Both the position numbers and the translations under genes were made by a program. A stretch of DNA of 64,000 nt, from positions 62,001-126,000 of the forward strand of contig JAUIBT010000002.1 in the NCBI GenBank assembly GCA_030428255.1, written 5' to 3'. The notes beneath the pieces are model-generated. The model did no database searches and was not told the origin of the DNA. It was given only the letters and a program-made list of their open reading frames with translations. Of the stretch, positions 1-64,000 are shown piece by piece (the stretch's first letter is position 1; each line of letters opens with the position of its first letter). The stretch is from Alphaproteobacteria bacterium (GTDB taxonomy: Bacteria; Pseudomonadota; Alphaproteobacteria; UBA7985; JAUIBT01).

Positions 1-196
1 AGCGACTGGTGCTTTAAGGTGGTCAGATAGCAGGCAAGCCATTGCAAATTGGCCAAGCTATCTGAATTGCTGCAGTATTCAAACACGCGGGCGATCCAAA
101 ATTGGAGCTTATGTATGGGGAACACCTCGCCGGGCGTTGGTATTCCAAAACGGTCGCCCGGCCCGCCTTGAGCGGCGAACCGGGATACCTTCGACT
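1..196. other. Intergenic 3' flank of binding-protein gene with inverted repeat
   Basis: I see no gene here. A perfect 8-bp inverted repeat (GCCGGGCG at 129-136, CGCCCGGC at 155-162) lies just past the stop of the minus-strand binding protein. No T-run follows it on that strand. It may be an mRNA-stabilising or attenuating hairpin between the binding-protein gene and any permease genes beyond the window edge. That role is inference. Confidence 0.4.
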
Positions 197-922
197 TTAG
201 TAACCGACGTGGCCTGGGAACCACTTTTCGAGCATAGCGTTCAACGTACCGTCAGACTTCATAGTCGAAATGGCCGCGTTCAACTTGTCCTTCAGCTCGG
301 TGTCGCTCTCGCGAACGCCGATACCGATGCCGCCGCCGATGAATACATAGTCACCGACCATCACCAGCTCACCGCCAGATTCTTCAATCAGCGGATCCAA
401 GTAGGCCTTGTCTGCAAGCACAGAGTCCGCCTCGCCTGACCGAACAGCCGCAACCGTCTCATCCGGGTTAGCGAACTCCACAAGGGTCATGCCCTCTGCG
501 GCAGCGACATAGCCGGCTTGGATTGTGTTGGTTTGGGCAGAGATCGTCTCGCCCGGGCCGTCCGCGCCCGCTAACGCCACATAGATCGATGGATCAGCAG
601 GCATGTATTCTTGGGTAAAATCAATGACTTCATCGCGCTCGTCGGTAATCGACATACCCGCGATAATGACGTCATAGTTGCCGGACACCAAGTTCGGGAT
701 GATCGAATCCCAGTCGTTGGTCACCCAAGTACAGTCCAGCTCAGCCAGCTCGCACAAGCGGTCGCCCACGTCACGCTCAAAGCCGTCAACTTCACCGGCA
801 TCGTTGATGAAGTTGTACGGAGGGTAGGCACCCTCTGTTCCCAAACGGACCGAATGGCCAGCGCCAAAGGCTGCACTGGTCGCCAGGACGGACACCAGGG
901 CTGCAGTCACAAACGTCTTCAT
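197..922 (-). CDS. Polar amino-acid ABC transporter, periplasmic substrate-binding protein
   Basis: This is a 241-residue exported solute receptor of the lysine/arginine/ornithine/histidine-binding type (SBP_bac_3 fold). Residues 1-20 form a signal peptide ending near SAAFGA. The mature protein opens with the family start TEGAYPPYNF, then has DGFERDVGDRLCE and a nearby second Cys (LDC), which suggests the disulfide seen in LAO-type receptors. The WDSIIPNL and ITDERDEVIDFT blocks are also typical. Start choice is supported by AAGGAAG about eight bases upstream. It follows the ATPase gene by 35 bp in the same direction. No permease is present in the window, so they presumably lie beyond position 1. 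Basic amino acids are the likely ligand, but specificity cannot be read. Confidence 0.9.
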   Translation of the reverse strand: MKTFVTAALVSVLATSAAFGAGHSVRLGTEGAYPPYNFINDAGEVDGFERDVGDRLCELAELDCTWVTNDWDSIIPNLVSGNYDVIIAGMSITDERDEVIDFTQEYMPADPSIYVALAGADGPGETISAQTNTIQAGYVAAAEGMTLVEFANPDETVAAVRSGEADSVLADKAYLDPLIEESGGELVMVGDYVFIGGGIGIGVRESDTELKDKLNAAISTMKSDGTLNAMLEKWFPGHVGY

Positions 923-957
923 GTCATGCTTCCTTTTCTGTTCTTATCTTGTCGTGT

Positions 958-1785
958 TTATACAGCTACGGAGGTCGACAAGAGGAACTGTCGTAGCCGA
1001 TCTGATTTCGGGTTGCCAAAGACCTCGGAGGGTACGCCTTCTTCTTCGATCAGGCCTTTGTGCAAGAACACCACATGTCCTGCAACATCGCGCGCCAGGC
1101 TCATATCGTGCGTGACAATGATCATGGTGCGGCCTTCGGCGGCCAGGTCTTTGATCACTTTGATCACCTCTTGCTCCAGCTCTGGGTCCAGAGCCGAGGT
1201 CGGTTCATCAAACAACATGGCATCCGGCTCCATGGCCAGTGCGCGCGCGATTGCGGCGCGTTGCTGCTGACCGCCCGAGAGCTGCGATGGATAGACCTCG
1301 CACTTATCGCCAATACCAACCTTCTCCAACAGCGCACGGCCCTTGGCCTCCGCCGCTCCCCGCTCCTCACCCAAAACCGTGATCGGCGCTTCGATCACAT
1401 TTTGTAGAACGCTCATGTGGGACCAAAGATTGAACTGCTGGAAGACCATCGACAGGTGGGTGCGGATACCGCGAACTTGCTCTTCAGACGCGGGCACGCG
1501 TTGGCCTCGCTTTTGCTTCCACTCGATTGGGTCGCCCTTGAAGATAATGTCGCCCTGCTGTGCGGTCTCGAGCAGGTTGGCGCAGCGCAGAAGGGTCGAT
1601 TTCCCCGAGCCCGAGGAGCCAATCAGCGCGATCACCTCACCCGCACGCGCCGCGATCGAGACGCCTTTCAAGACTTCTAGATCGCCGAAATACTTATGAA
1701 TGTCGCGCAGTTCCAAGACCGGTTGAGTGTCTGCCGTCATCGCGCTGTCTGTTCCTGCCTGCTGGACCGAGCCTCGTTGTACCAT
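958..1785 (-). CDS. Polar amino-acid ABC transporter ATP-binding protein (HisP/GlnQ type)
   Basis: This is the cytoplasmic ATPase of an amino-acid importer. The Walker A motif is GSSGSGKST, the Q-loop region has VFQQFNLWSHMSVLQN, the signature is LSGGQQQRAAIARAL, and Walker B is MLFDEPTSALDPE, followed by the H-loop in IIVTHDM. The FNLW and MTVL-like block is characteristic of the PAO importer family. Two starts are possible: 1785, with GAGG close upstream, and 1740 (MTADTQP), which lies nearer the conserved core. The first gives a 15-residue extension. The gene is followed by the binding-protein gene. A 16-bp palindrome lies about 30 bp upstream. Confidence 0.92.
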   Translation of the reverse strand: MVQRGSVQQAGTDSAMTADTQPVLELRDIHKYFGDLEVLKGVSIAARAGEVIALIGSSGSGKSTLLRCANLLETAQQGDIIFKGDPIEWKQKRGQRVPASEEQVRGIRTHLSMVFQQFNLWSHMSVLQNVIEAPITVLGEERGAAEAKGRALLEKVGIGDKCEVYPSQLSGGQQQRAAIARALAMEPDAMLFDEPTSALDPELEQEVIKVIKDLAAEGRTMIIVTHDMSLARDVAGHVVFLHKGLIEEEGVPSEVFGNPKSDRLRQFLLSTSVAV

Positions 1786-1811
1786 GGCCTCTGATCGTTT
1801 GTTTATTTTTT

Positions 1812-1827
1812 TAAGAAAGGTTTCTTA
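1812..1827. promoter_or_regulatory. Perfect palindrome upstream of the amino-acid ABC operon
   Basis: TAAGAAA-GG-TTTCTTA is a perfect 7-bp inverted repeat with a 2-bp centre. It sits between the glyS terminator and the ATPase start, in an AT-richer stretch. Its position fits an operator for the transporter operon. The binding protein for it is unknown. Confidence 0.4.
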
Positions 1828-1880
1828 GCCTCGATAGTAATAATCTGTCTTTCCAGAAAGTCGAGCAGAATCGACACCGC

Positions 1881-1915
1881 AAAAAAAGAGCGCTGCCCCG
1901 GTTGGGACAACGCTC
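1881..1915 (-). terminator. Rho-independent terminator of glyQS
   Basis: Read on the minus strand, a 12-bp stem with two mismatches (1904-1915 with 1888-1899, loop 1900-1903) is followed by seven T residues (1887 to 1881). It lies 25 bp past the glyS stop codon. Confidence 0.85.
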
Positions 1916-1939
1916 ATTGTCTTGTTTTATTTCAGCATT

Positions 1940-3982
1940 TTACCCCTGAAGAGCAGCAAAATCAGCCACCTGATCCATCGACTGAACCAAGCGCGCCAGC
2001 AAGGCCAGACGATTGGCCCGCAGCTCGGCTTGTTCGGTATTGACCACCACGTGCTCAAAGAAGGCATCCAAGGGATCGCGCAAGCCAGCAAGCTGCTCCA
2101 TCGCCGCCTCAAAGGCTTCAGCCTCCAAGGCTGTCGTCAAAGGCGCCTCGATCGCTTCCAGCGCTGCGAAGAGGTCGCGCTCCTCGCTCAGCGCCAGGCG
2201 GTCGCTGGTTGCAGAGCTTGCATCGGCAGGCGCGCCGTCCTTTTTCTCTTCCGCGCGTAAGATGTTGGCCGCCCGCTTGTATGCCGCCAGCAGGTCGCCG
2301 CCCAAATCAGTGCTGCGGAAGGCCTCAAGCGCTGCGACGCGTGCCACCAGGCGGGTCAGATCGCCCTCTGGCTCACGCGCCAAGCCTGCGTCGATGCTGT
2401 CGTGGCGATAGCCTTGATCGCGCAATGTTACCTTCAGGCGGTCGGCAAAAAAGCCCATCAAATCAGCGCTTTGTTCCGGTACCATGGTGTCAAACAGCTC
2501 AGTCAGCTTGAGACGCAGCTTGTTTTCCAAGATCAAGCGGATGGCCCCCAGCGCTGCGCGGCGCAGGGCATAGGGATCTTTCGATCCGGTCGGCTTTTCG
2601 TCGATCTTCCAGAAATTGGCCAAGATCCACAGCTTATCCGCCAGCGCCACCGCTACCGAGGCGGGCGCGGTCGGGCAGCGATCCGATGGCCCCAAGGGCG
2701 AATAGTGCTCGGCAATCGCCAGCGCCACCGCATCGCTCTCGCCGTCGTTTTGGGCATAGTACTGGCCCATCAGGCCTTGCAGCTCAGGGAACTCGCCCAC
2801 CATGTCAGTCACCAGGTCGGCTTTGGCCAGGTGTGCCGCGCGCCTCGCCTGGCTGGCATCGCAACCCGGGACAATCGCCGCCAATTCACCGGCCAGCGCT
2901 TCGACCTCGCTGGTCTTTTCCAACAAAGAGCCGATCTTGGCGTGGAACACGATATCGGCCAGTCGCGGCAAGCGCTGCTCCAGCGACTTGCGCTTATCCT
3001 GCTCCCAGAAGAAGCGAGCATCGCTGAGGCGCGCATTCAACACACGCTCGTTGCCGTGGCGGATCGCAGCGCCCTGATCCTTGGTCTCGATATTGGCCAT
3101 GGTAATAAAGGCGTTGGCCAAGCTGCCGTCGCTTTGACGCAGCGCGAAATACTTCTGGTGCTCTTTCATCGACAAGATGAGGCATTCGGCGGGGACTTGC
3201 AGGAAATCTTGGTCAAAGCGACCCAGTACCGGCACCGGCCATTCGACCAGATTGGTGACCTCTTCTAGCAAGCCCGCGTCCTCGATCATCGACAGGCCAG
3301 CGGCTTGCGCCACCTCTGCTGCGCCCGCTGCCACTTTGGCCTTGCGCGCCTCGGGGTCCAAAATGACGTAGCGTTGGGCCAGGCCCTCGACATAGGCCTG
3401 CCAGGTGGTTGCGCTGAAGGGCTCGGGTGCCATGAAGCGATGGCCGCGCGTGGTGTCGCCGAAGGCCAAGCCCTCATAGCTGCCATCCAGTGCTTGCCCG
3501 TCGTAGACCGCCAAAATCGAGTGCAAAGGCCGCACCCAGCGGTGGGTATTGCGCGCCCAGCGCATCGATTTGGGCCAGACCAGCTTGCCCAGCGCGCTTG
3601 CGATCAAGCCGGGCAGCAAGCTGCGGGTCTCCTGCCCCGGTTTTTCAATCACCGCGACATAGACCAGCCCTTTGGCGGTCTCTTGTTGTTCGGCCTGCTC
3701 GATTCTGTCCAGCCCCGCGCCACGCAAGAAACCGGCCAGCGCCTTTTCTGGCGCGCCGACCTTGGGGCCCTTGCGCTCTTCGCGCTGGTCTTCGGTCTTG
3801 GCGGGCAAGCCGCTGATGTGCAGCGCCAAGCGACGCGGCGTCCATGCCACTTCGGCAGCCTCATGGGCCAGCCCAACTTCGGCAAAGCCCGCCAGCAGCA
3901 GGTCTTTCAAGTCGCCCGCGGCCTTGCGTTGCATGCGCGCGGGAATTTCTTCGCTGAAGATTTCTAAGATCAAATCTGACAT
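1940..3982 (-). CDS. glyS: Glycyl-tRNA synthetase beta subunit
   Basis: This is the beta chain of the bacterial alpha2-beta2 glycine-tRNA ligase, which charges tRNA-Gly in the cytoplasm. At 680 residues it has the usual family length. The N terminus LILEIFSEEIPARMQ is the family signature. The RWVRPLHSI, FGDTTRGHRF and MKEHQKYFAL blocks and the SKDPYALRRAALG segment are also present. The C-terminal part is the anticodon-binding region (DALR-like). Only 3 bp separate it from the upstream glyQ, so the subunits are co-transcribed and probably translationally coupled. A strong terminator follows. Confidence 0.97.
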   Translation of the reverse strand: MSDLILEIFSEEIPARMQRKAAGDLKDLLLAGFAEVGLAHEAAEVAWTPRRLALHISGLPAKTEDQREERKGPKVGAPEKALAGFLRGAGLDRIEQAEQQETAKGLVYVAVIEKPGQETRSLLPGLIASALGKLVWPKSMRWARNTHRWVRPLHSILAVYDGQALDGSYEGLAFGDTTRGHRFMAPEPFSATTWQAYVEGLAQRYVILDPEARKAKVAAGAAEVAQAAGLSMIEDAGLLEEVTNLVEWPVPVLGRFDQDFLQVPAECLILSMKEHQKYFALRQSDGSLANAFITMANIETKDQGAAIRHGNERVLNARLSDARFFWEQDKRKSLEQRLPRLADIVFHAKIGSLLEKTSEVEALAGELAAIVPGCDASQARRAAHLAKADLVTDMVGEFPELQGLMGQYYAQNDGESDAVALAIAEHYSPLGPSDRCPTAPASVAVALADKLWILANFWKIDEKPTGSKDPYALRRAALGAIRLILENKLRLKLTELFDTMVPEQSADLMGFFADRLKVTLRDQGYRHDSIDAGLAREPEGDLTRLVARVAALEAFRSTDLGGDLLAAYKRAANILRAEEKKDGAPADASSATSDRLALSEERDLFAALEAIEAPLTTALEAEAFEAAMEQLAGLRDPLDAFFEHVVVNTEQAELRANRLALLARLVQSMDQVADFAALQG

Positions 3983-3985
3983 GGC

Positions 3986-4921
3986 TTAGCCCTCCACCTG
4001 ATAGGGCGCTGGCTGCTCGCCGCGCCCGCCGGGACTGGCGACCCAAGCCTCGCAGCAGGCTTTGGCCAGTGCGCGCACTCGTCCGATGTAGGCCTGGCGC
4101 TCGGTGACCGAGATCACGCCGCGCGCATCCAGCAGGTTGAAGGTGTGCGAGGCTTTCATGGTGTAGTCATAGGCTGGCAGTGGCAGCGGTTTGGGCGTGT
4201 GGCTCAACAGCTTTTCGACCATGCTTTCGGCGTGTTTGAAGGAGGCGAACAGGAAATCGGTATCCGCGTGCTCAAAATTGAATTCAGAGAATTCTTGTTC
4301 GGCCTGCTGGAAAATATCGCCGTAGCACTTGCCGCCCTGATCGGTCTCTACGCCGTCCCAGTCGAGCTGATAGACGTTCTCAATGCCTTGCACATACATG
4401 GCCAGGCGCTCCAGACCATAGGTCAGCTCGAGGCTGACCGGGTTGCAGTCGATGCCGCCGACTTGCTGGAAATAGGTAAACTGAGAGACCTCCATGCCAT
4501 CGCACCAAATCTCCCACCCCAGGCCCCAAGCGCCCAGGGTCGGGCTCTCCCAGTCATCTTCAACAAAGCGGATGTCGTGGGCCATCAGGTCAATGCCAAT
4601 CGCCTCCAGCGAGCCCAAATACATCTCTTGGCTGTTGGCGGGGCTCGGCTTCATCAACACCTGAAACTGATAATAGTGCTGCAAGCGGTTGGGGTTGGCA
4701 CCAAAGCGGCCATCGGTCGGACGGCGCGAGGGCTGCACATAGGCGGCATTCCAGACCGTATCCCCCAGCGCGCGCAAGGTGGTCGCAGGGTGAAAGGTGC
4801 CTGCCCCGACCTCAAGATCGTAGGGCTGAAGAATTACGCAGCCCTTATCGGCCCAGTAATTTTGCAAGGTCAAAATAATAGATTGAAAGCAGGTCGCCTT
4901 ATCGGCCCGTACTTTTTTCAT
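3986..4921 (-). CDS. glyQ: Glycyl-tRNA synthetase alpha subunit
   Basis: This is the catalytic alpha chain of the tetrameric glycine-tRNA ligase. Family blocks include [37 protein letters not shown]-like sequence, [10 protein letters not shown] and the conserved [11 protein letters not shown] start it at ATG 4921, because AGGA lies at normal spacing and the protein then opens with MKKVRADK. An in-frame GTG at 4942 would add seven residues but has no ribosome site. The downstream glyS begins 3 bp after the stop. Confidence 0.96.
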
Positions 4922-5288
4922 GGGATGTCCTGAGAGGCTCACGGGGTCAGTGGGAAACCGCCAAGGCTGCCGGGCCGATCATCGGCTGCGCGGCGCGCCT
5001 GGCGCATCTGGGCGGGCACTCTAGAGGGCCTAAGCAGGTCGTGCAACCAGGGCTTTGAGGCAAATCCGCGCTGTTGTCCCAAGGCACGGCGCTGCATGTC
5101 CCGCACAGCTTTGAGCAGACTTGCATAGCAGCGATTTATCAGGCGGCAGAGGCGTCGCCGCAGCGCCGCGCTCGCATGACGCGCGCTCCGCACGCGCTGA
5201 TCAGGCTCAGACACCTTCGCGCGAGAGCTGTTTTAGCCCGCCATCGGGGGTCTTATCTTAATGATATAGCTCACTTTTTGGAGGTCCC
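4922..5288. other. Intergenic region, divergent glyQ and DUF4864 promoters
   Basis: About 370 bp contain no gene I can support. Reading frames here are short, arginine-rich and without family features. The region must hold the glyQ promoter (minus) and the promoter of the first DUF4864 gene (plus). The latter is probably in the AT-richer stretch around 5250-5275. Confidence 0.5.
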
Positions 5289-5795
5289 ATGCTCACCCGC
5301 TACCCATATGCCCGATTGGCAACCTTGGCGCTCAACACTCTGGTGTTTGTCGTCTCGCTGTTTGTCGTCCAGGTGCTGGCTTTGGGTCCGCAGAGTTCTG
5401 GGGCTCTGGCCCAACCGGTCAATACGCCGACGCAAATCGAGCCCGCCCAGCGCGGGCTTGCGCCCGAGGCGGTGATCGAAGCTCAATTGGCCGCGATGGC
5501 GACAGCAAACTGGCAGCAGGCCTTTGACTATGCCGCGCCCGCCGTTCAAGGCAAACTCGGCAGCTCTCAGGCCTTTGCCACCATGGTCGAAACGGGCTTT
5601 GCCTATATGATCGCACCCGCCCATACCCAGCTCACGCGCCTTGGACAGCACAAGTCTGATGTCTTAATTGAGGCGATTTTCATCGCGCGCAGTCGCAGCG
5701 TTCACCGCGTTTTGTATCATCTGGTGCAGGACGCCGAAACAGGCTGGCGTATTGCCGGGGTGTTTGTTGGCCGCACCGATGAACTGGCAACCTGA
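5289..5795 (+). CDS. Exported DUF4864-family protein, copy 1
   Basis: This is a 168-residue protein. An N-terminal hydrophobic stretch (about residues 10-32) ends near SGALAQP, consistent with a signal peptide or anchor. The remainder matches the DUF4864 pattern: VIEAQLAAM...A in a helix, AAPAVQGKLGSSQAFATMV, a central strand region and a terminal GWRIAGVF. The fold resembles small NTF2-like or cystatin-like domains. Molecular function is unknown. TTGGAGGTCCC precedes the ATG. The next gene is a paralogue in tandem with the same ribosome-site context. Confidence 0.8.
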   Translation: MLTRYPYARLATLALNTLVFVVSLFVVQVLALGPQSSGALAQPVNTPTQIEPAQRGLAPEAVIEAQLAAMATANWQQAFDYAAPAVQGKLGSSQAFATMVETGFAYMIAPAHTQLTRLGQHKSDVLIEAIFIARSRSVHRVLYHLVQDAETGWRIAGVFVGRTDELAT

Positions 5796-5815
5796 TCCAA
5801 GCGTGTCAAGTCCAC

Positions 5816-5845
5816 CACTTTCGGGCCCGCCACTATAGGGCCCGC
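5816..5845. repeat. 15-bp tandem repeat, 2 copies
   Basis: CACTTTCGGGCCCGC is followed by CACTATAGGGCCCGC, 13 of 15 bases identical, with the start of a third unit (CAC). It begins 20 bp after the stop of the first DUF4864 gene. Confidence 0.75.
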
Positions 5846-6009
5846 CACACAAGACCAGAAAAGCGCTCGCCCGCCGCCTTGTGGCCCCTGCGCGCTGGTA
5901 TTTTCGCATGATTGACCCGCTTGCAGGCTAACACCTTTGCGCGAGCAGGACTCCATGAGCAGCAATATTGCGCTAACTTCCATAGGGTCAACCGATCTTG
6001 GAGGCCCCT

Positions 6010-6510
6010 ATGCAATCCCGACTTTTCACCCTTGGCTTAGCGAGCCTGGCGCTGACTGGCTTGGTCATGACGCCAGCGCCGTTCGCCGGTTCCCTGTTGG
6101 CCTGGACCAGCGCTGCCCACGCCCAACAGCCTGCCGTGCCCACGCCCCCGCCCAGTGACGCGATCTTAATTGTCGATCCCGAAGAAGTCATCCGCGCCCA
6201 GCTCGCGGCCATGGCAGATGAGAATTGGGAGCAGGCTTTTGGCTACGCCACGCCGGGCGTTCAGAGCCAATTCGGCACGCCTCAGCGTTTTGCGGCCATG
6301 GTCGAGGGCGGTTTCAGCTTTATGATCGATCCAACCAGTACCCAGCTCATTCGTGTCAGCGAACAGGCATCCGGGGTTCTGATCGAAGCGATCTTTATTT
6401 CGCGCAGCCAGTCGGTCCATCGTGTGCTCTATCACCTGGAGCGTGGCGAGGCGCAAGATTGGCGCATCGCTGGCGTGTTGCCTGGCAACAGCGGTGATCT
6501 CGCCGCCTAG
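6010..6510 (+). CDS. Exported DUF4864-family protein, copy 2
   Basis: This is a tandem paralogue of the preceding gene. I start it at ATG 6010, four codons inside the longest frame, because TTGGAGGCCCCT directly precedes it, mirroring copy 1. A signal peptide (about residues 1-38) ends near SAAHAQQ. The domain repeats the same landmarks: IRAQLAAMADENWEQAF, FATPGVQ-like YATPGVQSQFG, FAAMVEGGFSFMI, VLIEAIFISRS, SVHRVLYHL and DWRIAGVLPG. Identity to copy 1 is very high in the last third and low in the signal region. Function is unknown. A 12-bp repeat array follows. Confidence 0.8.
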   Translation: MQSRLFTLGLASLALTGLVMTPAPFAGSLLAWTSAAHAQQPAVPTPPPSDAILIVDPEEVIRAQLAAMADENWEQAFGYATPGVQSQFGTPQRFAAMVEGGFSFMIDPTSTQLIRVSEQASGVLIEAIFISRSQSVHRVLYHLERGEAQDWRIAGVLPGNSGDLAA

Positions 6511-6539
6511 CGCGACCAGCACTCGGCCTCTCGATCATC

Positions 6540-6671
6540 GGGCGGACTTGCGGGCGGACCTGCGGGCAAACTTGCGGGCGGACCTGCGGGCAAACTTGCG
6601 GGCAAACTTGCGGGCGGTCTTACAGGCGGTCTTTCTGGCGGTCTTACGGGTGGTCCTATGGGCGGCTTTTG
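6540..6671. repeat. 12-bp minisatellite, 11 copies
   Basis: Eleven head-to-tail 12-bp units run from GGGCGGACTTGC through GGGCAAACTTGC variants to GGGCGGTCTTAC variants. Variation rises towards the 3' end. The array starts 30 bp after the stop of DUF4864 copy 2. One plus-strand frame reads it as RADL/RANL tetrapeptides, but I see no evidence that it is translated. Confidence 0.9.
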
Positions 6672-6744
6672 TCTCAATCATGATCTAGGCAAACCGCAGG
6701 ACAGGCGCTAAAGACAAGCACCATCTTTCACGCGCAGGTCGCCC

Positions 6745-7638
6745 ATGTCCCGTTCCTTTGCCACGCTGGTTGGCTGTTTTGCCATCGCGCTTTGGGCCTT
6801 GCTGGCCCTCTTGACCGCAGGCGCGGGCGCTGTGCCGCCCTTCCAACTAACGGCCATGACCTTTGGCCTGGCTGGTTTGGCAGGCCTGGCGCTGGCCCCG
6901 TTTCGACCTGGCTCGCTCAAGGCCTGGCGGCAGCCCTGGCCGGTCTGGGCGGTCGGCGTTGTGGGCCTGTTTGGCTATCACTTCTTCTATTTCACGGCCT
7001 TGCAAAATGCCCCTGCTGTCGAGGCCAGCTTGATCGCCTACCTTTGGCCCTTGTTGATTGTGCTGTTTTCCGCCCTACTGCCCGGCGAGCGCCTGGGGCT
7101 GCATCACATCCTTGGGACGCTGCTCGGCTTGGCCGGAGCCTTCCTGATCGTCACCAAAGGTCAGGGCTTTGCGTTCGATGCCCGCTATAGCCTGGGCTAT
7201 GCGGCAGCTTGCGTTTGCGCGCTGACTTGGTCCAGCTACTCGCTCGCCTCGCGCCGTTTTGCCAAGGTGCCCAGCGATATCATCAGCGGTTTTTGTCTGG
7301 TCTCCGCAGTCTTGGCGCTGGCTTGCCATCTGGCGCTTGAGACAAGCGCTTGGCCGCAAACCTCCCTGCAATGGGCCAGCTTGGTCGCTCTGGGCCTGGG
7401 GCCGATCGGTCTATCCTTCTTCGTCTGGGACTTTGGCGTCAAGCGCGGCGATATCCAGGTTCTGGGCGCGGCCTCCTATGCCACCCCGCTGCTGTCTACG
7501 CTGGTGCTGATCGCCAGCGGTATCGCTGAAGCCTCTTGGGCTCTGCTGGTCGCGGCGCTGTTGATCACTGTCGGGGCCATGCTGGCAGCCAAAGACCTGT
7601 TGCTGGCCAAGGCCCGCGCGCCGCAGGCAAAGGCTTAG
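6745..7638 (+). CDS. DMT-superfamily (EamA/YddG-like) exporter
   Basis: This 297-residue inner-membrane protein has about ten hydrophobic segments in two repeated EamA halves. The conserved FYFTALQNAPAVEASLIAYLWPLLIVL and the second-half GLSFFVWDFGVKRGD and LGAASYATPLLSTL are typical of the YddG-like branch, which exports aromatic or other amino acids. Substrate cannot be decided from sequence. The C terminus ends in a short basic tail. It is a single gene between the repeat array and prfC. Confidence 0.82.
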   Translation: MSRSFATLVGCFAIALWALLALLTAGAGAVPPFQLTAMTFGLAGLAGLALAPFRPGSLKAWRQPWPVWAVGVVGLFGYHFFYFTALQNAPAVEASLIAYLWPLLIVLFSALLPGERLGLHHILGTLLGLAGAFLIVTKGQGFAFDARYSLGYAAACVCALTWSSYSLASRRFAKVPSDIISGFCLVSAVLALACHLALETSAWPQTSLQWASLVALGLGPIGLSFFVWDFGVKRGDIQVLGAASYATPLLSTLVLIASGIAEASWALLVAALLITVGAMLAAKDLLLAKARAPQAKA

Positions 7639-7676
7639 GCAGAGCGGTTTGCCGGGCCCGATCAGGCAGCCGCCAT

Positions 7677-7712
7677 TTGACAAGACGCCGCTTTCCCGCC
7701 AGATAGAGCGCC
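7677..7712 (+). promoter_or_regulatory. Candidate sigma70-type promoter of prfC
   Basis: TTGACA at 7677-7682 matches the -35 consensus. An AGATAG/GATAGA element lies 17-19 bp downstream as a weak -10. It is about 55 bp upstream of the prfC start. This is based on sequence match only. Confidence 0.4.
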
Positions 7713-7766
7713 ACTGCCAAGCGCTGTCAGTCCGCGCCCGCTGCCCCTTGATCCCGGTTCCCATTT

Positions 7767-9374
7767 ATGTCCAGCCAACTCACCTTGTCGCTTGAAGATC
7801 GCGTATCGCTGCGGCGCACCTTTGCCATTATCTCCCACCCCGATGCGGGAAAGACCACGCTGACCGAAAAGCTGTTGCTGTTCGGCGGCGCGATCCAGCA
7901 GGCGGGCGCGGTCAAGGCCAAGGGCGAGGCGCGCCGCGCCACCTCGGACTGGATGAAGGTGGAACAAGAGCGCGGTATCTCGGTCTCCTCATCGGTCATG
8001 ACCTATGACTACGACGGTATTACCTTCAACTTGCTGGATACGCCTGGCCACGGCGATTTCTCTGAAGACACCTACCGCACGCTGACCGCTGTGGACTCGG
8101 CTGTCATGGTGCTGGACGCCGCCAAGGGCATCGAGGCCCAGACCTTCAAGCTGTTCGAGGTCTGCCGCCTGCGGGACATGCCCATCACCACCTTCGTGAA
8201 CAAGCTGGACCGCGAGGCGCGCGACCCCTTCGATATCATCGACGAGGTGGAACAAAAGCTGGCGATCGACGTGACACCTGCCTCTTGGCCGATAGGCATG
8301 GGGCGACAGTTCAAGGGCGTGTATGATTTGATCAACGACCGCCTGATTTTGGTGGAAAACCACGCCAAAGGCCGCATTCCGCTGGAGGGCGCGGCTTGCG
8401 ATGGCGTTGACGATCCTAAGCTGGACGAACTGCTGGGCGAAGACGACGCCGCCACCTTGCGCGAGCAGGTCGAGATGGTGCGCGAACTGTGCCCGCCCTT
8501 CGAGCGCGAGGCCTATCTCAACGGCACGCTAACGCCGGTCTATTTCGGCTCAGCCATCAACAACTTTGGCGTTCGCGAGTTGCTGAACGGTATCGGGGCC
8601 AACGCGCCTGCGCCCAAGACCCAAACCAGCAAAGAGCGCCAAGTGCTGCCGACCGAAAAGAAGGTCTCGGGCTTCGTGTTCAAGATTCAGGCCAACATGG
8701 ACCCCAAGCACCGCGACCGCATCGCCTTTGTGCGCTTGTGTTCGGGCCACTTCAAAAAGGGCCATAAGCTGCTGCACGTGCGCAGCGGCAGGACCATGGC
8801 GGTCCACAATCCGACCCTGTTCCTGGCCCAAGATCGTGAGATCGCCGAAGACGCCTGGCCGGGCGATATCATCGGCATTCCCAACCACGGCCAATTGCGC
8901 ATCGGCGACACGCTGAGCGAGGGAGAGGCCCTGCGCTTTACCGGCATTCCCTCGTTCGCGCCCGAGCTGCTGCAAACCGTGCGTCCCGAAGATCCCTTGA
9001 AGGCCAAGCACTTGGGCAAGGCGCTGCAACAAATCGCAGAAGAGGGTGCCGCACGGGTGATCAAGCGCAACATTGGCTCAGATTGGATTGTCGGCGTGGT
9101 TGGCCCGCTGCAGTTTGAGATCTTGGCTGATCGCGTGCGCACCGAGTTCAACGTCGCAGCGCGCTTTGAGGCCTCGCCGCTGAACACCGCCCGCTGGGTT
9201 GAGTCCGACGACGCCAACGAGCTGAAGAAATTCTTGGACAAGAACAAGGCCGACATGGGCGAAGATCACGCGGGCGCGCCGGTCTTCTTGGTCCGCAATG
9301 GCTGGCACTTGAACAAGGCCCAGGACGACTACCCCAAGCTGCGCTTCTTGAAGACCAAAGAACAGCTTGATTAG
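7767..9374 (+). CDS. prfC: Peptide chain release factor 3 (RF3)
   Basis: This is a translational GTPase that recycles RF1/RF2 after peptide release. It is 535 residues, the normal length. The P-loop is SHPDAGKTTLTEK near residue 23, the switch region holds ERGISVSSSVM, G3 is LLDTPGHGDFSEDTYRTL and G4 is NKLDR. The insertion DCCKG-like AKGIEAQTFKLFEVC and the RF3-specific C-terminal VGVVGPLQFEIL follow. The start follows from the family's N terminus close to RRTFAIISHPD. It is monocistronic. Confidence 0.96.
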   Translation: MSSQLTLSLEDRVSLRRTFAIISHPDAGKTTLTEKLLLFGGAIQQAGAVKAKGEARRATSDWMKVEQERGISVSSSVMTYDYDGITFNLLDTPGHGDFSEDTYRTLTAVDSAVMVLDAAKGIEAQTFKLFEVCRLRDMPITTFVNKLDREARDPFDIIDEVEQKLAIDVTPASWPIGMGRQFKGVYDLINDRLILVENHAKGRIPLEGAACDGVDDPKLDELLGEDDAATLREQVEMVRELCPPFEREAYLNGTLTPVYFGSAINNFGVRELLNGIGANAPAPKTQTSKERQVLPTEKKVSGFVFKIQANMDPKHRDRIAFVRLCSGHFKKGHKLLHVRSGRTMAVHNPTLFLAQDREIAEDAWPGDIIGIPNHGQLRIGDTLSEGEALRFTGIPSFAPELLQTVRPEDPLKAKHLGKALQQIAEEGAARVIKRNIGSDWIVGVVGPLQFEILADRVRTEFNVAARFEASPLNTARWVESDDANELKKFLDKNKADMGEDHAGAPVFLVRNGWHLNKAQDDYPKLRFLKTKEQLD

Positions 9375-9420
9375 CGGCGATTTAGCTGGCGATGGCGGGT
9401 CCGGCAAGGTCAGCCTCAGC

Positions 9421-9456
9421 CAGGGCACCTAGGGCAACCAGGGCAACCAGGGCAAC
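9421..9456. repeat. 9-bp tandem repeat, 4 copies
   Basis: CAGGGCACC is followed by TAGGGCAAC and two perfect CAGGGCAAC units. It sits between the convergent ends of prfC (stop at 9374) and the minus-strand methyltransferase (stop at 9474). Confidence 0.8.
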
Positions 9457-9473
9457 CGCTCGCGGTTTTGGTC

Positions 9474-10358
9474 TTAGGCAGTCTTTTCCGCCACGATATG
9501 CAGATTTCGATTGTCCAATGTCCGGCGGATATGGGTAAAGCCCCAGCTATGCAGCCAGTGAGCCACCTCGTCGAAGCGATGCAAGTCGTTGATGCGTGGA
9601 GAGATGGCGTCAAAATAGCCGTGGATCAGCTCCTCTGGGTAAAAGCGCCGTAAATAGCTGACCTTTTCTTCAAAGCTCATGTCTTGTGTAGCGCGTCGGT
9701 GCTTCACGTAGGTATTGATTTCGCCGTATTCGCTCGGCGTGTTGGGCTCACCATAGATCATCAAGAACAAGCGCGCCCCAGGAGCGACGCAATCGGCGAC
9801 GTGTTTGGTGGCCAATTTGGTGTTGCCGGTGTGGTGGGTCACGCCATAGCACCATACCAGATCGAATTCGGGTTCGAGCGGAACCGGCTCCAGCAAGTCG
9901 GCGCGCAGGGCGCGGAAGCGCTCGTGGTCGCCCAACAGGCGCTCCAAATTCGCGATGCCGCTGGCAGACTGATCGACCGCCGTCACGTCAGCGCCCAGGT
10001 GATGCAGCACAAAACTCCAACGCCCCATGCCGCAGCCGGCATCCAGCACCTTCTTGCCCTCGAACCAATGTCTTGGCTTGCCAGAGTAGGTCTCCATCAG
10101 CGACACCATCTGGTTTTCAAAGGCCGGATCACCAAGCAGCGCCAAACCCTCTTTGATTTCTTCCCATTGGTAGGAAAAGCTATCTTTAGTTTGGGTTTCA
10201 TCTGTTTGGGTTAGATCTCCGAGTGCGCGAGCGAGTTGGCTTTTGAGTTCGCGCACCTCAATCCTCAAATCACTGACTTCATCTTTCAAGAACTGCTGAA
10301 ATTCGCTCGTTTCTACAAAAGGCTTGTTCGTCTTGTTTAAGAATATTCTTCTGAACAT
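9474..10358 (-). CDS. Class I SAM-dependent methyltransferase
   Basis: This 294-residue protein has a Rossmann methyltransferase core. Motif I is VLDAGCGMGRW (about residues 103-113), followed by VTAVDQSASGI and the motif IV-like FDLVWCYGVTHHT. An N-terminal segment (about residues 18-50, rich in E, L, K, Q with heptad spacing) may be a coiled coil. The C-terminal NDLHRFDEVAHWLHSWGF is typical of methyltransferases found in surface-polysaccharide or methyltransferase-11/12 contexts. The substrate is unknown. The upstream flank is strongly AT-rich, unlike the rest of the window, so horizontal acquisition is plausible. The gene is not in an operon. Confidence 0.8.
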   Translation of the reverse strand: MFRRIFLNKTNKPFVETSEFQQFLKDEVSDLRIEVRELKSQLARALGDLTQTDETQTKDSFSYQWEEIKEGLALLGDPAFENQMVSLMETYSGKPRHWFEGKKVLDAGCGMGRWSFVLHHLGADVTAVDQSASGIANLERLLGDHERFRALRADLLEPVPLEPEFDLVWCYGVTHHTGNTKLATKHVADCVAPGARLFLMIYGEPNTPSEYGEINTYVKHRRATQDMSFEEKVSYLRRFYPEELIHGYFDAISPRINDLHRFDEVAHWLHSWGFTHIRRTLDNRNLHIVAEKTA

Positions 10359-10609
10359 AAAACAATTCTTATATTAATATAATTTAATCTCAAAATCAGC
10401 TCTAACAAAATAAAAACTCAACATCAAGTCTTCAAACGAAAAGACTGCCAAATTCAATTTTCGTTTTCTTATACTATTTACCGCCGTCACTCACTACAGT
10501 TGCTTTTGGTAAACACCGTGTTCGCCCCAGCGCCTGTCGCTGCGAACAGCGCAGGGCCCTTGGCCAGGCGACCATCTCAAGCCAGCCGCGGGCCTCGTGG
10601 CCTAGACCG
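10359..10609. other. AT-rich intergenic segment
   Basis: Positions 10360-10500 are clearly AT-rich (runs such as TTATATTAATATAATTTAAT), in contrast with the surrounding GC-rich sequence. I see no gene. It probably holds the methyltransferase promoter on the minus strand and may mark imported DNA. Confidence 0.6.
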
Positions 10610-11437
10610 CTAAGCCAGCCCTAATATCTGGCGTGCCTGCTGCCAGCTTGCGACAGGGCGTTGGTGGCGTTCGCAAATCTCTACCGCGCGGCGCACCAGG
10701 GCCGCGTTCGACGGCGCCAGAGTGTTGCGATCCAAGCGCACATTGTCTTCCAAGCCGGTTCTGGCGTGCCCACCGGCAGCGATCGCCCAGTCATTGACCG
10801 CGATTTGTTTGGCACCGATGCCCGCCGCGCACCAGGGCGCGTCTTTGCCAAACAGGCGATGTACCGTTCGAACATAGAAATCAAACACCTCCCGATCTGC
10901 GGGCATGGCGTTCTTAACCCCCATAACGAACTGCACATAGGGCGTGCCCGCTAACTGTCCCGCGTCGGCCATCTCCTTAGCCCGGAAGATATGGCTGAGG
11001 TCAAAGGCTTCGATTTCGGGTTTGACCTGGTACTTAAGCATCTCGGCCGAAAGCCAATCGACAAGCTCTGGCGGGTTTTCGTAGACCCGCGTTGGGAAAT
11101 TGTTCGAGCCAACCGAGAGCGAGGCCATGTCCGGGCGCAAAGGCAGCATGCCTCCGCGCTCTTTGCCCGCTCCGGAGCGGCCGCCGGTTGAAAACTGGAT
11201 GATCATCCCTGGGCAATGCTTGGCGATGCCCTCCTTCAGTGCGGCGAACTTCTGCGGGTCAGAGGTGGTGGTGCCATCATCGTTGCGCACATGGGCGTGC
11301 AGGATTGATGCGCCTGCTTCAAAGGCCTCGTGGGTCGACTCGATCTGCTCGCTAATCGTGATCGGCACCGCCGGATTGCTGGCCTTGGTCGGGACGCTGC
11401 CCGTAATGGCAACGCAGATAATGCAGGGTGTCGTCAT
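10610..11437 (-). CDS. BKACE-family beta-keto acid cleavage enzyme (DUF849)
   Basis: This 275-residue TIM-barrel enzyme resembles 3-keto-5-aminohexanoate cleavage enzyme, which uses acetyl-CoA to split a beta-keto acid into a CoA ester and acetoacetate. The metal-binding HxH is visible as ILHAHVR (His47, His49). Further family blocks are IQFSTGGRSG, MASLSVGSNNFPTRVYENPP and ARTGLEDNVRLDR near the C terminus. The last part carries the substrate-loop residues of the family. Its actual keto acid is unknown, since BKACE members range over many substrates. The neighbouring AraC gene is 139 bp upstream on the same strand and may control it. Confidence 0.88.
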   Translation of the reverse strand: MTTPCIICVAITGSVPTKASNPAVPITISEQIESTHEAFEAGASILHAHVRNDDGTTTSDPQKFAALKEGIAKHCPGMIIQFSTGGRSGAGKERGGMLPLRPDMASLSVGSNNFPTRVYENPPELVDWLSAEMLKYQVKPEIEAFDLSHIFRAKEMADAGQLAGTPYVQFVMGVKNAMPADREVFDFYVRTVHRLFGKDAPWCAAGIGAKQIAVNDWAIAAGGHARTGLEDNVRLDRNTLAPSNAALVRRAVEICERHQRPVASWQQARQILGLA

Positions 11438-11576
11438 GGGTCAGTCCTTGCTTGATGGGCCAAAAGAGCGCCCAAGCGGGTTTCTAGCCGTGGCACAATC
11501 TTGCCAACAGCCAGCTGAAGGCGCTCGCCTTGGCCCCTTTTTACCCCGGTCAGCCGTAACAATCGACCCGCTTTTT

Positions 11577-12491
11577 CTAAGACCCCGCGCGCTGGCTGCG
11601 ATAGTCGGAGGGCGATTGACCATAAAGCGCTCTGAAGGCGCGCGAAAAGGCGGCTGCGGATTGGTAGCCGTGAGCCAAGCCCACGCCCTCAACGCTGGCC
11701 GCCTGGTCTCGCAAGGCCTTGGCAGCGCGCATCAAGCGCAGACGTGCTGCGTACTCACCTGGCCCCTGGCCCAATCGGGTCTTAAAGGCCAAGGCCAAAG
11801 CCGAGCGCGACATGCCCGCGTGGCGTGCCAGATCCTCTAAGCTAGGACTGGCCGGGCTGCACTGATGGATGTAGTCCAAGCATCGACGCAGGCGCGGCTC
11901 GCGCAGGCCTGCCAAGAAGCCTTTTTCCTTCGTTTCTTGTTGCAGGTGGCTGCGCAGGATGGCCGCGAAAACAGCTTCTGCAAGGCGCGTTACGATGACC
12001 CCAAAGCCCGGTTGAGCCGCCTTCGACTCGCGGATCATGATCTGCAGCAAGGTCATCAAGGGCTCGACCCCCAGCGCTTGATCTGCCGACACCAGCAGGC
12101 GGTCCGGCAGTTCGCCGAACAAGGGGTGGTGGTCGCCGTGGCTGTAGTCGAAGTGGCCACAAATCAGCGTGCAGCGCTGGCCGCCGCCTTGGAAGACCGG
12201 CTGCCCCTTAAGGATGCGCCCCACCACGATCTGGCCAGGCTCGCCCGCGCGCCCCGGCTGATCGGCGATGTGATGCGCCCCACTGCGTGGATAGACCACC
12301 AGCTCGCCCGGTGACAGCCAGGCCTCTCCCGCCTCATCTTCGATCACGGCTTGTCCCGTGACCACCAGGTGAAATTGAGCAAAGCCCGTGTCCTTGACCT
12401 CCATGCCCCAGGGGGCCTGGAACTCCTTCATGAAATAGACCGCGGCATCAATATCGACCAGGCCCAAGGTATCGCTGAGTGCATCTTCCAT
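11577..12491 (-). CDS. AraC-family transcriptional regulator with cupin sensor
   Basis: This 304-residue regulator has an N-terminal AraC-type cupin (about residues 10-190; PRSGAHHIAD and LICGHFDYSHGDHHPLFGELP are the hallmark of the RCS/cupin_6 group). The C-terminal double helix-turn-helix holds SLEDLARHAGMSRSALALAFKTRLGQGPGEY and a second helix block GLAHGYQSAAAFSRAF ending with GQSPSDYR. It is transcribed divergently from the exported cupin gene across about 170 bp. The likely targets are itself, that cupin and the adjacent BKACE gene. The inducer is unknown. Confidence 0.9.
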   Translation of the reverse strand: MEDALSDTLGLVDIDAAVYFMKEFQAPWGMEVKDTGFAQFHLVVTGQAVIEDEAGEAWLSPGELVVYPRSGAHHIADQPGRAGEPGQIVVGRILKGQPVFQGGGQRCTLICGHFDYSHGDHHPLFGELPDRLLVSADQALGVEPLMTLLQIMIRESKAAQPGFGVIVTRLAEAVFAAILRSHLQQETKEKGFLAGLREPRLRRCLDYIHQCSPASPSLEDLARHAGMSRSALALAFKTRLGQGPGEYAARLRLMRAAKALRDQAASVEGVGLAHGYQSAAAFSRAFRALYGQSPSDYRSQRAGS

Positions 12492-12663
12492 GCAGGTAAT
12501 CTGGCTGATTACGTGCGCATCGTCTAGCGGTTTGGACTTTTGATCAAGAATCTTGGACGCCCTGGAATTCTCCGCCGGGGCTCGGTGTGACAGGTTGTGG
12601 ATGCAACACGGGAAGCCGCGCTTCCCTGCCTCAACGCCACATCGCTACGAAAGGCTCCACATC

Positions 12664-13089
12664 ATGAAGCACCTTCTGTTAACCACGCTTATTGCTTTGG
12701 CCGGTTTCGCCGGCATGGCCCAGGCCACCGACCCAATCGCCAATACTGTTTTAAAGGCCGCAGACCGCTCGTTCTTCGTCGCTGCGGACCCCATCCAATT
12801 CGCGATTGCCACGGGCGACCTGCAAGCCGGTCCGCAGGGCACCTTTGGCAAGTTTCCTGCCAATTTTGAGACCCCTTGGCACGTCCATAGTCACGCCTAT
12901 CAGGCCATTGTGATCGCCGGTGAGATGACCAACCCCTTTGAGGGCGAGGCCCACTCACCCGTGATGACCGCCGGTTCCTTCTGGTCGGTGGCAGCCGGAG
13001 CCAAGCACCGGACGGCCTGCGTGTCCGATACGCCTTGCGAGTTCTTCATGTACGCCAGCGAAGGCTTCGACTTTGAGGTTGTTGAGTAA
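12664..13089 (+). CDS. Exported cupin-fold protein (DUF4437-like)
   Basis: I begin this gene at ATG 12664, inside a longer frame, because a clean signal peptide follows (MKHLLLTTLIALAGFAGMAQA, cleaved near residue 20). The mature protein, about 120 residues, has a cupin-type metal site: PWHVHSHAYQAIVIAGEM and a second histidine near GAKHRTAC. Two cysteines (TACVSDTPCEF) could form a disulfide. It is a periplasmic small-molecule-binding or enzymatic cupin of unknown substrate. It is divergent from an AraC regulator. A stem-loop follows. Confidence 0.72.
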   Translation: MKHLLLTTLIALAGFAGMAQATDPIANTVLKAADRSFFVAADPIQFAIATGDLQAGPQGTFGKFPANFETPWHVHSHAYQAIVIAGEMTNPFEGEAHSPVMTAGSFWSVAAGAKHRTACVSDTPCEFFMYASEGFDFEVVE

Positions 13090-13111
13090 GGCGCTTCCAA
13101 GCGAAGCCAGC

Positions 13112-13138
13112 GACCGCAGCAGCAGCGCTCCTGCGGTC
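13112..13138 (+). terminator. Candidate terminator hairpin after the cupin gene
   Basis: A perfect 8-bp stem (GACCGCAG at 13112-13119 with CTGCGGTC at 13131-13138) with an 11-base loop lies 23 bp after the stop. No clear T-run follows, so function is uncertain. Confidence 0.45.
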
Positions 13139-13296
13139 CTGCATCTCTATGAGACGCCAGAGTATACGGATGCTCACTTGACCAAACAGCGGCCCTCGCC
13201 TTGGATTACCGGGCTGTCCGGCTTCAGTTTTTGACGCAAATTTTGCTTCAAAATTGTCGCCCAGAGGCCGCGCGCTTCAACCGTTAAGTCTGCTCT

Positions 13297-13590
13297 GTGA
13301 ACAAACGCTACGCCACCATCTATCGCCTGCAAGAAACGCTGTCGGACCTGGAAGAAGACCTGGGTTTGGGGGACCTTGGCGACCACGAGCGACGGGTATT
13401 TTTGGCCGCCGTTGGGGTGGCGGACAGCAACGACGCTTGCCAGACAAAGGACATTGTAGCCCACCGCCTGCTGCGCGGCATCTCGCGCCCTTCCATCTTC
13501 CGCGCCCTGAACAAGCTGTTAGAGCGCGGACTGCTGTCGCAAGAGCAGGAGAAGAAGGGCCACTATCGGATTGTCGCCGCGCCCCAATGA
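13297..13590 (+). CDS. Small winged-helix (MarR-like) DNA-binding protein
   Basis: This 97-residue protein begins at a GTG codon. Residues 30-92 read as a winged helix-turn-helix: ERRVFLAAVGVADSNDACQTKDIVAHRLL as the first helices, GISRPSIFRALNKLLERGLL as the recognition helix and the start of the wing, then KKGHYRIV. The protein has no effector domain. Homologues in alphaproteobacteria are annotated only as MarR-like or hypothetical. Its target is unknown, and the neighbours give no hint. Confidence 0.65.
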   Translation: MNKRYATIYRLQETLSDLEEDLGLGDLGDHERRVFLAAVGVADSNDACQTKDIVAHRLLRGISRPSIFRALNKLLERGLLSQEQEKKGHYRIVAAPQ

Positions 13591-13682
13591 GGAGGCATCG
13601 GCCAGGACAGGCCCGAAGATTAGCAGCATTTCAATGAGTTAGCGCGGACACCAGCGATTGCTCGGGCTTTGCGCTAGGCACC

Positions 13683-15419
13683 TCAGAAAATGTCGGGCTC
13701 GCGGGTCGCCCCGCCGAAGTCGCTGCGCAGAAAATCAAAATCACAGCCCTTGTCGGCCTGTTGAATGTGTTGGCTGAACATCCAACCAAAGCCACGCTCA
13801 AAGCGCGCTTCAGGCGGCTGCCAGCGCGCGCGCCGCACCGCCAACTCCGCCTCGCTCACCTCCAGCTCCAGCCGCCGCGCCGGGATATCCACCACGATCA
13901 TGTCCCCCGTCTCGACCAAGGCCAGCGGGCCGCCAATATAGGCTTCAGGCGCGATATGCAGCACGCAAGCGCCAAAGGCCGTGCCCGACATGCGCGCATC
14001 CGACAGCCGCAGCATGTCGCGATGCCCGTGTTTCAGCAGGGCTTGCGGCATGGGTATCATGCCCCACTCGGGCATGCCCGGCCCGCCCTGCGGCCCTGCG
14101 TTGCGCAGCACCAGCACGTGCTCTGGAGTCATGGGATAGTCCGGGTCCTCGATGATCGCCTTCATCTCGGGGTAGGAGTTGGCGACAATCGCCGGGCCAC
14201 GGTGCTGATAGAACTTCGGATCGCAGGCCGCGGGTTTGATCACCGCGCCATCGGGCGCCAAATTGCCCTTCAAGACCGCCAAAGAGCCTTCGTGATAGAC
14301 CGGATTGCTCAAAGGCCGGATCACGTCATCGTTGTAGCTGGTCGCGCCCGCCAACACCTGCTCCCAGGTCTCGCCCGAGACCGTCAGCGCCGAGCGATCC
14401 AGCTTATCCCCCAGCGCCTTCATCAGCGCCAAGAGCCCGCCCGCGTAATAGAAATCCTCCATCAAATAGCGGTCCCCAGAAGGGCGAATATTGGCGATCA
14501 CCGGGGTCGTGCGACCTATGCGGTCCAGATCATCCAGCTCCAGCGGGACGCCCGCGCGTCGGGCCATGGCGATCAGGTGGATGATGGCGTTGGTCGAGCA
14601 GCCCATGGCCATAGTGGTGGTCACAGCGTTCATAACCGCAGCGGGCGTCAGGATGTGATCGGGCGTCACATCCTGCCAGACCATCTCGACTATGCGCCAC
14701 CCGCAGGCCGCCGCCATACGCTGATGCGCCGAGTCCGCCGCCGGGATCGACGAGGCACCCGGCAGGCAGAGCCCCAAGGCGTCAGCAATCGCGGTCATGG
14801 TGCTGGCGGTGCCCATGGTCATGCAGTGGCCATAGGAGCGCGCAATCCCCGCCTCGACCCCATCCACATAGGCGTCATCAACGGTGCCCGCCCGGCGCTC
14901 GTCCCAGGCCTTGAAGGCGTCGGTGCCCGAGCCCAGCGTGCGCCCCGCGAAGTTGCCCCGCAGCATAGGCCCCGCAGGCAGATAGACGAAGGGCAGCCCC
15001 ATCGAGATGGCCCCCATCACCAGCCCCGGCGTGGTCTTATCGCAGCCGCCCATCAGCACAGCGCCATCCACGGGGTGCGAGCGCAGCAGCTCCTCGGTCT
15101 CCATGGCCAGCAAGTTGCGGTAGAGCATGGCGGTAGGTTTGACGAACTGCTCGGCCAACGACATGGCTGGCAGCTCAATCGGCCAGCCCCCGGCCTGCAA
15201 CACGCCGCGCTTGACCCAGTCGGCGCGCTCGCGCAGGTGTGCGTGGCAGGGGTTGATCTCTGACCAGGTGTTGATGATGGCAATGGCGGGCTTGCCCTGC
15301 CAGTCCGCACGGCTGATGCCCATTTGCAGCGCTCGGCTGCGATGCCCCAGCGAGCGCATGTCCTGCGGGGCCATCCAGCGCGCCGAGCGCAGGTCAGCGT
15401 AAGTTTTAGTTCGGGTCAT
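13683..15419 (-). CDS. Sugar-acid dehydratase, IlvD/EDD family (L-arabinonate dehydratase-like)
   Basis: This 578-residue Fe-S dehydratase converts an aldonate into its 2-keto-3-deoxy form. Three cysteines sit where the [2Fe-2S] cluster is bound in rhizobial L-arabinonate dehydratase: Cys58 (NPCHAH), Cys126 (GGCDKTTP) and Cys199 (GHCMTMGTAS). Lys128 follows in the Mg site. The C-terminal block LRNAGPQGGPGMPEWGM and SDARMSGTAFGACVLHIAPE is the sugar-acid subfamily version, unlike true IlvD. The substrate could be L-arabinonate, D-xylonate, D-fuconate or similar. It is a lone gene, with no sugar dehydrogenase or aldolase beside it. Confidence 0.88.
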   Translation of the reverse strand: MTRTKTYADLRSARWMAPQDMRSLGHRSRALQMGISRADWQGKPAIAIINTWSEINPCHAHLRERADWVKRGVLQAGGWPIELPAMSLAEQFVKPTAMLYRNLLAMETEELLRSHPVDGAVLMGGCDKTTPGLVMGAISMGLPFVYLPAGPMLRGNFAGRTLGSGTDAFKAWDERRAGTVDDAYVDGVEAGIARSYGHCMTMGTASTMTAIADALGLCLPGASSIPAADSAHQRMAAACGWRIVEMVWQDVTPDHILTPAAVMNAVTTTMAMGCSTNAIIHLIAMARRAGVPLELDDLDRIGRTTPVIANIRPSGDRYLMEDFYYAGGLLALMKALGDKLDRSALTVSGETWEQVLAGATSYNDDVIRPLSNPVYHEGSLAVLKGNLAPDGAVIKPAACDPKFYQHRGPAIVANSYPEMKAIIEDPDYPMTPEHVLVLRNAGPQGGPGMPEWGMIPMPQALLKHGHRDMLRLSDARMSGTAFGACVLHIAPEAYIGGPLALVETGDMIVVDIPARRLELEVSEAELAVRRARWQPPEARFERGFGWMFSQHIQQADKGCDFDFLRSDFGGATREPDIF

Positions 15420-15802
15420 GGGCGCGGGTCCTTCTGCTGGCGGAGCGGTTCCTACAGGCTAGAGCGCCTGGCCAGCAAGGCAAGCGCAGACCTGTGCCTT
15501 GCTTAACTAGGTCAAGACCTACGACGCACTGGACAGCCCAGCTCGCAAGCGAGGGTTTCGCTTCGTGCAGTGGCGAAAGCGACACCGTGCAACACCCCGC
15601 CTAAGCATCGCTTGGTCCTTCACCAGCTCCATAGCGTTGGGATGTCTTTCAATACCTGGCATAGAATTTCACCTGGCCTGCAGGTTCACCTCTCGTAGAC
15701 CGAACCGGCCCAACTCGACCGAAAAAGCATTGGCCCTGATACCTCATGAGTGCGTTTTCCACAGGGTTGGAACCGTAGGAACCCGTCGGGATCGCAATCT
15801 CT
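15420..15802. other. Gene-free stretch between dehydratase and PanB-like gene
   Basis: I find no supportable gene in this stretch. One 93-codon plus-strand frame lacks any family feature. The base composition is more mixed than in the neighbours. A CTAGAGCG motif occurs near 15460. Together with the 34-bp repeats that follow, the stretch may be a decayed insertion. Confidence 0.45.
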
Positions 15803-15904
15803 GTCACTATGCATGCAGGGGGAGGACAGCTTGCCGGTCACCATAGCATGTCAGGCGTCCCAGCAGGTGTGTCACCCTAGCATGTCAGGCGCCCCACTTG
15901 CACG
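15803..15904. repeat. 34-bp direct repeat, 3 copies
   Basis: Units begin exactly 34 bp apart at 15803, 15837 and 15871. The second and third share GTCACC(A/C)TAGCATGTCAGGCG and then (T/C)CCC. The first is degenerate (GTCACTATGCATGCAGG). The array abuts the stop codon of the PanB-like gene. Multiple short terminal repeats of this kind occur at the ends of IS21-type elements, so a mobile-element relic is possible. Confidence 0.75.
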
Positions 15905-15905
15905 C

Positions 15906-16700
15906 TCACAGCATGGATAAAAAGCGTTCCAGTTCCTTGTCCGCCACAGGCACACTGTGCTCCGTGCCAGGATACGCCCCGCTGTCCACGTCGGCTTTGA
16001 ATTCGGCAAAGGCGGCCCTGCGTTCAGCCTGCAAGCGCGCGTACTCGGCAGCAAAGTTGCGATAACTCTTGGCGTGGCGCGGTCTGTGCTGCTTGGTGCA
16101 ACCCAGCACGTCCTCGGCAAACAGGTACTGAGCGTCCGCCCCAGCGCCCGCGCCCATGCCAAACATGACCAGCGAGGAGCGCCGCGAAATCTCGGCCGCG
16201 ATGCGATCCGGCACCACCTCCAGTTCGGCGCCAAAGGCTCCGGCGGCCTCCAGCGCCTGAACCTGTTGCCAGATGGCAAAGGCACTGTCCGCCGTCTTGC
16301 CCACCGCCTTAAAGCCGCCCGTCCAGGTGGCTTTCGAAGGAATCAGGCCCAAATGGGAGACCACCGGAATGCCATCGTCCGCCAAAGCTTTAACCGTCGA
16401 CAAGGCGCTGGCGCAATAACAGCAGTCGCCGCCGATCTGCATGACCCGATGAGCGGCGCGCAAATAGTCCTCAGCGGTGATAAGCTGGCCATACAGCAGC
16501 CCAACTTGCACGAAGCAAGAGCCCGCAGCCTGACGCATGTCCGGCGTCCACAGCGGGTCGATGATGCTCAGGATGTCGATGCCAGCGTCTGCAGCTGCGG
16601 CAGCCTCCTCTGGCGTTTCGACGAACAGCATGGACAGCTTGCGTTGGCCCTTCATGGCGCGAATATCAGCCACAGTCGGGCGCGCGTGATAGAGTGACAT
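15906..16700 (-). CDS. Divergent PanB-like (ketopantoate hydroxymethyltransferase family) protein
   Basis: This 264-residue TIM-barrel protein is related to 3-methyl-2-oxobutanoate hydroxymethyltransferase. Family traces are DAGIDILSIIDP, VVSHLGLIPSKATWTGGFKAVGKT, the catalytic-Glu block ELEVVPDRIAAEI and FGMGAGAGADAQYLFAEDVLG. Compared with true PanB, the metal-ligand segment VADLPFGSY and the KLEGG lysine are not recognisable (QVGLLYG and QIGGD stand there). The start region TAYD is also replaced by FVET. A pantothenate role is therefore doubtful. It is 9 bp from a Rieske ferredoxin gene and probably in one operon with it and the desaturase-like gene. Confidence 0.75.
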   Translation of the reverse strand: MSLYHARPTVADIRAMKGQRKLSMLFVETPEEAAAAADAGIDILSIIDPLWTPDMRQAAGSCFVQVGLLYGQLITAEDYLRAAHRVMQIGGDCCYCASALSTVKALADDGIPVVSHLGLIPSKATWTGGFKAVGKTADSAFAIWQQVQALEAAGAFGAELEVVPDRIAAEISRRSSLVMFGMGAGAGADAQYLFAEDVLGCTKQHRPRHAKSYRNFAAEYARLQAERRAAFAEFKADVDSGAYPGTEHSVPVADKELERFLSML

Positions 16701-16709
16701 GGTCCCGCC

Positions 16710-17021
16710 CTAAATCTGAATGAAGACGCGACCGCCTTCGACCTTGACCGGATAGGTGCCCAGGTTCTCGCAGACCGGCGCCCGCAGGGCCTTGCCGGTG
16801 CGATAGTCGAACTGGCCATTGTGCTTAGGGCACTCGATCACATAGTCCATGACCAAGCCGTCCTCCAAGTGCACCTGTTCGTGCGTACACAGCCCGTCGG
16901 TGCAAAAAAAGCTGTTGTCTGGGCTGCGGTAGATGGCGAAAGTCCGTTCGCCGTGATCAAAGCGGATCAGGTCCTCCTCTTCGATGTCGTCGGCGGCGCA
17001 AGCGTCGATCCAGTCGGCCAT
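16710..17021 (-). CDS. mocE: MocE-family Rieske [2Fe-2S] ferredoxin
   Basis: This 103-residue soluble Rieske protein has cluster ligands Cys45-x-His47 (GLCTHEQVHL) and Cys64-x2-His67 (IECPKHNGQFDYRTG). In rhizopine catabolism MocE passes electrons to the oxygenase MocD. I start at ATG 17021 (MADWIDACA), because the longer frame upstream is arginine-rich repeat sequence. The gene sits between the desaturase-like mocD and the PanB-like gene in the same direction. No ferredoxin reductase (MocF) is present here. An acidic N terminus (DDIEEED) is typical for this group. Confidence 0.88.
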   Translation of the reverse strand: MADWIDACAADDIEEEDLIRFDHGERTFAIYRSPDNSFFCTDGLCTHEQVHLEDGLVMDYVIECPKHNGQFDYRTGKALRAPVCENLGTYPVKVEGGRVFIQI

Positions 17022-17076
17022 GGTGTGTGTCCTCACTTCGGTATTGGTTTTGTGTGATTGGGCAAGCGCGCCTACT

Positions 17077-17126
17077 CGGCGGCAAGCCCCTAAGCGGCGG
17101 CGAGCCCCTATGCGGCGGCGGGCCTC
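17077..17126. repeat. 18-bp tandem repeat spanning the mocD stop codon
   Basis: CGGCGGCAAGCCCCTAAG and CGGCGGCGAGCCCCTATG are followed by a partial third unit. Read on the minus strand the unit duplicates the end of the desaturase gene, so GCCGCCGCATAG is followed by GCCGCCGCTTAG and GCCGCCGAGTAG, giving three successive in-frame stop codons. Confidence 0.8.
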
Positions 17127-18217
17127 AGGGCGGTCTGGTGCAGGTCTTCGCGATAGGGTCTGGCGGTCGCGGGCAGCGCACGTTTGATAAACAGCTCCTC
17201 GTTGCGCAACTGACGCCACAGCACCGGGATGATCTCAGCGTAGGCCGCCAGCATCGAGGGGCTAGCGGCGGGCAGGTCGTGCTTGATCTTGGCGTGCAAG
17301 GCGGGCAGGCGATAATAGGGCACCATGGGGAACATGTGGTGCTCGACATGGTAGTTCATGTTCCAATAGATAAAGCGGCTGATGGGATTGATGTAGACGG
17401 TGCGGCTGTTGAGGCGGTGGTCCAGCACGTTCTCAGCCAAGCCTGCATGCTGCATGACGCCGGTCACAACGTGGTGCCAAGCGCCATAAAGGCGCGGCAG
17501 CCCCACCAGCATCAGCGGCAGGATCGAGCCCATCCAGATCGCAGCAGCGATGACCAGGGCATAGATCGCCAACCAGATGCGCGCAACGCGGATCACCTTG
17601 GGCTGTTCGCTTTGCGGAATGAAGGTCGCTTCCTCGGCACTCAGGCGGCCCGAGGCGTTGAGCAGCATGCGTGACCAGCCGGTCCAGGCGTCCACCAGCC
17701 CCAGCAGGTTGGCCAGGATGCGCGCCAGCTTGGGCGGGCGCATGGCGACGATCTCCGGATCGCGCCCCACGATCAGCGTGTCGGTGTGATGGCGCGCGTG
17801 CGACCAGCGCCAGGTGATCGGATTGCGCACCATCATGAAAGAGGCAATCTGATAGACGACATCGTTCATCCAAGGGGTGCGAAAGGCGGTGCCGTGCGAG
17901 CACTCGTGCCAGCGCGAGTCCATGGCTGAGCCGTAGAGAACCCCATAGGCCAGCCAAAAGGGCAGCGACACCAAGCTGGGCCAGACGGCAAAACTGCCCG
18001 CGACCTGTGGCCACAAAGCGATGCCCGCGCCGGCGAAGGCCAGCATGCAGCCATAAAGGGTGATGGTATCGCGAACGGCCGGGCCATTCTCGCGCTTCAT
18101 CAGCGCCTTCATCTCAGCGCGGGGGATATCGCTGTGGTACCATTGGGCGGCGGCCAGGCCGGTTTCAACGGCGCGCACGCCATCGGCCCCCAGCATGCTG
18201 TAATCACGTCTGCTCAT
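17108..18217 (-). CDS. mocD: MocD-like di-iron fatty-acid-desaturase-family oxygenase
   Basis: This 369-residue integral membrane di-iron oxygenase has several hydrophobic helices. Histidine boxes are HECSH (104-108), HARHH (140-144), HH with a later QHAGL (248-258) and HVEHH (290-294). The neighbouring MocE-type ferredoxin supports assignment to the MocD branch, which O-demethylates rhizopine in rhizobia, rather than to a lipid desaturase. The real substrate is inferred, not shown. The 3' end is part of an 18-bp tandem repeat. It is divergent from the lacI gene, and a LacI-type operator lies between them. Confidence 0.8.
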   Translation of the reverse strand: MSRRDYSMLGADGVRAVETGLAAAQWYHSDIPRAEMKALMKRENGPAVRDTITLYGCMLAFAGAGIALWPQVAGSFAVWPSLVSLPFWLAYGVLYGSAMDSRWHECSHGTAFRTPWMNDVVYQIASFMMVRNPITWRWSHARHHTDTLIVGRDPEIVAMRPPKLARILANLLGLVDAWTGWSRMLLNASGRLSAEEATFIPQSEQPKVIRVARIWLAIYALVIAAAIWMGSILPLMLVGLPRLYGAWHHVVTGVMQHAGLAENVLDHRLNSRTVYINPISRFIYWNMNYHVEHHMFPMVPYYRLPALHAKIKHDLPAASPSMLAAYAEIIPVLWRQLRNEELFIKRALPATARPYREDLHQTALRPAAA

Positions 18218-18332
18218 TTGCGGTGTCCTGTTGTGGGCAGTTTGTGGGTCGCCGGGCAGCCTAGCCGCAGGCCGATGAAGCTGCCAAGACGCGCTGCGAT
18301 TTATCTTGCAAGGGCCATCAATTTGCTCAATG

Positions 18333-18362
18333 TTGATGATGGTTTTTCATCATTTCTATCAT
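18333..18362 (+). promoter_or_regulatory. lacI promoter with embedded operator
   Basis: TTGATG (18333-18338) and TATCAT (18357-18362) are spaced 18 bp, as -35 and -10 elements. The perfect inverted repeat TGATGA-N7-TCATCA (18334-18352) lies between them. It can serve autoregulation and control of the divergent mocDE genes. The 16-mer TGATGGTTTTTCATCA at 18337-18352 recurs after the lacI gene. Confidence 0.6.
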
Positions 18363-18378
18363 CGAATTTACACCAGCC

Positions 18379-19410
18379 ATGGCGCGACGCCCGACAATCG
18401 AAGATCTTGCTCAGTCCGCTGGCGTCAGCACGGCCACCGTTGATCGCGTCCTGAATGGACGACAGAAGGTGCGCAAGGAGACCGCTCAGCGGGTCTTCGA
18501 TGCAGCGCAAAAGATCGGCTATCATGGTACCGGCTTGATCGCCCAGCGCATGCGCGCCGACCTGCCCTATATCCGCTATGGCATCGTGTTGCATAAAGAG
18601 CGCCAGGATTTCTACCAGGACTTCCGCGCCGAGCTGGAGCGCAGCGTTCTGGCCCTAACCGGAGTGCGCGCTGATCTGAAAATTCGCTTCTCGCCGTCGC
18701 AAATCCCGGCGGATTTCGTCCAGGAAATGCAGACTCTATCGCGCGAGGTTGACGTGCTGGCGGCCACGGCCATCACCGACAATGCCGTCACCGAGGCGGT
18801 GGAGGATTTGCAGGCGCGCGGCCTGCCCTGCTTTTCGATTCTCAACGACTTTGCGCCTGGCGTGCGTCAATCCTACCTTGGGCTTAACAACTTGAAAGTT
18901 GGACGAATTGCTGCCTCTGTCATCGCCATGGCGGTGCACAACCCGGGCAAGGTGGCGGTCTTCGTTGGCGGGCACCGCTGGCATGGGCACGAGCTGAGAG
19001 AAACCGGCTTTCGCTCCTTCCTGCGCGAAAAGGCACCGCGCTTTCAGGTGCTAGAGACCTTGGTCAATTTGGAGACGCGCGAGCTGACTTATGAAGCAAC
19101 GCTGGACATCTTGCACCGCCACCCCGATTTGCGCGGTATCTATTGCGCGGGCGGGGGCATGGAAGGTGCGATTGCAGCGTTGCGCGAAGTGCGCCAGCCG
19201 GGCGACGTGGCGCTGGTGGTCAGCGAGCTAACCTCTGAATCGCGCAAGGCCCTGGCCAATGGCTTCGTAACGCTGGCGATTGGCACCCCCTTGCCGCTGC
19301 TGTGTCGTGACTTGTTTGACGCCATGACCCGCGCCGTTTTGGACGGCATGACAGGCAGCGCCGCCCAGCACTTTTTACAACCCGATCTCTATTTGCCAGA
19401 GTGCATCTAG
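18379..19410 (+). CDS. LacI-family transcriptional regulator
   Basis: This 343-residue repressor has an N-terminal helix-turn-helix (residues 5-26, TIEDLAQSAGVSTATVDRVLNGR) and hinge-helix region KVRKETAQRVFDAAQKIGYH. A periplasmic-binding-protein-like sensor domain follows, from about residue 65 to the end. The TVDRVLNGR form is common in LacI regulators of inositol and rhizopine genes. It lies between the minus-strand mocDE genes and the plus-strand iol-type genes. Near-identical operator-like 16-mers occur on both sides. The ligand is probably an inositol derivative, by context. Confidence 0.88.
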   Translation: MARRPTIEDLAQSAGVSTATVDRVLNGRQKVRKETAQRVFDAAQKIGYHGTGLIAQRMRADLPYIRYGIVLHKERQDFYQDFRAELERSVLALTGVRADLKIRFSPSQIPADFVQEMQTLSREVDVLAATAITDNAVTEAVEDLQARGLPCFSILNDFAPGVRQSYLGLNNLKVGRIAASVIAMAVHNPGKVAVFVGGHRWHGHELRETGFRSFLREKAPRFQVLETLVNLETRELTYEATLDILHRHPDLRGIYCAGGGMEGAIAALREVRQPGDVALVVSELTSESRKALANGFVTLAIGTPLPLLCRDLFDAMTRAVLDGMTGSAAQHFLQPDLYLPECI

Positions 19411-19413
19411 GCC

Positions 19414-19451
19414 TGACGAAAAACCATCACCAGATGCATGATTTTTCGTCA
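19414..19451 (+). promoter_or_regulatory. Paired LacI-type operators upstream of the iol-type operon
   Basis: On the minus strand, 19429 to 19414 reads TGATGGTTTTTCGTCA, 15 of 16 bases identical to the site before lacI. On the plus strand, 19436-19451 reads GCATGATTTTTCGTCA, 13 of 16 identical. The two face each other as an inverted repeat. An alternative reading is a terminator hairpin for lacI. A TAGAAT -10-like element follows near 19460. Confidence 0.55.
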
Positions 19452-19608
19452 CAAATGATAGAATAGGTCGATCGGGCATTGACCGAATCGCCTTGGCAAG
19501 CGAAGCCTTGTGCGGCAAACGCGGCACGAAGATCCGTGCGGTCCAAGCGGGCTTGCCGACCGACCTGCTCAATATACGCAGTGCCCTCCCTCGAGACGAA
19601 GCAGAACC

Positions 19609-20430
19609 ATGACCATGCAATTTGCGCTCAACCACATGACGGCAGCCAAGGCCAGCTTTGTCGAGCTTCTGGACCTGGCCAGCGCTTTGGGATGCGTCGG
19701 TATTGAGCTGCGCAACGACCTGCCCCAACCCCTGTTTGACGGCCTGCACCCCAGCGAGGCGCGCGCACGCATCGAGGACAAGGGCTTGCGGCTGCTGGCT
19801 CTGGCCGAGGTCAAACGCTTCAACGATTGGTCCGACGTCAAGCGCCAAGAGGCCGCCGCCCTGATCGACCTTGCCCGCCAAGCCGGTGCAGAGGCCGTCA
19901 GCCTCATTCCGCGCAACGACGGCCTGGGCCTGGGCAACGGCGAGCGCCAAGCCCATTTGCGCCTGGCCCTGCGCAACCTGAAACCCATGCTGGAAGACGC
20001 GGGCCTGATCGGCCTGGTTGAACCGCTGGGCTTTGAGATCTGTGCCCTGCGCTATAAGCAAGAGGCGGTGGAGGCGATTGAGGCGCTGAACGCCAGCGAC
20101 CTCTTCGCCTTGGTTCACGATACCTTCCACCACCACCTGGCGGACGGCGGCCCGCTGTTCCCCCAGCACACCGGCATCGTCCATGTTTCGGGCGTGATCG
20201 ACCCGGCGCTGGCCACCAACCAAATGCAGGACGCCCACCGCGTGCTGGTGACCGACCAAGACCGGCTCGGCAATTTGGTGCAAGTCCAGGCGCTGCAAGC
20301 TGGGGGCTATCGCGGAGCCATCTCCTTTGAGTGCTTTGCCAGCTCGGTTCACACCAGCGCCACTTTGCAACAAGACCTGGCGCGATCTATCGCCCTGTTT
20401 CAGACCCAAGGCAGTGCGCAAGCCGCCTAA
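19609..20430 (+). CDS. IolI-like inosose isomerase (xylose-isomerase-like TIM barrel)
   Basis: This 273-residue protein belongs to the AP-endonuclease-2/xylose-isomerase-like TIM barrels. The opening FALNHMTAAKASFVELLDLASALG, then VGIELRND, matches the IolI pattern, in which 2-keto-myo-inositol is isomerised. Metal-ligand segments are GLVEPLGFE, FALVHDTFHHHL, VHVSGV and the terminal GAISFECFA. I start at ATG 19609 (MTMQFALN); a longer frame would run through the promoter. It is the first gene of the plus-strand inositol-type operon. IolE, IolH or MocC activities cannot be excluded from sequence alone. Confidence 0.78.
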   Translation: MTMQFALNHMTAAKASFVELLDLASALGCVGIELRNDLPQPLFDGLHPSEARARIEDKGLRLLALAEVKRFNDWSDVKRQEAAALIDLARQAGAEAVSLIPRNDGLGLGNGERQAHLRLALRNLKPMLEDAGLIGLVEPLGFEICALRYKQEAVEAIEALNASDLFALVHDTFHHHLADGGPLFPQHTGIVHVSGVIDPALATNQMQDAHRVLVTDQDRLGNLVQVQALQAGGYRGAISFECFASSVHTSATLQQDLARSIALFQTQGSAQAA

Positions 20431-20517
20431 CCCTCTTCCCTCAGCGCGCCGCCTGGATCACCACAACACCGCGCGCTTGAGCCAACCCATACGCTCTTAG
20501 TTAGGAGACAGCACATT

Positions 20518-21522
20518 ATGACCATCCGTTTTGGAGTTCTGGGCGCCGGGCGCATCGGTCAAGTCCATGCCCGCGCCATCGCCTCGGTCGAGGGGGCCAG
20601 CTTGGTCGCCGTGTTCGACCCTATGGAGGCTGCCGCCGAGGCCGTGCAGAGCAAATACGGCTGTGACATCCGCAGTCTTGAGGCCATCATCGCAGCCGAC
20701 GACATCGACGCCGTGGCCATCTGTACACCGACCGACACCCACGCCGACCTAATCGAGCGCCTGTCGCGCGCGGGCAAGGCGATCTTCTGTGAAAAGCCCA
20801 TCGACCTGTCTTTGCCCCGGGTCAAGGACTGCCTGAAAGTGGTTGAGGACACCGGCGCGACGCTCATGCTGGGCTTTAACCGCCGCTTTGATCCCGACTT
20901 TGAAGCGCTGCACGCCGCCATCGCCGCAGGCAAAATCGGTGAAGTCGAAATGGTGACCATCACCAGCCGCGACCCGGGCGCACCGCCCTATGCCTATATT
21001 CAGGTCTCCGGCGGCATATTCCGCGACATGACCATCCACGACTTCGACGTGGCCCGCTGGATGTTGGGCGAAGAGGTCGCCAGCGTCCAAGCCGCAGCCT
21101 CAGTGCTGGTCGATCCAAAGATCGGCGAACTGGGCGACTACGACAGCGTCAACGTAATTTTGCGCACCGCCAGCGGCAAACAGTGCGTCATCACCAACAG
21201 CCGCCGCGCCGCCTATGGCTATGACCAGCGCATCGAGGTGCTGGGCTCAAAGGGTGTGGCCTCTGCTCAAAACACCCACGAAGCCAATATTGAGATCGCC
21301 ACCGCTGACGGCTATCAGCGCCCGCCGCTGCTCAATTTCTTCATGACCCGCTATACGGCAGCCTATGCGGCGGAGATCGCCCACTTGGTCGCCGCCCTTA
21401 CCAACAAGAGCCAGCCACGCACCACTGGCCACGACGGCCTGATGGCGTTAGCCTTGGCCGAAGCAGCGCTCAAGTCGGTTGCAGAAGGACGGACCGTCGC
21501 GCTTACGGAGGTGCTGGCCTAG
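20518..21522 (+). CDS. iolG: Inositol 2-dehydrogenase (Gfo/Idh/MocA family)
   Basis: This 334-residue NAD-dependent oxidoreductase oxidises myo-inositol or a stereoisomer to an inosose. A Rossmann fold starts with GVLGAGRIGQVH. The catalytic Lys93 is in CEKPIDL. Asp170 and His174 in IFRDMTIHDFDVARWMLG correspond to the IolG catalytic pair. The LGFNRRFDP segment is typical of IolG and IdhA. The gene follows the IolI-like gene by 87 bp and has AGGAG before the start. The preferred stereoisomer is not readable. Confidence 0.9.
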   Translation: MTIRFGVLGAGRIGQVHARAIASVEGASLVAVFDPMEAAAEAVQSKYGCDIRSLEAIIAADDIDAVAICTPTDTHADLIERLSRAGKAIFCEKPIDLSLPRVKDCLKVVEDTGATLMLGFNRRFDPDFEALHAAIAAGKIGEVEMVTITSRDPGAPPYAYIQVSGGIFRDMTIHDFDVARWMLGEEVASVQAAASVLVDPKIGELGDYDSVNVILRTASGKQCVITNSRRAAYGYDQRIEVLGSKGVASAQNTHEANIEIATADGYQRPPLLNFFMTRYTAAYAAEIAHLVAALTNKSQPRTTGHDGLMALALAEAALKSVAEGRTVALTEVLA

Positions 21523-21570
21523 CCTGACGTCCGGCGCCGCGCCCCGAACCCTCTGTTAACAGGAACGCCC

Positions 21571-21768
21571 ATGTTCAAACTTCGACACCCCTTTTTCAAT
21601 CCCCCTTGGCGGCGCGCCCTGATCGTCGCGATCACCACGATCTGGGGCCTGGTTGAGCTGTTCTGGGGCGCAGATTACGTCTGGGCCCTGATCTTCTTGG
21701 GTTTGGCGGGCGTTTGCGCCTGGGTTTTCTTCTTCGACTGGGAAGATGTGCCCGACGACGAGCAATAG
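21571..21768 (+). CDS. Small two-helix membrane protein
   Basis: This 65-residue protein opens with FKLRHPFFNPPWRRALIV. Two hydrophobic segments (about residues 16-33 and 36-53) and an acidic tail (DWEDVPDDEQ) follow. Short conserved membrane proteins with the same HPFF.P.WRR opening are widespread in alphaproteobacteria, without known function. Its place between iolG and iolB suggests incidental co-transcription, but a link to the pathway is not excluded. Confidence 0.7.
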   Translation: MFKLRHPFFNPPWRRALIVAITTIWGLVELFWGADYVWALIFLGLAGVCAWVFFFDWEDVPDDEQ

Positions 21769-21776
21769 CCCAACAA

Positions 21777-21806
21777 GCAGACCGGCCAACGGCAGACCGG
21801 CCAACG
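21777..21806. repeat. 15-bp perfect tandem repeat, 2 copies
   Basis: GCAGACCGGCCAACG occurs twice without mismatch, starting 9 bp after the stop of the small membrane protein gene and ending 20 bp before the iolB start. Confidence 0.85.
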
Positions 21807-21825
21807 ATCGAACGAGGAGACCGAC

Positions 21826-22653
21826 ATGAGCCCCCTACTGCGCCGACCGACCGGCCAAACCGGTCAGATCCACGCGATCACCCCGGAAGACGCCAACTGG
21901 GGCTATGTCGGCTTTGGCGTCTATCGCCTCAAGGCCGGCCAAAGCGCACGCGAGGCGACTGGCGAGCGCGAAGCCATCTTGGTGCTGGTCGAGGGCAAGG
22001 CCAAGCTGCAAGCCGCAGGACCAGACTTCGACCAGGACTTCGGCGAGCTGGGCGAGCGCATGTCTGTGTTTGAAAAGACCCCGCCGCATTGCCTCTATGT
22101 GCCCAACGACAGCGACTGGAGCGCGACTGCCACCAGCGACTGCACGCTGGCGGTCTGTAGCGCGCCGGGCAAGGGCGGCCATGCAGCCCAGGTCATCGGC
22201 CCGGTTGGCATCGAGACAGTAACGCGCGGCAAGGGAGCCAACACGCGCTACATCAATACGATCGCCATGGAGGAGCGCGACGTGGCCGACTCTTTGCTGG
22301 TGACCGAGGTGTTTACGCCGACCGGCAACTGGTCTTCCTACCCGCCGCACCGCCATGACGAGGATGATTTTCCGCGCATGACCTACCTGGAAGAGACCTA
22401 CTACCACCGCCTGAACCCCGCGCAGGGCTATGGCCATCAGCGGGTCTGGACCGAGGACGGCGCGCTGGACGAGACTATGACCGTACACGATCACGACCTA
22501 GTGCTGGTGCCGCGCGGCCACCATCCCTGCGGCGTGCCCTGGGGCTATGAGATGTATTACCTCAATGTCATGGCAGGTCCGTTGCGCAAGTGGCGCTTTC
22601 AGAATCACCCCCATCACGACTGGATCTTTCAGCGCGACAGCGCTGGCGATTGA
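21826..22653 (+). CDS. iolB: 5-deoxy-glucuronate isomerase
   Basis: This 275-residue bicupin enzyme converts 5-deoxy-D-glucuronate to 2-deoxy-5-keto-gluconate in myo-inositol breakdown. The C-terminal cupin shows the IolB metal site: YPPHRHDEDD (His175, His177), YLEETYYHR (Glu189/190) and VPRGHHPCGVPWGYEMYYLNVMAG with its histidine. The N-terminal half is the degenerate cupin. The start MSPLLRR is preceded by GAGGAGA. The gene firmly ties the operon to inositol catabolism. IolC, IolD and IolE are not in the window. Confidence 0.93.
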   Translation: MSPLLRRPTGQTGQIHAITPEDANWGYVGFGVYRLKAGQSAREATGEREAILVLVEGKAKLQAAGPDFDQDFGELGERMSVFEKTPPHCLYVPNDSDWSATATSDCTLAVCSAPGKGGHAAQVIGPVGIETVTRGKGANTRYINTIAMEERDVADSLLVTEVFTPTGNWSSYPPHRHDEDDFPRMTYLEETYYHRLNPAQGYGHQRVWTEDGALDETMTVHDHDLVLVPRGHHPCGVPWGYEMYYLNVMAGPLRKWRFQNHPHHDWIFQRDSAGD

Positions 22654-22689
22654 AGCCGTCCCCAACACCACCATCAGGAGAGCCCCGCC

Positions 22690-23871
22690 ATGCCCTATGA
22701 TTCTGATAAATCCGCCAGCTTCTATCGCGAGGCAGACTGCCGCCTGGCCGACCTTGAGGCCCTGTGTCAACAGAGCCTAAGTCTGTCCGATCTCAGCTTT
22801 GCCGATGCGGTCGAAAAGAATGTGCCGATCTATTCGGCCGCCGCGGTTGTCCCCCTATTGGCCGACCCGAACAAGCGCCTGGACTTGCTGAGCGAATGGG
22901 CCTGGATCTTCCGTGCCTCGGCGGGCGTCATCGCCATACAAGGCGCGGTCAGCGACACTAGGGCGCTGGACGAGGCCAACGCGGTCTTTGATGCGATCAT
23001 CGCTGAGGAGAAGGCTGGATCGGGCGGCGGCGGCGACCACTTTGCCAAGCCCGGAGCCAATGACCGCATTTGGAACTCGTTGCAAAAGCTCTGCCTGCGC
23101 GCGCCTGACGTGTTTGCGCGCTGCTTTGCCAGCCCTGCGATTGCGGGTGCTTGCGAGGCTTGGCTAGGCCCACGCTACCAGGTCACAGCTCAGGTTAACT
23201 TGGTGCGCCCCGGAGGCGCCGCCCAGAGCGCGCACCGCGACTACCATTTGGGCTTCCAAACGGCTGCGGGTGCTGCGGCCTATCCGGCCCACGTCCACGA
23301 GCTGTCCGCTGCCCTGACATTGCAAGGCGCAGTGGCGCACACCGACATGCCCTTAGAGTCCGGGCCAACCAAACTGCTGCCCTTCTCTCAGCTTTATGAC
23401 GCGGGCTATGTTGCCTTCCGGCGCCCTGAATTCAGCGACTATTTCGAGGCCAACTACATCCAGTTGCCCTTGAGCCAGGGGGATGCGGTGTTCTTTAACC
23501 CGGCTCTATTCCACGCTGCGGGGGCCAACACCTCGGCCGACGTACAGCGCCTGGCCAACCTCTTGCAGATCTCTTCGGCCTTTGGGCGTCCGATTGAAAC
23601 CGTCGATCGCCGCGCGATGAGCAAGGCGCTCTACCCCGTGCTGCGGGCGGCACAAGCCGAGGCGCGCATGAGCGCCTGCGAGATCGCGGCTGTGGTGGCG
23701 GCCAGCGCCGAAGGGTATGCTTTCCCGACCAATTTGGATACCGATCCGCCGGTCGGTGGCCTGGCGCCCGAAACCCAGCAGACCATCATAGCCCGTGCCT
23801 TGGGCGAAGACTGGAGCGCCGAGCAGCTCAACGCGGCTTTGGACGCGCGGGAGGAACGCAGCCAGGCCTAA
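22690..23871 (+). CDS. PhyH-family Fe(II)/2-oxoglutarate dioxygenase
   Basis: This 393-residue protein has the phytanoyl-CoA dioxygenase fold. Iron ligands are His182-x-Asp184 (AHRDYHLGF) and His275 (FFNPALFHAAG), with Arg287 (VQRLANLLQ) for 2-oxoglutarate. ESGPTKLLPFSQ is the typical central block. Bacterial PhyH enzymes hydroxylate or demethylate small molecules. Here the gene ends the inositol-type operon, 36 bp after iolB, so an O-methyl-inositol or related compound is a reasonable guess. A long helical N-terminal extension (about 150 residues) precedes the core. Confidence 0.78.
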   Translation: MPYDSDKSASFYREADCRLADLEALCQQSLSLSDLSFADAVEKNVPIYSAAAVVPLLADPNKRLDLLSEWAWIFRASAGVIAIQGAVSDTRALDEANAVFDAIIAEEKAGSGGGGDHFAKPGANDRIWNSLQKLCLRAPDVFARCFASPAIAGACEAWLGPRYQVTAQVNLVRPGGAAQSAHRDYHLGFQTAAGAAAYPAHVHELSAALTLQGAVAHTDMPLESGPTKLLPFSQLYDAGYVAFRRPEFSDYFEANYIQLPLSQGDAVFFNPALFHAAGANTSADVQRLANLLQISSAFGRPIETVDRRAMSKALYPVLRAAQAEARMSACEIAAVVAASAEGYAFPTNLDTDPPVGGLAPETQQTIIARALGEDWSAEQLNAALDAREERSQA

Positions 23872-23906
23872 AGCAAAAGCGGAGCGCATGACGACATGGG
23901 CTCCGC
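23872..23906. terminator. Bidirectional terminator between the PhyH gene and gap
   Basis: A perfect 7-bp stem (GCGGAGC at 23879-23885, GCTCCGC at 23900-23906) has an inner CATG...CATG pairing. On the minus strand it is followed by TTTTGCTTT, giving a good terminator for gap. On the plus strand it ends the inositol-type operon with a weaker tail. Confidence 0.65.
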
Positions 23907-23930
23907 TGCCTTCTTGACCAGGGCGTTTTC

Positions 23931-24944
23931 TCAAAGACCTAGGGCGCTGCCCATGGCTGCGGCTGTGTCCAGCATGCGGTTTGAGAAGCCCCACTCGTTG
24001 TCATACCAGCTCACGATCCGCACGAAGCGGCCATCAACCACCTGGGTTTGGGTCGCATCGAAGGTCGAGCTGGCGGCCGAATGGTTGAAGTCGCAGGACA
24101 CCAGCGGCAGCGCGTTGACCGCTAAGACGCCCTTAAGTGCGCCCTCAGCGCCCGCCTTGACAATGGCGTTGACCTCTTCAACGCTGGTCTCACGGCCCGC
24201 ATCAAAGGTCAGGTCCACCATAGAAACGTTGGCGGTCGGCACGCGCACAGCATTGCCATCCAGGCGGCCCGCCAACTCGGGCATGACCAGGCCAATCGCC
24301 TTGGCCGCTCCGGTGGAGGTGGGGATCATCGACAGGGCGCCAGCGCGCGCCCGACGGGGGTCGCTGTGGGCCGTATCGATCAGGCGTTGGTCACCGGTAT
24401 AGGCGTGAATGGTGGTCATGAAGCCACGCTCGATGCCCAGGGCCTCGTGCAGCAATTTAGCGACGGGTGCCAGACAGTTGGTGGTGCATGACGCGTTGGA
24501 GACCACGCGATCATCGCGGCCCAAGCTGGCCTGATTGACGCCAAACACGATGGTTTTATCTGCTTCTTTACAAGGGGCTGAGACCAGCACGCCCTTGGCT
24601 CCGGCGGCCAAGTGCGCACTCGCGGCCTGCTTGTTGGTAAAGCGCCCCGAACAGTCCAGCACCAGATCAACGCCCATCTGCCCCCAAGGCAAGTCGGCAG
24701 GGTTGGGTTGCGCCAACATCGGTACGGCGCGGCCATCAACCACCAGCGCGCCGTCCTTGGCTTCGACCGCGTTCGTCAGTGTGGCATGGACCGAATCATA
24801 TTTCAGCAGGTGCGCGGCCATCTCAACGCTGGCCAGATCGTTGATCGCCACCAACTCCAGGTCGCTACGCCCGCTTTCCAGCAGGGCGCGGTAGGTCAAA
24901 CGGCCGATCCGTCCGAAGCCGTTAATCGCAATTTTCAAGGCCAT
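23931..24944 (-). CDS. gap: Glyceraldehyde-3-phosphate dehydrogenase, type I
   Basis: This 337-residue glycolytic and Calvin-type dehydrogenase has the NAD fold KIAINGFGRIGRL. The catalytic Cys153 is in SNASCTTNCLAP, with His180 in TTIHAYTGDQ. The substrate-loop blocks RRARAGALSMIPTSTGAAKAIG and SWYDNEWGFSNRM are complete. ATG 24944 is chosen because GGAAAGAG lies just upstream and the protein then begins MALKIAINGF. It is divergent from pyk. A GlpR-like palindrome lies in between. Confidence 0.95.
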   Translation of the reverse strand: MALKIAINGFGRIGRLTYRALLESGRSDLELVAINDLASVEMAAHLLKYDSVHATLTNAVEAKDGALVVDGRAVPMLAQPNPADLPWGQMGVDLVLDCSGRFTNKQAASAHLAAGAKGVLVSAPCKEADKTIVFGVNQASLGRDDRVVSNASCTTNCLAPVAKLLHEALGIERGFMTTIHAYTGDQRLIDTAHSDPRRARAGALSMIPTSTGAAKAIGLVMPELAGRLDGNAVRVPTANVSMVDLTFDAGRETSVEEVNAIVKAGAEGALKGVLAVNALPLVSCDFNHSAASSTFDATQTQVVDGRFVRIVSWYDNEWGFSNRMLDTAAAMGSALGL

Positions 24945-24987
24945 GAGCTCTTTCCCGATGTGAGGTTTTGTCACTAAATGAGCGCGA

Positions 24988-25007
24988 AATGTTCGAAAAG
25001 CAACATT
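24988..25007. promoter_or_regulatory. GlpR/DeoR-like operator between gap and pyk
   Basis: AATGTTCGAAAAGCAACATT is an imperfect palindrome within AAATGTT-N8-AACATTT. It matches the known GlpR operator consensus WATGTTCGWTAWCGAACATW at 17 of 20 positions. A DeoR/GlpR-type gene lies directly after pyk, which makes it the candidate binding protein. Confidence 0.55.
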
Positions 25008-25104
25008 TTTTAGACCCTGAGGCAATAAATCGCTTCTGTCTTCTCACAAGGCTGTTAGACTTCGCACATTCTCTAGCCGCACCGTTTCAGAAAGTGACTC
25101 TTGC

Positions 25105-26517
25105 ATGAGCCGCAATCGCAAAGCCAAAATTCTGGCAACCCTAGGCCCTGCCTCCTCCTCGCCGAACATGATCGCGCGCCTGCACAAGGCTGGGGTCGAT
25201 GCCTTTCGCCTGAATTTCAGCCATGGCCTGCAAACCGATCATGAAAAGCGGCTGAACGACATCCGCAAGTTGGAGGCCCAAACCGGCACGCCCATCACCG
25301 CGCTGATGGATCTGCAAGGCCCCAAGCTGCGCGTCGGCACCTTCGCTGACAGCAAGCAGCCGCTGCAACGCGGGCAAAGCTTCGAACTGCGCCGGGCCAA
25401 CGAACCAGGTGATGCCTCGGGCGTCCACCTGCCCCACCCTGAGATTTTCGAGGCAGTGAGCGTTGGGCAAAACCTGCTTGTCGATGACGGCAAGTTGCGC
25501 CTGGAAATCACCGATGTTACCGACCAAGCCATCGTGACCAAGGTCATTGCGGGCTCCATGATCTCGGACCGCAAGGGCGTCAACCTGCCCGATACGGTGC
25601 TCAAGACCTCGCCACTGACGCCCAAAGATCGCGATGATTTGGACTTTGGCCTGTCGATTGGCGTCGATTGGGTGGCGCTGTCCTTTGTCCAGCACCCCGA
25701 CGATATCCGCGAGGCACAAGGCATCATCCAAGGCCGCGCGCGCCTGATGGCCAAGATCGAAAAGCCCAGCGCCATTCAGCACATCGACGAGATCATCGCT
25801 TTGGCAGACGGCATTATGGTGGCGCGCGGCGATCTGGGCGTGGAAATGCCGCCCGAGGACGTGCCGCACCTGCAAAAGGACATCATCCGCCGCTGCCGCC
25901 AAGCTGGCAAGCCGGTGGTGGTGGCCACCCAGATGCTGGAGAGCATGATCACCGCCCCCACACCGACCCGTGCGGAGGCCTCCGACGTGGCCACCGCCGT
26001 CTATGAGGGCGCGGATGCGGTCATGCTCTCGGCTGAGAGCGCCGCCGGGCAGTACCCGCTTGAGGCTGTATCGATGATGGATCGCATTATCGCCCGTACC
26101 GAGGCCAGCCAGTTCTATCAAGCCGGTCTGGACGCCTTAGAGGTCGAGCACCACACCACCGGCACCGATGCCATCTCTGACGCCGCCGCCCGGGTCGCCC
26201 TGAGCGTCGAGGCCAAGCTGATCGTCACCCACACGCGCTCGGGTAACACGGCTCTGCGCGCGGCGCGTGAGCGGCCCAGCGTGCCGATTATCTGCGTTAC
26301 GCCGGCGCAAGAAGCCGCCCGCCAGCTTAGCCTGGTTTGGGGCCTGCATTGCGTCCACACCGACCACATCGACGGCTTGGACCAACTGGTGGAAAAGACC
26401 AACACCATCGTTCAGCAATCCGGCCTTATGACAGCGGGCGAACGCTATGTTTTGACAGCGGGCGTTCCGTTTGGAAAAGTGGGTATGACCAATATGGTTC
26501 GCATTGTTACATTATGA
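25105..26517 (+). CDS. pyk: Pyruvate kinase
   Basis: This 470-residue enzyme makes ATP and pyruvate from phosphoenolpyruvate. Landmarks are the N-terminal KILATLGPASS, AFRLNFSHG, MDLQGPKLRVG, the active-site block MAKIEKPSAIQHIDEI, then VARGDLGVEMP and KPVVVATQMLESM. The B domain and C-terminal effector domain are complete. The start MSRNRKAK follows 160 bp of shared regulatory region with gap. A DeoR-type regulator follows 65 bp downstream. Confidence 0.96.
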   Translation: MSRNRKAKILATLGPASSSPNMIARLHKAGVDAFRLNFSHGLQTDHEKRLNDIRKLEAQTGTPITALMDLQGPKLRVGTFADSKQPLQRGQSFELRRANEPGDASGVHLPHPEIFEAVSVGQNLLVDDGKLRLEITDVTDQAIVTKVIAGSMISDRKGVNLPDTVLKTSPLTPKDRDDLDFGLSIGVDWVALSFVQHPDDIREAQGIIQGRARLMAKIEKPSAIQHIDEIIALADGIMVARGDLGVEMPPEDVPHLQKDIIRRCRQAGKPVVVATQMLESMITAPTPTRAEASDVATAVYEGADAVMLSAESAAGQYPLEAVSMMDRIIARTEASQFYQAGLDALEVEHHTTGTDAISDAAARVALSVEAKLIVTHTRSGNTALRAARERPSVPIICVTPAQEAARQLSLVWGLHCVHTDHIDGLDQLVEKTNTIVQQSGLMTAGERYVLTAGVPFGKVGMTNMVRIVTL

Positions 26518-26582
26518 ACACCACGCCCTCTAAGCTTCCATAGGGGCCAAACAGCCCAACGCCTTGCCGGAAAGGATTCACC

Positions 26583-27392
26583 TTGGCTGTCCAAGATCAT
26601 GCGCATTTGAACCACCGCCAGACCCAGATCGTCGCGGCACTGCGACGCCTGGGCTACGTGTCGATTGAACAGCTCGCCAAAGAACACCAGGTCACCCAAC
26701 AGACCATTCGCCGCGACATCAACCGGCTCTGCGACCTGGGCTTGATGGAGCGCTTTCACGGCGGGGCAGTGCAGTCCTCTAAGGCGCAAAACATCGGTCA
26801 TGAAGCGCGGCGCAAAATGCTGCCCGAAAACAAGGCTGCCGTCGCAGCAGCTCTGGTGGCCGAAGTGCCCGACAACTGCTCGCTGTTCTTGGACGTGGGC
26901 ACCACCATGACCGCCGTGGCTCACGCGCTGCGCAACCGCTCCAACTTGCGCATTGTCACCAACAACCTGGAGGCCGCTCAGGTCTTGGCCGACCGCAGCG
27001 ACTTTGAGACCATCGTCACTGGCGGCACCGTGCGCGCGCTGGACGGCGCGGCAGTCGGCGAAGAGGCCGTGCACGCTATCAAGCGCTATCTGTGTGATTT
27101 TGCCATCATCGGCACGTCTGGCATCGACCGGTCTGGCTACATTTTGGACTTCGATATCAAGAAGGTGCGCGCTTCAGAGGCCATGATCGAGAATGCCCGC
27201 AAGGTCTTTTTGGGCACCGACCACACCAAGTTTGACCGCCGTGCCATGATCAAGTCGGCCCCCTTGTCGGACCTGGATCTAATCGTTACCGATGAAGACC
27301 TGCCCGACTGGCTCGCCACCCTGGCCCAGCGTGCGGACTGCCGCTCGCTGGTAGCACAGGTGCCGCGCGCCAGTAAGGCCGATGCGGCATAG
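26583..27392 (+). CDS. DeoR/GlpR-family transcriptional regulator
   Basis: This 269-residue regulator begins at a TTG codon with AAAGGA upstream. The DeoR helix-turn-helix is at about residues 10-60 (RQTQIVAALRRLGYVSIEQLAKEHQVTQQTIRRDI), and HGGAV follows, the usual link to the sensor domain. The C-terminal DeoRC domain has LFLDVGTTM, VTNNLEAA, VTGGTVRALDGA and DFAIIGTSGID, as in sugar-phosphate sensing. It is probably co-expressed with pyk. The GlpR-like palindrome between gap and pyk suggests feedback on lower glycolysis. Confidence 0.88.
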   Translation: MAVQDHAHLNHRQTQIVAALRRLGYVSIEQLAKEHQVTQQTIRRDINRLCDLGLMERFHGGAVQSSKAQNIGHEARRKMLPENKAAVAAALVAEVPDNCSLFLDVGTTMTAVAHALRNRSNLRIVTNNLEAAQVLADRSDFETIVTGGTVRALDGAAVGEEAVHAIKRYLCDFAIIGTSGIDRSGYILDFDIKKVRASEAMIENARKVFLGTDHTKFDRRAMIKSAPLSDLDLIVTDEDLPDWLATLAQRADCRSLVAQVPRASKADAA

Positions 27393-27599
27393 AGGAAACC
27401 TAGCGCAAAGCCCGAGCAATCGCCCTGGATTGTGCCAAAGTTCGCAAAGGTGCAATTACTCTAAAATTAGATAGTTAGAGCGTGTTAAGTGGATGCCAAT
27501 CGGCAAGGCACGCTCTAGGTCTAGCCAAGAACTGCAGGCTGCGTTTGAATACCAGCATCTGCGCAGGTGGCGCGCAAGGTCTGTGCTTGGCCTGTCCGG
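27393..27599. other. Intergenic region with inverted repeat
   Basis: No gene is seen. TAGAGCGTG (27476-27484) pairs perfectly with CACGCTCTA (27509-27517) around a 24-base spacer. TAGAGCG motifs also occur near 15460 and 57480 and resemble intergenic repetitive elements of alphaproteobacteria. Confidence 0.4.
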
Positions 27600-28292
27600 C
27601 TACCGGCGCTCCCGACTGACCCTTGGCTTTGCAAACGACCAAAGTCGTTCCCACCAAGGGCGTGGCTCACCATATTTCTTTTGCGCTTTGGCGACGCGTT
27701 CCAGGTTCTTTTCCAGACGAGCAAGGAGCGGCTTGATCTCGGGCGATTCTGGATCGTCTACATCAAAGATCAGAGTTCCAACCTTACCTACGTGTTTTTG
27801 AAACGCTTCTACGTCCCTCAGCAAGGTCGCGGTGAACTCCTGGATTTGCCTGTCCTTCTCAGCCAATTCATCTTCAAATTCTTTGTAGAGGCTTTTGCGG
27901 ATCATTTCTGTGAATTCAAGGCTGTCCTCGGGAAGAATCTTCACGATATTCTTCTTTTGATAGAGGGTGTTCTCGACTCGAATGCGTACCACCACCACCA
28001 ACAAGAGCGCGCTCACGAGAGTGGTCAACCCTACGATCGCGCTTTTGACAAAGGGCAAAGAGAAGGATTGCCCTTGTATGTCCACGATCTGATTAGGGTC
28101 TAGCTGCAGCTCAACCAGGTAGGTGATCATCGCCACCAAAAACGCGATCAAAAATCCCAAAGCCTGCAAAATAAAGCTGACCGTCGCACTCCGCGCAGAG
28201 GCGGTAACACTGGTCCCGCCATAGAAGTGATCCTCGTCCTTGTCTAGCGGCGGCTGGCCCACAACAAGTTTCTCTTTATTCCCCACGCTCAT
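27600..28292 (-). CDS. Membrane protein with two helices and cytoplasmic coiled coil, unknown function
   Basis: I use ATG 28292 (MSVGNKEK), which has AGAGGACAGC before it. An in-frame GTG at 28343 lacks a ribosome site. The 230-residue product has two transmembrane segments (about residues 35-60 and 81-102) separated by a short loop. A charged, helical region follows (about 105-200, rich in E, K, L and Q, likely coiled coil), ending with basic residues. I recognise no family. Its codon choice and base composition are less GC-rich than its neighbours'. It stands alone between the pyk regulator and an M20 peptidase gene. Confidence 0.65.
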   Translation of the reverse strand: MSVGNKEKLVVGQPPLDKDEDHFYGGTSVTASARSATVSFILQALGFLIAFLVAMITYLVELQLDPNQIVDIQGQSFSLPFVKSAIVGLTTLVSALLLVVVVRIRVENTLYQKKNIVKILPEDSLEFTEMIRKSLYKEFEDELAEKDRQIQEFTATLLRDVEAFQKHVGKVGTLIFDVDDPESPEIKPLLARLEKNLERVAKAQKKYGEPRPWWERLWSFAKPRVSRERR

Positions 28293-28495
28293 GCTGTCCT
28301 CTAGCTTATCTTCCCGCAAGAGGGCGCCACCCACGGCAGGCACCTCACATATAATTGTCTTTTAATTTATGGAGCAAATAAGGCGTTCAACTTCCTTGTC
28401 ATACCGCTGCATGGCATGAGGCTTGACCAAGCGCCAACAGCGGCGCTTACTGCTGGTGCTCACACCACGCCCATAGGAAGGACCAGACGACCGCC

Positions 28496-29875
28496 ATGAT
28501 CGACTCCGTTTTGACCCAGCTCCGCGACGACCGGCAAGCCGCCCTGGATCGCTTGTTCGCGCTGCTGCGCATCCCCTCGATTTCCACCCAGTCGGTTCAT
28601 GACGAAGACTGCGCAAAGGCCGCTCAGTGGGCTGTCGATGACCTGGCCAGCATGGGCTTTCAGGCCGAGGTGGTGAAGACCCAGGGCCACCCCATGGTGT
28701 TCGCCCACTATCCCGGCCCCGGGCGGCACGTCTTGTTCTATGGCCACTACGATGTGCAGCCGGTTGACCCGCTGGACTTGTGGGACGCTGACCCCTTTGA
28801 GCCGCGTATGGACCAGGACGACACCGGCAGACCGGTGATCCGAGCGCGCGGCGCGTCCGACGACAAGGGCCAGTTGATGACCTTTCTTGAGGCCTGCCGG
28901 GGCTGGATCGCCGCCACTGGCAGCCTGCCCTGCCAAGTCACCGTCATGTTGGAGGGCGAAGAAGAGAGCAGCTCGCCCAGCCTGGAGCCCTTCTTGCACG
29001 ACTACGCCGAGCGCCTGAAGGCCGACCTGGCCCTGGTCTGCGACACCGGCATGATCGCGCCGCGCCGCCCCGCCGTCACCACCAGCTTGCGTGGCATTGT
29101 GATGGAGGAAGTTACCATCACAGCGGCCAACAAAGACCTTCACTCGGGCATGTTCGGCGGTGCTGCCATGAACCCCATTCGCGTCTTGAGCACCATCATC
29201 GCCGATTTGCACAACGACACGGGCCGCATCACGCTGGACGGCTTCTATGACGACGTGCTGGAGCCCAGCGAGGCGCAAAAAGCAAGCTGGGACGCCTTAG
29301 GTGTGACGGCCGAAACCCTCCTGGGTCCTGTTGGCTTGGCGGATCTGGCAGGCGAAGCAGGCCGCAGCCTGCTGGAGCAGGTCTGGTCGCGCCCAACCTG
29401 CGATGTCAACGGCATTATTGGCGGCTACACCGACGAGGGCACCAAGACCGTCCTGCCTTCTAAGGCCAGCGCCAAGGTCAGTTTCCGCTTAGTGGCGAAC
29501 CAAGACCCGAACAAGGTGGCCGAGGCCTTCCGCGCCCACGTGCGCGCCCGCGTGCCCAGCGACTGCCAGGTCGCCTTTGAGGGCTTTGGCCGCGACCCTG
29601 CCCTGCTGGTCAATACGGACCTGCCCGAAGTGGGCTTGGCGCAAGCGGCGCTCAGCGAAGCCTTTGGGGCTCCGACCGTGTTGATTGGTTGTGGTGGCTC
29701 GATCCCTGTGGTCGAGTCCTTCAAGCGCATCTTGGGCATGGATTCCTTGCTGATTGGCTTTGGCTTGGACGACGATCAGATCCACTCGCCGAACGAAAAG
29801 TACGACCTGGAGAGCTTCCAGCTCGGCACCGAGGCTTGGGCGCGTTTGCTGGGCAAGCTCGGCAGCGAAGGTTAA
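28496..29875 (+). CDS. M20-family dipeptidase / metallopeptidase
   Basis: This 459-residue zinc hydrolase belongs to the M20 (DapE/ArgE/CPG2) clan. Metal and catalytic blocks are LFYGHYDVQPVDP, RGASDDKGQLMTFLEA and VMLEGEEESSSPSL. A lid (dimerisation) domain with KDLHSGMFGG follows. The C-terminal metal ligand segment is DDDQIHSPNEKYDL. This form matches the broad-specificity dipeptidases annotated as M20 dipeptidase. Physiological substrates are unknown. Its last four bases overlap the convergent chrA stop. Confidence 0.9.
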   Translation: MIDSVLTQLRDDRQAALDRLFALLRIPSISTQSVHDEDCAKAAQWAVDDLASMGFQAEVVKTQGHPMVFAHYPGPGRHVLFYGHYDVQPVDPLDLWDADPFEPRMDQDDTGRPVIRARGASDDKGQLMTFLEACRGWIAATGSLPCQVTVMLEGEEESSSPSLEPFLHDYAERLKADLALVCDTGMIAPRRPAVTTSLRGIVMEEVTITAANKDLHSGMFGGAAMNPIRVLSTIIADLHNDTGRITLDGFYDDVLEPSEAQKASWDALGVTAETLLGPVGLADLAGEAGRSLLEQVWSRPTCDVNGIIGGYTDEGTKTVLPSKASAKVSFRLVANQDPNKVAEAFRAHVRARVPSDCQVAFEGFGRDPALLVNTDLPEVGLAQAALSEAFGAPTVLIGCGGSIPVVESFKRILGMDSLLIGFGLDDDQIHSPNEKYDLESFQLGTEAWARLLGKLGSEG

Positions 29876-31185
29876 GCCACCGACCCGACCAACAAGGCTG
29901 CTCCCGCACTGACCGCCAAGGTCACCAACAGGGGCAGCCTCAGCTTCAACAGCAGGACAGCGGCCAACAGCACAAGCAACAGCGCGCGCCAGTCCAAAGC
30001 CCCAGAGGCCAGGCTCCAGGCGCGCAGAGGGCCAAGCTGCATCGGCTCGGCACCCGGCCACAGCGTTTGCAGTGCAAACCAGGCTGACAAATTGAGCACC
30101 GCCCCGACCACCGCTGCCGAGATACCCGCCAAGACGCGGCGCAGCGCCGGGATCGCAGACAGGCGGCTGACGTAGGGGGCAAAGGTAAAGATCCACAAGA
30201 AGCAAGGCGCAAAAGTGGCGTGCAAAGCCAGTCCCGCTCCCATCAGGCCCCAGGCCAAGCTGGCGGGCTCGTCGATGCGCGCAGCGGCGATGAATCCGAC
30301 GAATTCAGTCACCAAGATCAACGGCCCGGGCGTGGTTTCGGCCAGGCCCAGAGCGTCCAACATCTCGGGCCCGCTCAGCCAGCCGTAGGTCTCGACCGCC
30401 GCTTGCGCCATGTAGGCCAGCACCGCGTAGGCACCGCCGAAGGTCACCACCGCAAGCGTTGAGAAGAAGCGCCCGATTTGGCTCCAAGTGGAGCCCCAAC
30501 CGCTGGCCAGCCCCAGCGCCACCAAAGGCAACAGCCAAATCGCCAGCCACGCGGCCGCTACGCCCAGCGTCGCGCGCAAGGAGCGCGCGCGTACCGGCTG
30601 GGCATCGTGCCGTTCTGACCTTTCGGGCAGGCGCAGCACCAGGCCAAGGGCGGCGGCTAGGCCGATCACCAAGGGGTAGGGCAAGGTCAGCACAAAAAGA
30701 CCAAGGAAACTGGCTGCCGCTAGGCTCCAGTGGCCCAGCCCGGCCAGAGCGCGGCGTGCGATGCGCCAAAAGGCCTGACCCACCAGCACCAGCACCGCCG
30801 CCTTGATGCCCAGGAAAGCCATTTGAACCGCGTTGATCGTCCCATAGGTGAGATAGAGCCCAGCCAGCAGCGCGATCAGGGCCGCACCCGGCAGAACAAA
30901 CCACAGCCCCGCAACCAGCCCGCCGCGCAACCCATGCAAGCGCCAACCGCAGTAAGTGGCAATCTGCATAGCCTCAGGCCCCGGCAGCAGCATGCAGAAA
31001 TTCAGCGCGTCCAGAAAGCCGCGTTCCGACAGCCAAGACCGGCGCTCAACCAGCTCGCTGTGCATAAGCGCGATCTGCCCCGCCGGACCGCCAAATGACA
31101 GCAGTCCAATGCGCGCCCAAACCCAAAAGGCGGTCCCGAACCCCGGCGCTTCGCGCGGTGCAGACGGGCCCAAACTAGAGCCCAT
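29872..31185 (-). CDS. chrA: Chromate efflux transporter ChrA, long-chain type
   Basis: This 437-residue inner-membrane protein is made of two homologous chromate-transporter domains. Both family signatures are seen: FGGPAGQIALMHSELVERRSWLSE and LLPGPEAMQIATYCGW in the first half, then FGGAYAVLAYMAQ and ETTPGPLILVTEFVGF in the second. It exports chromate, although physiological anions are uncertain in non-contaminated species. Its start lies 11 bp inside the end of the upstream dehydrogenase gene, so it may be read as the last gene of the acyl-CoA operon. Confidence 0.9.
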   Translation of the reverse strand: MGSSLGPSAPREAPGFGTAFWVWARIGLLSFGGPAGQIALMHSELVERRSWLSERGFLDALNFCMLLPGPEAMQIATYCGWRLHGLRGGLVAGLWFVLPGAALIALLAGLYLTYGTINAVQMAFLGIKAAVLVLVGQAFWRIARRALAGLGHWSLAAASFLGLFVLTLPYPLVIGLAAALGLVLRLPERSERHDAQPVRARSLRATLGVAAAWLAIWLLPLVALGLASGWGSTWSQIGRFFSTLAVVTFGGAYAVLAYMAQAAVETYGWLSGPEMLDALGLAETTPGPLILVTEFVGFIAAARIDEPASLAWGLMGAGLALHATFAPCFLWIFTFAPYVSRLSAIPALRRVLAGISAAVVGAVLNLSAWFALQTLWPGAEPMQLGPLRAWSLASGALDWRALLLVLLAAVLLLKLRLPLLVTLAVSAGAALLVGSVA

Positions 31186-32041
31186 TCAAGCGCTTCAGCA
31201 ACAAGTAGAGCGCCGCGTGGTCCAGATCACCGCCGCCCTGTTCGACCTGCTGGGCGTAAAGATCGCGCACCAAGCCGGTCACTGGCAATTCGAGCCCCAA
31301 TGCCTCGGCCTGGTCGCTGGCGGTTCGGCAGTCCTTGAGCTGGGTTGTACAGCGCCCACCAGGAACAAAGTTGCCCTCGATCATACGCTGGCCGTGCTGT
31401 TGCAAAATGGTGGAATCGGCAAAGCCGCCGCTCAGGGCGTCGCGCAGGGCCGCCGGAGCCACCCCGCCCGCCTCAGCCAGGATCATAGCCTCGCTAACCG
31501 TGGCGATGGTGTTGGCCACAATGAGCTGATTGCAGAGTTTGGCGAGCTGGCCGCAACCAGCCTCGCCCATATGGGTCACGCGCCCCAAGACGGTCAGCAG
31601 AGGCAAGGCACGCTGCACATCGGCCGCGCTGCCGCCCGCCATGATGGTCAGGCTGGCTTGCTCCGCCCCGCGCTGGCCACCCGACACCGGCGCATCGACA
31701 AAGCTGATGCCGCGCCCGGCGGCTTCAGCGGCCAGGGTCTTGGCGGTCGCAACTGGGGTCGAGGCTTGGTCGATCAACAAGCTACCTTGCGGCATAGCAG
31801 CAAGGACCCCGCCTTCCAGCAGTACCGCCTGGGTGGCTGGGCCGTCCGCCAGCATGGAGATGAGGGCATCCACGTCGCGCGCCGCCTCAACGGGGCTCTG
31901 CGCTGCTTCAACGCCCAGTGGGGCTAGCGCCGCCAACTTTTCAGCACTGCGGTTCCAAGCCACGACATGGTGGCCCGCTTTGGCCAGGTGCCCCGCCATG
32001 GGGCCCCCCATAATGCCTGTGCCAATAAAACCGATGCGCAT
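31175..32041 (-). CDS. NAD(P)-binding 3-hydroxyisobutyrate dehydrogenase-family oxidoreductase
   Basis: This 288-residue beta-hydroxyacid dehydrogenase has GFIGTGIMGGPMAGHLAKAGH as nucleotide site. DAPVSGGQRGAEQASLTIMAGG is the substrate-binding signature, and the catalytic lysine sits in GQLAKLCNQL. It is a paralogue of the mmsB gene four genes upstream. It could act on tartronate semialdehyde, glyoxylate or succinate semialdehyde; sequence alone does not decide. It is the sixth gene of the branched-chain acyl-CoA operon and overlaps chrA by 11 bp. Confidence 0.82.
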   Translation of the reverse strand: MRIGFIGTGIMGGPMAGHLAKAGHHVVAWNRSAEKLAALAPLGVEAAQSPVEAARDVDALISMLADGPATQAVLLEGGVLAAMPQGSLLIDQASTPVATAKTLAAEAAGRGISFVDAPVSGGQRGAEQASLTIMAGGSAADVQRALPLLTVLGRVTHMGEAGCGQLAKLCNQLIVANTIATVSEAMILAEAGGVAPAALRDALSGGFADSTILQQHGQRMIEGNFVPGGRCTTQLKDCRTASDQAEALGLELPVTGLVRDLYAQQVEQGGGDLDHAALYLLLKRLNGL

Positions 32042-32066
32042 GCGCGTCCCCCTCGCTCGCCGTTTG

Positions 32067-32834
32067 TTAGCGAGGAGCCAAGCGGATCGCGCCGTCCAAG
32101 CGAATCACCTCGCCGTTCAGCATGGTGTTCTCGGCCATGTGGCAAACCAGCGAGGCGTAATCCTCAGGCGTGCCGAGACGTGAGGGATAGGGGACAGACG
32201 CCGCCAAGCTGTCCTGCACCTCTTGGGGCATGGCCGACAGCATGGGCGTACCAAAAATTCCGGGCGCAACGGCCAAGGCGCGCACGCCGTTCTTGGCCAA
32301 ATCGCGTGCCAGCGGTAGGGTCATGCCAACAATACCGCCTTTGGAGGCCGAATAAGCAATCTGACCGATCTGGCCGTCGTAGGCTGCGACCGAAGCGGTG
32401 TTGACGATCAAGCCGCGCTCTTGATCGGGCCCCATGGGCTCGGCGTTGATCATGGCCGCTGCCGCCAGAGTGGACACGTTGAAGGAGCCCACCAGGTTGA
32501 TATCGATTACGCGCTGGAACAGGCTGGGATCGTGGGGCTCGCCGCGTGACACCGCTTTGGCGGCAGGCGCAATGCCCGCACAGTTGACCACCAGGCGTTC
32601 AACGCCGTTTGCCGCGCGCGCGAGAGCCAGGGCCTCTTTGACCTGTTGGTGGTTGGTGACATCGACCTTAAAGAAGGTCGCACCGGTCGCCTCGACGACC
32701 TTTTTGCCCGCCTCTTCGTTCATGTCTAGGGCGGCTACCTTAACGCCCTTGGCGCGCAGCATGGCCACGGTTCCAGCTCCAAGGCCCGATGAGGCACCGG
32801 TCACAACCGCCGCAATTTGATCGTTCAAAATCAT
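32067..32834 (-). CDS. Short-chain 3-hydroxyacyl-CoA dehydrogenase (HSD10-like SDR)
   Basis: This 255-residue SDR enzyme has the NAD motif VTGASSGLGAGT. NCAGIAPA and the catalytic Tyr-x3-Lys (IAYSASKGG) follow, then PGIFGTPML. The sequence follows the type-2 3-hydroxyacyl-CoA dehydrogenase (HSD17B10) pattern, including the long VDVTNHQQVKEALALA stretch. In this operon it would oxidise 2-methyl-3-hydroxybutyryl-CoA in isoleucine degradation before the thiolase step. It lies 33 bp after the thiolase gene. Confidence 0.87.
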   Translation of the reverse strand: MILNDQIAAVVTGASSGLGAGTVAMLRAKGVKVAALDMNEEAGKKVVEATGATFFKVDVTNHQQVKEALALARAANGVERLVVNCAGIAPAAKAVSRGEPHDPSLFQRVIDINLVGSFNVSTLAAAAMINAEPMGPDQERGLIVNTASVAAYDGQIGQIAYSASKGGIVGMTLPLARDLAKNGVRALAVAPGIFGTPMLSAMPQEVQDSLAASVPYPSRLGTPEDYASLVCHMAENTMLNGEVIRLDGAIRLAPR

Positions 32835-32867
32835 AGGTTTTTCTCCGAATTTAGGAATAGCCTGCGC

Positions 32868-34046
32868 CTAAAGGCGCTCAATGGCAATCGCTGTTCCTTC
32901 GCCGCCACCGATACAGATGGCCGCCACGCCACGCTTTAGACCGCGCTGCTCAAGCGCATTCAGCAGCGTGACGATAATCCGTGTGCCCGAGGTGCCAATC
33001 GGATGGCCCAGTGCGCAGGCACCGCCGTTGACGTTCATCCGCTCGTGCTCGATGCCCAGTTCTTTCATAAAGGCCATGGGCACCACCGCGAAGGCTTCGT
33101 TGACCTCGAACAGATCCACGTCCGCGACGCTCCAGCCGATCTGAGCCAACAGCTTTTGGGTCGCAGGCACGGGGGCGGTGGTGAACCAAGCGGGCTCTTG
33201 GGCAAAACCCGCATAGCCCACAATCCGCGCGCGGGCATTGAGGCCCTGCGCGGCCGCCGTGGCCTCGTTGGTCAGCACCATAGCCGCTGCGCCGTCCGAG
33301 ATCGACGAGGCGTTGGCCGCCGTCACACTGCCATCTTTCTTGAAGGCAGGTCGCAGGGTCGGGATTTTGTTCGCATCAGACTTCAGCGGCTGTTCATCCA
33401 GCTCAACCAGGCTCTCGCCTTTGCGGGTTTTGACGCGGAACGGTGCGATTTCCTTGGCAAAGCTGCCGTCTTGCTGCGCGCGCAAGGCCCGCTCCAGCGT
33501 GGTGATGGCGTAGGCATCTTGCTGTTCGCGGGTGAATTGGTAGTGCTCGGCGGTCTGCTCAGCAAAGACGCCCATGGCCTGGCCCTTGTCATAGGCATCT
33601 TCCAGGCCGTCCAAGAACATGTGGTCGAAGAAATGCTTGTGGCCCAGGCGCGCACCGCCGCGCGCGTTGGGTTGCAAGTAGGGCGCGTTGGTCATGCTCT
33701 CCATGCCGCCTGCCACGACGACTTGGCTGGCGCCCAAGCGGATCTGATCGGCTGCCAGCATCACGGTTTTCATGCCCGAGCCGCAAACCTTGTTGACGGT
33801 GGTCGCGGGCACGCCCTTGTCGAGCCCTGCGGCAAAGCCTGCCTGGCGCGCGGGCGCTTGGCCCAAGCCTGCGGGCAGTACGCAGCCCATGAACAGCTCC
33901 TCAACGCTGCCCGCATCGGCCTTGGCATCGTCCAGCGCCGCCTTGATGGCAGCCCCGCCCAGCTCGGTCGCAGCGACGCCGCTGAGGCTGCCTTGGAAGC
34001 TGCCAATCGGGCCGCGCTTGGCACCTGCAATGATGACATCGGTCAT
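32868..34046 (-). CDS. Acetyl-CoA C-acyltransferase (thiolase)
   Basis: This 392-residue degradative or biosynthetic thiolase has the acyl-enzyme cysteine in VNKVCGSGMKTVM. The active-site histidine is in NVNGGACALGHPIGTSGTR, and the second cysteine in AAICIGGGEGTA. The C-terminal NEAFAVVPMAF is also conserved. Context points to cleavage of 2-methylacetoacetyl-CoA in isoleucine catabolism, although acetoacetyl-CoA thiolase is equally possible by sequence. It starts 5 bp after the enoyl-CoA hydratase stop. Confidence 0.93.
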   Translation of the reverse strand: MTDVIIAGAKRGPIGSFQGSLSGVAATELGGAAIKAALDDAKADAGSVEELFMGCVLPAGLGQAPARQAGFAAGLDKGVPATTVNKVCGSGMKTVMLAADQIRLGASQVVVAGGMESMTNAPYLQPNARGGARLGHKHFFDHMFLDGLEDAYDKGQAMGVFAEQTAEHYQFTREQQDAYAITTLERALRAQQDGSFAKEIAPFRVKTRKGESLVELDEQPLKSDANKIPTLRPAFKKDGSVTAANASSISDGAAAMVLTNEATAAAQGLNARARIVGYAGFAQEPAWFTTAPVPATQKLLAQIGWSVADVDLFEVNEAFAVVPMAFMKELGIEHERMNVNGGACALGHPIGTSGTRIIVTLLNALEQRGLKRGVAAICIGGGEGTAIAIERL

Positions 34047-34051
34047 ACTCG

Positions 34052-34849
34052 TTATTCCCCTTTGAACTCAGGCTTACGCTTTTCGATGAAAGCGCCCATG
34101 CCCTCTTTCTGGTCGCTGGTCGCGAACATGGAGTGGAAGACGCGGCGCTCGAACAGCAGACCTTCGGTCAAGCTGGTCTCCTCGGCACGGTTGACGGCAT
34201 CGCGCGCCAAACAAGCGATGGGCTTTGAGAAGCTTGCGATGGTCTGCGCGGCCTGCATGGCCTCGTCCTGCAGCGCATCGGGCTCAACAACACGAGCGGC
34301 CAGGCCCGCGCGCTCGGCCTCCTCTGCGCCCATCATGCGGCCGGTCAAGATCAGGTCCATGGCCTTGGATTTGCCAATCAGCTTGGTCAGGCGCTGCGAG
34401 CCGCCCAGGCCCGGCATGACGCCCAGCTTGATCTCGGGCTGGCCGAACTGGGCCGCCGTCGAGGCAAAGATCATGTCGCACATCATGGCCAGCTCACAGC
34501 CGCCGCCCAGTGCGTATCCGCCCACCGCTGCGATCTTGGGCGTGCGACAGGCCGCGACCTGGTCCCAGCCGCTCAGCATGTCGGAGTTGTAGGCTTCCAT
34601 ATAAGAATGCGGAGCCATGAACTTGATGTCCGCGCCAGCAGCAAAGGCTTTGTCGCCCGCTCCGGTCAGCAGGAAACAGCCGATCTGTGGATCGCGGTCA
34701 AAGCGGCGCATCACGCCAGTCACTTCTTCCATCATCACCGCGTTCAGCGCGTTCAGGGCTTTGGGGCGGTTAAGGCGGATCAACAGAACACGGTCGTGGC
34801 GTTCAACTTCAATGGTCTCGAAAGGTCCGAGTGCTGTATCAGAGCTCAT
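34052..34849 (-). CDS. Enoyl-CoA hydratase
   Basis: This 265-residue crotonase-fold enzyme has the oxyanion-hole segments [12 protein letters not shown] and [20 protein letters not shown]. The two catalytic glutamates are in [20 protein letters not shown]. It is a generic short-chain hydratase, here likely to hydrate methacrylyl-CoA or tiglyl-CoA. It is placed between mmsB and the thiolase with close spacing. A 3-hydroxyisobutyryl-CoA hydrolase is not recognised in the window. Confidence 0.93.
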
Positions 34850-34869
34850 AGTCTAACGTCCTTATTGGG

Positions 34870-35745
34870 TTATTGGCCGCGAGCGCGCGCAGCTAGGCGC
34901 GGCAGCATGGCGGAAAAATCACGTCCCTTGCCGTCCTCTTTCTCAACGAAGGTGGCATAGAGGTCGGTGGCGGCTTGGCCCAAGGGCGTGTCAGCCGCAA
35001 CACTCTCGGCAGCTTGCTGAGACAAGCGCAGATCCTTGAGCATCAGCTCGGCGGCAAATCCGGGCTGGTAGTCACGATCAGCAGGCGAGTTCGGGCCGAC
35101 GCCGGGCACCGGGCAATAGGCATTGGTGGACCAAGAATAGCCCGAGGAGGTGGAGACCACATCGAACAGCTTGCTCGCATCCAGCCCCAGTTTGTCGGCC
35201 AAGGCGAAGGCCTCGCAGGTGCCGATCATGGTGATGCCCAGGATCATGTTGTTACAGATCTTCGCGCCCTGCCCGGCGCCGCTTTCACCGCAATGAACCG
35301 CTTTTTGGCCCATGATGTCGAACAAGGGCTTGGCGATGGCAAAGGCCGCATCAGAGCCACCAACCATAAAGGTCAGCGTGCCCGCTTGCGCGCCGCCGAT
35401 GCCGCCAGACACCGGCGCATCCAAGGCCAGCAAGCCCGCCGTCGCGCAGTCCTGAGCCACCTGGCGCGCTGACTCCACGTCCACAGTAGAGCAGTCCAGC
35501 AGCACCGCGCCTTGCGCCATGACGGGCATGATCTGTGCAGCAACCGAGCGCAAAATCTGGCCGTTGGGCAGCATGGTGATCACCACCTCTTGCCCCTTGG
35601 CGGCCTCTTCTGCGGTGGCGACCTTGGTCATGCCTTCGACTTCGACGGGGGCCAAATCAAAGCCGGTGACCTCGTGGCCAGCGGCGACCAAGTTGCGAGC
35701 CATGGGCGCGCCCATGTTGCCCAAACCGATAAATCCAATCTTCAT
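34870..35745 (-). CDS. mmsB: 3-hydroxyisobutyrate dehydrogenase
   Basis: This 291-residue NAD-dependent enzyme oxidises 3-hydroxyisobutyrate to methylmalonate semialdehyde in valine degradation. KIGFIGLGNMGAPMARNL is the nucleotide site, LDAPVSGGIGGAQAGTLTFMVGG the substrate site, and GQGAKICNNM holds the catalytic lysine. The FDVVSTSSGYSWSTNAYCPVPG segment is the strong marker of true MmsB. It is second in the operon, directly after the acyl-CoA dehydrogenase. Confidence 0.95.
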   Translation of the reverse strand: MKIGFIGLGNMGAPMARNLVAAGHEVTGFDLAPVEVEGMTKVATAEEAAKGQEVVITMLPNGQILRSVAAQIMPVMAQGAVLLDCSTVDVESARQVAQDCATAGLLALDAPVSGGIGGAQAGTLTFMVGGSDAAFAIAKPLFDIMGQKAVHCGESGAGQGAKICNNMILGITMIGTCEAFALADKLGLDASKLFDVVSTSSGYSWSTNAYCPVPGVGPNSPADRDYQPGFAAELMLKDLRLSQQAAESVAADTPLGQAATDLYATFVEKEDGKGRDFSAMLPRLAARARGQ

Positions 35746-35779
35746 CGAATTGTCCTCTCTTGAACGGTCGGCGACGCGC

Positions 35780-36946
35780 TTAGGCGTCAGCCAACAAGTG
35801 GCGCGCCACGATCAAGCGCATAATCTCGTTGGTGCCTTCCAAGATCTGGTGCACCCGCAGATCGCGGACGATCTTTTCAAGCCCATAATCCGCCAGATAA
35901 CCGTAACCGCCGTGAATTTGCAGCGCCTCGTTGGCCACTTCAAAGGCCACATCGGTCACGAAACGTTTCGCCATGGCGCAATGCGCGGTGGCGTCGGGCG
36001 CAGCGTTGTCCAGCTTCCAGGCCGCTTGGCGCAGGAAGACGCGGCTGACCTGCAGCTTGGTTTCCATGTCCGCCAACTTGAACTGTATCGATTGAAAGCG
36101 GTCAAGCGACTGGCCAAAAGCGCGGCGCTCACCGGCGTAGGCAACGGCCTTGTCCAAGGCGGTCTGCGCAGCCCCCAGCGCGGCGGCTGCGATATTGACG
36201 CGCCCGCCATCCAGGCCCTTCATGGCGTAGACGAAACCGCGACCGGCCTCGCCCAAACGCTGATCGGCGGGCAGGACTGCCTTGTCCATGTTAACCTGGG
36301 CGGTCGGCTGCGCGCGCCAGCCCATTTTGCGTTCGGGCGCACCGAAGCTCAGGCCCTCGGCACCCATGTCCAGCAAGAAGGCGGAAATGACTTTCGCCGC
36401 TGGCAAGTCGGCACCGTCCTGCAGCAAGCTGGCATCGCGGGCCATAATCACATAGAGATCCGCAAATCCGCCGCCAGAAATGAACGATTTGCTGCCGGTC
36501 AACGCAAATCCGCCGTCCACGACTTCGGCACGGGTCTTCATCGCCACTGCGTCCGAGCCCGAGCCGGGCTCGGTCAAGCAATAAGCAGCGACCTTAGTCA
36601 TGGCGCAAAGATCGGCCAAATAGCGATCGTGCAAAGCCTGATCGCCAAACCGGTCGATCATCCAAGCCACCATGTTGTGAATCGACAAGAAGGCCGAGAC
36701 CGAGGGGCAGGCCATGGCCAAGCCTTCAATCGCCAAGCTGGCTTCTAAACGCGAGAGGCCAGAGCCGCCACGATCTGGGTCAACCAACATGCCACCCAGG
36801 CCAAGCTCGCCCGCCGATTCCAGAAAGTCGCGCGGGATCGTCCCGTCTTGCTCCCACTGGTCTGCGTTGGGGGCGATGGCGTCTTGGCCAAAGCCCTGGG
36901 CCATATCAAAGACCGCTTGCTGCTGCTCGTTGAGCGCAAAGTCCAT
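35780..36946 (-). CDS. Acyl-CoA dehydrogenase, isobutyryl-CoA dehydrogenase type
   Basis: This is a 388-residue FAD enzyme. I start it at ATG 36946 (MDFALNEQQQ), which has AAGGAAA ahead; the longer frame runs into the upstream gene's region. Family blocks are CLTEPGSGSDA, GSKSFISGGG, the FAD site FGQSLDRFQSIQFKLADM and IHGGYGYLADYGLEKIVRD. The catalytic Glu lies in QILEGTNEIMR, its place in isobutyryl- and short-branched-chain dehydrogenases. It heads the operon for valine and isoleucine-derived acyl-CoAs. Confidence 0.9.
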   Translation of the reverse strand: MDFALNEQQQAVFDMAQGFGQDAIAPNADQWEQDGTIPRDFLESAGELGLGGMLVDPDRGGSGLSRLEASLAIEGLAMACPSVSAFLSIHNMVAWMIDRFGDQALHDRYLADLCAMTKVAAYCLTEPGSGSDAVAMKTRAEVVDGGFALTGSKSFISGGGFADLYVIMARDASLLQDGADLPAAKVISAFLLDMGAEGLSFGAPERKMGWRAQPTAQVNMDKAVLPADQRLGEAGRGFVYAMKGLDGGRVNIAAAALGAAQTALDKAVAYAGERRAFGQSLDRFQSIQFKLADMETKLQVSRVFLRQAAWKLDNAAPDATAHCAMAKRFVTDVAFEVANEALQIHGGYGYLADYGLEKIVRDLRVHQILEGTNEIMRLIVARHLLADA

Positions 36947-37049
36947 GGTGTTTCCTTCCAGCAAATTTCCAAATTGGCGGGGCTTTTGTACCGCCCCCTG
37001 TATCATTGTGCCACTGGGCAAAAGCGGCGCTGAGGCAAAGCGGCCCGGA

Positions 37050-37691
37050 CTAGCTGTCGGCCGGCTGCCCGTCGCCCTCATAGAACTGCGGCCAATAGCG
37101 TTTGACAATCGACGAGCTGGGTTCAAAGACGTGGCAGGTGTTGAGCACCGCTTTGGCCGCCTTAGCCCGTGCCGCCTCACCTTCAGCATCGTCGCCCATT
37201 TCTGACGCCTCTTTGCGTTGGACGGGATAGACCGCCTGAAAGGCGGTATTGGCCATGACCCGCAGCATGTCGTTCAAGTGCGTACAGCCCGAGGTACCGC
37301 CAACGCGCTTTTGGCACTCTTTGGTAAAGCCAGAGACGATGCGCGCGCCGATCATCCGCTTATAGTTCTCTGTAATTGCGGGGCAAATATTGTAAGGCGA
37401 GCTTAGCGTTGCCGCCTCTGCATCGACGATTTCCATCTGCGGCGTGATGGTAACGCGCAGAACCATATGGTGCAAAGGGTCGCCCGCCGCGACATAGCCA
37501 CGGTCGAAATTGTCGAACGAAAAGGGCTTGGTGTCTTGCATCATAACTTCGATATCGAACAGGCCGTCCTCGCGCTCATAGCCCAGCGCTTCATAGCGGC
37601 GGGTATGGATTTGCTGCCGGCGAACGGGCGAAGACAGGCCGTTGCTAGGGCGCGGAGGGCTTGCGTAATCGGGAAGGGTTGCGGTCATCAT
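37050..37691 (-). CDS. DUF2889-family protein
   Basis: This 213-residue protein carries the DUF2889 pattern. HTRRYEALGYEREDGLFDIEVMMQDTK is near the N terminus, then GDPLHHMVLRVTI, and GTSGCTHLNDMLRVMANTAFQAVYP. The conserved histidines and cysteines suggest metal or cofactor binding, but no activity is known to me. DUF2889 genes often sit near acyl-CoA or aromatic catabolism genes. Here it is about 100 bp upstream of the acyl-CoA dehydrogenase in the same direction and may belong to its operon. Confidence 0.8.
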   Translation of the reverse strand: MMTATLPDYASPPRPSNGLSSPVRRQQIHTRRYEALGYEREDGLFDIEVMMQDTKPFSFDNFDRGYVAAGDPLHHMVLRVTITPQMEIVDAEAATLSSPYNICPAITENYKRMIGARIVSGFTKECQKRVGGTSGCTHLNDMLRVMANTAFQAVYPVQRKEASEMGDDAEGEAARAKAAKAVLNTCHVFEPSSSIVKRYWPQFYEGDGQPADS

Positions 37692-37861
37692 GTCCCACTC
37701 ATATTAAGGCCGAGGGGCAGGTTCTCTGCTTGCCGAGCGCGGCTTTGCCCCCTACCATTTTTGAATCGTTAGCAAGCTAGGCCGCCTCTGAGCCTGGCGC
37801 AAGAGCTGACAGAGCGGCCAAGCGCCGCTGGACCAACCTTTACCTCCTGATGGAATGCACC

Positions 37862-38833
37862 ATGCCAAATCTGCCCGCCAGTCTTTCAAACCTGCGCCTG
37901 CCCGTTATTGCCTCGCCCATGTTTATCGTCTCTGGGCCAGAGCTGGTCATCGCACAATGTAAGGCGGGCGTGGTGGGCTCTTTTCCGGCGCTGAATGCAC
38001 GCGAAAAGGACGGCGAGCCCATTTTGCTGGAAGCCTGGCTCAAGACCATCACCGAAGAGCTGGACCGCCACAACCAAGCCAACCCAGACAGCCCAGCCGC
38101 CCCCTTTGCGGTCAATCAGATCGTCCACCGCACCAACAGTCGCCTGGAGCGCGATGTCGAGATCTGCGCGCGCTGGAAGGTGCCGATCTGGATCACCTCT
38201 ATGGGCGCACGGGTCGAGGTGAACGAGATCGCACACCAGGCAGGCGGCGTGGTGCTGCACGATGTGATCAACAACACCTTTGCGCATAAAGCGATTGATA
38301 AGGGCGCGGACGGCCTGATTGCGGTAGCGGCGGGTGCTGGCGGGCATGCAGGCGGCCAGTCCCCCTTGGCACTGATCAGCGAGATCCGCAGTTGGTTTGA
38401 CGGCCCCTTGGCCCTGTCGGGGGCGATCGGCAACGGCGCGAGCATACTGGCGGCGCGCGCCATGGGCGCCGACTTGGGCTACATCGGCTCGGCCTTCATC
38501 GCCACCCATGAGGCCAACGCTAGCGCGGACTATAAGCAGATGATCGTCGATGATAGCGCAGAAGATGTGCTCTATACGCCACATTTTACGGGCGTGTCCG
38601 GCAACTATTTGAAGAATTCTTTGCGCCTTCAAGGCCTGGACCCAGACAATCTAACTGCCGAGAGCAGCTCAAAGATTGACCTATCGCGACCCAGCAAAGT
38701 CAAAGCCTGGCGCGATATCTGGGGGTCGGGCCAGGGCATCGGCTCGGTGACTGAATGCGTCAGCGTCGCCGATCTGGTGGCCCGTTTGACCCGCGAATAC
38801 CAGGCCGCCAAGCAGGCGCTGTGCGGGGCCTAG
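37862..38833 (+). CDS. Nitronate monooxygenase-family FMN enzyme (NPD-like)
   Basis: This 323-residue TIM-barrel flavoprotein belongs to the 2-nitropropane dioxygenase/enoyl-ACP reductase-like group. Flavin-site segments are LPVIASPMFIVSGPELVIA, GADGLIAVAAGAGGHAGGQSPLALI and LGYIGSAFIATHEANAS. The class II type, seen here with a GAGGHAGG loop, has members acting on nitronates or serving as quinone reductases. The role is therefore not fixed. ATG 37862 is preferred over ATG 37850 because TGGA lies at suitable distance. A 14-bp repeat array begins just after its stop. Confidence 0.85.
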   Translation: MPNLPASLSNLRLPVIASPMFIVSGPELVIAQCKAGVVGSFPALNAREKDGEPILLEAWLKTITEELDRHNQANPDSPAAPFAVNQIVHRTNSRLERDVEICARWKVPIWITSMGARVEVNEIAHQAGGVVLHDVINNTFAHKAIDKGADGLIAVAAGAGGHAGGQSPLALISEIRSWFDGPLALSGAIGNGASILAARAMGADLGYIGSAFIATHEANASADYKQMIVDDSAEDVLYTPHFTGVSGNYLKNSLRLQGLDPDNLTAESSSKIDLSRPSKVKAWRDIWGSGQGIGSVTECVSVADLVARLTREYQAAKQALCGA

Positions 38834-38840
38834 GGACCGG

Positions 38841-38924
38841 GTGCCTTCCCCCAAGTGCCTTCCCCCAAGTGCCCTCCCCTGGGTGCCCTCCCCCGGGTGC
38901 CCTCCCCCGGGTACCTTCCCGGTC
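38841..38924. repeat. 14-bp minisatellite, 6 copies
   Basis: The units are GTGCCTTCCCCCAA twice, GTGCCCTCCCCTGG once, GTGCCCTCCCCCGG twice, and a divergent last unit GTACCTTCCCGGTC. The array starts 7 bp after the stop of the nitronate monooxygenase-like gene and ends just before the convergent proA stop. Confidence 0.92.
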
Positions 38925-38943
38925 TTGCCCGCTCGTGCGCGCC

Positions 38944-40211
38944 TTATGGCCGGGCGTGGCCCGCGCCGGTGACGACGTACTTGTAGGAGGTGAGCTGCTC
39001 GGTACCCACGGGGCCGCGCGCGTGCATCTTGCCGGTTGAAATACCGATCTCCGCGCCCATACCGAACTCGCCGCCATCGGCAAACTGGGTCGAGGCGTTC
39101 AGCATGATGATGCCCGCATTGACCTGATTGGCAAAGCTGGTTAGCACCGCGTCGTCCTGGCTTAGGACCGCTTCAGTGTGGTGCGAGCCGTGGGCGTTGA
39201 TGTGGTCGATGGCCTCTTGCGCGCTGTCCACCACCTTGATCGACAAAATGGCGTCCAGGTATTCGGTGTCCCAGTCGGCGTCGCCAGCAGGGTTCGCGCC
39301 CTCTAACAGTGCCAAGGCCCGCGCGTCGGCCCGCAATTCGCAGCCGTGCGCGCGCAGCTCAGCGCCTAGGCCGGGCAGCAGCGCTTGGGCCACGTCAGCG
39401 TGGACCAGCAAGGTCTCGGTGGCGCCACAAATGCCGGTGCGGCGCATTTTGGCGTTCAACACCACCGCTTGGGCCTGCTCCAAGTCGGCAGCCGCATCGA
39501 CGTAGGTGTGGCACAGGCCGTCCAGGTGGCTAAAGACCGGCATACGCGCTTCGTCGCGAATCCGCTCGATCAGGCCGCGCCCGCCGCGCGGCACAATGAC
39601 ATCAATCGCCTCTTCCATGCGCAACATGAGCCCAACCGCCGCGCGGTCTGTCGTGGGAATGCGCTGGATACAGGCTTCGGGCAGACCGGCCGCGCGCAGC
39701 CCGTCTTGCAGCGCCAACAGGATTTCACCACTGGAATGGAAGCTGTCCGAACCACCGCGCAATATGGCGGCATTGCCCGCCTTCAGGCAGAGGCTGCCCG
39801 CGTCGGCGGTCACATTGGGGCGGCTTTCATAGATGATGCCGATTACGCCCAATGGCACGGAAATTCGCTTGATCTTCAGCCCGTTGGGGCGATCCCAGTC
39901 TGCCAGTATCCTGCCGACCGGATCCTCCAACTTGGCTACATCTTCCAACCCGCGCGCCATGGCCTCGATCCGCTCGACCGTCAGCTCAAGGCGGTCCAGC
40001 ATAGCCGCCGACAGGCCCTTGTCGCGACCTGCCTGCATATCCAGCGCGTTGGCCTCCAAAATGGCAGCCTCGCGCGCCCGCAGAGCCGCCGCCGCCGCCA
40101 TCAAGGCCGCGTCCTTTTGCGAGCGTGGTGCCAGGGCTAAGACCGCTGCCGCTTGCTTGGCATGTTGGCCGATGTCGTGCATCAGGGCGGTGAGCTCGGG
40201 GGTCTGGCTGT

Positions 40212-40215
<4 letters not shown>
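38944..40215 (-). CDS. proA: Gamma-glutamyl phosphate reductase
   Basis: This 423-residue NADPH enzyme makes glutamate-5-semialdehyde, the second step of proline synthesis. Family segments are PLGVIGIIYESRPNVTADA, ILRGGSDSFHSS, RGGRGLIERI and the catalytic cysteine in KMRRTGICGATETLLV. The C terminus has FGMGAEIGISTGKMHARGPVGTEQLTSYKYV. Its start overlaps the proB stop by 4 bp, so translation is probably coupled. The order obgE-proB-proA is common in alphaproteobacteria. Confidence 0.97.
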
Positions 40216-42843
<2,628 letters not shown>

Positions 42844-43599
42844 ATGTATCGCATCCCTCTGGCCAGCGCACAGCCCGGTTCGCGTGGGCCACGAAGCGCC
42901 ACGCCATGCTTGCCGCGCCGACGCTTTGCCAAGCTCCTTGCCGGTGCCGGACTGGCCGGCATTGGCATTGCGGGCTCCCCCGCCCTACAGCCAGCGCGCG
43001 CCCAAGGCTTGCCAGGCCTGCCGCCGCTGCAAGACGGCGATCTGATATTCCACTCCAGCCGCTCGTTTCAAAGCGCGGCCATCATGCGCGCCACCGGCTC
43101 GCCCATCACCCACATGGGGATCATTCACCAAACTCACCTCGGCCCGCGTGTCATCGAGGCGCATGTGGTGGTGCGCGAGCTGGCACTGCTGCACTGGGTC
43201 TACCATGGTCGCAAAGCCGCTTTCATCATTCGCCGCCATCCCGATCTGGGACCCAGCCAGGCCCAGCGCCTTGTTCACGAGGCTTTGCAACTGCGCGGTC
43301 GCCCTTATGACCTCATGTTCGACATGGATAACCAGCGCCCCTATTGCAGCGAATTTGCCTACGTCTTGTTTCAGCGCCAGGGTCTGGACATCGGGCGCCT
43401 GCAAAAACTCGCTGACTTGGACTTGAGCCACCCCGAGGTGCAATCCCTGCTGGCGCGCCGCGCGCGGCGTCACCCCAAATGTCGGGGGATCAGCGATGCC
43501 GCTCAATGTCAAAGGATTTTGCTCGACCAGCCTTTGATCACGCCCCGCGCCATCCTGGAAGATCCACGACTGGTGACGGTGGCGCGCCAAGGTATCTAG
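42844..43599 (+). CDS. Exported YiiX/NlpC-P60-like cysteine hydrolase
   Basis: This 251-residue protein starts at ATG 42844 (MYRIPLA). A twin-arginine-like signal (PRRRFAKLLAGAGLAGIG) ends near PARAQG. The mature part matches permuted papain-fold hydrolases of the YiiX type: LQDGDLIFHSS, a His in ITHMGIIHQ, and the Cys segment YDLMFDMDNQRPYCSEFAYVLF. This order (His before Cys) is the circularly permuted arrangement. Such enzymes act on lipids, peptidoglycan or amide bonds, so the substrate is unknown. Confidence 0.78.
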   Translation: MYRIPLASAQPGSRGPRSATPCLPRRRFAKLLAGAGLAGIGIAGSPALQPARAQGLPGLPPLQDGDLIFHSSRSFQSAAIMRATGSPITHMGIIHQTHLGPRVIEAHVVVRELALLHWVYHGRKAAFIIRRHPDLGPSQAQRLVHEALQLRGRPYDLMFDMDNQRPYCSEFAYVLFQRQGLDIGRLQKLADLDLSHPEVQSLLARRARRHPKCRGISDAAQCQRILLDQPLITPRAILEDPRLVTVARQGI

Positions 43600-43641
43600 G
43601 CCAAGCGCCACATCCCCGGGCACCACAACCCCGGGCGCGGG

Positions 43642-44652
43642 TCAGCAAGGCCGCCCAGCGCCAATGGACTCGAAGAAAGCATTGGCCTCGGCAGCCGTCG
43701 CGAACTCGCTGCACTTCATGCCCATGCCGCCAAGATCGACCTGAGCGCTCGCGCCCGTTTCGCCGTTGATCACCGGCTGCATGTCCGCAGGATTGGCGAT
43801 GCCAATCGCCGTCAGATCGGCATAGAAATCCTGCGCTTGAGGCAAGGCCTCCACGTTGCGGGTCTCAGCGATATAGGCTTGCAAGCGCTGCTCTTCCGCC
43901 GCCAAGGGCGAGGCAGGAATGGGCGCACCAGCCACGGGGCGCGTGTCGCCGATAACGTCGGCGGCAGGCCCCAACAGCGCGGCCTCGTCCGCCGAGCGTG
44001 TGCCGGGCCTCAACGGAATATACGCCGACTTGAGCGGCTGGACCGGAGCGATTCGCCCGTCGCCTTCAGCGCTGCGCGTATAACCGCCCGCGCTGGCCAG
44101 CGTGTCGCGCAAATTGCCATAAGGTGAGGCCGAGCCCCGCGTCTGACCTGCCAGACCCGGACTAAGACCCAAGCCAAGCCGAGTCAGCTGGGCCGAACCG
44201 CGTGTCGCACCTTGGCGTCCACCCGGCAACGGGCTGAACGCACCGCTTTGTGCAGCACCTGGAACCGCTGAAAAACCTGCATTCGCCGTGGCTTGCGTGC
44301 TTTGATACTGACTGCCCTGCCCCACCGACTCCGGCGCGCTCAAGCTGGCCGCGCTGCTCATCGGCGCAGCAACGGGCTGAACCTGCTCCATGGCTAGACT
44401 CGGATCGTTGGCTTGGGTCTGAACGCCACCAAAGGCCGTCTGAGCTTCAGGGCGCAAGCGAAAGCGCTTGCCAACGTTCTCACGGAACCGTGCAAATCGC
44501 GACTTGGGCGCTTGGGCGGTCACCACCTGCCCGGTGACAGGATCGACGCTGGTTGCCGGTTGAGCGTTGCCACGATCACGCAAGGCTGAGCAGCCAGCAA
44601 GCGACGTTACCAGCACCAAAACCGCAAGCAAAGCGAAGGCGTTAGAGCGCAT
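43642..44652 (-). CDS. Putative lipoprotein, low-complexity, unknown function
   Basis: I start at ATG 44652. The next 20 residues are a lipoprotein signal with lipobox VTSLAGCSAL, so the mature N terminus would be a lipidated cysteine. The 336-residue product has a long Ser/Ala/Gly/Gln-rich middle (about residues 60-220) and a C-terminal part with predicted helices (QRLQAYIAETRNVEALPQ, ADLTAIGIANPADMQ). The last 30 residues include KCSEFATAAEANAFFESIGAG, reminiscent of excalibur-like or short repeat tails. I recognise no family. It is likely in the outer membrane or periplasm. Confidence 0.65.
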   Translation of the reverse strand: MRSNAFALLAVLVLVTSLAGCSALRDRGNAQPATSVDPVTGQVVTAQAPKSRFARFRENVGKRFRLRPEAQTAFGGVQTQANDPSLAMEQVQPVAAPMSSAASLSAPESVGQGSQYQSTQATANAGFSAVPGAAQSGAFSPLPGGRQGATRGSAQLTRLGLGLSPGLAGQTRGSASPYGNLRDTLASAGGYTRSAEGDGRIAPVQPLKSAYIPLRPGTRSADEAALLGPAADVIGDTRPVAGAPIPASPLAAEEQRLQAYIAETRNVEALPQAQDFYADLTAIGIANPADMQPVINGETGASAQVDLGGMGMKCSEFATAAEANAFFESIGAGRPC

Positions 44653-44732
44653 GAAAATCCTATGGATGGGCCTAGCGGGCGATAATTGGCCAGGCGGAAC
44701 TGGCCGCAGTGAAGCGCAAAACTGGGGCAAAA

Positions 44733-45212
44733 TCAAGGTTTGGCTGCGGGCTCAAGGCTGGACAGCGCCTCGCTGGCGGTACGAAATGGCAGCAAAATCG
44801 ACCCGTGGCGCGCGCGTACAGCCGACGCTGGCGCGAAGATGGCCAGTTGCGGCCATTGCGCGAGTTCGCCCTCGTCAACCGCTTGGTTGGCCAACAGCCG
44901 TTCCAGCAGCCCCTGACCATGCGCCAACTTGGCCCACATGGCCGCCAGATCCAGCCCCTGCAAGCCTTCAACCATGACCGCCGTGGCGGCTTGGGTCAAA
45001 AGGCAGGCCCGCCGGGCGTCGCAGCCAAGCTGAATTGCTCCGCTGTCCCAGCCGATTTGCGGGCGCGCGGTGAACAAGACCTGACTGCCGCAGACAGGAT
45101 TGCGCCGTAAGAGGCTCAGAGGCGCATCGGCCAAGCGCCCATCCTGGTCGCCGTGCTCGGCGTAGGCTTTGATTTGATCGCTATAGAGGCGTTCGAGTGA
45201 GGCCTCGGTCAT
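44733..45212 (-). CDS. IscU/NifU-like Fe-S scaffold protein, atypical cysteine set
   Basis: This 159-residue protein has the NifU-N/IscU fold. RNPVCGSQV (Cys41) corresponds to the first ligand loop, although the usual CGD aspartate is replaced by Ser. GCDARRACLLTQAATAVM (Cys64, Cys70) matches the second. The third ligand cysteine near the C terminus is missing; RHGSILLPF stands there. Similar proteins in alphaproteobacteria are annotated as iron-sulfur assembly scaffold. With sufE only about 900 bp away, a role in Fe-S biogenesis is plausible, but whether it binds a cluster is open. It ends 80 bp upstream of the lipoprotein start. Confidence 0.75.
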   Translation of the reverse strand: MTEASLERLYSDQIKAYAEHGDQDGRLADAPLSLLRRNPVCGSQVLFTARPQIGWDSGAIQLGCDARRACLLTQAATAVMVEGLQGLDLAAMWAKLAHGQGLLERLLANQAVDEGELAQWPQLAIFAPASAVRARHGSILLPFRTASEALSSLEPAAKP

Positions 45213-45231
45213 GCCCGGCCCTCTGCTTGAC

Positions 45232-45981
45232 CTAAAGTTTGCCGCCGTGAACCAGGTTCAAGAAGCGCTGTTCCCAGCGCGGCTCAGACTGGAACAGCCC
45301 CGAAAACTTGATGGTCACGGTCTGCGCGCCCGGCTTTTGCACCCCGCGCATAGTCATGCATTGGTGCTCGGCGGTCATCATCAGCGCCACGCCCTTGGGC
45401 TTTAGCACATCTTGGATCACATCGACGATTTGCGAGGTCAGCGCCTCTTGGATCTGCAAGCGCTTGGCGTAGGTGTCAATCACCCGCGCTAGCTTGGACA
45501 GACCCACCACGCGGTCTTGCGGCAGGTAAGCGATGTGCGCCACGCCCATGATCGGCACCATGTGGTGCTCGCAGTGCGAGCGGAAGGGAATGTCGCGCAC
45601 GAAGATCATATCATCGTAGCCGCCAGCGTCCTCGAAGGTCCGCTCCAGATAGTCACGCGGCTCCTGGCTATAGCCAGCAAACAGCTCCTCGTAGGAGCGC
45701 ACAACACGGGCAGGCGTGTCCAGCAGGCCCTCGCGGTTCACGTCCTCGCCGATATAGGCCAGGAGCGTGCGCACAGCCGCTTCAGCTTGCTCACGGCTCA
45801 CGCCCGAGGTTCCTTCAGAGCTTCCGTCGGTCTGTGTCAAATCGCTGACCAAAGAGATTTTTGTTGTGTCCACGCGCAGCTTCGCTTCCTTAGGTTCGCG
45901 GTCGGGATGAGTTGTGGCCGCTCGTTGTCGTTGCGCGACACCTTGCTTGAGAGGCAGCGCTTGCGCTGCTGGGTGAGCCAC
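45232..45981 (-). CDS. folE: GTP cyclohydrolase I
   Basis: This enzyme makes 7,8-dihydroneopterin triphosphate, the first step of folate synthesis. Zinc and catalytic segments are [17 protein letters not shown] and the later Cys in [40 protein letters not shown] is the family signature. The 249-residue frame begins at a GTG with a long non-conserved N-terminal tail of about 60 residues. A GTG at 45873 is another candidate start. It shares a promoter region with the divergent sufE. Confidence 0.94.
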
Positions 45982-46123
45982 ACGTCCCAGAGACTTGACA
46001 TCAGGTTGCAGAGCCTTGATGTCAAGGGCTGAGCCGCTTCTTGCCTGAGGTGGCTTAGTCTGTCCACCCCCATTCGGGTCTTCTTATTGCGACCTTCGAA
46101 ACGACCCAAACGACACAAGGCCC

Positions 46124-46576
46124 ATGACCTCTACAAACGCCCCTGCCGTATCCGCCTGTGATGATCGTGCCGCTGTCGAACAAGCGCAGGCCGAACTCGT
46201 TGAAGACTTTAGCTTTTTTGACGATTGGACCGAGCGCTATCGCCACATCATTGATCTGGGCAAGGCCCTGCCCGAATTGGAAGAGAGCGAAAAGACCGAT
46301 GATAATTTAGTCCGCGGTTGCCAGTCGCAGGTCTGGTTTGTGTTGGAAAAAACCAAGGATGACCGGCTTGTGATTCGCGCCACCTCTGATGCTATGATCG
46401 TGCGCGGGCTGATCGCCATGCTGTTGAAGGTCTATAATGGTCGTTTGTGCCAGACCATCGCCAGCACGCCACCGCAGTTTATCGAGGCCCTGGGTCTGCA
46501 AGCCCACCTGAGCCCAACGCGCAACAACGGCCTGTTGGCCATGGTCAAGCGCATCCAAAGCGCCGCCGCAGCCTAG
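46124..46576 (+). CDS. sufE: SufE-family cysteine desulfurase activator
   Basis: This 150-residue protein accepts sulfur from SufS for Fe-S assembly. The acceptor Cys66 is in LVRGCQSQVWF. Other blocks are DDWTERYRHIIDLGK in the first helix and LGLQAHLSPTRNNGLLAMVKRI at the C terminus. An extension of about 20 residues precedes the family start. It overlaps the convergent acyl-CoA synthetase gene by 4 bp. The SUF operon itself is not in the window. Confidence 0.93.
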   Translation: MTSTNAPAVSACDDRAAVEQAQAELVEDFSFFDDWTERYRHIIDLGKALPELEESEKTDDNLVRGCQSQVWFVLEKTKDDRLVIRATSDAMIVRGLIAMLLKVYNGRLCQTIASTPPQFIEALGLQAHLSPTRNNGLLAMVKRIQSAAAA

Positions 46577-48255
46577 TCTGTGGCGCCTGCCCGCTGATCT
46601 TCCAAGGCGCGCAACTGAGCGCGCTGGATCTTGCCGGTTGCGGTCATGGGCAGTTCAGCCACCACCTCAATCTCACGCGGGTATTCGTGCGCGGCCAAGC
46701 GCTGGCGTACCAGGTCTTGCAGCTCGGCTTGCAGGGCTGGGCTGTCGGCCTGCCCCTCGGCCAGCACCACGAAAGCCTTAACGATCTGGGTGCGCTGCGG
46801 GTCGGGCTTGCCGATCACCGCCGCCATCAGCACCGCCGGGTGACGCAGCAGGCAATCTTCGATGCTCGACGGACCGATACGATAGCCAGCAGAGGTGATG
46901 ACATCATCATCGCGGCCCTGAAAGGTGATCCAGCCGTCGCCGTCCTGCCAGCCTTGATCGCCGGTCAGCATCCAGTCGCCCATGAATTTGTCGCGCGTCG
47001 CCTGGGGCCGGTTCCAATAGCGCAAGAACATGGCCGGGTCCGGAGCTTTGACCGCGATCGCGCCCAGTTGGCTCGCCTCGGCAGGCCGCCCACTGGCTGG
47101 GTCCACCACCTTCACCGCGTGCCCGGCCACTGCGCGCCCCATACTGGCTGCGGGCCCCTGCATGATGGCGCTGCAACACGAGACAATCAGATTGCACTCG
47201 GTCTGGCCATAGAACTGGTTGATGGTCAGCCCCAGCACCTTGCGCCCCCAAGCCAGCATCTCTTCGCCCAAGGGTTCGCCGCCGCTGCCCAGCGCGCGCA
47301 GGGCCAACCTGCCGGGATAGGCCTCAGGATAGGCCGCACGCATCAACTTGAGCGCGGTCGGCGGCAAGAAGCTCAGCGCCACCTGCTCGCGGGCCATGAA
47401 GTCCAGCGCCACCGCGCCGTCGAACTTGGCAAAGCGGTGCGCCAGTAACGGTAAGCCCAGCGCCAGACCCGAGAGCATGACGTTGATCAGCCCGCCGATC
47501 CAGGCCCAGTCGGCAGGCGTCCAATAGAACAAGGGCTGGTCGCTGTGGCGCGCCGCCTCGATGGTCTCCGCCAAGGGCACAAGGTCGAGGTAGGTCTGCA
47601 TACCCGGCAGGTGTCCCCAAACCACGCGCTGCCCGTGCAGCACGCCCTTGGGCGCGCCGGTGGTGCCCGAGGTATAGATGATCAGCGCCGGATCATCTGG
47701 GCCGGTGTCTTGCACCGCAAAATCGGTGGGCAGACCGTCGATCAACGCGTGCAGGTCTTGCGTGCCGAGGTCCGGGTGCGCGCCGTCGACGGTCACAATC
47801 CGCAAACCCGCCTGAGCTTCGGATGCCATAGCGCGCAGCTTGGTCGCACCGTCCCGGTTGGTGACGATCAAGCGAATGCCCGCATCCACCACGCGGTGTT
47901 CCAGCGCGTCGGGCCCGAACAGCATGAACAGCGGCACGGCGATCGCGCCCAACTTATAGATGGCGATATGGGCCGCTGGGGTCTCAAGCGCTTGAGGCAG
48001 CAGCACGCCGACGCGATCCCCTGCGCCCAGGCCCAGGCCAGTGAGGCCATGCGCGATGCGGTTTGATAGATCGCGCAGCCCGCCATAGCTCAAATCATGG
48101 CGCTGGCCTTGGTCGTCAAGCAGGCGCACGGCCAGGCGTTCGGGGTCACGCTCGGCCCAATCATCGCAGCACAAGCGCGCGATATTGCAGCGCTGGGGGA
48201 TATCCCAACCAAAGGACTGGCGCAAAGCCTCATAGCTGGCGACGGCGGTCAGCAT
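46573..48255 (-). CDS. AMP-forming acyl-CoA synthetase (ACSM/Acs-like)
   Basis: This 560-residue adenylating enzyme activates a carboxylic acid to its CoA ester. The P-loop is IIYTSGTTGAPKGVLHG (about residues 190-206), followed by FYWTPADWAWIGGL, QFYGQTECN, LTGDQGWQDGDGW, the hinge FQGRDDDVITSAGYRIGP and the catalytic lysine in MTATGKIQR. It resembles medium-chain and benzoate- or propionate-type synthetases. The acyl substrate cannot be fixed. It lies directly downstream of cdd (6 bp). Confidence 0.9.
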   Translation of the reverse strand: MLTAVASYEALRQSFGWDIPQRCNIARLCCDDWAERDPERLAVRLLDDQGQRHDLSYGGLRDLSNRIAHGLTGLGLGAGDRVGVLLPQALETPAAHIAIYKLGAIAVPLFMLFGPDALEHRVVDAGIRLIVTNRDGATKLRAMASEAQAGLRIVTVDGAHPDLGTQDLHALIDGLPTDFAVQDTGPDDPALIIYTSGTTGAPKGVLHGQRVVWGHLPGMQTYLDLVPLAETIEAARHSDQPLFYWTPADWAWIGGLINVMLSGLALGLPLLAHRFAKFDGAVALDFMAREQVALSFLPPTALKLMRAAYPEAYPGRLALRALGSGGEPLGEEMLAWGRKVLGLTINQFYGQTECNLIVSCCSAIMQGPAASMGRAVAGHAVKVVDPASGRPAEASQLGAIAVKAPDPAMFLRYWNRPQATRDKFMGDWMLTGDQGWQDGDGWITFQGRDDDVITSAGYRIGPSSIEDCLLRHPAVLMAAVIGKPDPQRTQIVKAFVVLAEGQADSPALQAELQDLVRQRLAAHEYPREIEVVAELPMTATGKIQRAQLRALEDQRAGATD

Positions 48256-48261
48256 CGGGAT

Positions 48262-48678
48262 CTAGCCCAGAGCCTCGGCGTCAAAGGCGCCCGGCAGCAG
48301 CTCAGCAATGCTGGTGCGTTGAATGCGCCCGTCGCGCCCGCAGCACAGCACAGGCAGGGTCTTGGCGAATTCGCTCAAGAACTGGCGGCAGATGCCGCAA
48401 GGCGTGATGGGTTCGTCGCGCGGACCGATGACCGCGATGGCCACGAAGTCGCGCCGATCCTGGTTGATCGCGATGGCCGCCGCCGAACGTTCGGCGCAAA
48501 TGCCCGCCGGATAGGAGGCGTTTTCAATATTCGCCCCCTCGATGATACTGCCGTCCGACAGCAACAGCGCAGCGCCAACCTGAAAGTTGGAATAGGGCAC
48601 ATAGGCGCGTTCAGCGGCGCGTTTGGCGGCCTCAACCAGCCGGGTTTCGGTTGCGGGATCAAGGGGCGTGGCGCTCAT
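48262..48678 (-). CDS. cdd: Cytidine deaminase
   Basis: This 138-residue homotetramer-type zinc enzyme deaminates cytidine and deoxycytidine. Ligand motifs are ENASYPAGICAERSAAAIAI (Cys and catalytic Glu) and TPCGICRQFLSEF (two Cys). The N-terminal AYVPYSNFQVGAALL is also conserved. It lies 14 bp after upp and belongs with it to pyrimidine salvage. It lacks an extra C-terminal domain, as in Gram-positive and alphaproteobacterial forms. Confidence 0.95.
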   Translation of the reverse strand: MSATPLDPATETRLVEAAKRAAERAYVPYSNFQVGAALLLSDGSIIEGANIENASYPAGICAERSAAAIAINQDRRDFVAIAVIGPRDEPITPCGICRQFLSEFAKTLPVLCCGRDGRIQRTSIAELLPGAFDAEALG

Positions 48679-48692
48679 GGTTTGGCTCCTGC

Positions 48693-49361
48693 TTAAGCGT
48701 CTACGGTGCCGTAAATGCGGTCGCCCGCATCGCCCAAACCGGGCACGATATAGCCCACTTCGTTCAGCCGCTCATCCAGGGCAGCGGTCAGGATCGGCAC
48801 GTCGGGATGGTCGCGGCTCAGGCGCTCAACGCCCTCGGGCGCGGCCACCAGACAGCAGAATTGCAGGTTCACAGCACCCGCATTCTTCAGGTGGGTAATG
48901 GCGTCCGAAGCCGAGCCGCCCGTCGCCAGCATGGGGTCCACCACCAGCACGCGGCGCTGCTCGATGCTGTGCGGGATCTTAAAATAGTACTCTTCGGCCT
49001 TCAGCGTCACCTCGTTGCGCGCCAGACCGACGAAGCCGACCCGCGCATCGGGCAGAATGTCCAAGAAGCCATCCAGCAGGCCATTGCCTGCGCGCAGAAT
49101 CGACACCAGCACCAGCTTGCGCCCGGCGATCTGTGTGCCTTGGGTAGGCCCCATAGGGGTGTCGATGGTCTTGCTTTCTACGGGCAAATCGCGCGTGGCT
49201 TCATAGGCCAGATACTGGCTGATCTCGCGCAGGCGCTGGCGAAAGACCGCCGAACCGGTCGCCTTATCGCGCATCAAGGTCAATTTATGGGCGATCATGG
49301 GATGATCGACGACGGTCAAAGTCGGGCTGGCAGAAAAATGTCCGGGCGCTGATTGGGTCAT
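48693..49361 (-). CDS. upp: Uracil phosphoribosyltransferase
   Basis: This 222-residue salvage enzyme makes UMP from uracil and PRPP. Conserved segments are ILRAGNGLLDGFLDILPDARVGF, the PRPP loop LVVDPMLATGGSASDAITHLKNAGA and the uracil site YIVPGLGDAGDRIYGT at the C terminus. Its first 12 residues are non-conserved. It is the first gene of the upp-cdd pair. Confidence 0.96.
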   Translation of the reverse strand: MTQSAPGHFSASPTLTVVDHPMIAHKLTLMRDKATGSAVFRQRLREISQYLAYEATRDLPVESKTIDTPMGPTQGTQIAGRKLVLVSILRAGNGLLDGFLDILPDARVGFVGLARNEVTLKAEEYYFKIPHSIEQRRVLVVDPMLATGGSASDAITHLKNAGAVNLQFCCLVAAPEGVERLSRDHPDVPILTAALDERLNEVGYIVPGLGDAGDRIYGTVDA

Positions 49362-49387
49362 GGTGCGGGCTTTATCAGATCAAGATT

Positions 49388-50026
49388 TTACGAGAACAAA
49401 GAATCACTGGCGCACAGGCTTACACCGCTTTGCCGCATCTCGTCCATGGCAGAAGCCAGGGAGCCGTTCATATCAATCGCGCGGCAAGCATCCTCGACCA
49501 GCGTCACCTCAAAGCCCAAAGCGCGGGCATCCAGAGCCGAATAGGCCACGCAGTAATCGGTGGCCAAGCCGGTCAGCAGCAGTTTGCTGAGGCCGCGTTC
49601 GCGCAGATAGCCCGCCAGCCCGGTTGGCGTCTTGCGGTCATTTTCGAAAAAAGCCGAATAGGAGTCGATCTGGGGCCGAAAGCCCTTGCGGATAATCAGC
49701 TCCGCGCCGTCGGTCCGCAGATCGCGATGAAAGGCCGCGCCAGAGCTGCCTTGCACACAGTGGGTCGGCCACAAGACCTGCGCGCCATAGGGCATACCGA
49801 TCATGGTAAAAGGCTGCACACCCTTGTGATTGGCAGCAAAAGAGCTGTGATCGGCGGGGTGCCAATCTTGGGTTAGAATGCGGGTCGCAACCTGTCCCTG
49901 CAGGCGGTTTATCACCGGCACAACCGCGTCGCCCTCGGCGACCGCCAAAGCGCCGCCAGGGCAAAAATCGTTTTGCACATCAATGATTAGCAGGGCGGTG
50001 TCGCCACCCAAATCGGCGGGTCTCAT
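49388..50026 (-). CDS. pncA: Nicotinamidase
   Basis: This 212-residue enzyme turns nicotinamide into nicotinate for NAD recycling. I start at ATG 50026 (MRPADLGG), since the longer frame overlaps the divergent HD gene. The catalytic triad is Asp16 (IIDVQNDFCPGG), Lys114 (IIRKGF) and Cys159 (GLATDYCVAYSAL). The metal site TQDWHPADHSSFA has Asp54 and His56. It sits between upp and an HD nucleotidase, within a salvage neighbourhood. Confidence 0.95.
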   Translation of the reverse strand: MRPADLGGDTALLIIDVQNDFCPGGALAVAEGDAVVPVINRLQGQVATRILTQDWHPADHSSFAANHKGVQPFTMIGMPYGAQVLWPTHCVQGSSGAAFHRDLRTDGAELIIRKGFRPQIDSYSAFFENDRKTPTGLAGYLRERGLSKLLLTGLATDYCVAYSALDARALGFEVTLVEDACRAIDMNGSLASAMDEMRQSGVSLCASDSLFS

Positions 50027-50136
50027 AGCGGTCCTTTTGGTCTGATTAAGCAGGGATGCGCGCAGGTTAGCAGCTTGCACCGCGCTTGCCAGCGGGGCAA
50101 ACTGGCGCTGCCTAAACCCTTCTTTAGGACCAAAAT

Positions 50137-50742
50137 TTGACCAACTCGCACTTACCAAACGATCTTGGGTCTCGCCTTGCCTTCTTGCAGCGCGCCGAGG
50201 CGTTGAAGGATACCTTGCGCTCGGCCCGCACCTCAAGCGGACGGCCGGAAAGCACCGCTGAGCACACCTGGCGCTTGTTGCTGTGGGTCGAGGTCTTGGC
50301 CGACTTGGTGCCCGAGCTGGACCGTCTGAAGCTGATGCGCTTGGCGCTGATCCACGATCTGCCCGAGGCGGTGTCGGGCGACATCCCCGCCCCGCTGCAA
50401 CGCCCCGACCAAGACAAGAGCGGCGTCGAGCGGCGCGACCTGGCGGATTTGACCCAAAACCTGCCCAGCCAACAAGGTGCTGACATCCAAGCTCTGTGGG
50501 AGGAGTATGAGGCGGCCCAAAGCCCGGAGGCCGTTTTTATCAAGGGCTTGGACAAGCTGGAGACCATTGCGCAGCACAACCAAGGAGCCAATCTGCAAGG
50601 CTTCGATTACCGGTTTAATTTGGATTATGGCCGCACGGCCACTGACCGCCACCCGCTGATTGCGCGTCTGCGTGAGGCCCTGGATGCCCAGACCCTAGCG
50701 CGGGCGAACGCTGGTGGACAGACGAACGAAGCCGACGCCTAG
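50137..50742 (+). CDS. HD-domain nucleotidase (YfbR/HDDC2-like)
   Basis: This 201-residue metal phosphohydrolase begins at TTG 50137 with TTTAGGA upstream. HD-domain ligands appear as STAEHTWRLLL (His), LIHDLPEAVSGDIPAP (His-Asp) and the distal Asp in IKGLDKLETIAQ. Relatives dephosphorylate deoxynucleoside 5'-monophosphates. The gene is divergent from pncA and close to cdd and upp, which suits a nucleotide-salvage role. The C terminus after residue 185 is not conserved. Confidence 0.83.
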   Translation: MTNSHLPNDLGSRLAFLQRAEALKDTLRSARTSSGRPESTAEHTWRLLLWVEVLADLVPELDRLKLMRLALIHDLPEAVSGDIPAPLQRPDQDKSGVERRDLADLTQNLPSQQGADIQALWEEYEAAQSPEAVFIKGLDKLETIAQHNQGANLQGFDYRFNLDYGRTATDRHPLIARLREALDAQTLARANAGGQTNEADA

Positions 50743-50769
50743 AGGCAGGCCTGTAACCAAGGTTGCGCG

Positions 50770-51474
50770 CTAGGCCACCGCTGCCAAGCGCCCCCCTTGC
50801 AAGCGCAGCACCCGCGTGGCCAGGGCGCGTTGCAGCTCCTGATCATGCGAAACGATAATCATGGCCTGAGGCAGGCCGCGCAAGATCTCCACCAAACGAT
50901 GCCAGTTGCTTTCGTCCAAGGCATTGCTGGGCTCATCGAGCAGCAAGACCTCGGGCTGCATGGTCAGAACGCAGGCCAACGATATGAGCCGCTTCTCGCC
51001 CCCTGACAAAGCATGGGTCACCCGCTCAGCCAGCGCCGACAATCCTAACTGTGCCAAGACCTCCAGGCTGATCGCCCGCGCCTCTTGCTGGGTCTTGCCC
51101 AAATTGAGCGGCCCGAACATGAGATCATCAATCACGGTGGGGCAAAAAAGCTGATCATCGGGATCTTGGAACACCAGCCCGACGCGCCGACGCATGGCGG
51201 CAAAGTCAGCCTCGCAGGTCAGCGCCTTGCCGTCAAAGCTGAGGCTGCCAGCCTCGGCAGGCAACAGGCCGACCAGGGCCTGCATCAGGCTGGACTTCCC
51301 CGCCCCGTTGGGTCCGGCAATAAACAGCCGCTCACCAGGATAGAGCGACAAATCGAGGCCACTGAGCACCGCCGGGCGTCCGGGATGGGCCACCTTGAGG
51401 TCGCACAGCTCAAGGCGAGCTGCGCTCTCACCACCTTGCGTTTGCAATGTCATCGCACCAGTGCCCCGCTCCAA
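50770..51474 (-). CDS. cbiO: Cobalt/nickel ECF transporter ATPase
   Basis: This 234-residue ABC ATPase is the energising subunit of the CbiMQO-type transporter. Walker A is GPNGAGKSS, the Q-loop block VGLVFQDPDDQLFCPTV is typical of the ECF ATPases, and the signature is ALSGGEKRLISLA. Walker B is LLLDEPSNALD. ATG 51453 (MTLQTQGG) is a shorter alternative start. The gene overlaps cbiQ by 25 bp at the 5' end. It is the last gene of the riboswitch-controlled operon. Confidence 0.92.
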   Translation of the reverse strand: MERGTGAMTLQTQGGESAARLELCDLKVAHPGRPAVLSGLDLSLYPGERLFIAGPNGAGKSSLMQALVGLLPAEAGSLSFDGKALTCEADFAAMRRRVGLVFQDPDDQLFCPTVIDDLMFGPLNLGKTQQEARAISLEVLAQLGLSALAERVTHALSGGEKRLISLACVLTMQPEVLLLDEPSNALDESNWHRLVEILRGLPQAMIIVSHDQELQRALATRVLRLQGGRLAAVA

Positions 51475-52253
51475 GCCCAGATCCCCACCAACAAGCAGGC
51501 GGCGCTAAAGGCAAAGACAAAGCCCCAATCCCGCACACGCATGCGCAGGGCCTGCGCCACTGGAAAGCGCCCCGTGTAGCCCCGGCACATCATGGCAGCC
51601 AAGACCCGCTCGGACCGCTCCAAGCTGCGCACAATCAGCATGGCAACCAGGTAACCCAGACTGCGGTAGCAGTGCCAAGAACAAGAGAGCTGAAAGCCGC
51701 GCAGCTTCATGGCATGGCGCAAGCGCTGGTACTCGTCGGTCAGGATATCAATGTAACGCAAGCAGAGCGCCAAGAGCTGCACCAAGCGCTCAGGCAGCCC
51801 CAGGGCGGTCAAAGCCTGCACCAATTGGTGCGCGGGCATGCTGCCAACCAGGGCCAGCATGGCAAACACCACCGCATTGCTGGTCACGATTATCCGCAAA
51901 GCATGCCACAGACCCGACCAACTGGCTTGCAAGCCCCAGACCTGCAACAGGAGATCGTTCGGCCCTGCGACGGGGGTGGTAAACGGCAGCATGATCAAGA
52001 CCACCAGCATCAGCCCCTCGACCATCACCAAACGTCGCAGCACTGAGAGCAGCGGCAGGCGCGCCAGCACCACCAAGCCCAGTGCCAAGCCCAGCGCGGC
52101 CAAAAGACCGGCCAGCCCTGGCAAGGTGACAACGAAGGCCGCGAAGCAAAACGCTGCTGCCAATCGCATGCGGGCGTCTAATGTTTGAATTAGGGCCTGC
52201 GGTCCGTGGCTCAGACTGAGTGCAGGCAAGCGTGCAACGGCAAGGCTGGTCAT
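51450..52253 (-). CDS. cbiQ: Cobalt/nickel ECF transporter transmembrane protein
   Basis: This 267-residue membrane protein has at least five hydrophobic segments. It holds the coupling-helix signature of EcfT/CbiQ (RSLERSERVLAAMMCRGYTGR), where the Ala-Arg-Gly-like motif contacts the ATPase. The N-terminal LDARMRLAAAFCFAAFVV is also typical. It overlaps the upstream NikL-like gene by 4 bp and the downstream ATPase gene by 25 bp, so the genes are translationally linked. Confidence 0.9.
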   Translation of the reverse strand: MTSLAVARLPALSLSHGPQALIQTLDARMRLAAAFCFAAFVVTLPGLAGLLAALGLALGLVVLARLPLLSVLRRLVMVEGLMLVVLIMLPFTTPVAGPNDLLLQVWGLQASWSGLWHALRIIVTSNAVVFAMLALVGSMPAHQLVQALTALGLPERLVQLLALCLRYIDILTDEYQRLRHAMKLRGFQLSCSWHCYRSLGYLVAMLIVRSLERSERVLAAMMCRGYTGRFPVAQALRMRVRDWGFVFAFSAACLLVGIWAWSGALVR

Positions 52254-53011
52254 GCGGGGCTTCCTTCTTGTGGCGAGTCGGCCTTGGGCTCTGGCGCATC
52301 GGCTGGGTTTGGCTGTGATTTTCGTCCGGCTGCGCTTGCATCAGTCGCCTGCGCCTTGATCGACTGGTCTTTATTCAGTTGGCGGGCCATCCAGAACATG
52401 GCCAAGCCAAACAGGCCGACGATATAGCCGATGCCACCCAGGATGGACTGGAAGCCGTTGCGCTCTCTCAGCGCTACGATCTCGCGCCGCAAGGGCGTCA
52501 GCTCTTGGCGAATGAGCGACTTGATCGCCGCTTGATCCGCCGCGCTGCCTGACGGGGGCAAGGCCCGCCTTTGTTCCAAGGTCATGCCGCTGGTATCCAG
52601 GCTCAGGGGACCGGCTTGGGCCAGCAATGCTTCCCCATCACCTCCGCCCAACGCCGACCTGCCGCCCAACGCCGACCTGCCACCGGTCTCGATCTCTTCC
52701 TTGCTGACCTTAAAGCGCGCGATGTGCCCCCCGCCCAGGTCGGTGTAGAACCGATGTTCTGCGGCTTCCATGGGCCGATAGCGGAACAGGCCATCGCTAT
52801 CGCTTAAGATCTCTGTGATCAACGCGCCGCTGGCGTCGCTAATCTCAATTGGCGCTTCGCTGGCGAAGGTGCCGTTGGACAGGCCAACCTCGCCGATGAT
52901 CTCGCCATCGCTGAACCAATAGGACAGCAACAACTTGTGCGCTTCGGCGGCGGTGGCAAAGCTGCAAGCGATGAGCAAGACGCCGCCAAGGGGGCCTGAG
53001 GTTCGTTTCAT
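52250..53011 (-). CDS. NikL-like accessory membrane protein of the metal transporter
   Basis: This protein of about 253 residues (start ATG 53011, MKRTSG) has an N-terminal signal or anchor ending near AEAHKLLLSY. An extracytoplasmic Ig-like region (GEVGLSNG, ISDASGALITEI) follows, then a short coiled segment and a C-terminal transmembrane helix (SILGGIGYIVGLFGLAMFWMA). This plan fits the NikL component of NikKMLQO transporters. A perfect-looking 18-bp duplication gives GGRSALGGRSALGG near residue 120. The last 40 residues are hydrophilic. Confidence 0.78.
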   Translation of the reverse strand: MKRTSGPLGGVLLIACSFATAAEAHKLLLSYWFSDGEIIGEVGLSNGTFASEAPIEISDASGALITEILSDSDGLFRYRPMEAAEHRFYTDLGGGHIARFKVSKEEIETGGRSALGGRSALGGGDGEALLAQAGPLSLDTSGMTLEQRRALPPSGSAADQAAIKSLIRQELTPLRREIVALRERNGFQSILGGIGYIVGLFGLAMFWMARQLNKDQSIKAQATDASAAGRKSQPNPADAPEPKADSPQEGSPA

Positions 53012-53025
53012 GTTTCGCATGCCTT

Positions 53026-53643
53026 TTACACCCAAGTTCGACGGCTAGAGACCAGCAGCGCTGGCTTGACCTGTCGCAAAAAACGCACCACAGCCACGCT
53101 AATCAGCCCCTCAATCACCATGATCGGGATGTGGATCAAGATCACCCCTTGGGCGCTGACAAAGAAGGCCTCGCCGGTCAAGGCCAGCTCCAGCGCCACC
53201 ATGATGGCGGTCAAGGCAATCGCGCCACCGCCCGCAAGGCCGCCAGCGATCATGGCAATGCCGGTGCGCGGATGCATCAAGAAGGGACGCGCCGCCAGGC
53301 CGACAATCACCGCTGGCAGAGCAATATTGAGGGTGTTGACCCCCAGCACGGTCAGGCCGCCATAGCCAAAGAACAGGGTTTGCAGCAAGAGGCCGACAAA
53401 CAAGGCCGGAAAGGCCGCCCAGCCCAGAATGAGCCCCGCGACACCCGACATGATCAGGTGCGCCGAGGAGGGACCAACCGGCACCGAAATCAGCGACGCG
53501 ACGAAGAAGGTCGCGCTCAGCATGGCCGCAGCCGGGACGCGCTCGGCGTCCAAGGCGCGCAGGCCCAGCGCCAAGCCCCCCACCGCCAGGGTGGAGCCAA
53601 CAGCAATAATTGGCAGGCTGAGTGTACCGTCAACGATATGCAT
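53026..53643 (-). CDS. cbiM: Cobalt/nickel ECF transporter substrate-binding subunit
   Basis: This 205-residue S-component has the family N terminus MHIVDGTLSLPI, in which the free amino end and His2 bind the metal. SAHLIMSGVAGLILGWAAFPALFVGLLLQTLFFGYGGLTVLGVNTLNIALPA is the conserved membrane block. The protein ends after about six helices. No CbiN gene is present; NikK- and NikL-like proteins take its place. Cobalt or nickel cannot be told from this sequence. Confidence 0.93.
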   Translation of the reverse strand: MHIVDGTLSLPIIAVGSTLAVGGLALGLRALDAERVPAAAMLSATFFVASLISVPVGPSSAHLIMSGVAGLILGWAAFPALFVGLLLQTLFFGYGGLTVLGVNTLNIALPAVIVGLAARPFLMHPRTGIAMIAGGLAGGGAIALTAIMVALELALTGEAFFVSAQGVILIHIPIMVIEGLISVAVVRFLRQVKPALLVSSRRTWV

Positions 53644-53681
53644 GAGGGCCTCCGAAGTGGGTCGCCAACCTTGGCGCGGCG

Positions 53682-54518
53682 CTAGTAATTTGCGTCATAT
53701 GCGGTCACCCAAATGACGGCGTCTTGCGACAAGGTCTTGCCTTCATGGCTCGTTTGTGGGCCGACACCCAGCGCCGCAAAGCCCCAAGTACCCGGGTGCG
53801 GAATGCCAAAGCTGAAATAGCCGTGGTCATCGCTCAACACCACCAGGGCGCCGCCGGGCGGCTCGCTGCGCAGCGCGGGCCCCGCCGTGTTGGCCTGCAT
53901 ATCGGGCAAAGAAGCGATCAACTCGACCTCGATGGTCGCGCCCGCCACCGGTTGACCGTCGGACACCACGCGGCCGCGGAAGGTCGAGCCCGCCAGCACA
54001 TTGGTCGGTTTGACCAGCGGCAAGATCTCGGTCTCCAGGCCCTGAGGCTGATCCCAATCGGTCGGCAACTGGCCTTGATTGATGTATGACTTGGTGATTT
54101 GCTGGATGTAGATATCCTCGCTGGCCTCATAGAAAGGCGCAGGCTTGAGCACCACCACATAGTCGCCCGCGCGGCGGATTGGCAGCTCAGCGCGGTAGGC
54201 CGCAGCGGCATTGTCCGCGCCTTGAAATTCGATCGGTTGCAAGGAGCCCGTAAGGTCGATCTGCTGACCACGGTTGATGGCAAACAGGGCTTCTGGTGGG
54301 CCCATATCCATCACCGGACCATTGGAATAAGGGTGCCAAAATACCAACATAAGCGGCATGTCTTGCGCCCCGTTGACGTTGGTTGCCGGGCTATAGAGCA
54401 ACTGGAAGTGCGCGGCACTCGGTTGGCTCACACTCGCCAAAGCAAGCGCAGCCAGCGCCAACCCTGCGCGCAAGCGGGCCCGCAAGCCGTCTTGATCGTT
54501 TGCCACTAACCACCGCAT
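53682..54518 (-). CDS. NikK-like DUF4198 periplasmic protein of the metal transporter
   Basis: This 278-residue exported protein starts at ATG 54518 (MRWLVAND). The signal peptide ends near SQPSAAHF, leaving a mature N-terminal His as in metal-handling DUF4198 proteins. The core has HPYSNGPVMDMGPPEA, AGDYVVVLKPAPFYEASEDIYIQQITK, and an Ig-like C-terminal domain (GDG-like SDDHGYFSFGIPHPGTWGFAAL). It heads the transporter operon, directly under the cobalamin riboswitch. Confidence 0.83.
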   Translation of the reverse strand: MRWLVANDQDGLRARLRAGLALAALALASVSQPSAAHFQLLYSPATNVNGAQDMPLMLVFWHPYSNGPVMDMGPPEALFAINRGQQIDLTGSLQPIEFQGADNAAAAYRAELPIRRAGDYVVVLKPAPFYEASEDIYIQQITKSYINQGQLPTDWDQPQGLETEILPLVKPTNVLAGSTFRGRVVSDGQPVAGATIEVELIASLPDMQANTAGPALRSEPPGGALVVLSDDHGYFSFGIPHPGTWGFAALGVGPQTSHEGKTLSQDAVIWVTAYDANY

Positions 54519-54744
54519 ATCGACCACCCACACAGATCGACCGCCCAATTCGGGCGATCCTGTACGATCCAACCCGAAGGCAGCCGCACAGGTGAAACCA
54601 AGATCCAAGCCAGCACTTGAGCGCTGGCCGACACCAAAACAGGGGGTAATCGGCAAAAAGTGGGCGTCATCGCACCGCTAACTTGCTTCGCTAGACGATC
54701 ACCCCGTCGTCCAAATGAAGTACCCAAACCGAACGTCGGCTGGG

Positions 54745-54936
54745 GTATCGGCAGGTCTCCTGGCTCGCGCGTCTTTGTGGGTCCGGTCTTCCCGCTGGTT
54801 GGCAGCAGTGACACAGTCGGACGCACTCAGCGCTCACAGTTGCGGGGGCAGCTCTGGATGCGGTCCCTGTTGGGTACACCGTTCCAGATTCCCTTTTCAT
54901 GCCGGATGTTTACTCACCATCGCGGCAACCGATATG
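54745..54936 (-). ncRNA. Cobalamin (AdoCbl) riboswitch
   Basis: Read on the minus strand, the classic elements appear in order. They are AAAAGGGAA (around 54890), GCTGCCCCCGCAACTGTGA (around 54840), CAGCGGGAAGAC (about 54785-54797) and the B12 box GAGCCAGGAGACCTGCC (54750-54766). TATCGG (about 54931-54936) can pair with CCGATA at the 3' side as P1. It precedes the metal-transporter operon, which it would shut down when cobalamin is abundant. Confidence 0.93.
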
Positions 54937-55107
54937 TCTGGCCTAGCGCCCGGTGCGTCACCCTGTCAAGCAGATTTGTGCGGTCCCGAGCGCCGCACCA
55001 GCAAAGTCCCTGCTCCTTTTCCGCCCTTGCCTCTGGACAGGAGCGCTCTAGACTGGCAGCAGAGGCCGCGCAGACGACCTTTGGACAAAACTCGACAGGC
55101 GGAGATT

Positions 55108-55947
55108 ATGAGCATCATCAAGACAGCGGTATTTCCGGTAGGCGGCTTGGGCACGCGCTTCTTGCCCGCAACCAAGGCCATGCCCAAGGAAATGCTGCCC
55201 ATCGTCGATACACCGCTCATTCAGTTCGTGGTCGAAGAGGCGCGCTCGTGCGGGATCGAGCGACTGGTGTTTGTCACCGGCCGCCAAAAACACGCCATCG
55301 AAAACCATTTTGACCACATGTACGAACTGGAAGCCAACCTGGAAGCCAAGGGCAAAACCGAGTTCGTCCATTTGGTGCGCCAGCACCTGGGCGAGCCGGG
55401 CGAGATCTTGTTCACCCGCCAAATGCGTCCGGCGGGCCTGGGTCACGCGGTCTGGTGCGCGCGCCACGTGGTGCAGAACGACCCCTTTGCCGTGCTGCTG
55501 GCCGACGATTTTATCGATGCCGAGCCCGGCTGCCTGGCGCAAATGGTCAAAGCCTTTGAAGCCAAACCTGGCAACTATCTGGCCGCTATGGAGGTCGAGC
55601 GCGAACACGTCAACCGCTATGGCATCGCCGAGCCCGTGGCGGGCCAAGATCTTGGGACACAAGCCGTGCGCATCCAAGGCCTGGTGGAAAAGCCCAAGCC
55701 CGAAGAAGCCCCCTCGCGGCTGGCGGTGATCGGCCGCTATGTGCTGACCCCAGATGTGATGAAGCGCCTGCACAAGCTGGCCCCCGGTGCGGGCGGTGAA
55801 ATCCAGTTGACCGATGCCATTGCAGCAGAGATCCCCAACTGCCCGACCTATGCCTTCCACTTCGAAGGCCAGCGCTTTGACTGCGGCTCGAAAATCGGCT
55901 TTGTCCAAGCCACTGCCCACATGTCAGCCAAGCGCGGGCTGGCCTAA
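55108..55947 (+). CDS. galU: UTP-glucose-1-phosphate uridylyltransferase
   Basis: This 279-residue enzyme makes UDP-glucose for envelope polysaccharides. The nucleotide site is FPVGGLGTRFLPATKAMPKEMLPIVD. FVTGRQKHAIENHFD, RPAGLGHAVWCA and DDFID are also conserved, and the C-terminal block is FEGQRFDCGSKIGFVQA. I start at ATG 55108 after GGCGGAG; the longer frame passes through the riboswitch region. It pairs functionally with the following ugd gene. Confidence 0.96.
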   Translation: MSIIKTAVFPVGGLGTRFLPATKAMPKEMLPIVDTPLIQFVVEEARSCGIERLVFVTGRQKHAIENHFDHMYELEANLEAKGKTEFVHLVRQHLGEPGEILFTRQMRPAGLGHAVWCARHVVQNDPFAVLLADDFIDAEPGCLAQMVKAFEAKPGNYLAAMEVEREHVNRYGIAEPVAGQDLGTQAVRIQGLVEKPKPEEAPSRLAVIGRYVLTPDVMKRLHKLAPGAGGEIQLTDAIAAEIPNCPTYAFHFEGQRFDCGSKIGFVQATAHMSAKRGLA

Positions 55948-55984
55948 GCCAGGACATCAAGCCAGCACACGAAGCCAACACAAG
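55946..55984. repeat. 13-bp tandem repeat, 3 copies
   Basis: AAGCCAGGACATC, AAGCCAGCACACG and AAGCCAACACAAG follow one another, starting inside the galU stop codon (TAA at 55945-55947). Confidence 0.7.
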
Positions 55985-56107
55985 GCGCAGCCTGCGTCAG
56001 CCAGAAGACTTGCGCTTAACGCCCAGATCAAGCACAAGGCCCGGCAAGAGCGCGGCCAACCTTGCTGCCGTGTTGATCGAACCACTCAAAGCAACGGGGC
56101 TTGAGCC

Positions 56108-57418
56108 ATGAAAATTACAATGGTGGGTGCGGGCTATGTCGGCCTGGTCTCTGGCGTGTGTTTTTCAGACTTCGGCCACACGGTTGTTTGCGTCGAAAAG
56201 AACGCCGCAAAGCTGGCGAAACTGCGCGATGGGCAAGTACCGATCTATGAGCCCGGCCTCGACCTGCTGATGGAAAAGAACATGGCTGCTGGGCGGCTGA
56301 GCTTCACCAGCGATCTGGCCGAAGCCCTGGTCGAAGCCGACGCCTGTTTCATCGCTGTCGGCACCCCGACCCGGCGTGGCGACGGGCACGCTGACCTGTC
56401 GTATGTGCTGGAGAGCGCGCGCGAAATCGCCGAAGCCATGCCGCAAGATCTGGTGGTGGTGATCAAGTCCACCGTCCCCGTGGGCACCAACCGCAAAGTG
56501 GCGGACACCATCGCCCAGCAGCGGCCCGAGGTTGCATTTCACATGGCCTCGAACCCAGAGTTCTTGCGCGAGGGCGCGGCGATTGCCGACTTCACCCGCC
56601 CCGACCGCGTTGTGGTGGGCCTTGAGAGCGAACACGCCGAATCCGTGCTACGCGCCATCTATCGCCCGATTACCGGCGACCAAACCAAGTTGTTGGTCTC
56701 AGACCCAGAGACCGCCGAGCTGATCAAGTACGCTGCAAACTCCTTTTTGGCCATGAAGATCACCTTCATCAACGAAGTCGCCAATCTGTGCGAAAAGGTG
56801 GGCGGTGACGTGGAGGCGGTGGCGCACGGCATTGGCCTGGATAGCCGCATTGGTGAGCGCTTCTTGCAAGCCGGGCCAGGTTACGGCGGCTCGTGTTTCC
56901 CCAAGGACACTATCGCCTTTGCCCAGACCGGGCGCGACAGTGGCGCGGTTCAGAGCCTGGTCGAGGCGACCATAGCCGCCAACAACCAACGCAAGGCGGA
57001 CATGGCGGATAAAATCATTGCGGCCTGTGGGGGCTCGGTGGCGGGCAAGCGCATCGCGGTGCTGGGCGTGACCTTTAAGCCCGAGACCGACGACATGCGT
57101 GACGCGCCCAGCCTGGCCATCATTCCAGCCTTGCAAACGGCGGGTGCAGAGTTGGTGGCCTGCGACCCACAAGCAGCCCAGGAAGCCCCAAGTCTATTGC
57201 CCGGCTTAACCTGGTATGACGCGCCGCACGAAGCAGCCAAGGGCTCTGATGCTCTGGTCATCTTGACCGAATGGAACCAGTTTCGCGGCCTCAATTTGGC
57301 GGACATGGCTGCCACCATGCGCGGTCGCTGCTTTATCGACCTGCGCAACATCTACACCGCCGCTGAGGTGCAGGCCGCCGGTCTCAGCTATTGGTCAGTC
57401 GGCCGACGCCCGGACTAG
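56108..57418 (+). CDS. ugd: UDP-glucose 6-dehydrogenase
   Basis: This 436-residue enzyme oxidises UDP-glucose to UDP-glucuronate in two NAD-dependent steps. The Rossmann start is ITMVGAGYVGLVSGVCF. TPTRRGDGHADLSYV and SNPEFLREGAAI follow, and the catalytic Cys lies in GPGYGGSCFPKDT. The C-terminal UDP-binding domain has FKPETDDMRDAPS and EWNQFRGL. It follows galU by 160 bp and supplies a precursor for acidic polysaccharides. Confidence 0.96.
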   Translation: MKITMVGAGYVGLVSGVCFSDFGHTVVCVEKNAAKLAKLRDGQVPIYEPGLDLLMEKNMAAGRLSFTSDLAEALVEADACFIAVGTPTRRGDGHADLSYVLESAREIAEAMPQDLVVVIKSTVPVGTNRKVADTIAQQRPEVAFHMASNPEFLREGAAIADFTRPDRVVVGLESEHAESVLRAIYRPITGDQTKLLVSDPETAELIKYAANSFLAMKITFINEVANLCEKVGGDVEAVAHGIGLDSRIGERFLQAGPGYGGSCFPKDTIAFAQTGRDSGAVQSLVEATIAANNQRKADMADKIIAACGGSVAGKRIAVLGVTFKPETDDMRDAPSLAIIPALQTAGAELVACDPQAAQEAPSLLPGLTWYDAPHEAAKGSDALVILTEWNQFRGLNLADMAATMRGRCFIDLRNIYTAAEVQAAGLSYWSVGRRPD

Positions 57419-57575
57419 CGCAAACCGCGAGAAAACCGCACCACCTTCGAGCATAATTTTGCGCTAAAAAACAAAATGCTAGAGCGATGGCTCTGGCGCT
57501 TTGCCAAGCCCCATCGCTCCCCCGTCGGTCTAGGCCAGCCTGCGGACGGATGGGCACGGCCCCAGCCCAAACAAT

Positions 57576-57608
57576 AACACCCAGCCGAGCCCCGCTCCAC
57601 TGGGTGTT
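57576..57608 (-). terminator. Terminator hairpin after argG
   Basis: AACACCCAG (57576-57584) pairs perfectly with CTGGGTGTT (57600-57608), with a 15-base loop. On the minus strand the hairpin follows the argG stop by 21 bp and is trailed by ATTGTTTGG. It may also stop transcription from ugd. Confidence 0.75.
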
Positions 57609-57629
57609 GCTACTCTCAGTCTGCGGCCC

Positions 57630-58874
57630 TTACTTGACCTTCAGATTGCGCATCTGGTTGAGGCGCAGGCGCAGGGCGTTCAGCTTGATGAAACCCGCCG
57701 CATCTTGCTGATTATAAACGCTATCTTCTTCGAAGGTCACATATTCCTGGCTGTAGAGCGAGTTGACCGACCGGCGGCCAACAACGGTTGCGCTGCCCTT
57801 ATACAACTTGATGCGCACCTCACCGCTGACCCGCTCTTGGCTCTTATCGATCAGGGCTTGCAGCATCTCGCGCTCGGGGCTGAACCAGAATCCGTTATAG
57901 ATCAGCTCAGCGTACTGCGGCATGATCTGGTCCTTGAGGTGCATGGCGCCACGGTCCAGCGTCAGGCTCTCCATACCACGGTGAGCAGCCAGCAAGACCG
58001 TACCGCCGGGGGTCTCGTAAACGCCGCGCGACTTCATGCCGACATAGCGGTTTTCCACCAAGTCCAGGCGACCGATGCCGTTGGCTCCCGCCAGCTCGTT
58101 CAGCTTGGTCAAGAGGCTGGCCGGTGACAGAGGCTCGCCGTCAATGGCCACCGCATCGCCCTTTTCAAAGGCAATAGTGATGTAGGTCGGCTCGTCGGGC
58201 GCATCCTCCGGGCTGACCGAACGCGAATAGACGTATTCGGGCGCTTCGTCCCACGGCTCCTCCAACACTTTGCCTTCCGCCGAGATGTGCAGCAGGTTGG
58301 CATCGACTGAGAAGGGCGCCTCGCCGCGCTTGTCCTTGGCGATGGGAATCTGGTGCTCTTCAGCAAAGGCGATCAGCTTGGTGCGCGAGTTCAAATCCCA
58401 CTCCCGCCAAGGTGCAATCACCGTAATGTCGGGCTGCAAAGCGTAATAGCCCAATTCAAAGCGTACCTGATCGTTGCCTTTGCCGGTCGCGCCGTGGCTC
58501 ACCGCATCCGCGCCGACCTTTTGCGCGATTTCGATCTGCTTTTTAGAAATCAGCGGGCGCGCTATCGAGGTTCCCAGCAGATAGGTGCCTTCATACAGCG
58601 TGTTAGCGCGGAACATGGGGAAGACATAGTCGCGCACGAACTCTTCGCGCAAATCTTCGATAAAGATGTTTTCAGGCTTGATGCCCAGCAGCTCGGCCTT
58701 CTTGCGCGCCGGTTCCAGTTCCTCGCCTTGGCCCAGGTCGGCGGTAAAGGTCACGACTTCGGCGTTGTATTCAGTTTGCAGCCACTTCAAGATGACCGAG
58801 GTGTCCAGGCCCCCTGAATAGGCCAGAACGACTTTCGAAACATTGGGCTTTGAGGATGCGGACACGGGCAACAA
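57630..58874 (-). CDS. argG: Argininosuccinate synthase
   Basis: This 414-residue enzyme joins citrulline and aspartate with ATP in arginine synthesis. The PP-loop start is [28 protein letters not shown], the aspartate/citrulline block [15 protein letters not shown] and IAPWREW follow. [14 protein letters not shown] and [13 protein letters not shown] lie at the C terminus. It is monocistronic, with its own terminator. Confidence 0.97.
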
Positions 58875-59069
58875 ACTCCTTAATAGGCGGGCAGCAGGGC
58901 GGTTTGCATGGACTTAGCGCAGCAAGGGCGCAACTGCACCAATTTTCTTGGCCCATGAGATGCGGCGATGCGGCCAAGACGCCTGCAACCCGGCATGCGA
59001 AGGGTCTTGCGTCCAGGGCTCGCACCGCGTATCCCTTCGGGAAACGTATCAATCTGCCAGGATGACCCC

Positions 59070-59564
59070 ATGTCGGAAACGAGCAACACACTGACCGCTG
59101 ACGAACGCAACGCCTTGTTGGAAAAACTCGCCGAGCTGGTGGTCGAGGCTGATTTGACCGAAATCTCCTATTGCGAAGGGGAGATGGAGGTGGTGCTGAG
59201 CCGCCAGGCCACCGTAGCGCCCATGGCCCCCATGGGCTACGCGCCTGCCCCTGCGCCCGCCGCCGCACCTGCTCCGGCCGCGCCTGCCGCCAGTGCGCCC
59301 GCCCCTGCCGCCGCCGCACCAGCCAACGACGCAGACGCCATCAAAGCACCCATGGTCGGCACCATCTACCTGTCCCCCTCTCCGGATGCTGAGCCCTTCG
59401 TGAAGGTCGGCGATAGCGTCAAAGAGGGCCAAACCCTGTTGATCATCGAAGCCATGAAGGTCATGAACCCGCTGCCCAGCCCTAAGTCCGGCACGGTCAA
59501 AGCCATCATGGTCGATAACGGCGACCCAATCGAATATGACCAACCTTTGCTGGTGATCGCCTAA
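59070..59564 (+). CDS. accB: Biotin carboxyl carrier protein of acetyl-CoA carboxylase
   Basis: This 164-residue carrier starts at ATG 59070 after CCAGGATGACCCC. The N-terminal helix region (LLEKLAELVVEADLTEISY) is followed by an Ala/Pro linker (about residues 55-90). The biotinyl domain holds the modified lysine in EAMKVMN, with APMVGTIYLSPSPDA and GDPIEYDQPLLVI. It is 55 bp upstream of accC. Confidence 0.96.
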   Translation: MSETSNTLTADERNALLEKLAELVVEADLTEISYCEGEMEVVLSRQATVAPMAPMGYAPAPAPAAAPAPAAPAASAPAPAAAAPANDADAIKAPMVGTIYLSPSPDAEPFVKVGDSVKEGQTLLIIEAMKVMNPLPSPKSGTVKAIMVDNGDPIEYDQPLLVIA

Positions 59565-59619
59565 GCAGGCCTCCCACCGCGCGACCGTCAAGCCAAAGCC
59601 ACAGCCCTGAAGGCTCACC

Positions 59620-60949
<1,330 letters not shown>

Positions 60950-60960
<11 letters not shown>

Positions 60961-61591
60961 GCTGATCCTCGCCGCTTACCAGCAGGGGATTTTCCCCATG
61001 GCCGAAGATCGCGACAGCGACTACATCCGTTGGGTGCGCCCCGATTACCGTGGCATCTTGCTGACCCACATGACGCACGTGCCGACCAAGCTGCGTCAGG
61101 TGGTGCGCAAGCAGCTCATCAAGTCCCAAGACCTGCATATGACAGCCAGCCGCTGTTTTCGTGAGGTGATGCTGGCTTGCGCCGAACCCAAGCCTGGCCG
61201 CGATAGCACCTGGATCAACGACGCCATCTTGGACACCTATTGCGAGCTGGCTGATAACGGCCATGCTCAATCTATCGAAGTGTGGCAAGGCGAGACGCTC
61301 GTCGGCGGACTGTATGGCGTCCATATCGGCGGAGCCTTTTTTGGCGAGAGCATGTTTTCGCGCGCTTCCAATACCTCCAAGATTGCCATGGTCGGGCTGC
61401 TCTCTTGCCTGCAAGGTTCGGGCATTCCCTTGTTGGATACCCAGTTCTGGACCCCGCACCTGAGCCAATTCGGCGTCGATGAAGTGCCCGATCAGCTCTA
61501 CCAGTCCCTGCTGGATGAGGCCTTGGCTCTGCGCGCGCCCTTCGAGCCTTGTCTGTCGCCCGATGACCTGGATTGCTTCTTGCGCGGCTAA
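60950..61591 (+). CDS. aat: Leucyl/phenylalanyl-tRNA-protein transferase
   Basis: This 213-residue enzyme attaches Leu or Phe to N-terminal basic residues and so feeds the N-degron pathway. Family blocks are LAAYQQGIFPMAEDRD, IRWVRPDYRGIL, SRCFREVMLACAEP, TWINDAILDTYCEL, GLYGVHIGGAFFGESMFS and LLDTQFWTPHLSQFG. The start overlaps the end of accC, so translation may be coupled. Confidence 0.95.
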
Positions 61592-61784
61592 TGCGGCCTT
61601 GACCAGCGGCTTCAGGATTGATCCGCCCGCAAAAATGGGGCAGTTTGGTCAAAACAAAAGCAAGTCCTGCAGATAGAAAAAGAAAGTTGCGCCGCAGATC
61701 GTGAAGTTTGGGTCATAGGAAACGCTCAGACCAGCGGCAGCGCGCAACACGCCATTCAGCAGGACACCAAAGGGAGCGCAGTCC

Positions 61785-62204
61785 ATGCAACCAGTTGTTC
61801 TGGTGGCTGAAGATGAGACCAGCATTGTTGAGTCTTTGAATTTCATCCTGCGCCGTGCGGGGGCGGATGTGCGCATCTCCTACGACGGCGAGCAAGCAAT
61901 CCGAGACATCGCCAATGTCCGCCCGCACGCCGTGGTGCTGGATATTATGATGCCGCGCAAAGACGGCTTTGAAGTGTTGAAGGCCACCCGCGCCAACCCC
62001 GATCTTGCCGGTTTGCCTATCATCATGCTGACCGCCAAGGGGCAAGAGAGCGACCGTGAAAAAGCCGAAGCTCTGGGCGCCAGCGCATTTATGACCAAGC
62101 CCTTTTCAAACGCTGAAGTGGTGGCCACGGTCATGCAACTGGCTGGACAGCGCCTTGCCGATTGCCAAGCCTCTGCGGCCACGGCACCAGCCGCTGACGG
62201 CTAA
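61785..62204 (+). CDS. Single-domain response regulator (CheY-like)
   Basis: This 139-residue receiver domain has no output domain. The acidic pair is in VAEDE, the phospho-acceptor is Asp53 (VVLDIMMPRKDG), the Thr is in MLTAKG, and Lys105 lies in FMTKPFS. A short Ala-rich tail follows. It lies just upstream of a symporter-type sensor kinase gene, in the same direction. It is therefore a candidate phosphorylation partner or phosphate sink for that kinase. Confidence 0.88.
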   Translation: MQPVVLVAEDETSIVESLNFILRRAGADVRISYDGEQAIRDIANVRPHAVVLDIMMPRKDGFEVLKATRANPDLAGLPIIMLTAKGQESDREKAEALGASAFMTKPFSNAEVVATVMQLAGQRLADCQASAATAPAADG

Positions 62205-62212
62205 CCCCAGCC

Positions 62213-62596
62213 ATGCAGCCTAAACCGTTGCCGACCAATTCGCCCGCTATGTCGACCGAAACCCCAGCCAGCCAGGACAGCCTTGCCAGTGACTCGCGGG
62301 CAGATGAGATGTTTGATGGCGAGATTCAGGATGGCGACGCGGCAACCACCGAGCGCAAGCTGGGACCGCAGCCCTTGCCCCGCGCCCCTCAGCGCAGCCT
62401 GCTGTTGCCTGCAGCCTTCTTGTTTGCCGTGTCTGCGCCTGCCCTCTATACGCTCAGCGCCGCGACACAGCATCTCTCGCCCTGGATCTTGATTGCCTAT
62501 CTTTTCTTCGTCTGGGCGGCGGGCATCGCCTTGGCTTTTTGGCGGCGGCGCGGCCTGAGGCCCAACAGCAAGACGGGTTGGTCGGCGCGTGTTTAG
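62213..62596 (+). CDS. Small membrane protein upstream of the sensor kinase
   Basis: This 127-residue protein has a hydrophilic N-terminal half and two transmembrane helices (about residues 61-81 and 90-110) with a basic end (FWRRRGLRPN). ATG 62240 would give a shorter form without the first nine residues; neither start has a strong ribosome site. Its stop overlaps the start of the kinase gene by 8 bp, pointing to coupled translation. The arrangement recalls the small CbrX gene before Pseudomonas cbrA, but sequence kinship is not evident. Confidence 0.65.
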   Translation: MQPKPLPTNSPAMSTETPASQDSLASDSRADEMFDGEIQDGDAATTERKLGPQPLPRAPQRSLLLPAAFLFAVSAPALYTLSAATQHLSPWILIAYLFFVWAAGIALAFWRRRGLRPNSKTGWSARV

Positions 62597-64000
62597 TCCT
62601 GTCTTCGCCGTCACCCTATCGTTTGGCTACCTGGCCTTTTTGTTCGCGGTGGCCTTTTTCACCGATCGCCTGCGCCCGCATCACAAGCAGAGCCTGGTCG
62701 GTTCGCCGGTGATCTATACCCTGTCGATTTCGATCTATTGCACCAGTTGGACCTTTTACGGAGCGGTGGGCTCGGCGGCGAAAAATGGCTTGGAGTTCAT
62801 CACCATCTACTTAGGGCCAACACTGGTCTTCTTTGCCTGGTGGACAGTGCTGCGCAAGATGATCCGCATTGCCAGCCAACAGCACACCACCTCCATCGCT
62901 GACTTTATTTCTGCGCGCTATGGCAAGTCGGCGCGCGTATCGGTCTTGGTGACGCTGATCGCTCTAACCGCTACGACACCCTATATCGCGCTTCAGCTTC
63001 AGGCTGTGGCCACCAGCTTTGAGGCGCTGATATCCACCCCGACCCTCTCAATCCGCTCCTCGAACTTCTTCGGCGACATTGGCTTTTGGGTGGCGGTCAT
63101 CATGGCGGTTTTTGTCTCGCTTTACGGTGCGCGCCTGATCGATGCCAAAGAGCAGCACGCCGGCGTCGTGGCCGCTATCGCCCTGGAATCAATCGTCAAA
63201 CTTTTTGCGTTTGTCGCCATCGGCTTGCTGGTTATCTTTGGCTTGAAGCTGGGCACGCAGGGTTCGCCCTTAGCGCCCGAGCAGCTCAACCAAGCCAGCG
63301 CCCAGGTCTTGAGCCTGCGCGGGGGCGGCGCTCTTCGCTGGACCGCCTTGCTGTTCTTGTCGTCGGCTGCGGTCTTGTGCCTGCCGCGCCAGTTTCAGGT
63401 CACGGTGGTTGAGAACCGGCGCGAGCGTCACCTAGCCACGGCCTCCTGGCTGTTTCCGACCTACCTCTTCATTCTTTGCCTGTTTACGGTGCCCATCGCC
63501 ATTACCGGCCTGCGCCTGTTGCCCGGCAGCGACCCCGATCTGTTTGTCCTGTCAGTGCCCCTGTTCAGCGGTTACAGCAACTGGGCCTTGTTCGCCTATA
63601 TCGGCGGGCTAGCCTCGGCCACCTCCATGGTCATCATGGCCTCGATTGCCTTGTCGATCATGATGTCGAACCACCTGGTTATGCCTTTGATCTTGCGCTT
63701 TGAAGCCCTGGGCCTGTCGCGCAGCACCGACTTGACCCGCGTGCAAATTCTGGTGCGCCAGGCAAACATCGCCGTGCTGCTGTTGCTGGGCTTTTTGTAC
63801 TACTACCTCTCGCGGTCCAACGAGGGGTTGGCGGCCATGGGCCTGATCGCCTTTGCGGGCGTTGCGCAAATTTTTCCGGCCCTGATCGGCGGCCTGTTCT
63901 GGCGCGACGGCACCGAAGTCGGCGCTCTGGCGGGGCTGGCCGTCGGCTATTTGCTGTGGTTGTATTTCCTGATCTTCCCCACCTTGCAAGACACTGGTTG
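62589..64000 (+). CDS. SSS-family symporter domain of a CbrA-like sensor histidine kinase (partial)
   Basis: An open frame runs from GTG 62589 to the window end without a stop, about 470 codons. It has about 12 hydrophobic helices of the sodium/solute symporter fold. The marker segments are SISIYCTSWTFYGAVGSAAKNGLEFITIYLGP, QHTTSIADFISARYG, and TTPYIALQLQAV. These are diagnostic of the N-terminal membrane domain of hybrid sensor kinases such as CbrA, rather than of PutP itself. PAS, kinase and receiver domains are expected beyond the window, by inference. The start overlaps the upstream membrane-protein gene. Confidence 0.82.
   Translation, partial: MFSPVFAVTLSFGYLAFLFAVAFFTDRLRPHHKQSLVGSPVIYTLSISIYCTSWTFYGAVGSAAKNGLEFITIYLGPTLVFFAWWTVLRKMIRIASQQHTTSIADFISARYGKSARVSVLVTLIALTATTPYIALQLQAVATSFEALISTPTLSIRSSNFFGDIGFWVAVIMAVFVSLYGARLIDAKEQHAGVVAAIALESIVKLFAFVAIGLLVIFGLKLGTQGSPLAPEQLNQASAQVLSLRGGGALRWTALLFLSSAAVLCLPRQFQVTVVENRRERHLATASWLFPTYLFILCLFTVPIAITGLRLLPGSDPDLFVLSVPLFSGYSNWALFAYIGGLASATSMVIMASIALSIMMSNHLVMPLILRFEALGLSRSTDLTRVQILVRQANIAVLLLLGFLYYYLSRSNEGLAAMGLIAFAGVAQIFPALIGGLFWRDGTEVGALAGLAVGYLLWLYFLIFPTLQDTG

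Follow-up and report, generated by a model that had tools for sequence, protein, structure and literature searches.

A PanB-fold protein encoded beside MocD/MocE-type oxygenase genes appears to have lost the ketopantoate site and may pass one-carbon units to tetrahydrofolate

The window analyzed here is a stretch of 64,000 nucleotides from the genome assembly of an Alphaproteobacteria bacterium (GCA_030428255.1, contig JAUIBT010000002.1). Three of its genes, coding for a MocD-type oxygenase, a MocE-family ferredoxin and a PanB-like protein, lie head to tail on the reverse strand, separated by 86 and 9 bp, and they apparently form one operon in which the PanB-like gene is the last (Table 1). 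Divergent from them run the genes for a LacI-family regulator, a TIM-barrel protein, IolG, IolB and a PhyH-family dioxygenase. At 66–70% identity, the window MocD resembles MocD-type proteins found in rhizobia and in marine relatives, and the regulator is 51–54% identical to regulators that adjoin the rhizobial mocDEF genes. The Msi119-like TIM-barrel protein is 48–55% identical to neighbors in loci L019–L024 and is conserved in such clusters, while the PhyH dioxygenase is conserved beside iolB/iolG in L002 and L005 (57–59% identity) and may be a further oxygenase acting on an inositol derivative. No MocF-type reductase gene was found beside the window genes. The first-pass annotation had linked the PanB-like gene to an oxygenase and a ferredoxin, and this link is borne out by the MocE and the desaturase-fold MocD-type protein that adjoin it. 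On the same strand, 486 bp downstream of the operon, the window encodes an L-arabinonate dehydratase (PRK13016, 1062 bits; 13683–15419), and similar IlvD/Edd genes are found near some distant PanB-like loci (L049, L051, L055, L059, and L065). A 3-oxoadipate:acetyl-CoA acetyltransferase gene (BKACE; NF053568, 496 bits, cut-off 350) lies at 10610–11437, also on the reverse strand.

Table 1. Genes of the locus and codons of the aligned active-site positions in the PanB-like gene (window coordinates).
Feature	Position	Strand	Evidence
PanB-like protein gene (264 aa)	15906..16700	-	PF02548 134 bits, PanB fold, residue analysis
E159-x-E161 codons; E161 aligned with catalytic PanB E181	16218..16226	-	alignment
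H116 codon, aligned with PanB H136	16353..16355	-	alignment
Y95-C96-A97 codons, aligned with PanB K112-I113-E114	16410..16418	-	alignment
G67 codon, aligned with PanB Mg ligand D84	16500..16502	-	alignment
MocE-family Rieske [2Fe-2S] ferredoxin	16710..17021	-	TIGR02377 176.5 bits, cut-off 136
MocD-type oxygenase, fatty-acid-desaturase fold; first gene of apparent operon	17108..18217	-	PF00487 131.7 bits
LacI-family regulator, FixV type, divergent	18379..19410	+	PF00356/PF13407
TIM-barrel sugar isomerase/epimerase, Msi119-like	19603..20430	+	PF01261
IolG, inositol 2-dehydrogenase	20518..21522	+	TIGR04380 424.5 bits, cut-off 355
IolB, 5-deoxyglucuronate isomerase	21826..22653	+	TIGR04378 323.7 bits, cut-off 205
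PhyH-family Fe(II)/2-oxoglutarate dioxygenase	22690..23871	+	PF05721 97 bits

The sole Pfam match of the PanB-like protein is Pantoate_transf (cut-off 28.7 bits), the family of PanB (ketopantoate hydroxymethyltransferase, EC 2.1.2.11), and it stays far under the cut-offs of the curated panB equivalog TIGR00222 (105.6 bits against 207.55/207.6) and of PRK00311 (120.7 bits against 272). Its AlphaFold model has a mean pLDDT of 84.6. In Foldseek the model matches solved PanBs with a TM of ~0.77 over nearly the whole length, and in VIA it matches the best PanB entries (1m3u, 1o68, and 3vav) with Z of 27.8–28.7, the value for E. coli PanB (1M3U) being 27.8. The next-best fold follows at Z 15.3, with aldolase and isocitrate-lyase-type barrels at Z 14–15. 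Such a near-full-length match indicates that the product is a full-length PanB-fold protein and not a chance ORF.

We aligned 82 PanB-like sequences with nine canonical PanBs, including E. coli PanB, which serves as the numbering reference. Residues D45, S46, D84, K112, E114, H136, and E181 are present in all nine canonical PanBs, of which D84, K112, and E114 are invariant by construction because the set was chosen by them (these nine also group together in the tree). In the window protein the Mg ligand D84 is replaced by G67 (G in 66 of the 82 PanB-like sequences), the substrate lysine K112 by Y95 (Y in 67/82) and the acidic E114 by A97 (A or S in 60/82). The Mg ligand D45 aligns with window D48, a position that drifts in the family (D in 19, P in 19, F in 12, and G in 9 of the 82), as does S46, and the segment around E. 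coli residues 49–60 is deleted. Other residues are shared with PanB: H136 (window H116) and the catalytic E181 (window E161) are each retained by 81 of the 82 sequences, including members with as little as ~37% identity, and G138, P141, G154, D209, D217, and further residues of the C-terminal half are conserved as well. The family also has conserved residues of its own, namely C at position 113 (72/82; window C96), E at position 179, which is V in canonical PanB (79/82; window E159), and H at position 229 (80/82; window H209).

Based on this alignment, the Mg/ketoacid half of the PanB active site appears to be lost and H136/E181 kept; for the assignment of residues to these halves we also presume, in part, what is generally held about PanB. 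The first-pass annotation had proposed that the homolog lost key ketopantoate-synthase residues while keeping the barrel and the catalytic glutamate, and the alignment with E. coli PanB, which could have overturned this proposal, agrees with it, as the metal ligands are not conserved in the PanB-like family. Its placement of the losses stands for the second Mg-binding aspartate (G67), whereas the lysine position is Y95 in GGDCCYCAS, just after the QIGGD segment to which it had been assigned. The loss of E114 and the deletion near residues 49–60 went unmentioned there. In the tree, one branch with a support of 100/94 sets the nine canonical PanBs apart from the PanB-like sequences, which by this measure form a sister family separate from canonical PanB.

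The next question is whether such a protein can still serve pantothenate synthesis. In the window's genome (99% complete) neither panC nor a further PF02548 gene was found. All seven of the other genomes with a PanB-like gene that were checked also carry a full-length, higher-scoring PanB homolog, which in five of the seven lies beside panC. According to PMC3082293, the second panB of Rhizobium etli CFN42, RHE_PE00443 on plasmid p42e, retains just 5 of 12 active-site residues, has no detectable metal-binding domain and, even under constitutive expression, fails to complement a panB mutant (data not shown there); no role was assigned to it beyond not being pantothenate synthesis. The first-pass annotation had named complementation of a panB mutant as an outcome that would overturn its reading. 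The last 43 kb of p42e, the expected place of locus 443, contain a single PanB-annotated gene, whose product shares 58% identity with that of the window, and we take this gene to be RHE_PE00443 itself. It ends a mocD-mocE-mocF row, and its host carries another panB that is functional, in contrast to the window's genome. The residue losses, the separate clade, the missing panC and missing second PanB, the coexisting canonical PanBs and the failure of the R. etli ortholog to complement together support the view that the ketopantoate reaction was lost. A canonical PanB function of the window protein was thus rejected as highly improbable, and the earlier suggestion that it carries out a new reaction is likely to be correct. 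The organism itself is likely a pantothenate auxotroph, judging from the gene content of its genome.

For the genomic context, a first scan of genome contigs gave 14 loci, the family was then widened by genome searches, and neighbor genes were scored by tblastn with reference proteins. MocE is found near 32 of 40 PanB-like loci, a sample from one family, and near none of seven canonical panB loci. The gene set of the window, with MocD, MocE, the PanB-like protein, the regulator, the TIM barrel and inositol genes, recurs in many loci, and MocF adjoins in L020, L021, L023, L024, L144, and L167. In the window's clade the PanB-like gene commonly lies among inositol genes, and several clusters already hold a set of iol genes. 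The FixV-type LacI and Msi119 TIM-barrel genes beside mocDEF were tied earlier to an inositol derivative, in an account that does not mention panB (PMC3538637). More distant PanB-like genes (~36–45%) adjoin MocD-type genes in small genomes (L049, L051, and L059), where MocE was not detected near the pair in these 1.4 Mb genomes, or lie near genes for PhyH (L056, L063, and L064), TauD (L066 and L067) or a Rieske oxygenase (L059); no link to folate genes was seen at these distant loci. Some divergent members have no recognized oxygenase nearby. Two further arrangements were seen in this survey: a 1.6 Mb alphaproteobacterial genome (G170) has four PanB-like genes (L055, L056, and L057), two of them in tandem beside PhyH dioxygenases, and one contig of genome G575 (L136) has two different PanB-like/MocE clusters in opposite directions, one with MocD and one without.

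Rhizopine (3-O-methyl-scyllo-inosamine) is an O-methylated inositol compound of root nodules; its catabolism uses MocDEF as the oxygenase system, whose presumed task is the removal of the O-methyl group. Genuine rhizopine clusters are present on a plasmid of R. leguminosarum A1 (pRLa11; L167) and on one of Phyllobacterium zundukense Tri-48 (L169), and both contain mocD-mocE-mocF-PanB-like-purU on one strand, with a FolD-coding sequence right behind purU. Both have a mocR-type gene (rhizopine_MocR 751 bits in L167, cut-off 650) and, ahead of mocD as well as of the gene for the substrate-binding protein, pairs of MocR boxes as defined in PMC10107442. Compared with the mocDEF rhizopine operon of Sinorhizobium meliloti L5-30 and R. 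leguminosarum, the window has the same type of oxygenase and ferredoxin, but its regulator is of the FixV LacI type and not MocR, it has iol genes in place of mocABC, and MocF is absent beside its genes. We found no described role of the PanB-like protein in rhizopine, pinitol or demethylation in the open-access literature that we searched.

The folate genes are not confined to the rhizopine clusters. In L144 a single strand encodes MocE-TIM-MocF-PanB-like-FolD-PurU-IolG, with gaps of 3–17 bp from MocE to PurU. Elsewhere purU genes 73–77% identical to the rhizobial purU are found directly downstream of the PanB-like gene (L002), convergent with it (L124), between iolG and iolC (L068), at the close of an ABC-transporter row as purU-folD (L021/L023), or simply close by (L123), and none of the seven canonical panB loci has purU nearby. 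A Clostridiales Family XIII MAG (L011, 1–13000) encodes three metal-site-less PanB homologs with Fhs, FTCD_C, FolD, Fau, and an MFS transporter, and no MocD/MocE match or recognized oxygenase was found in that stretch. The recurring partner of the PanB-like protein across these layouts is tetrahydrofolate (THF) one-carbon chemistry. Only ~9 of ~60 moc-type loci examined, it should be said, have purU or folD nearby.

PanB itself handles methylene-THF. As the residues for its ketoacid partner are lost in the PanB-like protein, we propose that the latter charges THF with a one-carbon unit taken from the product of MocD, so that it would act as the one-carbon acceptor in the oxidative O-demethylation of methylated inositols, a reading that we consider reasonably probable. 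In this mechanism MocD, with electrons from MocE and from MocF or another reductase, would convert the O-CH3 group by hydroxylation into a hemiacetal (O-CH2OH). From there, the PanB-like protein may join the hydroxymethyl or formaldehyde unit to THF to give 5,10-methylene-THF, which would be the folate half-reaction of PanB reversed, with no part played by the Mg-bound ketoacid half. Formate could be freed and THF regenerated by FolD followed by either PurU or the formate-THF ligase Fhs acting in reverse, and the freed inositol would enter IolG and the Iol pathway. Finding FolD and PurU encoded with demethylation genes points to the formation of methylene-THF and its oxidation to formate, and the component still missing from this route is one that loads the carbon onto THF. 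A precedent is the purU-mabO-folD operon of Paenarthrobacter nicotinovorans, in which oxidative N-demethylation gives methylene-THF that is processed by FolD and PurU (PMC3891541). The logic is the same, yet there the demethylase itself was reported to yield methylene-THF from an N-methyl group, whereas in the present proposal the methyl group is O-linked, the oxygenase has the desaturase fold and a PanB-fold protein acts as the acceptor.

THF binding, the one-carbon transfer and the exact substrate are inferred. The substrate would be rhizopine in the genuine moc clusters and probably an O-methyl-inositol of the pinitol/ononitol type in the window's organism; the latter are plausible since mocDEF homologs of R. 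mesoamericanum are induced by Mimosa root exudate, of which pinitol is the most concentrated component (PMC5789663).

Several observations count against the one-carbon acceptor reading. Since formaldehyde condenses with THF on its own, the step has no strict need of an enzyme. The PanB-like gene of the window has no adjacent folD or purU, nor other folate one-carbon genes near it in the window, and no PurU above the family cut-off was found in the window's genome, although Fhs is encoded elsewhere in it (903 bits) and could stand in for PurU. The divergent members beside PhyH, TauD or Rieske-oxygenase genes, or beside no recognized oxygenase, also indicate that an O-methyl-inositol is not always the substrate.

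One alternative is that the PanB-like protein is a PanB-fold pseudoenzyme, a non-catalytic or structural partner of MocD/MocE for instance one that aids assembly or that binds the hemiacetal or folate and keeps hold of it. The loss of the known metal and substrate residues and the usual position beside MocE/MocD would fit this, but the retention of H136 and E181, together with the new near-invariant polar residues E179, H229, and C113, looks like a working active site, and the folD/purU/fhs neighbors would be left unexplained; we consider a pseudoenzyme unlikely. Another option is a carbon–carbon lyase or aldolase that acts on an inositol breakdown product (an inosose or keto-deoxy acid), in line with the aldolases and isocitrate-lyase-type enzymes of this barrel class, with the TIM-barrel neighbors and with the common place of the gene among inositol genes in the window's clade. 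Since the Mg and lysine residues that stabilize an enolate are gone, iol genes are already present as a set in several clusters, and the PanB-like gene tracks with oxygenases and folate genes even where iol genes are absent, this role is quite improbable. There is also only a slim chance that the protein captures or releases formaldehyde with a carrier other than THF, or speeds the breakdown of the hemiacetal, while folD/purU handle spontaneous THF adducts: the folate gene link is indeed not universal, but PanB, as the parent enzyme, already works with methylene-THF, and a folate locus also surrounds the Clostridiales relative. That the family is a divergent yet genuine ketopantoate hydroxymethyltransferase, as its fold and its database annotation would have it, is hardly credible given the missing catalytic residues, the genome without panC, the separate canonical PanB in other genomes and the published non-complementation by RHE_PE00443 (PMC3082293).

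Returning to the one-carbon acceptor reading, the neighbors in the wider family suggest that the PanB-like protein is a general partner of oxidative demethylases. A more tentative extension, which we hold to be possible but not the likelier outcome, is that the metal-site-less PanB-fold family acts as a general C1-to-folate transferase for such demethylases, with desaturase-fold partners in moc-type operons and PhyH, TauD or Rieske partners in other alphaproteobacteria. By receiving the hydroxymethyl group straight from the product of the oxygenase, it would avoid free formaldehyde, and it would parallel the GcvT-type THF domains without being related to them.

These results bear on genome annotation. 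In the annotated records that we viewed, databases name the PanB-like genes as 3-methyl-2-oxobutanoate hydroxymethyltransferase, and many rhizobial and marine genomes carry such a gene annotated as panB, which can corrupt predictions of vitamin B5 synthesis. For the window's genome the gene could yield a false call of panB present with panC absent. If the proposed function is true, it would fill a missing step in the catabolism of rhizopine and methyl-inositols, namely the fate of the methyl carbon, and would show how PanB can become a formaldehyde-to-folate enzyme once the metal/ketoacid half is dropped.
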